Shown: in pieces, positions 1 to 35,274 of the stretch | How positions within the stretch are numbered: position 1 is the first letter of the stretch | Layout: each line of letters opens with the position of its first letter | Assembly (NCBI GenBank): GCA_018969905.1 | Contig: JAGWXK010000017.1 | Span: 1-35,274 of the forward strand | DNA from: Bdellovibrionales bacterium | Lineage (GTDB): Bacteria > Bdellovibrionota > UBA1018 > CAIMNF01 | DNA: 35,274 nucleotides | Direction of reading: 5' to 3' | The notes under the pieces: model-generated | Seen by the model: only the letters and a program-made list of their open reading frames with translations | Told to the model about the DNA's origin: nothing | Database searches by the model: none | Position numbers and translations under genes: made by a program

Positions 1-1383
1 AAATGTCGGAATGATTTGCCCGACCGTCTTTGCCTCATCTGCGATGAAAACCGCATCAAAGTCCTGGATCGGAGGCAAGTTGAAGTACTGGATCGTCTTC
101 ATGGTCTTCTTGGTGATGTTGAGTTCCTTGCGCTTCTCTGCAAGCTCCACCCACTCCGGATTCCGGGGTTCGGTGTAGTGGAGGCCAACGATTTTGTCGA
201 CGGGTTCACGGAAGTCGGTCAGGTCCGGATCGTACAGTTCAAATCCCCGAATTTCCCCGCGCTTTTGGGCGACTTCATCCCAGAAAAGCTTTGCGGTCTC
301 ACGCCCGGCCTTGTTGGATGGGGCGAGGATGGCAAACCGTTTGAAGCCACGAACTCCCATGGCGTAATCGACAACTTTTTCGACCTGGTCTTTTGCGGAA
401 ATCGAACATGAAAAAATGTTTGGAGAAAGGGCTCCCTGAGCAGGTGCAACCGAAATCATGGGGGTCTGGTAGTATTCCGCCTTTGTCTTGATTGACTCAA
501 GGGTTTTGCTCAGCACCGGTCCGATGATCGCGATCACTTGATGTTCTTCCACCAGTTTTTTCATTCCCTCCAGATGAGATGCTGGAGTTTCCCCGGCATC
601 AACCGAGATCAACTCAAACGACTTTGCAGCCGAATCAGTGGATGTCTGGAATGCGAGTTCAACAGATCGCTGGACTTTTTTTCCGAAATTTTCGTACCTT
701 CCGGAAAGCGGAAGGAGAAGCCCTATTCGTTTGGCGTTGGATTCCCCGGAATACACCGGAGCGGTTTCTGCGGTCACGGATTCACCGGGAACTGGTTCAA
801 CGGGCGCGTTCGGAGTCGGAGTTACGGCATGCAAGCCCTGTCCCGCTGTGGATTCCGGTTTGATCCGTTTTGCCACTTTGTCCCTCAATGACACGACCTT
901 TTTCTGCTCGGCCTCCGGCATTCCGGTTGAATCAAGCTTTGAAAGAATCAATTTTGCTTCATCAAAATTTCCGGCTTCGGCATGTGCAGTGGCAAGGTTG
1001 TACTCATAGAAGCTTGAGTATTCCTTTACGGGGTTCGAGGCCACGGCTTTTTTGAAATTGATCACGGCAGCTGGATGGTTCTTTTCAGCAAGACGGATCA
1101 AGCCCTTCAGGTTGTAGTAATCTGTTTTCTCTGCATCATTCAATTTTTCCTCGCTCACAAGCCCCAGCGAGGTCATCGCGTTTCCATATTCCCCGGTGGA
1201 GTAATAGGAGTGCGCCCGCTTCAGGGCTTCCGTTTTTGGATCCCATTCTGCAACCGGATCTTGAGCCGGGGTGTAGCCCCTGCGCACCGGCATTTCGGAA
1301 CATCCCGAAACCCCAATCAAAAGTAGACCAAAGAAGGCCAGGGCAAGTGGAATCAGGAAACGAAGCTTCCTTCCCGAATTCAT
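1..1383 (-). CDS. LpoA-like lipoprotein: TPR plus periplasmic-binding-protein domain (partial)
   Basis: The reading frame opens at ATG 1383 and runs off the left edge, so the C-terminus is missing (about 460 residues visible). The N-terminus is a lipoprotein signal: basic residues, a hydrophobic run, then a lipobox VSGC with Cys27 as the lipidated residue. Residues about 40-140 look like TPR helices (repeated Tyr/Ala pairs such as YYNLKGL and YEYNLA). A Pro-rich linker follows, then from about residue 220 a type I periplasmic-binding fold ([10 protein letters not shown], then [10 protein letters not shown]). Lipoprotein plus TPR plus this fold is the architecture of LpoA, the outer-membrane activator of class A penicillin-binding proteins; a branched-chain amino-acid-binding protein is the alternative. 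Its ATG overlaps the dnaJ stop (ATGA, 1380-1383), so it is translationally coupled to the chaperone operon. The fold is well supported; the PBP-activator role is inferred. Confidence 0.8.
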
Positions 1384-2549
1384 TCGAAAATCCTCCGGAC
1401 ACGCTCAAAAAAACCATGATGGAGGGGATGAGCCCGCTGGTCCTTAAGGGTAAGCTCGTCAAACTTTCGAAGAAGCTCGATTTGCTCGCCGCTCAGTTTT
1501 TGCGGTACCTCAACCAGCACACGGACCAATTGGTCCCCGCGTCCGCCGCGACCAAGGTTCGGGAGTCCCTTGTTCTTGAGTCTAAAAACTTTGTGAGACT
1601 GGGTGCCTGCCGGAATTTTCATCTCGACCTTGCCATCCAGCGTGGGGATGTCGATCTCGGCCCCGAGGGCTGCATGCGCAAAGGTGATCGGCACATCACA
1701 AATGATGTCCGCGCCATCGCGTTTGAAGAAATCATGATCGAGCACATTGATCAGAATGTAGAGATCCCCGCTCGGTCCGCCATTTTCGCCGGCTTCGCCT
1801 TCATTGGTGAGCTTGAGTCTTTGGCCTGTGTCGATACCCGCTGGAATCGTAACCGAAAGTTGCGAGGTCTTCTTTTGCTTTCCGGCGCCTTTGCAAGGCG
1901 CGCAAGGGGAGGTGATCACTTGACCTGTTCCATGACAGCTCGTGCAGGGGCGGGATACCGCAAAAAAACCTTGCTGGAAGGTCACTTCCCCGCGGCCGTT
2001 ACAAATCTTGCAGGTTTCAGGAGAAGTGCCGGGTTTTGCGCCTGAGCCATGGCAGGTTTCGCAATCCACGCGCTTGTTCAGAGTAATGACCTTTTCAGCG
2101 CCCTTGTAGGCTTCTTCAAACGTGACATCAACGCGGGTTTCAAGATCCGCGCCCTGTCTTGCGCGCCTTCCGCGTGAGCCGCCTCGCCCACGGCCACCGC
2201 CGCCTCCGAAAATGTCGCCAAAAATATCTCCAAAAATGTCACCGAAATCGGCCGCTCCGCCGCCTGCAAAGCCGCCACCAAACGGACCGCCGGCGCCAAA
2301 CGGGCCTTGGCCTCCGCCCATGTTGGATGCGGCATGGCCAAACTGATCATACATCTTCTTTTTCTGCGGATCAGAAAGATGCTCGTAGGCCTCGTTGATC
2401 TCCTTGAATTTTTCCTCGGCTTTTTTGTCGCCGGGGTTTTTATCCGGATGAAACTGGATCGCAAGCTTTCGGAAAGCCTTTTTGATCTCGTCTGCGCTTG
2501 AGCTCTTGGATACGCCCAGTACTTCGTAATAATCCCGTTTCTCTGCCAT
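1380..2549 (-). CDS. dnaJ: Chaperone DnaJ (Hsp40)
   Basis: Full-length type I DnaJ, 389 residues, co-chaperone that delivers unfolded clients to DnaK and stimulates its ATPase. The J domain is at residues 1-70 with HPD at 34-36. A Gly/Phe-rich linker (75-125) contains a DIFG unit repeated three times in a row. The zinc-binding domain has the four expected CxxCxGxG motifs at about 163-170, 180-187, 202-209 and 216-223, followed by the C-terminal substrate-binding domains. It lies 103 bp downstream of dnaK, separated by a strong hairpin, and its stop overlaps the next gene's start (ATGA). All key residues are present. Confidence 0.97.
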
Positions 2550-2595
2550 GGAATTGGTCCTTGGTTACCTAACCCGTTAAAACCCCTGAAATACG

Positions 2596-2634
2596 GATGG
2601 GCTTGAGCCCGGAAATTCCGGATTCAAGCCCATC
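2596..2634 (-). promoter_or_regulatory. dnaK-dnaJ intergenic hairpin
   Basis: An 11-bp perfect outer stem (GATGGGCTTGA at 2596-2606 with TCAAGCCCATC at 2624-2634) encloses a second near-palindrome, CCGGAAATTCCGG. It sits between the dnaK stop and dnaJ start. No U-tract follows on the minus strand, so it is more likely an mRNA-stabilising, processing or attenuating structure that sets the DnaK:DnaJ ratio than a full terminator. Confidence 0.6.
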
Positions 2635-2652
2635 AAACTGCATAAAACGAAC

Positions 2653-4587
2653 TTAGACTTGTTTGAAGTCGGCGTCGATCACATCGTCATCCTTTTTTCC
2701 GGATGAGGTTTCGCCGCCCGTTGCTCCGGCACCTGCCTGGCCTGCCGCACCTTGCGCTTCAGGGCCGCCTGCGTTCGCACCAGTGTTCTTGTACAGGATT
2801 TCCGCCATCTTGTTGGATGCGGTGGTGAGATCCTGGGTCGCTTTTTCGATCTCAGTGAGTTCGTTGCTGGTCACGAACTTGCGGGCTTCGGTAAGTGCCG
2901 CTTCCACCTTGGTCTTTTCTTCGGCCGGGATCTTCTCGCCGCTTTCCTTCACGGTCTTCTCAATCGAGTAGATGAGGCCATCCAGCGTATTGCGGGCATT
3001 CACCACCTGCTTGCGCTTCTCGTCCTCAGAGCGGTGCTCTTCGGCTTCACGCTGCATGCGCTTGATCTCTTCTTCGCTTAGACCACTGGAGGCCGTGATC
3101 TTGATTGACTGCTCTTTGCCTGTTCCAAGATCCTTCGCGCCCACGTGAACGATCCCGTTTGCGTCGATGTCGAAGGTCACTTCGATTTGCGGCATACCGC
3201 GAGGAGCGGCCGGGATTCCCACGAGGTCAAAGCGCCCAAGCGACTTGTTGTGCTCTGCGAACTCGCGCTCACCCTGCAAGCAGTGAATGGTCACCGCGGT
3301 TTGGTTGTCGGCAGCCGTTGAGAACACCTGGGATTTCTTGGTAGGAATCGTGGTGTTCTTTTCGATGAGTTTGGTGAACACGCCACCCATGGTTTCGATC
3401 CCAAGCGAAAGCGGAGTCACATCGAGAAGAAGAACGTCTTTCACTTCACCCTTGAGTACCCCGCCTTGGATTGCGGCACCGACTGCCACGACTTCATCCG
3501 GGTTCACGCCTTTGTGAGCTTCTTTTCCGAAGATCTCTTTCACCTTGCTTTGAACGCGAGGCATGCGGGTCATCCCGCCGACCAGGATCACTTCGTCAAT
3601 CTTGTCTTTGGTCAGGCCTGCATCCTTAAGAGCGGTTTCGCAAGGACCGACAAGCCCTTGAATCAATGAATCCACAAGCTGCTCAAGTTTTGCGCGAGTG
3701 AGCTTCAGGTTCAGGTGTTTTGGGCCCGAGGCATCTGCCGTGATGAACGGAAGATTGATGTCGGTTTCCATCATGCTGGAGAGCTCATGCTTGGCTTTCT
3801 CTGCCGCTTCCTTGAGTCGCTGAAGCGCCATCTTGTCGTTCAGAAGGTTGATGCCGGATTCTTTTTTGAATTCGTCTGCGATCCAGTCGATGATCTTCTG
3901 GTCGAAATTTCCGCCGCCGAGGAAGGTGTCTCCGTTTGTGGCTTTCACTTCGAATACGCCATCACCAAGCTCGAGCACCGATACGTCGAAGGTTCCGCCG
4001 CCCAAGTCGAACACGGCAATCGTCATGTTCTTGCCTTGCTTATCAAGTCCGTAGGCAAGCGCTGCCGCAGTCGGCTCGTTGATGATTCGTTTTACTTCAA
4101 GGCCCGCGATCCTGCCGGCATCTTTTGTAGCCTGGCGCTGGGCATCGTTAAAGTAGGCCGGAACAGTGACCACTGCTTCGGTTACCGGTTCACCCAAATA
4201 ATCTTCCGCGGTCTTCTTCATTTTCTGAAGAACCATTGCTGAAATCTCTTGAGGCGCATACTCGCGATCCGCAACCTTCACCCAAGCATCGCCGTTCTTG
4301 GCTTCCTGAACTTTGAACGGAGCCACTTTTACGAATTCAGCCACTTCCTTTGATCCGAACTTCCGGCCGATCAGTCGCTTTACTTCGAACAGTGTCTTAT
4401 CGGGGTTCGTCACCGCTTGACGTTTTGCCGCTTGTCCTACCACCTTCTCGCCGTTTGGCAAAAAGCCTACGATGGAGGGAGTCGTGTTTCCGCCTTCTGC
4501 GTTTGCGATCACCTTCGGCTCGCCTCCTTCGAGTACTGATACGCACGAGTTCGTGGTTCCCAAGTCAATTCCAATGATTTTACCCAT
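2653..4587 (-). CDS. dnaK: Chaperone DnaK (Hsp70)
   Basis: Cytosolic Hsp70, 644 residues, the normal family length. The ATPase domain begins with the phosphate-1 loop [11 protein letters not shown] (residues 5-15) and contains the [10 protein letters not shown] phosphate-2 loop, the [11 protein letters not shown] segment and VGGMTRMP. The substrate-binding domain and helical lid follow; the tail is a Gly/Ala-rich linker ending in [12 protein letters not shown], close to the conserved C-terminal motif of bacterial DnaK. An AAGGAG Shine-Dalgarno lies 6-7 nt before the ATG. It is the middle gene of grpE-dnaK-dnaJ. A perfect TTGACA hexamer overlaps the grpE stop (4692-4697), but the matching -10 is weak, so an internal promoter is only possible. 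Confidence 0.98.
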
Positions 4588-4693
4588 TTGCTTCTCCTTT
4601 ATCTTTTCCCCGGCTGTCTATTTGCCCGGTTAACTTTCGGTTTTAAACTTTGCCCGCCACCTGATTTTTTTAATGATTCTTGTTTCTGTTTTG

Positions 4694-5236
4694 TCAATGA
4701 ACGGAATTCGTTGGACCCGTTGAAATCAGCACGCGTGACGGACGCAGGAGGCGCCCATGCAGCGTGTAGCCCTTTTGCTGTTCCTGAACGATGATTCCGG
4801 CAGCTTTTTCGCTTGGAATTTGGCCCACGGCCTCATGAAGTTCCGGGTTAAAGGCCTGGTCCGCGGTCTGAATTTCGGTGACCCCTTGTTTTTCGAGCAC
4901 CGATTTGAATTGTTGGGACACCATCTTGAGTCCGCTCACCAGATCCGGATCGCCCTCGGGCTTTGCAAAGGTCAGCGCGCGCTCGAAGTTGTCGAGCACT
5001 TCCAAAAGGTTTGATGCCACGTTTTTCCAGCCGAATTTTATGGTTTCCTGCTGTTCGCGGAGGGCACGTTTTTTGAAGTTCTCGAACTCGGCATAGAGGT
5101 AGACGTGCTTTTGTTCGGCTTCCTTCAGCTTCTTTTCGAGTTCTGCCATGGGGGAGGGGGTCGCGTCACCGGGAGTTCCCGTGGCGGACTGTTCTTGAGC
5201 GCTTTGCTCAGGCGTGGAGTTTGAGTTTTCTTGCAT
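4694..5236 (-). CDS. grpE: Nucleotide exchange factor GrpE
   Basis: GrpE (180 residues) releases ADP from DnaK. An acidic, Ser/Thr/Gln-rich disordered N-terminus (1-30) leads into the long coiled-coil (about 31-90; LEKKLKEAEQKHVYLYAEFENFKKR) and the compact beta domain, including NPELHEAVGQIPSE and the GYTLHGRLLRPSRVLIS signature at the C-terminus. It is first in the operon, 106 bp before dnaK. No hrcA gene and no CIRCE operator (TTAGCACTC-N9-GAGTGCTAA) are visible upstream, so heat-shock control must use another route. The start has no Shine-Dalgarno and lies 9 nt from a -10-like box. Confidence 0.97.
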   Translation of the reverse strand: MQENSNSTPEQSAQEQSATGTPGDATPSPMAELEKKLKEAEQKHVYLYAEFENFKKRALREQQETIKFGWKNVASNLLEVLDNFERALTFAKPEGDPDLVSGLKMVSQQFKSVLEKQGVTEIQTADQAFNPELHEAVGQIPSEKAAGIIVQEQQKGYTLHGRLLRPSRVLISTGPTNSVH

Positions 5237-5245
5237 GATGTAGGA

Positions 5246-5273
5246 CTTATGGAGTCAGGTTCGGGATTGGCAA
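5246..5273 (-). promoter_or_regulatory. Putative grpE promoter
   Basis: On the minus strand, TTGCCA (5273-5268), a 16-bp spacer and CATAAG (5251-5246) precede the grpE ATG by 9 nt. There is no Shine-Dalgarno between the -10 and the start codon, so the transcript would carry almost no leader. The match is moderate and no sigma-32-type box was recognised. Confidence 0.45.
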
Positions 5274-5311
5274 GGGGTGGCTTGAAATAATTCCCGAGCT
5301 GGTGTCCTTGC

Positions 5312-5479
5312 GTGGGCATGGGAATAGATCGTTGGGCTCCGATCTGTTTGTTTGAACTGGGATTTTGCCGACTCTTGCGAGTCAGGACTGACGAAAGCAA
5401 GGCCGCAGGATGCGGCTCGGAGGTAAAATCCCAGTTCAAACAAACAGATCGGAACCCGATGACTTGGACCTGTGCCCAC
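5312..5479. repeat. Long foldback element A (29-bp perfect arms around a conserved core)
   Basis: A perfect 29-bp inverted repeat (5338-5366 with 5425-5453) flanks a 58-nt loop. Weaker complementarity extends outward to GTGGGCA (5312-5318) and TGCCCAC (5473-5479). The loop contains small hairpins (GACTC-ttgc-GAGTC; GCCGCA-gga-TGCGGC). Read on the minus strand, the loop carries two blocks shared almost exactly with element B at 9827-10103: a 34-nt block (5390-5423, one difference) and the 15-nt CTCGCAAGAGTCGGC (5367-5381). The arms are not shared with element B. It lies between the grpE promoter and the DUF4143 pseudogene. Short reading frames across it are not credible genes. Confidence 0.85.
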
Positions 5480-5490
5480 TAAAAGATGCC
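5474..5490 (-). repeat. Stop-proximal 17-nt motif, copy 1
   Basis: Reads GGCATCTTTTAGTGGGC on the minus strand, 11 nt after the stop of the pseudogene ending at 5502. It overlaps the outer right end of foldback element A. Related copies occur at 6387-6403 and 8302-8318. Confidence 0.5.
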
Positions 5491-5501
5491 AGTTAGTAAA
5501 C

Positions 5502-6305
5502 TTAAAGCAATTTGCCGACATTCACTCTTCGGATCTGAGGGGTCAGCAGTTGATCCATTCCTTTTTCTCGATCGGCCAGAATGACCTTTCCCCGCGGATG
5601 GGCCTTCAAAAAAGCGCGAGCACCGAAAAGGGCGGTTTCCAATCCATCCTCGACGGGAATCACCGCGAGAACGTTGGTGCCGGATTGAAAACAAAGAGGA
5701 GCCCTCGCCCCGGACTTCGTTCGAAAGCAAAACAACTTGTGCTTCATGGCGGAGCGATAGTGAAACTGAACCCTCAAATGATGGTAGAGAAACCCCGTAA
5801 AGAGGCGAGGATGTTCAGGCGGGAGATCCAACAGATGCCTCAGTTCACCGATGTCCTCAAAATGGACAACTGGACCCTTGAAATCTCCTGCAGAGGGGAT
5901 CAATCGAATCAAAAATAACGCTTCCATGAAGGGGATCAGTTTGCGCAAAGTGGGTTGTGAAACCCGGGTCTTTCGTTGAATTTCCGCCAGATTCAGTTCT
6001 TCACCTGATTGCTGCGCGAGGACCTCCAGAACTTTTCGTAGTGTTGCATAGGGCAATGAGGTTTGAAGGCGCCAGTTGGCACTCGTCGATCACCAAAGGC
6101 TCGGCGGCATTTTCGCTTAGAAGTCGCAAAGAATCACTTTGTGCAAGGGGCAGGCTCTGGGGAGCATCGAGTGTGATGTATTTTCCGGCAAATTCCGGCG
6201 CGTGGTCTTTCCGACCTGTCGATACCGCAAGATTCCCGTTACCGGTGAATAAGCGAGTGTTTTGCGGATCCATTCTGCGAGATGACGTTTCCTTGCGGAA
6301 GGCAT
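5502..6305 (-). pseudogene. Degenerate AAA/DUF4143-family ATPase
   Basis: Three pieces of one ATPase family lie in order but not in one frame. From 6305 (MPSARKRHLAEWIRKTL) a frame carries a Walker A, RQVGKTT. After a frameshift near 6205, the next frame carries the family's YITLDAP segment and the Walker B-like VIDECQLAP. After a second shift near 6055 the reading returns to the first frame with a winged-helix segment (LAEIQRKTRVSQPTLRKLI) and a worn DUF4143-like C-terminus to the stop at 5502. About 100 residues normally found between the Walker B region and the winged helix are absent, so there is an internal deletion as well. Intact relatives are stand-alone, often mobile ATPases of unknown role. 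A product is unlikely. Confidence 0.75.
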
Positions 6306-6386
6306 GCTTTTTCAGAATAGGGGGTTTCACTAAAAGTGAAAGGGATCATTTCAGGTTTTTCCTCAAAAACCCAGTGAAGGCGCCAT

Positions 6387-6403
6387 GCCCACTCAAAGAT
6401 ACC
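6387..6403 (-). repeat. Stop-proximal 17-nt motif, copy 2
   Basis: Reads GGTATCTTTGAGTGGGC on the minus strand, 12 nt after the stop (6416) of the small secreted-protein gene. About 15 nt further downstream is a 7-bp AT-rich hairpin, GGTTTTT-gagg-AAAAACC on the minus strand (6354-6371), which could help end the transcript. Confidence 0.5.
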
Positions 6404-6415
6404 GGTTCAAGAATC

Positions 6416-6814
6416 CTACCAGACCAAAGAGCCGTGTCTGCTCTCAAAGGCGACAAAACGATAAGACGCCTCTTTTTTATCCTCTTCCCATTCCATGCCG
6501 GTTACGCAAATTTCTTTGGTGTTTTTCATTAAGCTTTGAATACGACCCAGGTGTTCCCTGCAAGTTTCTTTTGAGATCATTCGTCCGTAGGAGTACGAGC
6601 AAGATCGGCCAACTCCATCCACACCAACGATATTCAATTCGAGCTCCGAAGAATCTCCGTCACACCAAACTTTTACCTTCGAAGTGTCGAAACACCGAGT
6701 GACATGCGGAATCTGAGAGTATTTCCAGCTTCTAGGGTAGGCGTAGGTGGTTGATCCCTGTGTTTGTAAAAAGAGCAGGCCCACGATAAGCCATGAAATC
6801 CGATTTAAGGTCAA
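6416..6814 (-). CDS. Small secreted Cys-containing protein, unknown function
   Basis: 132 residues; no family recognised. Residues 1-26 form a signal peptide (hydrophobic WLIVGLLFL, then a small polar stretch ending near TTYA). The mature part is short with five cysteines (RCFD, WCDG, SCSY, TCRE, ICVT), so periplasmic or extracellular with disulfides is likely. The start is TTG at 6814, whose TTGA overlaps the TGA stop of the HepT-transglycosylase gene, indicating translational coupling; no better start with a Shine-Dalgarno was seen. It is third in the mntA-hepT operon and may be an accessory of the transglycosylase part rather than of the toxin. It could also be a passenger gene. Confidence 0.65.
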   Translation of the reverse strand: MTLNRISWLIVGLLFLQTQGSTTYAYPRSWKYSQIPHVTRCFDTSKVKVWCDGDSSELELNIVGVDGVGRSCSYSYGRMISKETCREHLGRIQSLMKNTKEICVTGMEWEEDKKEASYRFVAFESRHGSLVW

Positions 6815-7860
6815 TTTGGCTTCCCTCCAAGTTGGGTGTAAAGAAGGACCAGTTTCTTCATGCCCGCTTGATTAGGCCAAGCTTTTTTTCCCAAATAGGA
6901 TTTGTATGCACCGATCGCTTCAATCCAGGATGCTGGTCTACCGAGTTTACGACTCGCCATCTGCTTTTTGTGGAACAACCAACGAATCGAAGCGCAAATG
7001 CTATGACTTGATGAGTTCAGATCCTTTGCAGAGAGCGTGAGAAAGTGATCTTTCAGCTCCCCCTTTTCATTTGCGAGAATTTTTCGGGTTTGGTCTGTAA
7101 TCTGCATCAATCCCCTTGCAAAATTTCCTTTGCCGATTCTTACGGGTTTTACTCTGGGGTTAAAATCCGACTCTGATCCCATCAGCGCTTTTATGAGGTT
7201 CGGATCAAGATTTTCGGAGGCACCTGCCAGGACCTCGTTCCAGTATTTTGTCCAGAATAAAATTTGTTGATCATACGCATTTGATCCAGGGAACTGTGGA
7301 AGAGCTTTTAGCGATGTTCCGTTAATCTCCTGCAAAAAGCGATCGAGCATCGCATCCATTTCCTGCGGATAAAGTTGGTCTTTTCCTGATGGATTCTTTC
7401 TGCAGTGCTCCCTTACATCCGTTATGCCTCCCGGGTTTTTAGGTGATGGAGGTACGACGCGAGGGTGTTTTACAACGTGATAATAGCCATGAGGGCATTG
7501 CCGCCAAGGATGAATGGGCTGGGCAATGAGCAGGGCTGATTTTTCAAGAGTGGTGGAAAGCTTGGTCAGTTCATGCTTCGCCACCTGCCAAACGATCTCG
7601 TAGTCAACATCAAAGTATCCATGAATCAGCCGGTTGCGCATACCTATCATTTGATTCCATGGGATTTCGGAAAATTTGGTTCTGGTTTGTTCAGAAACTT
7701 GCCGAGCCGCCTCACCAATCACTTCAAGAGAGCGGACTACTGCTGCCTGATGGAGGCTGCTTTTCATGAAAGATTTTTGATTCTTACCCTTTATATACTC
7801 TTCGATTTTCGAAATTTGATCGAGAATTTCCCGTAGGTAAACATCATCCTGTTTTTTCAT
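6811..7860 (-). CDS. HepT-like HEPN toxin fused to a lytic transglycosylase (SLT) domain
   Basis: One uninterrupted 349-residue frame joins two families. Residues 1-114 are HepT (DUF86, HEPN RNase toxin) with the RX4HXY motif at R75-H80-Y82 (RNRLIHGY). Residues about 115-175 form a linker rich in Pro, His and Cys (CPHGYYHVV, VREHCRKNPSGK). Residues about 205-335 are an SLT/goose-lysozyme-like domain: catalytic Glu230 in GSESDFNP, then ARGLMQIT (248-255) and a C-terminal IGAYKSYLG. There is no signal peptide ahead of the transglycosylase, so as encoded it would stay cytoplasmic. The start overlaps the end of mntA by 17 nt, as in genuine hepT-mntA pairs. The fusion may be functional (a toxin with wall-cutting activity) or the scar of a deletion joining hepT to a secreted transglycosylase gene. 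Confidence 0.85.
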   Translation of the reverse strand: MKKQDDVYLREILDQISKIEEYIKGKNQKSFMKSSLHQAAVVRSLEVIGEAARQVSEQTRTKFSEIPWNQMIGMRNRLIHGYFDVDYEIVWQVAKHELTKLSTTLEKSALLIAQPIHPWRQCPHGYYHVVKHPRVVPPSPKNPGGITDVREHCRKNPSGKDQLYPQEMDAMLDRFLQEINGTSLKALPQFPGSNAYDQQILFWTKYWNEVLAGASENLDPNLIKALMGSESDFNPRVKPVRIGKGNFARGLMQITDQTRKILANEKGELKDHFLTLSAKDLNSSSHSICASIRWLFHKKQMASRKLGRPASWIEAIGAYKSYLGKKAWPNQAGMKKLVLLYTQLGGKPN

Positions 7861-8152
7861 AAATCACCTTTACGTCTTTTTCGATGTACCGTTTCAGAGA
7901 GGGAGCAATTGACTCCTCAGTAATCAAATCAACGCGGGTACCGATCAATTTTGAAATTGACTCTGCAAGAGAGAACCAGTTCAAACCAACCTTCTTTTTT
8001 GCCCCGGGTTCGAAAAGAATCAAAACATCAATGTCTCCTGGATTTGGCTCCCCGCGCGCGAAAGACCCGAAAATCGAAATTCTACGAACTCCGAGGGGTT
8101 TAAGTGCATCAATGAGGACTTTCAGTTTGGGATCAAGAACTTGAGGGGCCAC
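7844..8152 (-). CDS. mntA: MntA-like minimal nucleotidyltransferase antitoxin
   Basis: 102 residues, the usual size for a MNT-domain antitoxin. The nucleotidyltransferase motif is GSFARGEPNPGDID (residues 29-42): GS, nine residues, then D40-x-D42, with a further acidic residue in RVDLI at the expected third position. In the characterised hepT/mntA system, MntA adds AMP to the tyrosine of the HepT RX4HXY motif and silences the RNase. Here it overlaps the hepT-like gene by 17 nt. The start is GTG at 8152; there is no Shine-Dalgarno, but a good promoter ends 6 nt upstream, suggesting a leaderless message. The active-site residues needed for AMPylation look intact. Confidence 0.9.
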   Translation of the reverse strand: MAPQVLDPKLKVLIDALKPLGVRRISIFGSFARGEPNPGDIDVLILFEPGAKKKVGLNWFSLAESISKLIGTRVDLITEESIAPSLKRYIEKDVKVIYEKTG

Positions 8153-8158
8153 TCTTCA

Positions 8159-8187
8159 CTTATATGATCTCTTTATCGGTTGTGCAA
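8159..8187 (-). promoter_or_regulatory. mntA-hepT promoter
   Basis: On the minus strand, TTGCAC (8187-8182), a 17-bp spacer and TATAAG (8164-8159). The -10 ends 6 nt before the GTG start, placing the transcription start at or next to the start codon. Confidence 0.6.
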
Positions 8188-8301
8188 TCCGCTGCTGTTT
8201 TTTTGTTTTACGCCTGGCGTTTTGTTTTGCAGGGAATCATGAGACTGAGGTGATTTTCTATGCGGCTGGACCGGGCTGTGAGGCCGAGGCTCGATCCCGA
8301 G

Positions 8302-8318
8302 GCCCACTCAAAGATTCC
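8302..8318 (-). repeat. Stop-proximal 17-nt motif, copy 3
   Basis: Reads GGAATCTTTGAGTGGGC on the minus strand, 16 nt after the stop (8335) of the DEAD-box helicase gene. It differs from copy 2 at one position and from copy 1 at two. Confidence 0.5.
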
Positions 8319-8334
8319 AGGTTTGTCAGAATCC

Positions 8335-9762
8335 CTAGTGCTTGAATCGTACCTTGAATCCGCGCTTCTTCTTTTTGAAGGGCTGCTTCTCGCGCGGGGC
8401 GAAGGCCGGAGTCTCAGAGCGTTTGGCCGGGGCCTTGATATTCTTGGCCAAGAACCTTGCCACGATCTCTTCCTTGCTCATGATCTCAAGAGCCTCAGGC
8501 CAACCAGTGCCGAGAAGAATTTCACTTAAGGCATTCACGCCGATCGACTCTTTGCCTGGCTCCTCCAAAAAAGTGTTCAGCGCGCGCTGAAGGCGCACCT
8601 TCAAAACTTCAATATCGCCTGGAATCTGGCCGCGGGTCATCTTGCTCTTCGTTGCGTTCTCAATCCGGCTGATCAAAAACATATGGCTTGGGCTCACCAG
8701 ACTCAGCGCAATTCCTTCAGCGCCTCCGCGTCCGGTCCGTCCAATCCGATGCACATACAGATCAAGCTCGCGGGGGAGCGAGTAGTTCACCACATGGGTC
8801 AGATCCTTCACGTCGATTCCGCGCGAGGCCACATCGGTGCAAATCAGAAGCTTTACGGATTTCGCTTTGAATGACTTCATCGTGCGTTCGCGGGCGTCCT
8901 GTTCCATGTCGCCATGAAGGCAGTCCACCGCATATCCACGAGCCCGTAGTCGCTCGGTAAGGTCGACCACGAGGGCCTTCGTTTGACAGAAAATCAGGCC
9001 GTAAAAATCAGGAGCCTGATCAATCAGCTTTTGAAGGACTTCGGGCTTTTCATCCTCGCGTACGGTGTAGAAGAACTGCTTCACCGCTTTTGATACGCCT
9101 TCTTGCTTGTTTACCTGGATCTGCTCGGGTTGATCCAGAAACTGATCCGCAATCTTCCGGATCTCAGGGCTCATCGTTGCAGAAAAGAGCCAGGTCTGAT
9201 GCTTCTCTTCCTGTTGCACGCGCTCCAGGATCGACTCGATCTCTTCTTTGAAGCCCATCGAGATCATCTCGTCTGCTTCATCGAGGATCACGGTTTGAAT
9301 GTCGTTCAGTTTCAGCGTGCCGCGCTCCAGGTGATCGATGATGCGGCCCGGAGTTCCAACCACGATCGAAACGCCTTCTTTCAGCGCGCGAAGCTGGCCG
9401 CCGTAGTTCGAACCGCCATAGATCGCAAGCGCCTTCGTTTTTTTGTAGCGGGCGAGCATGTTGATCTGTTCACTCGTTTGTTTTGCAAGCTCGCGGGTGG
9501 GGCATAGAATCAAGGCTTGCACGGTCTTTGATCCGCCCTTGAGATTTTCAAGAAGCGGGATCGAGAAGGCTGCGGTTTTTCCGGTGCCGGTTGCGGCAAG
9601 ACCCAAAAAATCGGTCGGACGGTTCAGCAAAATCGGAAGAGTTTCGAGTTGAATCGGAGTCGGTGCGGTGAAGCCAAGTTCATCGATGGCGCGTTTCAAT
9701 TCTGGGCTAAAGGAATAGTGATTAAAAGAGGTCTGTACTTCGGAATTCAAGGGAGGGCTCAT
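8335..9762 (-). CDS. DEAD-box ATP-dependent RNA helicase
   Basis: 475 residues with all core motifs: Q motif (FTAPTPIQLETLP, 31-43), Walker A (AATGTGKT, 56-63), PTRELA (88-93), TPGR (137-140), DEAD (161-164), SAT (194-196), and motif VI HRIGRTGR (338-345). The C-terminal extension (about 365-440) is followed by a basic tail (KKKKRGFKVRFKH) that likely binds RNA. Such proteins remodel structured RNA in ribosome assembly, mRNA decay and cold adaptation; the size and tail are close to the RhlE/DeaD group, but the exact orthologue cannot be fixed by eye. It follows a 40-nt leader with an A/G-rich ribosome-binding region, and a 277-bp palindrome lies directly behind its promoter. Confidence 0.95.
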   Translation of the reverse strand: MSPPLNSEVQTSFNHYSFSPELKRAIDELGFTAPTPIQLETLPILLNRPTDFLGLAATGTGKTAAFSIPLLENLKGGSKTVQALILCPTRELAKQTSEQINMLARYKKTKALAIYGGSNYGGQLRALKEGVSIVVGTPGRIIDHLERGTLKLNDIQTVILDEADEMISMGFKEEIESILERVQQEEKHQTWLFSATMSPEIRKIADQFLDQPEQIQVNKQEGVSKAVKQFFYTVREDEKPEVLQKLIDQAPDFYGLIFCQTKALVVDLTERLRARGYAVDCLHGDMEQDARERTMKSFKAKSVKLLICTDVASRGIDVKDLTHVVNYSLPRELDLYVHRIGRTGRGGAEGIALSLVSPSHMFLISRIENATKSKMTRGQIPGDIEVLKVRLQRALNTFLEEPGKESIGVNALSEILLGTGWPEALEIMSKEEIVARFLAKNIKAPAKRSETPAFAPREKQPFKKKKRGFKVRFKH

Positions 9763-9797
9763 TTCTTTTTTACGATCATTTGCGGGCGAGAGTGCGA

Positions 9798-9826
9798 AGG
9801 GTACAAAATTAGACTCAAAAAGTCAA
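9798..9826 (-). promoter_or_regulatory. DEAD-box helicase promoter
   Basis: On the minus strand, TTGACT (9826-9821), a 17-bp spacer and TACCCT (9803-9798). The -35 box abuts the outer end of foldback element B, so a cruciform there would sit right at the upstream promoter edge. Confidence 0.55.
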
Positions 9827-10103
9827 CAAATTGCCATCTGGTCTCTTTGGGTGGGTTGGGTGGTTCAGTCTCGGGGATAATGATCCCCTTGGATTCATGG
9901 AGCTTTGCCCTCCGAGCCGCGTCCTGCGGCCTTGCTTTCGTCCGGTCGCCTACGCATCCTGCTCCGGCGCGCTACGCGACCCACACCCGGGCTCATGCCC
10001 GAGTGTAACTCGCAAGAGTCGGCCAAAACTCCATGAATCCAAAGGGTTTACTTCCACGAGTTCTAATCCCCTGCCCACCCAAGGGGAACAGATTGCCATT
10101 TGA
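9827..10103. repeat. Long foldback element B (277 bp) with conserved core
   Basis: Fills most of the 378-bp gap between hemW and the helicase. Inner arms are a perfect 14-bp inverted repeat (9889-9902 with 10029-10042). Outer complementarity continues in blocks (GGGGAT/ATCCCC, GGGTGGG/CCCACCC) to CAAATTGCCATCTG (9827-9840) against the tail ending at 10103, 12 of 14 matching. Between the arms is the core shared with element A: a 34-nt block (9909-9942) and CTCGCAAGAGTCGGC (10009-10023), here separated by an additional stretch of roughly 65 nt with its own hairpins. Predicted short proteins across the core are low-complexity translations and are not called. Confidence 0.85.
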
Positions 10104-10140
10104 ACCTCTGACAAACCGCTGTTTTTCAGCAGCCTGGCAC

Positions 10141-11280
10141 CTACGACAGCTCTCGCACGAGTGCATCACTTACCGCAAACCCCCGGGCCGTAGCCCTGAT
10201 GCGGTCTGAATATTCGGGATGAGGCTCTAGGAGCCCCTGCTCTGTGAGGATCCTCGCCTTCGCGCGGCTTGCGTCACTTGCAAGCCAAGAGGCGGGGAAG
10301 CCCTCGCTCAAGCGAATCGCAAGCATCCATTTTTCAAGTTCCATCTGAGAATCACTCAAGGTCTCTGACCACTCTACGGGGAGGTGACCTTCCTCGATGA
10401 GCATCGTTGCGTATTTGTGAAGTGAGGATACGTTCTTAAAACGCACGCGCGCATCCTTGGAGTAGGAGTGGGCAGAGGGGCCGAATGAAAGGTAAGAGCC
10501 GCCTGTCCAATACACCAGATTGTGGCGCGCTCGGCGACCGGGACGCGCGAAGTTCGAGATTTCGTAATGTTCAAATCCCCGCGCCCGCATCTCCTGATCG
10601 ATCAAAAGCAAATGCGCGAGCTGTTCATTTTCATTTGGAAGCTCAGGATACATCGAGTGGTGCGGAGGCAGGGTCAGAAGATAGATCGAAAGGTGCTGGA
10701 TTGGAAACGAAGTCAGTCGTTCGATGTGAGCCTTAAGATCCGCAGTGCTTTGCCCGGGCACTCCGCAGAGCAGGTCGGTCGAAACATTTTGAAATCCCGC
10801 TGAAAACACGGCATCAAGCGCCTGGATGGCTTGGGTCTCGTCGTGCACGCGCCCAAGCTTCAGCAAATGCTCGCCCTTTAGGCTCTGCACGCCCATGCTG
10901 ACCCGATTGATGCCAAGCGACCGGAAGGCGCGAAACTTCTCAACATCGATCGAGGATGGATTTGCCTCCATCGTCCATTCGTATTCTGGCGCAAGGCTTG
11001 CGTATCGAAACAAGGCATCGGTGATCCGTTTCATCGAATCGGGCGGTGTCATGCTCGGAGTCCCGCCGCCAAAGAAGATCGTCTCGATCGGTGCGGAAAG
11101 CCTCCCGGCCTCGCCCCGCAAGGTGATTTCGCGGATCATCGCGGTTTCAAAACGATCGGGGTCTCCTGACTTCGTCTTTTCGCGCCCGAGCGAATAGAAG
11201 TCGCAGTAATGGCACTTCGTTTCGCAAAAGGGGAAATGAAAATAAAGCGACTTTGCGGCCGGAGCTTCCGCCAAATTCAT
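10141..11280 (-). CDS. hemW: Heme chaperone HemW (radical-SAM family)
   Basis: 379 residues, normal family length. The radical-SAM cluster motif is CETKCHYC (C19, C23, C26), followed by GGGTPS (71-76), EANPSS and the HemW-typical HNLVYWTGGSYLSFGPSAHS segment, which separates it from true HemN coproporphyrinogen dehydrogenase. HemW binds heme and passes it to client proteins such as respiratory enzymes; older databases call it an oxygen-independent coproporphyrinogen oxidase. It is monocistronic by appearance, divergent from the 11.46-kb gene, and has a near-consensus promoter ending 6 nt before its ATG without a Shine-Dalgarno. Confidence 0.95.
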   Translation of the reverse strand: MNLAEAPAAKSLYFHFPFCETKCHYCDFYSLGREKTKSGDPDRFETAMIREITLRGEAGRLSAPIETIFFGGGTPSMTPPDSMKRITDALFRYASLAPEYEWTMEANPSSIDVEKFRAFRSLGINRVSMGVQSLKGEHLLKLGRVHDETQAIQALDAVFSAGFQNVSTDLLCGVPGQSTADLKAHIERLTSFPIQHLSIYLLTLPPHHSMYPELPNENEQLAHLLLIDQEMRARGFEHYEISNFARPGRRARHNLVYWTGGSYLSFGPSAHSYSKDARVRFKNVSSLHKYATMLIEEGHLPVEWSETLSDSQMELEKWMLAIRLSEGFPASWLASDASRAKARILTEQGLLEPHPEYSDRIRATARGFAVSDALVRELS

Positions 11281-11286
11281 GACCGG

Positions 11287-11315
11287 ATCTAAGCAGTGCG
11301 CGCGCGGGCTGTCAA
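11287..11315 (-). promoter_or_regulatory. hemW promoter (leaderless geometry)
   Basis: On the minus strand, a perfect TTGACA (11315-11310), a 17-bp spacer and TTAGAT (11292-11287). Only 6 nt separate the -10 from ATG 11280, so the message should begin at or beside the start codon. Confidence 0.7.
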
Positions 11316-11371
11316 TGGAGTGACGCCACTAGGTGAAAAAAGAGCCAAAGCTGCAGGAAATCAAAATAATT

Positions 11372-11400
11372 TTGGTATTCGCTCAGACTTTCGATACTAT
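11372..11400 (+). promoter_or_regulatory. Promoter of the 11.46-kb secreted repeat-protein gene
   Basis: TTGGTA (11372-11377), a 17-bp spacer and TACTAT (11395-11400), about 60 nt before the start. This gene has a normal leader and a GAGGAG Shine-Dalgarno at 11450-11455, 7 nt before ATG 11463. Confidence 0.5.
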
Positions 11401-11462
11401 TTTAGCGGTACCCTTCAGAAAAGGATTTCTGGAGCCGAAAAGACAATTTGAGGAGCTTACTC

Positions 11463-13490
11463 ATGTCCAAAAATTTTTTTAGCAAGATGCTGGTGAACGT
11501 TCTCACGATATCCCTTGTGTTTCAAAACACCGGCTTCATCAGGGAATCAAAAGCGGGCAATCTTCCTTCCTGTTACATGGAAGGCAATGGTGGAAGGGTT
11601 GCAAACGTAGGATTAAGTGTCGGAGATCTTTGTTCCGGAGATGGCAAGGTGCTTAAGCTGGTTCGGCCCTGTAAGGGAAGCGACAACCGAAGGATCCTGG
11701 ATTTCAGTCGCTGTTTGAAGAAGGCGAGCAAGAGCGACTTGAATCGTCTTACGGGTCACTCGGATCCAAACTGGGTGGACGGGAGTTCAAACTCCGGAAA
11801 TGATGGCGTGAGTGCAAACGGGAACGGAAATGGAAACGGGACGGGCAATACAACTACCACCACGACAACCACACGCAATTGTGTGATCACACACACTTGC
11901 TCCACTGATACCTATACCTACACTCATTCTACAAGCACCACCGATCATTGGGAAATTCTGAAGTACGGTTGTCCTGACCTTGCAGCCTACGTTGAAGACA
12001 AGCGTGTGGATCTGAGTGATAAGAAGTCCAAGCTGAAGAAGGATGAAGAAGAGCTGAAGAAGTTGAAGGCAAAGCTCTCGGACTGTCACAAGGATTGTCG
12101 CAATTTCGCGGTGAAGGAATCCGCCTCGAAGTGTTACTTCACAAAAGTGAAGAGAGTGAACGATTACAAGAAAGTCGCGAGATATCTTACGCAAGATGAT
12201 TTCAAGGATCCGGAGCTTACTGGATTCCGTGACGATGGGCAGAAGGCTGGCAAGACTCTTGCCCAATCTAACTTCAAGGGCAGCGATGGCGAGATCTGCG
12301 AAAAGTTGTTGGAGGACGAGCTCTGTGCCGAGTTTCTGTTGGATGACAATCTGAACTCTTGTTTCGAGGATGAGGATTACATCGCTTGGAAAGCAAAGGC
12401 GAAGTCTGTTGCAGAATTAAAGGCACAGATTGCGGTTCTTGAGGGCGAAGTGGACAAGAATGAGTGTGTGATCGGTCGCACACGCTTGCCGAATCCCAAG
12501 CTTTACGAGGACAAGTCCATTGCATGCCTTGAAATGATGGTGTCCACCTGTGACGAGTATTTTGCTGACTTGGATGCGAACCATTCCGATGATTGCGTGG
12601 ACTGCAATCGAAGCGATTCTGCAAACACCAATACTGCCATCCTCAATCCGAATGCCTCTAACCTGTGCCTTTACGGCCCTTGCCCTCCAGGGGTAAGCAA
12701 GGCTGCACAAATCATCGGCGCCATCGGCTCGATCGGGGTTCCGCTCGGGCTCGGCGCGATGCAGATGGCCATGTATAACAATGGATTAAGCAAGTACAGC
12801 AATAGCTTGGCCGAATGTTACAAGGCTTATGATCTTCAGGTCAGGCAGGCTCAATATGTAGGTCTGCCGCCTCAGGGACCAAACTGCGGCATTGGCGGCT
12901 TTGGTATGGGCGGATTTATGGGCGGCCTTGGCGGTATGATGGGTGGTCTTGGCGGGCTCGGAATGGGCATGATGAACCCCATGATGATGGGCGGCATGGG
13001 CATGATGAACCCGATGATGGGCGGCCTTGGTCTTGGATTGAATGCGGGGCTTAGCCTTGGCATGAACCCGATAATGGGCGGCATGGGCATGATGAACCCC
13101 ATGATGATGGGCGGCATGGGCATGATTAACCCGATGATGGGCGGCATGGGCATGATGAACCCGATGATGGGCGGCATGGGCATGATGAACCCGATGATGA
13201 ACGTTCAGCAGCAGATGATGGAATCTCAAATGAGGATGCAGGAAATGGCCGCTATGCAAATGGCAGCGCAAACCGCGTATGGAATGGGCTACCCAAACAT
13301 GATGAGTGGAATGAGTATGCCATATTTCGGAATGGGGCAAAACCCCTTGATGTTCAGCCCGATGATGAACAACGGCCTGAATTTTAATGCGGGATTTAGC
13401 TTTGGTAGCCCATTTGGTAGCCCATTTGGGATGATGAGCCCAATGGGGGCTCAGTGTGGCTATATGTACGCCATCCCTTGTGCGTATTGA
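11463..13490 (+). CDS. Large secreted Cys-rich protein with Met/Gly repeat domain
   Basis: 675 residues from ATG 11463, chosen over an upstream TTG (11448) because GAGGAG sits 7 nt before it. No known family recognised. Order: signal peptide (1-32, ending near SKAG); Cys-containing region; an Asn/Gly then Thr-rich low-complexity stretch (about 120-145); a Lys/Glu-rich coiled coil (about 180-210); a region with many cysteines, several paired (DCHKDC, DCVDC, CLYGPC); one hydrophobic segment (about 415-435); and a C-terminal third dominated by Gly, Met, Asn and Pro with tandem GGMGMMNPMM units. Cysteine count and signal peptide suggest an oxidised extracytoplasmic location; the Met-rich part could be adhesive, metal-binding or membrane-interacting, all inference. 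It has its own promoter and a strong terminator. Confidence 0.85.
   Translation: MSKNFFSKMLVNVLTISLVFQNTGFIRESKAGNLPSCYMEGNGGRVANVGLSVGDLCSGDGKVLKLVRPCKGSDNRRILDFSRCLKKASKSDLNRLTGHSDPNWVDGSSNSGNDGVSANGNGNGNGTGNTTTTTTTTRNCVITHTCSTDTYTYTHSTSTTDHWEILKYGCPDLAAYVEDKRVDLSDKKSKLKKDEEELKKLKAKLSDCHKDCRNFAVKESASKCYFTKVKRVNDYKKVARYLTQDDFKDPELTGFRDDGQKAGKTLAQSNFKGSDGEICEKLLEDELCAEFLLDDNLNSCFEDEDYIAWKAKAKSVAELKAQIAVLEGEVDKNECVIGRTRLPNPKLYEDKSIACLEMMVSTCDEYFADLDANHSDDCVDCNRSDSANTNTAILNPNASNLCLYGPCPPGVSKAAQIIGAIGSIGVPLGLGAMQMAMYNNGLSKYSNSLAECYKAYDLQVRQAQYVGLPPQGPNCGIGGFGMGGFMGGLGGMMGGLGGLGMGMMNPMMMGGMGMMNPMMGGLGLGLNAGLSLGMNPIMGGMGMMNPMMMGGMGMINPMMGGMGMMNPMMGGMGMMNPMMNVQQQMMESQMRMQEMAAMQMAAQTAYGMGYPNMMSGMSMPYFGMGQNPLMFSPMMNNGLNFNAGFSFGSPFGSPFGMMSPMGAQCGYMYAIPCAY
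12950..13201 (+). repeat. In-frame Met/Gly tandem repeats (about 30 bp units)
   Basis: Near-identical 30-33 bp units encode GGMGMMNPMM, sometimes with an extra Met. Six copies are interrupted once by a GLGLGLNAGLSLG insert. The last four units are almost identical at DNA level, which suggests recent expansion and possible copy-number variation between strains. Confidence 0.85.
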
Positions 13491-13524
13491 CATGAATCCG
13501 GGATGAAACTACTGGTTAAAATTG

Positions 13525-13558
13525 AGCCCTGGCGGGGGATTCCCGCTGGGGCTTTTTT
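13525..13558 (+). terminator. Intrinsic terminator of the secreted repeat-protein gene
   Basis: A 12-bp stem (13525-13536 with 13542-13553, two G-U pairs) with a 5-nt loop is followed by six T (13553-13558). It lies 35 nt after the stop. The rest of the 333-bp gap up to rpsA holds the rpsA promoter and leader; nothing else was recognised in 13559-13698. Confidence 0.85.
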
Positions 13559-13698
13559 GTTCGAACTGGCATCGATCGCTGTTGATCTTTTCGGGGTGAG
13601 GCCGGTAACTCCTTTTGATTTTAATAGCTTACTGTTTTTTGGATTCAGCGCAATATGGTCGGCCGCCAACAGCGAACGATACCAGTTGGCAAACGAAT

Positions 13699-13728
13699 TT
13701 GACGAATTCACTCCGCCTCGTGTATGAT
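13699..13728 (+). promoter_or_regulatory. rpsA promoter
   Basis: TTGACG (13699-13704), an 18-bp spacer and TATGAT (13723-13728). This gives a leader of about 90 nt before ATG 13824, with a TAAGGAAA Shine-Dalgarno region at 13807-13814. The long leader could allow S1 autoregulation, as known in E. coli. Confidence 0.65.
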
Positions 13729-13823
13729 CCCTCAGTCAGTTCAAACCTGATGTCCGATTCATCCTGTCGAAATGCTTTGCGTTTTTGGATGTGCGGAGTT
13801 CGTTTTTAAGGAAATCAAAACAA

Positions 13824-15632
13824 ATGGCAAAACTAAACACAGAAGCTACTGCTCCCAAGCAGAAGAAAAACCTTCTTTCCAATTTGAAGTGGATCGAAGA
13901 ATTCAGCGATGTACAAGGCGACATCGTTGAAACCCGCGCCCATGGGGGCGATGAAGACTTCACGACTCTTTTTGAGAATCGTCAAAAAGACAGTGAAATC
14001 CAGGAAGGCGCAGTGATCGAAGGCGGCAAAGTTGTCGCAATCGGTCCTGAATACGTCACCGTTGATATCGGATTCAAATGCGAAGGCTTTGTACCGATTT
14101 ACGAATTCAAGGATGCTACCGGAATTGCAAAGGTTACGGTTGGCGACATCCTTTCTGTTTACGTAGAAAGACTCGAAATTGAACAAGGCATGATCCACCT
14201 CTCCAAGGACCGCGCGGACATCATCAAGGCCTGGGACGAAATCTCTGCTGCTTGCGAAGGCGATCAGCTCGTGGAGGGCATCGTGATTGCAAAAGTGAAG
14301 GGCGGTCTTGCCGTGGATATCGGCGTGAAGGCGTTCCTCCCCGGCTCCCAGCTCGACACCAAGGCGGTGAAGAACCTTGATAAGTACATCGGCAGCCGCA
14401 TGAAGTTCAAGATCCTGAAGTTCAACAAGAAGCGCGGAAACATCGTGCTTTCCCGCAAGGCAGTGGTTGCACAGGAGCGCGAGCTTCAACGTGCAGAGAC
14501 GCTCTCTCAAATGCAAGAGGGAATGGTCGTTGCCGGAACGGTCAAGAACATCACCGAGTACGGTGCTTTCATTGATCTTGGCGGTATGGACGGACTACTC
14601 CACATCACGGACATGTCTTGGGGACGCATCAAGCACCCAAGCGAGCTCTTCAATGTGGGCGATGAAGTGAAAGTAAAGATCCTGAAGTACGATCGCGAAA
14701 AAGAGCGAGTATCTCTCGGACTCAAGCAAGTATCTCCAAATCCATGGGAAGAAGCAGAATACAAATTCCCAGTCGGTAAGGTGGTGAAGGGCAAAGTGGT
14801 CAGTCTTAAGGACTACGGCGCATTCGTTGAACTTGACGACGGTGTTGAAGGCCTCATTCACGTGTCTGAGATGTCCTGGACTGAGCGCGTGAAAAACCCT
14901 GGCAAATTCGTTAAAGTGGGCGACGTAGTAGAGTGCAAAGTTCTCGAAGTCGACACCCGCAACAAGCGCATCAGCCTTGGAATGAAGCAGCTTCAAGAGA
15001 ATCCTTGGGATGCTCTGGAGCTCAAATTCCCAGTGGGCGCAATTGTGGACGAATGTGAAGTGAAGTCGATCACTGACTTCGGAATGTTTGTTGATGTAGG
15101 CATGGGAATCGATGGACTCATCCACGTTTCAGACCTTTCTTGGAACAAGAAAGTCACCAATCCTGCTGAAAAATACAAAAAAGGCGACAAGCTGAAAGCG
15201 GTTGTCCTTGGAATCGACAAGCAAGCTGAAAAATTCTCTTTAGGAGTAAAGCAGCTTGAGCGTGATCCTTGGGAAAACATCAAGAGTCGTTACCGCACCG
15301 GCCAGTCCGTGGAAGGCCTCGTGACCAAGATCACTGACTTCGGTGCATTCATGGAAATCGAAGAAGGTGTGGAAGGGTTGATCTACGTAAGCGAGCTTTC
15401 TGAGCAACGCGTAGAAAAGCCTGGTGACATCGTGAAGCTCGGTGAAAAAGTTCGCGCAGAGATTCTCTCGATCGAACCAAAAGACCGCCGCATCAGCCTC
15501 TCGATCAAGCAACTCGGACGTTCTGAAGAGCGTGCGAACTATGAAACCTATATGGGCGATCGCAACAAGAAGACCTCCATGGGTGACATCCTTGGCGAGA
15601 AGCTCAAGGGCGCTTTGAAAAAGGACGAATAA
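13824..15632 (+). CDS. rpsA: 30S ribosomal protein S1
   Basis: 602 residues from ATG 13824, preferred over an in-frame ATG at 13785 because of the Shine-Dalgarno just upstream and because MAKLN is a natural N-terminus. Six S1 (OB-fold) RNA-binding domains follow in order, each starting with a G-x-V-x-G pattern: about 57-125, 140-208, 225-295, 310-380, 397-468 and 484-554. Repeated signatures such as YGAFIDLGGMDGLLHITDMSW, YGAFVELDDGVEGLIHVSEMSW and FGAFMEIEEGVEGLIYVSELS identify it clearly. S1 unfolds mRNA and docks it on the 30S subunit. Its presence with six domains is relevant here because neighbouring genes appear to have leaderless mRNAs, which generally depend less on S1. The stop codon overlaps the first base pair of a 77-bp repeat. 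Confidence 0.97.
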   Translation: MAKLNTEATAPKQKKNLLSNLKWIEEFSDVQGDIVETRAHGGDEDFTTLFENRQKDSEIQEGAVIEGGKVVAIGPEYVTVDIGFKCEGFVPIYEFKDATGIAKVTVGDILSVYVERLEIEQGMIHLSKDRADIIKAWDEISAACEGDQLVEGIVIAKVKGGLAVDIGVKAFLPGSQLDTKAVKNLDKYIGSRMKFKILKFNKKRGNIVLSRKAVVAQERELQRAETLSQMQEGMVVAGTVKNITEYGAFIDLGGMDGLLHITDMSWGRIKHPSELFNVGDEVKVKILKYDREKERVSLGLKQVSPNPWEEAEYKFPVGKVVKGKVVSLKDYGAFVELDDGVEGLIHVSEMSWTERVKNPGKFVKVGDVVECKVLEVDTRNKRISLGMKQLQENPWDALELKFPVGAIVDECEVKSITDFGMFVDVGMGIDGLIHVSDLSWNKKVTNPAEKYKKGDKLKAVVLGIDKQAEKFSLGVKQLERDPWENIKSRYRTGQSVEGLVTKITDFGAFMEIEEGVEGLIYVSELSEQRVEKPGDIVKLGEKVRAEILSIEPKDRRISLSIKQLGRSEERANYETYMGDRNKKTSMGDILGEKLKGALKKDE

Positions 15633-15707
15633 CCCCAGGACCGGGGTGATTCGTGGGATCGCAGCGTGCCCCCGGGCGGGGGCCAATCGCACGTGAAGTG
15701 CGATTGA
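15631..15707 (+). repeat. REP-like 77-bp tandem unit, copy 1
   Basis: Starts inside the rpsA stop codon. It contains three potential hairpins: CCCC-aggacc-GGGG, CCCCC-gggc-GGGGG and CAATCGCAC-gtgaa-GTGCGATTG. Copy 2 at 15722-15798 is identical over all 77 bases; a 14-nt spacer separates them. Confidence 0.9.
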
Positions 15708-15721
15708 GCGAGAACCCAACA

Positions 15722-15798
15722 AACCCCAGGACCGGGGTGATTCGTGGGATCGCAGCGTGCCCCCGGGCGGGGGCCAATCGCACGTGAAGTGCGATTGA
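15722..15798 (+). repeat. REP-like 77-bp tandem unit, copy 2
   Basis: Exact copy of 15631-15707, ending about 10 nt before the rpsA terminator. Sequence identity without any drift implies recent duplication or ongoing gene conversion. Confidence 0.9.
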
Positions 15799-15808
15799 AT
15801 TGAATTTG

Positions 15809-15842
15809 AAAGCCCCGGAGGAGTTTCCTTCGGGGCTTTTTT
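15809..15842 (+). terminator. rpsA intrinsic terminator
   Basis: A 14-bp stem (15809-15822 with 15826-15839, one G-U pair) with a 3-nt loop runs into six T (15837-15842). The next gene's -35 box begins at 15844, immediately after the T tract. Confidence 0.9.
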
Positions 15843-15843
15843 C

Positions 15844-15872
15844 TTGACCAAAACAAGCAGGAATAATACGCT
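15844..15872 (+). promoter_or_regulatory. Promoter of the secreted gluzincin-type protease (leaderless geometry)
   Basis: TTGACC (15844-15849), a 17-bp spacer and TACGCT (15867-15872), with 7 nt to ATG 15880 and no Shine-Dalgarno. Confidence 0.5.
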
Positions 15873-15879
15873 CCGCGCC

Positions 15880-18204
15880 ATGAAGTTGAGTGTTTTGATC
15901 TTTTCTTTCCTGGTTTTCCCGTTGTCTCAGACTCAAGCCCAAACCCCGGGGGGCCATGAATCAAACCGCGATCGAAGTGCCTGGATGGATCGCCTCCGGA
16001 GCGAGTTTCGGGTGGAGGTTTTGGAGGATGACCCCAAGGTTTTTGACGGAGATCTTCTCCACTATCTTCATGACTTTCTCTCGTCCTCGCCGAGAAATCC
16101 AAGTCCCATTCGTCTGCATGCCACACGAAAGAGTGGAGCGCGAAAGGTCTGGAGGCGTGATGAGTGGAATGGCTTCATTGATCTTTATTTTGCCAAAGAT
16201 GCGGGAAGTGGACTTTACAGTAAAGGCGCATCTGAAATTCGCGAGCGATTTGACGGGCAATTGGAAAAAACGGTTGATTACCATAGCGACCTGTTTCTTC
16301 AGCTTTCTGAGGCGCTCTATCCCCAAAGCCAGCTTCAAAAGACACTTCTCGACAGCTATCACATCAGTACGGATTGCAGCGGGGTTTCAGAGCCCTGTGA
16401 CTCATTCAAGAAAAGGGAGCTACTTGCGATCCTTGGAATCTTTCAGGATTTGCCAATCGAAATTCGGCAGAACTTGCGCTTGAATCGAATGATCCGACTT
16501 CCGGACGGAGTCTCCAATCTATTGGATTTGAAAGCGGTTGCATCTTACTCCAATGGAGTCATTCGTGTGACCAGCAGGGCTTTTGAGGTGAATGGAGATC
16601 GAATGGGCGAGGGGACCCTTGTCCATGAGCTTGGACATGCCATTTGGCCCGCTCTTTCCCACCCGGTTCGCCAATCCTATTTTGCAATATCCTGGATGAG
16701 AAGTGCGCAATCGGGCGAAGAAAAAATAAAGCCAGGAACCGGAGAGTTCGTAAGCGAGTACGCCCTTACGAGTGTCGAAGAGGATTTTGCGGAACATTTC
16801 AGTGCGTATTTCAACCAACCTGAACTTCTGGGGCAACATGCACCTTCCAAGCGTGAGTGGCTCAAATCAAAGGTGTTCATCAATACCGAATATTATTCCA
16901 CGGCCGCCTCCAATTTGAGGGTTTACGTGTCATCAAACTCTCCTGATACCGAGCCCCCCGGGTTTCTCAATGGAATCAGCAAGAAGCTGATCAAACTGAC
17001 CCCAAAAACAATTGAAAGCCAGATTGAGATTCATGTTCAATTGAAGGATCTGGTGGATGATGTCTCAGGCTTCAGGAGTGCCGAACTCCACTTCATTACT
17101 GTGGGTCAAAGTCCGGGTGGAAGCTCCCTGTTCAAGTTGATCGTAAGCGGATTGGAATCCCGTCAGGATATCGCAGATCAATATCTTCAGGTTTTGAAAT
17201 TTGAAAGAAAAGATCTTCCTTCTCAAACCATGAGGCTCTACATGATTCGCCTGGAAGACTATGCAGGCAATTGGGAGTACCAGTTTGTTGATCATCTTGG
17301 AATTCAAATGGACCTGGAGGGAACCGCAACCCAGGTGGATTTGTACAAGACATCTTACCGGTATGAGAATGAACGCCAAAGAAAACTGAGGTCGGAAATC
17401 GAGGGGAATTTGAATCCCCTTGAGTCCGAAATAAAGGTCACCCCCGGAAGCGAGACCGGGGTTTTCATACTCCACCTGCCAAAGCAGGTGGATGAGCAGA
17501 GCGATCGATTGCTCTCCGGATCCGCTCGTTTTCTTGGGGTCCACGAATTCAGGAGCGGGCAGTTCAGAACCGTCGTCCACAACCATGAAGAGGAATTGGA
17601 CTACAAGTTCGGTCGAAACGAAATTGATCTTTCCAAAACAGAAAATGGATTTGACCTTGTCCTTGATATGAGACGAGGCGTGAATTTTGAGCGGATGAGT
17701 CTTTACTGGGTCACGCTCCACTATCGATCCCTTGACTGGGATGTTTATCTGAATCCAAAGGATGAAGATCCGTTCGTGATCGAACCGCATTCGGTGGGTT
17801 CTGACCCCACTCCCGCAGAGATCGAGATCAATGACATCGGGATTGATCTTCAAAAGTCAAGGGAGGAAGGAAAGGATGAGTTGATCCTGAAAACCAGACT
17901 CCCCCTCAATGGCTTTGAAAACGGTGGGAAGCTCAGAGTCGTTTATCAGACTCCAAGCGGGAAACAGGTGGTTGGCGGAAGTGGTGAGATCAAGATCGGA
18001 GCCTCCGAAGCAGAGGTGGAGATCCGGCTCAATCAATACCGCGAGGAAGGTGAATACATCATTCGGGAGATTCAAATCATGGAGAATAGTCCTCCCGGTT
18101 CAAATCCGGCCATCGAGCAGGGGGCTCAGTTCAGGGTCCAAAAGGTAATGTCACGCGGGGTCCGAAAGACAGTGGTCATTGACAAGCCCTTGCCTCCGAG
18201 TTGA
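15880..18204 (+). CDS. Secreted zinc metallopeptidase with C-terminal beta domains
   Basis: 774 residues from ATG 15880, which gives a clean signal peptide (1-21, cut near QAQ); the upstream TTG at 15844 lies in the promoter. The catalytic motif is VHELGHAIW (HELGH at about 249-253). Some 45 residues later SEYALTSVEEDFAEHF provides the acidic third zinc ligand and the Tyr in the pattern of anthrax-lethal-factor-like gluzincins (S-x-Y then E-D-F-A-E). Residues from about 340 to the end look like successive beta-sandwich domains without catalytic motifs, perhaps for substrate binding. Likely exported to periplasm or medium to degrade host or prey protein; substrate unknown. Assignment to a metalloprotease is firm, the precise family less so. 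Confidence 0.85.
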   Translation: MKLSVLIFSFLVFPLSQTQAQTPGGHESNRDRSAWMDRLRSEFRVEVLEDDPKVFDGDLLHYLHDFLSSSPRNPSPIRLHATRKSGARKVWRRDEWNGFIDLYFAKDAGSGLYSKGASEIRERFDGQLEKTVDYHSDLFLQLSEALYPQSQLQKTLLDSYHISTDCSGVSEPCDSFKKRELLAILGIFQDLPIEIRQNLRLNRMIRLPDGVSNLLDLKAVASYSNGVIRVTSRAFEVNGDRMGEGTLVHELGHAIWPALSHPVRQSYFAISWMRSAQSGEEKIKPGTGEFVSEYALTSVEEDFAEHFSAYFNQPELLGQHAPSKREWLKSKVFINTEYYSTAASNLRVYVSSNSPDTEPPGFLNGISKKLIKLTPKTIESQIEIHVQLKDLVDDVSGFRSAELHFITVGQSPGGSSLFKLIVSGLESRQDIADQYLQVLKFERKDLPSQTMRLYMIRLEDYAGNWEYQFVDHLGIQMDLEGTATQVDLYKTSYRYENERQRKLRSEIEGNLNPLESEIKVTPGSETGVFILHLPKQVDEQSDRLLSGSARFLGVHEFRSGQFRTVVHNHEEELDYKFGRNEIDLSKTENGFDLVLDMRRGVNFERMSLYWVTLHYRSLDWDVYLNPKDEDPFVIEPHSVGSDPTPAEIEINDIGIDLQKSREEGKDELILKTRLPLNGFENGGKLRVVYQTPSGKQVVGGSGEIKIGASEAEVEIRLNQYREEGEYIIREIQIMENSPPGSNPAIEQGAQFRVQKVMSRGVRKTVVIDKPLPPS

Positions 18205-18576
18205 GAGGGGAGGAGCTTCCGCTCTTCCTCGATCGCCCTTCAGTTCTGTTTTGCAAGAATGGAGTAAGAAAATGATTCGCTTCGAGTGTGCCGGTCGCAG
18301 AGACTCGCCGGATCTTGGCCGCCATGAGAAGTCGATTTGAGAGGTGACTGTTCATTCCTGGTCCTCATACCCCTAAGACCAGCTCTGAGGGGGAGGGCGC
18401 CGGGGACTGAGCAAGCGCCCTTGGCTAAGAAAAAAGCAGGATCATTGCCGCGTTTTTTAAAACCTTAATGCGGCAAGTTGGTGAATTGGGCTGAGTCATT
18501 TTTAAGGCGGTCGGTCCTCCCGGACCCGGCAAAACTTTCCCTCTCGGTGCGTTTGATTATTCGAGAAAATCAAATC
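18205..18576. other. 372-bp gene-free stretch with hairpins
   Basis: No convincing gene. Visible structures are GGGCGC/GCGCCC (about 18396-18421), TTGCCGC/GCGGCAA (18445-18451 with 18470-18476) and a 7-bp inverted repeat TTTGATT-N9-AATCAAA (18552-18558 with 18568-18574) directly before the start at 18577. The last could be a repressor site or a structure that masks the start. A GTG-initiated upstream extension (18478) is judged non-coding because it lacks a signal-peptide-compatible N-terminus. Confidence 0.4.
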
Positions 18577-19308
18577 ATGAACATGATTTCAAAGCTCCTC
18601 ATTGCGCTGTTTTTCATTTTCTCCTCCATCTCATCACTTGCGGGAGAGAAACCTCTTGCCTTGGTGTGGGAGGGGCCCGGCGCGTGCAGACCCTCATGCC
18701 TCGATGCCTCTGTGATCATTGCTCGTCGGGCGGGATTCAGGGTGCGAAAAGTGGGGCCGGGCTTCCGTGATTTCGGCCTATTTAAAAAAGCAAAACTTTG
18801 GGTTCAGCCCGGTGGAAAGTCCACCACCGCTGCAGCCGCGATGGGATCCGAAATGATGGATGAGATCCGCGAGTTTGTTCGAAATGGCGGAGGATATGTC
18901 GGATTTTGTGCGGGAATGTTCATCGCTACTCCCGAGATTGGAACTTCAAAGAAAGTTGGATTCGGGATCATTCCCGGTGAGACAGAACTTTTGATCAAGG
19001 AGGGACCGGATCGGGCGATGATGCCCATCGAGACCAGCGATCATGGCAAAGTCACCATGTATTTCGCAGGAGGTCCTTTCATGAGGGTGAGTGATTCGGA
19101 TCTGAAAGCTGCAGGCGGCGAAGTGATCGCCCGATACCCGGATGGTAAAATCGCTGGAATTCGCGCGCGCTATGGAAAAGGCAAAGTCGCGGTGATTGGC
19201 GCCCACCCGGAGGCGGGCTTCCTCTGGAAACTCGGTCGGGGATACTTTGACATCCGAGGTGAACGGTTCTTTGTGAAAGATATGGTGCGCTACGCCACAT
19301 CGCCCTAG
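18577..19308 (+). CDS. Secreted BPL_N-like (class I glutamine amidotransferase fold) protein
   Basis: 243 residues from ATG 18577 (a second ATG follows two codons later). Residues 1-24 are a signal peptide. The mature protein has the flavodoxin-like amidotransferase fold found at the N-terminus of some eukaryotic biotin-protein ligases and in stand-alone bacterial BPL_N proteins: WEGPGACRPSCLDASV near the start, WVQPGGKSTTAA, and a nucleophile elbow GGYVGFCAGMFIA with the candidate catalytic Cys. The ending KVAVIGAHPEAGF is also typical. The biotin ligase catalytic domain is absent. Substrate unknown; a periplasmic hydrolase or binding role is plausible. A 7-bp inverted repeat precedes the start. 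Confidence 0.75.
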   Translation: MNMISKLLIALFFIFSSISSLAGEKPLALVWEGPGACRPSCLDASVIIARRAGFRVRKVGPGFRDFGLFKKAKLWVQPGGKSTTAAAAMGSEMMDEIREFVRNGGGYVGFCAGMFIATPEIGTSKKVGFGIIPGETELLIKEGPDRAMMPIETSDHGKVTMYFAGGPFMRVSDSDLKAAGGEVIARYPDGKIAGIRARYGKGKVAVIGAHPEAGFLWKLGRGYFDIRGERFFVKDMVRYATSP

Positions 19309-19337
19309 GCAGATGTAAAGTCGGGCCGAAATTGAAG

Positions 19338-19388
19338 AGCGACTCCTTGGGAGCCTAATGAATCATGAATAGGTGTGACCAAGTCGCT
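19338..19388 (+). promoter_or_regulatory. Possible hairpin ahead of the 19.49-kb gene
   Basis: AGCGACT (19338-19344) pairs with AGTCGCT (19382-19388), and TGG/CCA extends the stem past a small bulge. The loop is about 30 nt and no T tract follows, so it may be a 5'-leader structure. Weak evidence. Confidence 0.25.
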
Positions 19389-19488
19389 GGGGAGTTACAG
19401 TCCGTAAACTTTTCTTTGCTTTTCTCCGATAGGGCCTTTGGCAAGGGATTTGCTACCTACGCGAGGCGAGGGTCATACGGAGATGAAC

Positions 19489-20190
19489 ATGAAAGCCATT
19501 CATTGGACCACTTTTTTTATAGTTTTGTTTTCTTTTTCAAAAGCACTGGCTGCAACCGAGGTGAGCTTCACCCCAAAAGAACTGGCTGCAGGGTATGTGC
19601 TTTTGAGGCCTGAGTTGAACTCGATTGAGCTTCATGGAAACAAGGGCACATTCAAACCCTCACCGGCACTGCGTTTTTTCGGAATAGAGGATCAGATTTT
19701 TGAGATCAATTTCAGTCCGATCATCGACCTGGTCGATCTCGAATTCAATCACTTGCGGGCAGATGCTCCCATGGTCCGGTTTTCGAATGGGAGTCTGGAT
19801 TTGATCATTCCACTGCAGGACCAGGATCGAGCCCTGAAAAGCAGATTGGGTTCCATTTCGATTCAAGGAGCTTCGCTGATTGCGCAGCTTGGATGGCGTA
19901 CTCATGCCGATGGAGTTCAGGAGCTCGAGCTTATGGGAACTCGCTTTGAGGGAGAAATGTCGGGGAGTGGTGTCCTTTGCAATGATTTCATTCTGAGGAA
20001 AACAAAAAAATTTCTATTGAACCTGCTCTCTCGCCAGGTTCGACAGATTCTGAAGAATCCGATGGTTACGGAGTCGGTGAGAGAGGGACTCATCGCGTGG
20101 GCCCGTTTCAGTCTGGGCTATCGCCCCCATGAAGTGGTTCCAGCTTCAATTAGGATTGATCCAAAAGGGCTTCACTACGAGATTCGATAG
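19489..20190 (+). CDS. Predicted periplasmic protein, unknown function
   Basis: 233 residues from ATG 19489, chosen because GGAG lies 6 nt upstream; an ATG at 19483 overlaps that Shine-Dalgarno. The first 22 residues form a signal peptide (FFIVLFSFSKALA). The mature part alternates hydrophobic and polar residues as in beta-sheets, and then has a helical C-terminal half (LLSRQVRQILKNPMVTE). There is a single Cys (VLCNDF). No domain was recognised. It sits between the BPL_N-like gene and an MFS gene that has its own promoter, so no functional link can be claimed. Confidence 0.7.
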   Translation: MKAIHWTTFFIVLFSFSKALAATEVSFTPKELAAGYVLLRPELNSIELHGNKGTFKPSPALRFFGIEDQIFEINFSPIIDLVDLEFNHLRADAPMVRFSNGSLDLIIPLQDQDRALKSRLGSISIQGASLIAQLGWRTHADGVQELELMGTRFEGEMSGSGVLCNDFILRKTKKFLLNLLSRQVRQILKNPMVTESVREGLIAWARFSLGYRPHEVVPASIRIDPKGLHYEIR

Positions 20191-20204
20191 AGTGGATTAT
20201 CGGG

Positions 20205-20233
20205 TTGCCGAGAATGTGCCCTTGGATTTAGGT
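20205..20233 (+). promoter_or_regulatory. MFS transporter promoter (leaderless geometry)
   Basis: TTGCCG (20205-20210), a 17-bp spacer and TTAGGT (20228-20233). The ATG at 20242 is 8 nt further and no Shine-Dalgarno is present. Confidence 0.55.
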
Positions 20234-20241
20234 TTCCCTTT

Positions 20242-21387
20242 ATGAACCCCGTGATTCTCAAAGTCGGACTCATTTCATTTTTCGCGGATTTATCAAGCGA
20301 GTTGCTTTACCCGATCACGCCCCTTTTCATCACGGGTGTTCTTCATGCTTCCATGACCTCGCTTGGCGCCATCGAGGGTTTTGCCGAACTCACGGCAAGC
20401 CTGCTGAAGGGGTGGGCCGGAAAAAAGTCGGACGAACTTGGCGGGCGGAAGAAGTTCGTATGGGGAGGCTACCTGATCTCGACACTTTCCAAGGCTTCGA
20501 TCGGTCTTGCAACCTCCTGGGTGGGGGTACTGATAGCAAGAAGTCTTGATCGGGTGGGGAAGGGAATCCGTACGGCCCCGCGGGATGCGCTGATCGCAGA
20601 GGCTGTTCCAAAAGAACAGCTTGGCTTTGCGTTCGGGGTTCATCGGGGAATGGACACGCTTGGGGCTGTTTTGGGCCCTCTGTTCGCTGTGTTTCTGCTT
20701 GGAGTCTATGGCGAGGGAAACCTTCGGAATTTTTATATCTTTGCCTTGATTCCGGGTCTCCTGGCTGTTGGCCTTGCCACCCGACTTCCGGAAGCGGTAC
20801 GAAAGGTCCGAAAAAAACTCACGGATTCCCGGGCAGGGAAACTTTCTGGGCTCCCTCGCTCTTACTTTATCTTCATGCTGGGATGGGGGATTTTTTCGTT
20901 TGTGAATTCGAGTGATGCATTTTTGATTCTCAGAACCCAGAATCACGGAAACGGACTTGTGCAAACCGTACTCATGTATTGTACCTTCAATCTGGTGTAC
21001 GCTCTTTCCAGTCCATTTCTCGGAAAACTCTCCGATCGTTATGGAAAACTTTTGATCCTGAAGTGGTCCCTTCTTGTTTTTTCCCTGGTCTACTTTGGCT
21101 TTGGATTTGGAATCAATCCATGGTTTTTGTTTCCTGTTTATGGACTCTTCATGGGGATGTCCGAGGGGGTGGGGAAGGCACTTGTCGCAGACCTGGTCCC
21201 GGATGGAAAACAGGGTGAACTCGGGGCCACGGCACAAGGATTCTTTGGGATGGTTACGGGGATTTCAGCACTGGGAGCGAGCCTGATTGCGGGTCTTCTC
21301 TGGGATCAGTTTGGTCAAAATGCACCATTCTTTTATGGGGGAATCGGGGCCATTCTTTCGCTCATTGTGTTTCTGGTTTTACGGTGA
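20242..21387 (+). CDS. Major facilitator superfamily transporter
   Basis: 381 residues with about 12 hydrophobic segments, inner membrane. The cytoplasmic loop 2-3 carries GWAGKKSDELGGRKKFV, the MFS motif A variant, repeated in the second half as GKLSDRYGKL. The loop DRVGKGIRTAPRDALIAE identifies a specific MFS subgroup with unassigned substrates, often annotated as efflux or sugar-phosphate-like permeases. It probably exports small molecules by proton antiport, but nothing local reveals the substrate. It is followed at once by a tRNA gene on the same strand. Confidence 0.9.
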   Translation: MNPVILKVGLISFFADLSSELLYPITPLFITGVLHASMTSLGAIEGFAELTASLLKGWAGKKSDELGGRKKFVWGGYLISTLSKASIGLATSWVGVLIARSLDRVGKGIRTAPRDALIAEAVPKEQLGFAFGVHRGMDTLGAVLGPLFAVFLLGVYGEGNLRNFYIFALIPGLLAVGLATRLPEAVRKVRKKLTDSRAGKLSGLPRSYFIFMLGWGIFSFVNSSDAFLILRTQNHGNGLVQTVLMYCTFNLVYALSSPFLGKLSDRYGKLLILKWSLLVFSLVYFGFGFGINPWFLFPVYGLFMGMSEGVGKALVADLVPDGKQGELGATAQGFFGMVTGISALGASLIAGLLWDQFGQNAPFFYGGIGAILSLIVFLVLR

Positions 21388-21429
21388 TAGCGTTTTTTTC
21401 ATTCCATCTTCACAGGTGGGATTTCAGGT

Positions 21430-21506
<77 letters not shown>

Positions 21507-21547
21507 ATTTAAATCCTTAAATGGAATCAAGATCCGTTTCGCGCTTC

Positions 21548-23914
21548 CTATCGGAAGGATTCAATTTCAAATACTGATTTTCCGCAAATCGTTCCGTTTT
21601 TCTTGAACTCTTTCTCAAGGCGAGTCTCGATCGACTTGAAATTGTTCACCATGGAGCACATTCCAAACTCATCAATGGAGTGGGATTTGATTTTTGCCTG
21701 ATTTTGGCTTGAAAGATCTATGGGCCAGCCAATGGTATTGTTGCTACCTTTGCATGCCTTCAGAAACCCGCATTGCTTCATGTATTCTTGATCCAGCTTG
21801 GTGCCGTCTTCGTTCAAAGCGAAGGGGTAATTGAGAGAGCAGTGCGTGATGGCTGCATAGACCACATTTGTCGAAAACAGTTCTTTATTCTTGATCGTCT
21901 CCCTTCCAGCCGTCACTCCGATCCCGTTTTTGAACTCCTCTTGAATCTGCTTCCAGGCTTCAGCCCGGTGCCCATTCACATATCGATCCTTGATGATCGA
22001 TTTTTGACCAAGAAAGTTGTCATAGATGTCAGTGATCGTGGTTCGAAGATCGTTGGATTCGGACTTTTTATCTGGAATTTCCGGTCCCAATCGTTCGAAG
22101 ATTCGGTTTTCGAAAGTCGTTTCCATGTCTTCGGCAAGAGATTTGCTGATGCCAAAGTTCTTGTTTTCCTCGGTATCAGGGATGCTTGCCCGATCCTTGA
22201 GATAGAAACCGACTGCGTCCAGATATTGGCCTGCTTGCACGGAAGCGATAATTTCACTTACGACGTTTTTCCCGTCTTTTCCGATCGGATCGAATTCACC
22301 ATTCTGTTGGAAGTCAGTCATTTTTTGTTTGAACTCATCCAGTCGGGCCTTGAGAAATTTGGATTTTTCTATGGTTGCATTCATTTTCACCGTTTTACGG
22401 TCGTCCCCTGGCTTGAGTTCGGAGAAGGTTTTTATTGCGCTTGAGATCAAACCATTTGGTTCCTTGTAGAGGTAATCATAGGTCGAGATATGGGTTCCAT
22501 TGGGTAAAATCAATCCGAAATCCTCTTTGTTTGAGAAGAATTTTTTATAGAGATAATCAATTTGTTCTTCAGTGGGCGATCCCGGTTTTGCAGCTTTATC
22601 CGGAGCACTCTGAGAAGGTTGCACCTGGCCATTGGACGAGTATTCTTTGAGGTCATTTCTTATTTTTCCGATCATGAGCAAGTTGGATCGAACCTGAGAA
22701 TCACTTTGGCAGGAGTTGAATTGAGCTTGACCCGGATTCATCCCTTTCATTTGGGATCGGGTAAGGAGTTCGCAGTTAAGCTGGTTTGTCTTGAATATGT
22801 GACAACTGAAGTTCTGGAAAAGTGTTCGATTGCTGTTTTTTATGGCTTCCTCGGTGTTCTGTAGTCGACTGATTTTTTTTTGATTTGTCCCAAGGGCTTG
22901 AATCGAACTTGATAAAATTTGTGATAGAAAGCCTGCTCCAATTGCACCTACGGGACTGGTGAGTGCGGCAGTCACCCCGAGGCCTGCCTGGGTCGCCCCC
23001 AAAAGTAGTTGTTTCGCCGCTGCACACTGCTGGTCCGGGATGGCGCTGATGCTACCTGAAATCGTGCTGAATTGAGTGGTTACGGAGTTCAAGGCATTCC
23101 GAAAGTTCTGACGTGAAGTTTCCAGGTCGTCTTCTTGTTTTTCGATTCCCCTGCGGGCCGAATTCACTGTACTTGCGCTTCCATTGCCGCAGTCGTTGTT
23201 CCAGGCGTTTGCTGCCCATGAGCCCTGGATTGATCGGGACCCGGTGCCATCCCCAAACAGTTCCGAGTAGGTGCATTGAGTGATTCCAAGCTCGCTTGCT
23301 TCAGTGGAGGTTGAAGTTCTTGCGGCGGAGGTCATGCAGGTTTCGATGGTTTCCTCGATGCGATTTCCATAGGCGCCCCCCAATGCTGACTCAGGCGAGG
23401 CCAAACCCAGTTTTTCGATCACTCGACCGCGTGCGTATTGGCTCAAAAAATAGGTGAACTCTTGATTGTTCGGGCCACAAGGAAAGGGTTCGCCTCCAAT
23501 CATCAGATTGGTCATGGCTCTTTGATCCGGAATCCGCTGCTGAGCGAGTTGATTGATGGCATCATTGAAAGTTTGCATCTGCCCAATGAGATTGGTCCCT
23601 TGAAGGGCGCACTTGTTCCCCTTTTTTTGTAATTCCGCGATCGCCGATGTGATGTCTTTGCTTACCTCGTTCAGAAGGTTTTTGGCATCCGCTGACTTTT
23701 CAAGATAGGGACATTGGTTGGGCAGGCTGCCGAAAGATGGGACGGGTTGTTGGGCCGCTCCTGACATTCCCCCCGCCCCAGGTCCTTGGAGTGGATTCCC
23801 CATGCCGGGAATTCCAGCTCCCATTCCAACCTGGGATTCCGGAGTGAGGATCACCTGGGTTTGAGCCACCGAAATCGGAAAAATCGAGAAGAGTAGGACG
23901 AGAAACCGTTTCAT
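21548..23914 (-). CDS. Large secreted Cys-rich protein, unknown function
   Basis: 788 residues; no family recognised. A signal peptide (1-19) is followed by a Gly/Met/Pro-rich stretch (about 25-60). A long, mostly helical body then contains around fifteen cysteines, a hydrophobic Ala/Gly segment (about 310-335; VTAALTSPVGAIGAGFLSQIL) and coiled-coil-like regions. General plan (signal peptide, many Cys, single hydrophobic segment, Gly/Met-rich low complexity) resembles the 675-residue product at 11.46 kb, though I could not align them by eye. Its ATG overlaps the stop of the preceding gene (ATGA, 23911-23914), so the two are co-translated. Likely extracytoplasmic; role unknown. Confidence 0.8.
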   Translation of the reverse strand: MKRFLVLLFSIFPISVAQTQVILTPESQVGMGAGIPGMGNPLQGPGAGGMSGAAQQPVPSFGSLPNQCPYLEKSADAKNLLNEVSKDITSAIAELQKKGNKCALQGTNLIGQMQTFNDAINQLAQQRIPDQRAMTNLMIGGEPFPCGPNNQEFTYFLSQYARGRVIEKLGLASPESALGGAYGNRIEETIETCMTSAARTSTSTEASELGITQCTYSELFGDGTGSRSIQGSWAANAWNNDCGNGSASTVNSARRGIEKQEDDLETSRQNFRNALNSVTTQFSTISGSISAIPDQQCAAAKQLLLGATQAGLGVTAALTSPVGAIGAGFLSQILSSSIQALGTNQKKISRLQNTEEAIKNSNRTLFQNFSCHIFKTNQLNCELLTRSQMKGMNPGQAQFNSCQSDSQVRSNLLMIGKIRNDLKEYSSNGQVQPSQSAPDKAAKPGSPTEEQIDYLYKKFFSNKEDFGLILPNGTHISTYDYLYKEPNGLISSAIKTFSELKPGDDRKTVKMNATIEKSKFLKARLDEFKQKMTDFQQNGEFDPIGKDGKNVVSEIIASVQAGQYLDAVGFYLKDRASIPDTEENKNFGISKSLAEDMETTFENRIFERLGPEIPDKKSESNDLRTTITDIYDNFLGQKSIIKDRYVNGHRAEAWKQIQEEFKNGIGVTAGRETIKNKELFSTNVVYAAITHCSLNYPFALNEDGTKLDQEYMKQCGFLKACKGSNNTIGWPIDLSSQNQAKIKSHSIDEFGMCSMVNNFKSIETRLEKEFKKNGTICGKSVFEIESFR

Positions 23915-24435
23915 CGTTCAAATTCCTTTTGGATCCGATCGAGGTCGCTTTTTATTTCGCGAACCCGCGCATTCGGAATCACAGTGGCAAAAGAGATCAG
24001 TTTGAGATTTTTCAGATCTTCCATGACCCAATGGACTTCGCTCTGACCTTGACCCTTTTTGGGAAGAGTCACCACGCAGCTCTTCTTTCCCGGGTGGATC
24101 AGGGACGAGGGGGATCTGCTTGCAATTCTTTTGCAAAGGGTTTTTGAGAATGAAGTCATCGGGTCAGATCGGATTACCGTGACAACGCGTTTTTTTTCGT
24201 CTTCCGGATATTTGATGAGGAGCCCCCCCGTCTTTCCCAGTGGAAATCGGGAGCTGTGTTCAAGGGTTCCTGGAGCGGCATAGGTCCAAATGGTCTGATC
24301 GAGTTTGATTCTCCTGCCATTGAGGTACCAACCTGAGGACTCCTCACCGTAAGCCGGGTGGGATTGAAGAGGGAGCTGCATCCCTGTTGCTACGGAGAGT
24401 AAATAGACACCAACGATGCACTCAAGATACCTCAT
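23911..24435 (-). CDS. Small secreted protein coupled to the 788-residue protein
   Basis: 174 residues with an N-terminal signal peptide (about 1-29). No known domain. The mature part is basic and contains GWYLNGRRIKLDQTIWTY near its start and two cysteines (TLCKRI, KSCVVT) that could form one disulfide. The C-terminus is a helix rich in charged residues. The ATGA overlap with the next gene argues that both products act together, perhaps as a secreted pair. No Shine-Dalgarno or clear promoter was found; a bidirectional hairpin lies just upstream. Confidence 0.7.
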   Translation of the reverse strand: MRYLECIVGVYLLSVATGMQLPLQSHPAYGEESSGWYLNGRRIKLDQTIWTYAAPGTLEHSSRFPLGKTGGLLIKYPEDEKKRVVTVIRSDPMTSFSKTLCKRIASRSPSSLIHPGKKSCVVTLPKKGQGQSEVHWVMEDLKNLKLISFATVIPNARVREIKSDLDRIQKEFER

Positions 24436-24473
24436 GTGAACCGGATCGGCATTTCATTGGAGGAGATTGAATA

Positions 24474-24509
24474 AAACATTCCCCCTCCGTTTCCAAAGGG
24501 GGAATGTTT
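24474..24509 (-). terminator. Terminator of the outer-membrane-protein gene
   Basis: A perfect 13-bp stem (24474-24486 with 24497-24509) with a 10-nt loop lies 18 nt after the stop at 24528. On the minus strand it runs into TTTTATT. On the plus strand a TTTGGTTTTT tract follows, so it may work in both directions. Confidence 0.8.
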
Positions 24510-24527
24510 GGTTTTTGACTGCAAGGA

Positions 24528-25568
24528 TTAAAGAATCGTTCCCGAAATCCACATCCCAAACCGCAGGGTTTCGCCAAAGCTTGCCTGCTGTCCGGTGGAG
24601 GCGCTGATTCTTTGGGCTGCGATCGGTACCCCTTGAATGAAGGGATAAATCCGGAAGGCGGAGCTGGCCTCATGGGTCACACCAAGTTGAACCGCGATCG
24701 GCTGAAGTCTCCAGGCGGTCGAGTCGCCATTGTTCACCATGCTTGCCTGAAACGGATTCCAGCTTGAACCCACTTGCTTTCGATAATCGAGTACTATCCC
24801 GGAGGTAAGCGTGGTTCGGGAGGTGAGTTGGTAGTTCACCGTAGGAGTAAAGGCGAGGGCGAGCTCGGGTTTGTTTCTGCCCGAGAAGTTTGCTCGCCTC
24901 GATTGCGGCTCAAGGGCCTCATCGTCCGCATAGAAAAAGTAGCGGGGCGCGATCACGGCAAATAGCGACCAGCGCGAGCCCGATGGCGTGTACGAGAAAT
25001 TTGCAAACATTCCGGGATTGAACAGAATCTGACGCTCCCGCGAGGTGTAGCCTGTGAGAGGCGAGGGAAGAATGTATGGAAGATCGGTATTCACCGCACC
25101 GCTTAGACTCCAGTCTTTTCCCGAGGCAAGTTTTCCAGATATCCCAAGACGGGGGGATTCCCATCGGAATGGAACGAAGGTCTTCGAGTCCACGCCATTG
25201 TTCAGAATCACCACGCTGCGGGTCTGCAGATCAATCGCAAGATCCTTGGTCAGTCGGTATCGAACAGAAATGATGTTGAAAAAGTTGAGTCCATCGTCGC
25301 TTGGGCGTCCGAATTGGTTCGGTGGAAAAGCCCTCAGGTCAGGATCAAGTCCTGGGCCGTCAAAAAAACTGAAGTAAGTCATTCCAAAGCGGGAGAATGC
25401 CGGATCTCCTTTTGGAATCTCGGCCTGAACCGAAGCCCCGTTTGCGGGCCCGGCCGTGGCTTTCATTTTTCCATTGGTTTGGGCTTCCGCCCCAGATTGA
25501 AGTGCAATTCCCCCTGCAATGACTGCGAACAACGAACAAACACGCGACACTGTCGTGAATGATTTCAT
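24528..25568 (-). CDS. Predicted outer-membrane beta-barrel protein
   Basis: 346 residues. Signal peptide 1-29 (ending near AEAQ). The mature chain is rich in alternating hydrophobic/polar strands with aromatic girdle residues (YFSFFDG, WSLFAVIAPRYFFYAD, LALAFTPTVNYQL, TTLTSGIVLDYRK) and ends in a strand FGMWISGTIL, consistent with a C-terminal barrel strand although the last residue is Leu, not Phe. Glycine- and Asn-rich turns separate the strands. Function (channel, receptor or structural) is unknown. The start is preceded by a run of nine G, and a strong terminator follows. Confidence 0.8.
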   Translation of the reverse strand: MKSFTTVSRVCSLFAVIAGGIALQSGAEAQTNGKMKATAGPANGASVQAEIPKGDPAFSRFGMTYFSFFDGPGLDPDLRAFPPNQFGRPSDDGLNFFNIISVRYRLTKDLAIDLQTRSVVILNNGVDSKTFVPFRWESPRLGISGKLASGKDWSLSGAVNTDLPYILPSPLTGYTSRERQILFNPGMFANFSYTPSGSRWSLFAVIAPRYFFYADDEALEPQSRRANFSGRNKPELALAFTPTVNYQLTSRTTLTSGIVLDYRKQVGSSWNPFQASMVNNGDSTAWRLQPIAVQLGVTHEASSAFRIYPFIQGVPIAAQRISASTGQQASFGETLRFGMWISGTIL

Positions 25569-25571
25569 AAT

Positions 25572-25580
25572 CCCCCCCCC
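25572..25580 (-). promoter_or_regulatory. G9 homopolymer in the ribosome-binding site
   Basis: Nine consecutive G on the coding strand end 3 nt before the ATG of the beta-barrel gene, replacing a normal Shine-Dalgarno. Slippage of the tract would change its pairing and spacing, and so could tune translation. A TATAAT hexamer occurs on the minus strand at about 25634-25639, without a good -35. Confidence 0.5.
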
Positions 25581-25717
25581 GGTTTATTCCCCGCACCGGA
25601 CAATGCACGAGGGGGCATCAATTTGTACAGTTGATTATATCAATGATTTTAATTGTTTTTTTCGAAGGATTGATTTTAGTCCCAGGACGCGCTCGGAGTC
25701 TGAATTTCGCAATGATT

Positions 25718-26248
25718 TCAGGATTTTTTGGTCTTCGCGGACCAAAATGCCGCAAAATACAAATGGAGAAATGCCACAGGAACGGAGCCGATCAGAATGC
25801 ACGCGTTCAGGATGGAGAGGGGACTCCATGCAGAGGGAGGGTGCCAAAACCAGGGGTCGCTCCATCTGGACACTGGAACTGCGGCGGCTGCGAGGGAAAC
25901 CCACGCCCAACGAAGCCCTGACATGGTGAAGTGCATCCAGTACTCGGCCGAGGGAAGGCCTCCGAGGGGTTCTCGACTCTTTTTTTCCCCGAGCACATCC
26001 AGTGATTCGACTCCGAAAGTCACCAAGTTTGCCAGCATCGCAAGCCAAAGCACGGCTCCTCCTGAATCGCCAAGAAGGAGTGGGGCTGCGCCAAAGGGAA
26101 GGAGGCAGGCGTTCCAGGTATGAAGCAGATGCTCGCGACGGCAATCGGGCCTTTTGTGAAGGCCAAAGCGGAAGAAATGAAAATAAAACGCGTCAATCGA
26201 TGCGATGAGGGTGAAGAGGAAAAAAAGAAGGTTTGCGAATTCCATCAT
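25718..26248 (-). CDS. Multi-pass inner-membrane protein with conserved His/Glu pattern
   Basis: 176 residues from ATG 26248; an in-frame GTG at 26272 is possible and would lie 2 nt after the upstream stop. Four to five hydrophobic segments. Between segments are clusters of His, Arg, Asp and Glu (FHFFRFGLHKR, CRREHLLHTWN, GVESLDVL, GGLPSAEYWMHF), which recalls membrane metalloproteins, but no family was recognised. It directly follows the beta-propeller gene on the same strand, so they form an operon. Role unknown. Confidence 0.7.
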   Translation of the reverse strand: MMEFANLLFFLFTLIASIDAFYFHFFRFGLHKRPDCRREHLLHTWNACLLPFGAAPLLLGDSGGAVLWLAMLANLVTFGVESLDVLGEKKSREPLGGLPSAEYWMHFTMSGLRWAWVSLAAAAVPVSRWSDPWFWHPPSAWSPLSILNACILIGSVPVAFLHLYFAAFWSAKTKKS

Positions 26249-26274
26249 GATCCCATTGACTCCGGCTGGCACCC

Positions 26275-27384
26275 CTACAGGATGATGTAACTGATCCGGG
26301 TGGGGACGTAGATATTCGAGCCAAGTTGTGAAACTTGACCAATCACAGTTTCAAGAATTCTCGTGTCTTTGCTGATTGCCGGAGCTCCGTTTTGCGTTTT
26401 GGTGTAGCAGGTGAATTTCCCCATGATCCCGATGCCGCAATACTCGGAATCCTTCCGGAAGGGGGGATTGATGAAGGGCTCGGAGAACTCTCCTAGAAAA
26501 GTGATCTTCTCGTTTTCCAGGTTGAACAGGATAAAATCCCCGGTTGAAAGGGTGAGAAAGGCCTCGGATCCCTCTATGGGTGGAGCGAAAAAATTAAAGC
26601 CGCGCAATTCCTTTACAAAGCGCATTTTTTTGGACTTCAGATCCAGAACGTAAAAGTCGGACGGGATGTCGAACTTCGGATCAAGGAGATTTCCGGCAGT
26701 TGCAAAACCAACGAGCATGTCGCCTGAGAGTGAGATTTGTCCTTTCGGGTCTTTTTTCAAATCATGGAAGCGGGTTTCTTTTCCTGAGCCTTTGTCAAAG
26801 CAGATCACGCCCTTCAGGTCATAGATGGTCGTGGCGCAAATCTCCTCCCCGTATTCAACCAGATTGCTGTCCACATGCAGGGGCTTTGAGTCATGAGACT
26901 TTGCCCTCCAGACTTCTTTCATGGTTTTCTTTGTGATCTTCACCAGGCCGCCAGGTCCTGTCGGAAGATAGAGCGCATCTCCGGAAACAAGGATCGGGCG
27001 CTCGATGTGGCCATCCACTGTAAGGTCGGGAAGCGCTTTCTTTTGTTTCAAGTCAAAGGAATGAAGAACGGTACGGGTGTCCCCGTGAAGACCTTCCCCC
27101 CAATAAAGAGTGTCACCGAAAAGAGTCAGCGCCCCTGTCGTCTGTTTTTTTCCCTCTTTGAGTTTCGTAATTTTTTTTAGTTCCGGGTCCGATTCGTACA
27201 GCACTCCGGATGTGGAGACGAAATAGAGCTTTTTTTGATACAAAGCGGGCGCAGAGAAGACGCTTCCGACTTTCGAGCGAAGCTGATTCGCACTCGGAGC
27301 TGCCGTCAGCGTGGATGGATGGACAAGGAGAGTGAATGTCAGGATGAGAAATGCGAGAAGCGGTGAGTGATGGGAGTTGTTCAT
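26275..27384 (-). CDS. Secreted beta-propeller protein (PQQ/BamB-like repeats)
   Basis: 369 residues with a signal peptide (1-28, ending LTAA). The mature protein repeats a four-stranded blade pattern in which a value is read and labelled: LYFVSTSGVLYESD, LYWGEGLHG, ALYLPTGPGGLVKI, EICATTIYDLKGVICFDKGSG and DFYVLDLKSKKMRF, about seven blades. Such propellers act as periplasmic scaffolds (BamB) or quinoprotein-like folds; no catalytic residues for a dehydrogenase are visible. The start has a good GGAAGGAA Shine-Dalgarno. It is divergent from the gene at 27500 and co-transcribed with the downstream membrane protein. Confidence 0.75.
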   Translation of the reverse strand: MNNSHHSPLLAFLILTFTLLVHPSTLTAAPSANQLRSKVGSVFSAPALYQKKLYFVSTSGVLYESDPELKKITKLKEGKKQTTGALTLFGDTLYWGEGLHGDTRTVLHSFDLKQKKALPDLTVDGHIERPILVSGDALYLPTGPGGLVKITKKTMKEVWRAKSHDSKPLHVDSNLVEYGEEICATTIYDLKGVICFDKGSGKETRFHDLKKDPKGQISLSGDMLVGFATAGNLLDPKFDIPSDFYVLDLKSKKMRFVKELRGFNFFAPPIEGSEAFLTLSTGDFILFNLENEKITFLGEFSEPFINPPFRKDSEYCGIGIMGKFTCYTKTQNGAPAISKDTRILETVIGQVSQLGSNIYVPTRISYIIL

Positions 27385-27499
27385 GCAAAATTCCTTCCTG
27401 TTCTTTCAATGATGGCATACGGCGCTTTTTTTGTCGGTAAATTATGCCTATTCTCCAGTTACCGGATCTTCGGTAAAACTGAAAGGGGAGAGGTGCAGG

Positions 27500-27892
27500 A
27501 TGGCTCTTTTTTCAAGGAAGAAAAAGTGGATTTTCGGGGCGGTGCTTTTCGTGGTTTTGTCGGGTCAAGGCGCCGGAGGGCAGGCCTGGGGGTATCTGTC
27601 TCAGGGTGCGATGACGGGGCCGAGCCGCGACGGCTATTTCCCGATGCCACCCCTGTATGCACAACCCTATCAGACGAACCTCTATTTCTATGGAACCCCG
27701 TGGGGTCAGGTACCACCGGCATACTTTTACCCGAGCCTGACGCCGTTTCTTGGAATACCGCCGACTAACTTTTTCATGCCCCATGGACCCTCTCCCTATG
27801 GTCCGGGCAATTTTTGTCCGACCTGCAATCCACATCTTCGTCCACCCTTGATTCCTCAGCAAACAAACCCAAATTGGCAGATCATGTCCTAG
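27500..27892 (+). CDS. Small secreted Pro/Tyr-rich protein
   Basis: 130 residues from ATG 27500, which follows a GGGGAGAGG Shine-Dalgarno region; upstream extensions lack one. After MALFSRKKK comes a hydrophobic signal segment and a probable cleavage near GGQAWG. The mature part is low in charge and rich in Pro, Tyr, Phe, Gly and Asn (YFYGTPWGQVPPAYFYPS), with one CPTC pair. Such composition is common in extracellular or surface-associated proteins; no family is known to me. The stop is immediately followed by the next gene's GTG start. Confidence 0.65.
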   Translation: MALFSRKKKWIFGAVLFVVLSGQGAGGQAWGYLSQGAMTGPSRDGYFPMPPLYAQPYQTNLYFYGTPWGQVPPAYFYPSLTPFLGIPPTNFFMPHGPSPYGPGNFCPTCNPHLRPPLIPQQTNPNWQIMS

Positions 27893-28726
27893 GTGAATCC
27901 TGTGGGTGAGGCGTTTCCAAGGTTCATCACTTTCTCGATTCTGTTTGCGGCCCTTCTCGGGTTGATTGCGGGTTTCGGATTCGTTTCCTATGAAAAGCTT
28001 GTTTTTTTCAATGTCTGGCTGCTGTCTGTGCCGCACACTTTTTCGACCTTCTTCAGGCACGATTTGAGAACCCCGAAAAAAGGAATGTTTGCGATTTTTG
28101 CGTTTTTCCTCTTTCTTGGTATTTTGACTGCGGTCAGTAGCAAGGTGGACCTTGGAATTTTCATTGCCGTGTATTTTTTCGCGCAGCAAATCCACTATGC
28201 CCGCCAAAACTACGGAATCGCACGGATTTTGGAAGCCGGACGGGATCGAAGTCGGCTCGAGTCGCTTTTTTACCCCTCGGTGGCCTTGATTTCGGTCCTT
28301 GGCGCCGTGTCAAAGGGGCCTATCAATTTTTTTGGCTTTGCTGTGAAGAATCCTCTCCCCTTTCTTGTCTCGGAGCCTGTGACGGCAGTTCTGCTTTCAG
28401 TCATTCTGGGGGCTTTTTTGCTGAATCGCTCCAGGGACAGATGGCCTCCTGCGCTTATGCATTTTGGCATGAATGCCGCAATCTTTTTATTCAGTCAGCA
28501 TTTCACTCTGGTGTGGTTTGTCATCAATGTATTGCACAACCTCCAGTACCTGCAACTCATGGTCCGAACGGAACGCTCAGCGCGCATTCTTGTTTTCCCC
28601 TACATTCTGAGCCTTGCCCTCGCCTTGTTTTCCGGTCTACCGGGGATGATCCTCGTATTCCTCTCCCTGAATTTCACCCATTACCTTTGGGATTCCAGGA
28701 TCTGGCGGGGAGTGAGAGTCTCTTGA
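27893..28726 (+). CDS. Polytopic membrane protein with His motifs
   Basis: 277 residues; about eight transmembrane helices. The start is GTG 27893, abutting the previous stop (TAG then GTG), with GTG 27902 as an alternative better spaced from AGGTG. Conserved-looking polar motifs lie near helix ends: PHTFSTFFRHD, QQIHYARQNYG, LMHFGMNAA, INVLHNLQYLQL and NFTHYLWDSRIWR. This His-x-x-Gln-Tyr and HY-W-D-x-x-IWR pattern suggests a membrane-bound metal or cofactor site, but the family has no function I can name. Likely in an operon with the genes on either side. Confidence 0.75.
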   Translation: MNPVGEAFPRFITFSILFAALLGLIAGFGFVSYEKLVFFNVWLLSVPHTFSTFFRHDLRTPKKGMFAIFAFFLFLGILTAVSSKVDLGIFIAVYFFAQQIHYARQNYGIARILEAGRDRSRLESLFYPSVALISVLGAVSKGPINFFGFAVKNPLPFLVSEPVTAVLLSVILGAFLLNRSRDRWPPALMHFGMNAAIFLFSQHFTLVWFVINVLHNLQYLQLMVRTERSARILVFPYILSLALALFSGLPGMILVFLSLNFTHYLWDSRIWRGVRVS

Positions 28727-28788
28727 AGAAAATCTACTTACCTTGATGCAGGGAGCATGTTCTATGGTCACTGCCGAAGGGGGGCGGT

Positions 28789-28983
28789 ATGTTTTCCATC
28801 GCCTTGATTCTGTATCTGTTTGGCTTCGGAACGCTATTGTTTGATGCAAGACTTCGAGAGGGGTATTCCCTTTCTCTTGCTGCGTTTGGTGCGATTCTGG
28901 TTGGTCTCTCCGTTCTGTTTTTTGTGGCCGGAATTCTGGAGAGGCGGAGGTTGGAGACTGATTCCCACGACACGCTTCCATAG
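28789..28983 (+). CDS. Small two-helix membrane protein
   Basis: 64 residues with two hydrophobic segments (about 3-17 and 29-48) joined by a short basic loop (FDARLREGYS) and a charged tail. A GGGGGG run 4 nt before the ATG can serve as Shine-Dalgarno. It follows the polytopic membrane protein on the same strand. Function unknown; size and context fit an accessory membrane subunit. Confidence 0.55.
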   Translation: MFSIALILYLFGFGTLLFDARLREGYSLSLAAFGAILVGLSVLFFVAGILERRRLETDSHDTLP

Positions 28984-28995
28984 GGGCAAGACGGG

Positions 28996-29024
28996 TTGAT
29001 AAATCGGGTGCAGCTGGGTAAGCT
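28996..29024 (+). promoter_or_regulatory. HEAT-repeat gene promoter (leaderless geometry)
   Basis: TTGATA (28996-29001), a 17-bp spacer and TAAGCT (29019-29024), with 8 nt to ATG 29033. A GGAGG run ends 1 nt before the ATG, too close to act as a ribosome-binding site. Confidence 0.55.
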
Positions 29025-29032
29025 CCGGAGGC

Positions 29033-30058
29033 ATGAGCACGAAAACCTCCAAAAAACGCATATTGCTTGCCCTGCTGTTTTCACTTGTGGGTTTGGCTGC
29101 GTATTTTTTTTGGAGTTCCTCCTTCAATGGTTCCAAAATGATCAGGTCCAATCCTGCTTTAAAAAAGGATTACGAGCTTCTGCGCGAGGAGAATGCCGGT
29201 ACTTCGATTGATTCTGTGGCTATGGCGCTCCGAAGGCTAAATAGCTATCGACTGCCCGAGGGCCTGACGGAGGCACTGAAGCGGTCAAATGATCCCAGAC
29301 CGCAGATCCGTAGTGCGGTTGCCGAGGCGCTTTCAATGAATGTATTGAAAGAGGAGGTTTTCGATGCGGAGTCCCGGCTGGTTTTGGATCCTGAAGAGTC
29401 TGTTCGGGTGGCCTCATTGACGGCGTTGACCCGGATCGGTGATCCAAGAAGGACTGAGATTTTCGACCGTGCGATGGCGAATCCCGGTAAGTCGGTTCGT
29501 GAGGAGTTCCTCATTCACTCGGGTCTTTATATGGCAGCAAAGGGGGATGAAAAAGGGGGGCATCTCAAGGCGATTCACTCCTTGTTGTCCCGGCACAAAA
29601 ATGATCCCGACCTGGTCTTCTTTGGATTGAAGACACTGCTTCGAATCTCCCCTGATGACGCACAAAGCGTGGAGCAGATCAAGGTTTCGTTTCTTGACCC
29701 CAAGACAACAAAGGAACTGTTGCCTCCTTTGTACCGATACCTGGTCCGAACCCGTCCGGAATTCCTGAAAAAACGGTTTTCAAAAGATGCAAAGTCGGCG
29801 TTCGCTCCGCTTCGGGTCACCGCATTGAATAGTATTCTTGAGGTTTGCCCGATCGAAAGGTGGAGTTTGATTCAGTCTGTGTTGAAAGATCCGGTGATTG
29901 ATTCCCAATCCAAAATCATTGCCAGGCGAATCGCGGGTTCATTGGGGGGAAAAGAGGACTCAAAAGGAATGATTCAAGCACCTCCGCCAGGAACGGATCG
30001 ATGTGAGAACTTCGGTCAATACAAGTCTCCCCGTGCAACCACTGGAAAAGGCCGTTGA
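29033..30058 (+). CDS. Membrane-anchored HEAT-repeat protein
   Basis: 341 residues. A basic N-terminus and one hydrophobic helix (about 9-27) anchor it in the inner membrane or act as an uncleaved signal. From about residue 55 the sequence is all-helical with HEAT-like units of 30-35 residues: RPQIRSAVAEALSMN, ESVRVASLTALTRIGDP, KSVREEFLIHSGLYM and PLRVTALNSILEV. Such solenoids bind partner proteins. The C-terminus is disordered and Pro-rich. It heads the likely operon with the cardiolipin synthase and the EEP phosphatase, the stop lying 23 nt before the next ATG. Confidence 0.75.
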   Translation: MSTKTSKKRILLALLFSLVGLAAYFFWSSSFNGSKMIRSNPALKKDYELLREENAGTSIDSVAMALRRLNSYRLPEGLTEALKRSNDPRPQIRSAVAEALSMNVLKEEVFDAESRLVLDPEESVRVASLTALTRIGDPRRTEIFDRAMANPGKSVREEFLIHSGLYMAAKGDEKGGHLKAIHSLLSRHKNDPDLVFFGLKTLLRISPDDAQSVEQIKVSFLDPKTTKELLPPLYRYLVRTRPEFLKKRFSKDAKSAFAPLRVTALNSILEVCPIERWSLIQSVLKDPVIDSQSKIIARRIAGSLGGKEDSKGMIQAPPPGTDRCENFGQYKSPRATTGKGR

Positions 30059-30081
30059 TTTCTGAGATAAGTGAGACCGGA

Positions 30082-31125
30082 ATGAAATCCCGGTCTTGGG
30101 CTCAGGAGCAAATCTATTTCGATCATCAAGGGTATTTTGATTCGCTTCTGGCCGCGATTGCTTCAGCACGGCACTCCATCGAGGTCGAGTCTTACATATT
30201 TGAGCTCGATGTGACTGGGCTTGCGGTCGCAAAAGCATTGCTGGAGGCGGCATCAAGGGGGGTGCGGGTGCGGGTGCTGGTGGATGGAATGGGCACGTGG
30301 TTCACCCAGGAGGATTTGAAGCGGAAGTTCGCGGGGTCCCATGTTCAGTTCCGGATCTATCATCCCTTTTCGTTATTTGGAATCGGCTACTCCCATCTCA
30401 ACAAACGATTGCACCGAAAACTCTGGATCATCGATCACAAAGTCGTATTCACAGGGAGTTTCAACGTGATGGGGATTCCTCACCGGGATACCGGTGTTCG
30501 GCTCGAGGGGGGGCCCGTTGGACTGCTCTCGGATGCATTCGAGAGGTTATGGAGCAAAGACAGCCGGATCCACCCGAGGCGCATTCGTTTGGGCTGGGTT
30601 CGTCTCAACGAGAACAAAAAAATGAGGCGTGCCAACCTTCAGGATCTGACCCGGCGGATTCGTGAGGCGAAGTCACGGATTTGGATCACCAATGCTTATT
30701 TTGTTCCACCGTTTTTTATGTTGCGGGCCCTTTGCCGTGCGGGACTGAGGGGGGTCGATGTGCAACTCCTTCTACCTGCCCGTCCGGATCACCGGTTCAT
30801 GAAAAGGATGGCAGAGGCGTTTTACCAGACATTGCTTTTGAGCGGGGTGCGGGTTTTCGAATTTGAGGAGTCTTTTCTTCATGCCAAAACCATTCTGATC
30901 GACGAATGGGCGATGGTGGGATCCACCAATCTCAACCATCGAAGTCTCATTCACGATCTCGAACTTGACGTGGTATTGCATCAGCCCCGGTCAAAAGAGA
31001 TGCTGGGGGAGCAGTTCAAGGAGGATCTTTCAAAGTCGCGGGAACTTGAGTACCGGAGTCTCAAGTTTTCCTGGTTTTCAAGGGTGCTTCAGTGGGCGCT
31101 CCATTTTTTCAGGTTCTATGCATGA
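30082..31125 (+). CDS. clsB: Cardiolipin synthase / phospholipase D family (ClsB-like)
   Basis: 347 residues from ATG 30082; a TTG at 30055 overlapping the HEAT-gene stop is an alternative start. Two HKD catalytic motifs are present: HRKLWIID (H111, K113, D118, then TGSFN) and HAKTILID (H267, K269, D274, then GSTNLNHRS). The lack of long N-terminal membrane helices and the length match ClsB, which joins phospholipids into cardiolipin at the inner membrane. The next gene overlaps by ATGA and encodes an EEP protein, the same pairing as clsB-ybhP of enterobacteria, which supports the assignment. A membrane-associated phospholipase D role is the alternative. Confidence 0.85.
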   Translation: MKSRSWAQEQIYFDHQGYFDSLLAAIASARHSIEVESYIFELDVTGLAVAKALLEAASRGVRVRVLVDGMGTWFTQEDLKRKFAGSHVQFRIYHPFSLFGIGYSHLNKRLHRKLWIIDHKVVFTGSFNVMGIPHRDTGVRLEGGPVGLLSDAFERLWSKDSRIHPRRIRLGWVRLNENKKMRRANLQDLTRRIREAKSRIWITNAYFVPPFFMLRALCRAGLRGVDVQLLLPARPDHRFMKRMAEAFYQTLLLSGVRVFEFEESFLHAKTILIDEWAMVGSTNLNHRSLIHDLELDVVLHQPRSKEMLGEQFKEDLSKSRELEYRSLKFSWFSRVLQWALHFFRFYA

Positions 31126-31847
31126 AGATCAAAGTCATGACCTTGAACATCCACAAGGGATTTTCACTTTTCAACCAACGCCCCATTTTGCAGGAACTCA
31201 AGGCAGAGATCCGCTCACATGCCGTGGATGTGCTGTGTCTGCAGGAAGTGTTGGGAGAACACAAAAAGCATGCAACAAGGCCTCAGTTCGAGATGATCGC
31301 AGATCAGATCTGGAAGCATTATGCGTATGGAAAAAACGCGGTTTATTCGAATGGGCATCACGGCAATGCAATCCTAAGTCAGTTTCCATTTCTGGAGTTC
31401 GAGAATTTCAACATCTCCAATCACAGGTTTGAGCAAAGGGGCGTCCTGCACGGGGTGATCAGTGCACCGGAATGGAAGGGGCGCCGGGTCCATGTCATGA
31501 CTGCGCACCTTGACCTCCTCTCGTCGGGGCGGATGCGCCAGGTGGATCGCATCCTGGGCTTGATCCGCATGAGGGTAAAGCCCGGCGAGCCATTGATTCT
31601 GGCGGGCGACTTCAATGACTGGCCCGAGGAACTCAGTCATCGGTTTTTGGCCGAGGCCGGACTTCTGGAAACCCATCTGAATCGCTTCGGCGAACACGCT
31701 CGCACTTATCCCTCGGCATTTCCGGTGCTGAAACTCGACAGGATTTATGCCCGGGATCTTGCGGTGGAGTCGGTCCAGAGACTTTCAGGACCCCCTTGGG
31801 ACTCTCTTTCCGATCACCTGGGACTCCTGAGCGAACTGCGGTTTTAA
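31122..31847 (+). CDS. ybhP: Endonuclease/exonuclease/phosphatase family protein (YbhP-like)
   Basis: 241 residues from ATG 31122, which overlaps the cls stop (ATGA). EEP-fold metal-dependent phosphohydrolase with the family motifs in order: LNIHKG (8-13), LQEV with Glu42, TAHLDLL (127-133), GDFND (162-166) and the terminal SDHLGL. No signal peptide. Genes of this type beside cardiolipin synthase are thought to process phosphoester lipids or their head groups, but the substrate is not established. The tight coupling implies joint expression. Confidence 0.85.
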   Translation: MKIKVMTLNIHKGFSLFNQRPILQELKAEIRSHAVDVLCLQEVLGEHKKHATRPQFEMIADQIWKHYAYGKNAVYSNGHHGNAILSQFPFLEFENFNISNHRFEQRGVLHGVISAPEWKGRRVHVMTAHLDLLSSGRMRQVDRILGLIRMRVKPGEPLILAGDFNDWPEELSHRFLAEAGLLETHLNRFGEHARTYPSAFPVLKLDRIYARDLAVESVQRLSGPPWDSLSDHLGLLSELRF

Positions 31848-31865
31848 TATAGTAAATAAATTTAG

Positions 31866-31894
31866 TTGACTTCGCGGAGTAAGGTCGGTAGGGT
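31866..31894 (+). promoter_or_regulatory. Metzincin gene promoter (leaderless geometry)
   Basis: TTGACT (31866-31871), a 17-bp spacer and TAGGGT (31889-31894). ATG 31902 lies 7 nt beyond the -10 box and no Shine-Dalgarno is present. Confidence 0.6.
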
Positions 31895-31901
31895 TTGCCG
31901 C

Positions 31902-32711
31902 ATGAAATCGATTTCATTGAATCATGCATCCGCTCTTTTGGTCCTTTTGATACCCGCTCTTTCGGAGGGCTCGGCACTCCTGATGAAAGACGAGAAAAAA
32001 AGGGAGATCACTTTTTTCACCCGCTTCATCTACCGGGGCAAGGCCATGACACCAAAACTCGCACTGGATTCAACCCGCGAAATCGCAAGCTTATGGAACG
32101 AATCCAAGGGGTCGGTCATGTATCGTGGACGCGAGTATCGAGCGAAATTCGTGTTCTCGTACGCCACGGATGCGGGAAATCGAATGCCGGACTCGGGATC
32201 CTGCGCGGAAAACCATGTGATGATTGAAGCCCCTGCCGCTCGGGGTGATCGTTCATTTTACTCCATGTCGGGTCGGTTCGGTACGTTCTACACAAGTGAT
32301 GATCTCGGTCGATCCACAACCACCGCACATGAATACGGCCATGGCTTGGGGCTTGATCACGATCCCTATGAGCAGTTGAATGCCGGCGTACCTGGAATCA
32401 TGTTCGCAAGAGGTACCCTGGTAAAATCCCGCTACCAGTGGAATCCCTCTGCTGCTCCCGGGGCTGCCGGTGGAAGCATCAAGCCGCATCATCGCAGGGT
32501 CAGGGCGGAGGATTTGAGAAAGTTAAACGTTGATTCCGTGGGGTTTGTGGGAAGCGTCGGGTGTCTTGGCGACGGTGTTTTGAGAATGGTCTCCATGTCC
32601 AATCCGGTTTTGCCGGAGCCGGTTCCAGCTTCGGTTCAACACCTTCTGGAATCCTCCCCCTTTTCGCCTGATTTGAGCGAGGAAATGGATTCGGAAGCGC
32701 ACGATCACTGA
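31902..32711 (+). CDS. Secreted metzincin-type zinc protease
   Basis: 269 residues from ATG 31902. An N-terminal signal peptide (about 1-25) is followed by one domain. The zinc motif is HEYGHGLGLDH (143-153), the extended HExxHxxGxxH of metzincins, and a Met-turn candidate GIMFARG follows at 166-172. The N-terminal part has a single Cys (SCAEN, C101) that could act as a cysteine switch, but no clear pro-domain is seen. The C-terminal 60 residues are polar and end HDH. Probably exported to attack proteins outside the cytoplasm. It is unrelated to the 15.9-kb protease. Confidence 0.85.
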   Translation: MKSISLNHASALLVLLIPALSEGSALLMKDEKKREITFFTRFIYRGKAMTPKLALDSTREIASLWNESKGSVMYRGREYRAKFVFSYATDAGNRMPDSGSCAENHVMIEAPAARGDRSFYSMSGRFGTFYTSDDLGRSTTTAHEYGHGLGLDHDPYEQLNAGVPGIMFARGTLVKSRYQWNPSAAPGAAGGSIKPHHRRVRAEDLRKLNVDSVGFVGSVGCLGDGVLRMVSMSNPVLPEPVPASVQHLLESSPFSPDLSEEMDSEAHDH

Positions 32712-32715
32712 ATTC

Positions 32716-33369
32716 ATGGATTCTCTTCGGGTGATTCATCATTTCGGCAGTCGATTGACTCCTTTCGGTGTGATCCCCGAGACGGAATGGAGAAGGCTTC
32801 GTCCCCGATGGAAGCAGGTACATGGGGTGGGTATCGGCAGATTGGATTTTCCGGGCCAGGAGCTTGGCGAGGTGGATGGAATTTGGACGGAGCTGCCCGA
32901 TCAGCCCGTGGCAGTGGTCACAGCGGATTGTGTTCCCATATTTCTTGAGCGGAGCGATCTCAAGGCCGTGGGCGCCCTGCATGCTGGTTGGCGCGGGACG
33001 GAGGCACGCATCATTGATGCTTTTTTCCGATCCCTTCCCGGTCGTCTTGCGAACCCAGGGGACTGGGTTGCCAAAATCGGTCCGTCCATCCGGTCCTGTT
33101 GCTACCGCGTGGGAGGGGATCTTCTGGAGCGCTTCTCCTCCACATTTCCCGACCTTTTGGGAGCAAGTCTTGAGCCTTTGCCAGGCCACCTGGATCTTGT
33201 TGCCGTAAACCTTGCTGAGCTCCGGAGACTTGGAGTGCGGGTGGGGCTGGTCCATGCGGACTGCACTTTTTGTTCCAAGGATGCCGGGACCCCCAATTAC
33301 TTCAGTTATCGCAGGGGGGATCGTGATGCGCGCCAGCTTTCCATGATTTCCCTTTCATCCAAAAAATGA
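32716..33369 (+). CDS. pgeF: Peptidoglycan editing factor PgeF (YfiH/multicopper-polyphenol-oxidase family)
   Basis: 217 residues, slightly shorter than the usual 240. The three active-site zinc ligands are conserved with the family's spacing: H36 (KQVHG), C72 (TADCVP) and H89 (LHAGWRG). Also present are GPSIRSCCYRV and the C-terminal CTFCSKD followed by FSYRRGDRDARQLSMI. Family members hydrolyse purine nucleosides, and PgeF corrects muramic-acid-pentapeptide precursors that carry the wrong first amino acid. It starts 4 nt after the protease stop with no Shine-Dalgarno, so translation may rely on coupling. Confidence 0.92.
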   Translation: MDSLRVIHHFGSRLTPFGVIPETEWRRLRPRWKQVHGVGIGRLDFPGQELGEVDGIWTELPDQPVAVVTADCVPIFLERSDLKAVGALHAGWRGTEARIIDAFFRSLPGRLANPGDWVAKIGPSIRSCCYRVGGDLLERFSSTFPDLLGASLEPLPGHLDLVAVNLAELRRLGVRVGLVHADCTFCSKDAGTPNYFSYRRGDRDARQLSMISLSSKK

Positions 33370-33370
33370 C

Positions 33371-33400
33371 CTGAAATCCACGCCTGGTTTTTGCTATGAT
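33371..33400 (+). promoter_or_regulatory. pepF promoter (leaderless geometry)
   Basis: CTGAAA (33371-33376), an 18-bp spacer and TATGAT (33395-33400), 7 nt before ATG 33408. An in-frame ATG at 33396 falls inside the -10 box and so is unlikely to be the start. Confidence 0.5.
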
Positions 33401-33407
33401 TCCAGGA

Positions 33408-35195
33408 ATGGACCAATACAAGACACGTCAGGACATCCCCGAAAAACACAAATGGAACCTCAATCTGATTTATCCGTCTTCAAGGGATTGGGAGGATGAC
33501 TTTGCAAAACTGGAGTCAGCAATCGCTTCGGTCGAACGGTTCAAGGGACACCTCGCCCGATCGGCAAAAGATTTACTTGATGCGTTTGAAGAACAGTCCA
33601 AGCTCGACCTATTGATCGAGAAACTCTACTCTTATGCACATCATCTCTCGGATGAGGATACCCGCAATTCAGAAAACCTGGGAAGAGTGGATCGAATCCG
33701 TTCGAGGGCGGCAGAGGCCGGTGCCCGGCTTTCGTGGATGGATCCCGAACTTTTGGAAACTCCGATTGAGGTTCTGAAAAAGTTCCATGCCGATCCTGTT
33801 CTTGTCATCTATGCCAGAAGAATCGAGCTTTTGATCCGCTCAAAGCCCCATCAGCGGAGCGCCGAAGTGGAAGAGGTTCTCTCTCTGGCCGCAGAGCCTT
33901 TGGGAGGAGCATACAAGGCGTTCAGTTTGCTCGAAAATGCGGACATGAAAATTCCACATGCAAAGGATGCCGAGGGCAAGGATCACGAATTGAATCACGC
34001 GACCTACAGCGCCTGTCTTGAATCCCCGGACCGGGTGCTGAGAAAAAATGCATTTGAAACCTATTTTGGAGCCTATGCCCAATACCAGAATACGTTTGCT
34101 GCGACTTTGGACGCACATGTAAAAAAACAGATTTTTTATTCAAAAACCCGGCGCTTCTCGAGTGCAATCGAGGCAAGTCTGTTTTCAGACCAGATTCCGG
34201 TCTCTGTCTACAACGGCCTAATTTCCACCGTTCATCAACATCTGCCCCTGTTGCACCGCTGGGTTTCGTTGAAGAAACGAGAACTCAAGCTCGCCGAAAT
34301 GAACGTTTATGATCTCTTTTATCCGATGGTGAAGCCGGCAAAGGTCGAGATTCCCTATGATGAGGGTTGTCGCTTGGTTGCCGAGGCGGTAAAGCCGCTT
34401 GGAGAGGAATATGTAAGGGCTCTGGAGTCCGCATTTCACGAACGCTGGATTGATGTTTACTACACACCCGGGAAGCGGGGAGGAGCTTATTCGGGCGGGA
34501 TGTATACATCAAAGCCCTACATCCTTCTCAATCACAAGAACAACCTCAACAGCACTTTCACTCTCGCCCACGAGCTCGGACATTCGCTTCATTCCTTTTA
34601 TTCAAACCGCTATCAGCCCTATTCGACCGCAAGTTACCCTATTTTCCTTGCTGAGGTGGCATCCACCACAAATGAGATGCTCCTGCATTTCCATTTGAAC
34701 GAAAGGGCCCAAGACAAGGAGATGAGGCTATATCTTCTGGATCATTTGTTCACCCAGTTCAGGGGGACCTTGTTCAGGCAGGTCCAGTTCGCTGAGTTCG
34801 AGCGGGACATTCATGCAATGGCCGAGCGGGGAGAGCCGCTCACGGCCCAGACTCTGTCCGATACCTATGCTGCGATCCAGTCGAAATTCTACGGACCAGA
34901 GATGGTGATGCATGATCTGGTCAGATACGAATGGACCCGCATTCCACATTTCTACTACAACTTCTACGTCTATAAATATTCAACAAGCTTTGCAGCGGCT
35001 CAGTATTTCGCAAAAAAGATCTTCGAAGGAGATCTTGCGGTACGGGATCGATACCTTGAGTTCTTGAAGTCAGGCTCCTCTCGTGACCCATTGGATACAT
35101 TGAGGCATGCAGGAGTTGACCTCGGAGATTCAAAGCCGATCGAGGCGGCTTTCAAGGTGTTTGAGGAAGCGCTTGATGAGTATGAACGACTCTAA
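33408..35195 (+). CDS. pepF: Oligoendopeptidase F (M3 family)
   Basis: 595 residues from ATG 33408, the normal length for PepF. The zinc site is TLAHELGHSLHSFYS (HELGH at 388-392) with the third ligand Glu in FLAEVAST (about E416). The N-terminal half is the helical clamp typical of M3 peptidases; YYTPGKRGGAYSGGMYTSKPYILLN and YEWTRIPHFYYNFYVYKY are further family signatures. It is a cytosolic enzyme that trims short peptides, recycling imported or internal peptides. The stop overlaps the stop of a convergent minus-strand gene by 3-4 bases. Confidence 0.95.
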   Translation: MDQYKTRQDIPEKHKWNLNLIYPSSRDWEDDFAKLESAIASVERFKGHLARSAKDLLDAFEEQSKLDLLIEKLYSYAHHLSDEDTRNSENLGRVDRIRSRAAEAGARLSWMDPELLETPIEVLKKFHADPVLVIYARRIELLIRSKPHQRSAEVEEVLSLAAEPLGGAYKAFSLLENADMKIPHAKDAEGKDHELNHATYSACLESPDRVLRKNAFETYFGAYAQYQNTFAATLDAHVKKQIFYSKTRRFSSAIEASLFSDQIPVSVYNGLISTVHQHLPLLHRWVSLKKRELKLAEMNVYDLFYPMVKPAKVEIPYDEGCRLVAEAVKPLGEEYVRALESAFHERWIDVYYTPGKRGGAYSGGMYTSKPYILLNHKNNLNSTFTLAHELGHSLHSFYSNRYQPYSTASYPIFLAEVASTTNEMLLHFHLNERAQDKEMRLYLLDHLFTQFRGTLFRQVQFAEFERDIHAMAERGEPLTAQTLSDTYAAIQSKFYGPEMVMHDLVRYEWTRIPHFYYNFYVYKYSTSFAAAQYFAKKIFEGDLAVRDRYLEFLKSGSSRDPLDTLRHAGVDLGDSKPIEAAFKVFEEALDEYERL

Positions 35196-35274
35196 CTGCC
35201 CCCGAAGATTGGGTACGCCTTGATCAAGGTCCGGTTGTGAAAATCCACATAGAGATCAATGTGATCCCTGAGAC
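35192..35274 (-). CDS. 3' end of a convergent gene, unidentified (partial)
   Basis: Only the last 27 codons are in the window: LRDHIDLYVDFHNRTLIKAYPIFGGS and part of a codon before it, then TAG (35194-35192). The codons look coding (charged, no low complexity) and the frame is open to the edge. Its stop shares the CTAA tetranucleotide with the pepF stop TAA, so the two genes converge with no gap and no room for a terminator. Too short to assign a family. Confidence 0.5.
   Translation of the reverse strand, partial: LRDHIDLYVDFHNRTLIKAYPIFGGS

Follow-up and report, generated by a model that had tools for sequence, protein, structure and literature searches.

Bacterial MITEs and small palindromic repeats such as Correia/NEMIS, ERIC, RUP, RPE and YPAL (reviewed in PMC2229807) resemble the element described here in being dispersed non-coding sequences of ~200 bp that form long hairpins, many with terminal inverted repeats. 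They differ in that the stem of the present element varies from copy to copy with its pairing kept, the structured apex is the most conserved part, and no target duplication was found around its 198-bp copies. REP/BIME (RAYT) repeats and integron attC sites are likewise dispersed hairpins; in attC, structure matters more than stem sequence and the ends are conserved while the loop varies, the reverse of the conserved core seen here. Template switching between inverted repeats yields arm homogenisation and spacer inversion in corrected quasi-palindromes (PMC8604942), and both products are seen in our element. Those quasi-palindromes are short chance inverted repeats in yeast genes, whereas ours is a multi-copy element with a conserved spacer of ~57 nt.

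The window, a stretch of 35,274 nt from a Bdellovibrionales bacterium, carries two copies of this element, A and B. The extent originally assigned to A (5312–5479) was too short; the element is 198 bp long and is organised as follows.

5297–5494, + strand: element A, the whole 198-bp hairpin element; its ends match the terminal repeat of an insertion sequence (IS), and its length is common to at least 15 other copies
5297–5321, + strand: left terminal inverted repeat (AGCTGGTGTCCTTGCGTGGGCATGG), 6/25 mismatches to the IS terminus
5338–5366, + strand: inner arm, 29 perfect pairs with 5425–5453
5367–5424, + strand: conserved core, three-way junction P1/P2/P2b/P3, with covariation over 12 and 100 copies
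5425–5453, + strand: partner arm, pairing with 5338–5366
5470–5494, − strand: right terminal inverted repeat, 5/25 mismatches to the IS terminus
about 9836–10093, − strand: element B, 258 bp, same family as A, with a ~58-nt insertion in the P2 loop and weaker terminal repeats

The original prediction had described perfect 29-bp arms in A that differ from those of B around a common loop core. Both points hold: the arms are perfect at 5338–5366 and 5425–5453, and a 34-nt core block in A and B has 0 mismatches to a pattern leaving one base free. The arms of A are part of a longer imperfect hairpin. Folding of 5290–5500 gave −125.9 kcal/mol, compared with −63.6 ± 4.3 in shuffles (z −14.5; 0/200 shuffles as good), and B folded at −115.4 kcal/mol (z −10). 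The ends of A differ from the IS terminus at 11 of 50 positions, where the best of 2000 shuffles had 17 mismatches (0/2000 as good); for B the figures are 15/50 and 18. From the apex outward, the general plan is a conserved apex of ~57 nt, a variable, self-complementary inner arm of ~28 bp, a poorly paired bubble of ~20 nt and an outer arm.

A genome-wide search with the core, followed by folding of the copies as the original prediction had proposed, recovered 14 copies in the genome of A by pattern and 21–22 with covariance model R1. Across the 40 genomes searched, which are MAGs and in several cases fragmented, G002 holds 40–43 copies, G009 18 and G039 28–31; several others have one or two and most have none. 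Such palindromes number 20–40 in some genomes, and each brings its own orientation marker. With a broader model, R2, the core was detected in 14/55 genomes of the order, and a stricter R2 scan of 369 genomes of the phylum gave just two core-bearing genomes outside it. The core-bearing records that carry names are Bdellovibrionales or Oligoflexia MAGs, and their isolate names suggest that most come from lakes and ponds. An alphaproteobacterial MAG and a viral contig each gave an outlying core match; neither is surrounded by long arms, and both were judged to be chance.

Nearly every copy folds into a long hairpin and about five are relics without arms, contrary to the possibility, raised at the outset, that most copies would be armless. 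The companion possibility, that copies would share the same arms, is borne out only within subfamilies, whose arms are recognisably related and co-vary; the arms of other copies are unrelated. We also noted a sister core family, CGACTTTTTGAGCGAGCC..GGATGGCGA..AGCGAAAA, which model R1 largely misses (G002 L036 flank and L088; G003 L042). In the G039 copies (L038–L115), the inner arms are separated from the outer ones by a bubble that is a second conserved module, GACGTCCTCGCC facing GGCTGCGGAATGTC; other families also have a ~20-nt bubble at this position.

The core is a covarying three-way junction. Its ~57 nt comprise P1 (CCGA/UCGG), P2 (CUYGC/GCRAG), the hairpins P2b and P3, and then GGAG. 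In an alignment of 12 copies, pairing holds in 96.4% of 276 pair cells, and 30 cells have changed on both sides, where shuffles gave 8.7. Across 100 copies, C-G (51) swaps with U-A (41) in P2, while P2b and P3 vary with pairing kept; the hairpin loops are mostly A-N-G-A-N. A scan of the window and of A with the Rfam 15 covariance models gave no match for A or its core, only a tRNA reaching threshold, and the consensus does not fit hammerhead or other small ribozymes (compared by eye). Most likely, the core acts as a folded single strand of DNA or RNA.

This covariation fits the proposal, unlikely on balance, that the element is a structured RNA, either an sRNA or an untranslated-region element, whose arms are kept paired by ordinary compensatory evolution because the RNA stem is selected. 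G.U mismatches outnumber A.C within the core (62 to 28) and among the 15 pairs closest to it (52 to 12), although the R1 alignment fixes nine pairs beside the core by model, so that counts there lean towards pairing. GGA in hairpin loops is a trait of CsrA/RsmE targets and some of the core loops have it. A Csr/Rsm-type sRNA was rejected, because GGA is not invariant in the loops: most contain it, but many copies in G039, G010 and G026 have CGA, TGA or AGA.

If selection maintained an RNA stem, G.U should be tolerated much better than A.C, and the ratio of the two mismatches therefore separates such selection from arm-to-arm copying of DNA. In the inner arms there is no wobble preference: 23 G.U and 25 A.C mismatches were counted, with ~94–95% of pairs Watson-Crick, over pairs 10–23 from the core in 59 copies from G000, G002 and G009 and pairs 10–30 in 25 G039 copies, restricted to copies in which 78% or more of the arm is paired (a threshold set after earlier counts had been seen). 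The RNA stem suggested by our early wobble count of the first 15 pairs was accordingly dropped, as the G.U excess is gone further out. In sixteen 198-bp copies, 201/208 pairs at positions 51–63 from the ends are Watson-Crick, outside which lie a poorly paired zone (~26–47) and the terminal repeat (1–25). Comparison of nearest-neighbour copies gave 61 compensated changes (36 transversion-type, 25 transition-type) and 63 one-sided changes, with G.U and A.C at 20 each; all mismatch and compensation counts in this analysis, those for the core and for same-locus pairs included, take copies as independent, ignoring shared ancestry. Compensated transversions as common as transitions also speak against selection for an RNA stem, which is disfavoured for the inner arms and possible for the core and the few adjoining pairs. 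Paired "compensatory" changes, commonly taken to prove RNA structure, can stem from arm-to-arm DNA copying, and the original suggestion that one arm is copied from the other agrees with both the mismatch ratio and the compensated transversions.

The same suggestion gains from comparisons of single loci between genomes. BLAST among the fetched loci identified about 18 cases in which hairpins of two genomes have flanks that match, the orthology resting on flank matches of ~0.3–1.5 kb that are one-sided in a few cases. In the pair L025/L090, the core has been inverted in place: relative to it, the two flanks have changed sides, and so have the two arms. For A and its orthologue L045 in G009, flank and arm are likewise swapped relative to the core on the side of grpE; the other side is not alignable, G000 having ~2.8 kb extra there. 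In L051/L054 the whole element is inverted. Such flips of core orientation at fixed loci count against a structured RNA. At three loci (L068/L092, L040/L041 and L048/L086) core and pairing are retained despite very different arms, a pattern that may instead reflect replacement by a new insertion. Same-locus pairs show a mild G.U excess, 28 to 17. Since changes between close same-locus pairs are mostly one-sided, arm homogenisation is not continuous and must either come in episodes or accompany transposition.

Some arms carry sequence from neighbouring genes. At G039_L109, the opposite arm contains an inverted copy of the final ~27 nt of an M23-peptidase gene; the Pfam profile hit by this gene (5.8e-20) is matched through to the profile's own end, five residues before the stop. 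At G034_L234, 18 nt of the 3′ half of the adjacent tRNA-Arg gene are found inverted in the opposite arm, and G010_L048 and G002_L086 offer a weaker case, with a repeat of a shorter piece from a tRNA-Ser 3′ end. Because the peptidase and tRNA genes are native, copying ran from the chromosome to the opposite arm, as arm-to-arm copying would have it and as an RNA stem shaped by selection would not. These cases also bear on a further reading, possible though we give it much less weight than our own, in which the core is itself a mobile unit that builds its own locus-specific stem and needs no fixed ends. The core would arrive as a fold-back loop, and host polymerase would copy the adjacent gene end or tRNA inverted, giving each new copy perfect arms unrelated to the others; IS ends would have been acquired later in one lineage. 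If true, this would be spreading without fixed ends.

The ends of A lead to a partner element. Alignment of recent G002 subfamilies gave unrelated flanks and sharp ends, the left being AACTGGCCYCTTTGARTGGGCATGG and the right its complement. Terminal inverted repeats of ~25 bp occur on about 30 copies in G000, G002 and G009, A included, and many of these copies are exactly 198 bp. The same motif without the core forms inverted pairs ~990 bp apart, bounding insertion sequences of ~1.03 kb that encode a 303-aa protein. All 22 aligned relatives of this protein match the IS1 model (NCBIfam; best E 1.2e-13), although the two members with scores shown reach 24.7–25.2 bits, far below the curated cut-off of 100. 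Its predicted fold is that of a DDE transposase (AlphaFold pLDDT 78.7; Foldseek match to the ISCth4 transposase, E 1.4e-5); the partner transposase is classed as DDE, distantly IS1-like. A target-site duplication is expected from IS1-type elements; one IS copy (L218) has a 9-bp duplication, as in the IS1 family, while most IS copies show none, and in this, as in its single ORF and low score, the partner differs from that family. No publication among those searched joins the IS1 family, MITEs and Bdellovibrio, a plasmid search with the transposase found none, and a sequence search of solved structures returned nothing relevant to it. A Y1/RAYT transposase was rejected as the driver: G000, G002 and G009 have a single weak hit apiece, and counts do not track copy number, being higher in genomes without the core.

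The original prediction had set the element apart from a MITE, which would show conserved ends. For A this contrast is wrong, as about 30 copies in the genus, A among them, share conserved ~25-bp ends with an autonomous IS1-like element of the same genome; conserved ends, variable stem and conserved apex therefore coexist. From the shared ends and the dispersion of the copies, the IS1-like DDE transposase probably moves the 198-bp copies in the manner of a MITE. The absence of any direct repeat adjoining these copies counts against this. The family is nonetheless not simply the MITE of this element, because no partner transposase was found in the core-bearing genomes G003, G004 and G005, and outer arms in the G039 hairpins are specific to each copy, with no definable shared terminus. 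It is quite improbable that the hairpins are plain internal deletion derivatives of the IS1-like element, with arms that are long terminal repeats diverging by subfamily and a complementarity inherited from a perfect ancestor. Ends in common with the IS, subfamilies with related arms and core-less copies with the same terminal repeats all favour such an origin. Yet the 61 compensated changes between related copies go beyond inheritance alone, other families have core and arms without these ends, and the core was not seen in the IS copies that were read through; in many MITEs the interior is unrelated to the autonomous element. One copy in G002, L187 (G002:C2:494075-494124), is a minimal derivative of ~70 bp, almost just two terminal repeats.

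We favour, with a probability of about 0.6, a reading in which A is one copy of a dispersed Bdellovibrionales hairpin whose 198-bp copies are moved by the IS and whose arms are kept complementary by template switching. In many copies of the window's genus, the outer arms are the terminal inverted repeats of the resident ~1.03-kb IS1-like element. The palindrome would form hairpins during replication and the polymerase would switch template between the arms, so that an arm is rewritten from its partner or from adjoining chromosomal DNA; at times the core would be inverted as well. Inner arms, and in other families outer arms as well, would be homogenised in this way. We infer template switching as the agent because arm homogenisation and spacer inversion are its reported products, and bacterial data cited in PMC8604942 indicate that it favours transversions; cruciform mismatch repair or inter-arm recombination could give similar products. 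A stem that is free in sequence and fixed in pairing is a natural assay of bacterial template switching and palindrome correction.

Gene context differs between lineages. Of 23 G039 copies, 15 are flanked by convergent genes and none by divergent ones, as would suit bidirectional terminators or boundaries at gene 3′ ends, selected for stem stability whatever the sequence. We consider this very improbable: the window's genus shows no such bias (19/66 copies between convergent genes), and a terminator could do without a conserved, structured apex and without conserved ends. The strand of the core is unbiased relative to flanking genes (14 same-strand, 23 opposite), a further point against a structured RNA. 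Cargo common to clustered copies was not evident from the ORF lists, the Pfam scan covering the window genes. The low-copy hairpins L040, L041, L048, L086 and L234 directly adjoin tRNA genes (Pro, Ser, Arg).

Two isolated terminal repeats lie between A and B in the window.

6383–6407, − strand: isolated terminal repeat (CCATGCCCACTCAAAGATACCGGTT), relic of another copy
8298–8320, − strand: isolated, decayed terminal repeat

By eye, the flank of the decayed repeat matches a flank of the G009 orthologue L045, so this repeat probably once formed the distal end of the element at the locus of A. The intervening ~2.8 kb (5495–8297), between A and a DEAD-box helicase gene, is missing from the G009 orthologue, where the helicase directly follows the hairpin; it contains a DUF4143 fragment, an ORF with HepT-like and SLT domains, and other ORFs. 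The ~58-nt P2-loop insertion of B (within 9900–10030) is also present in G002 copies (L087, L088) and contains further small hairpins with loops of AGGA/ATGA type. Elsewhere in the window, 30–33-nt repeats at 12959–13210 give a glycine/methionine-rich stretch in ORF 11448–13490, which has no Pfam hit, and two identical 77-nt direct repeats lie 91 nt apart at 15631–15798.
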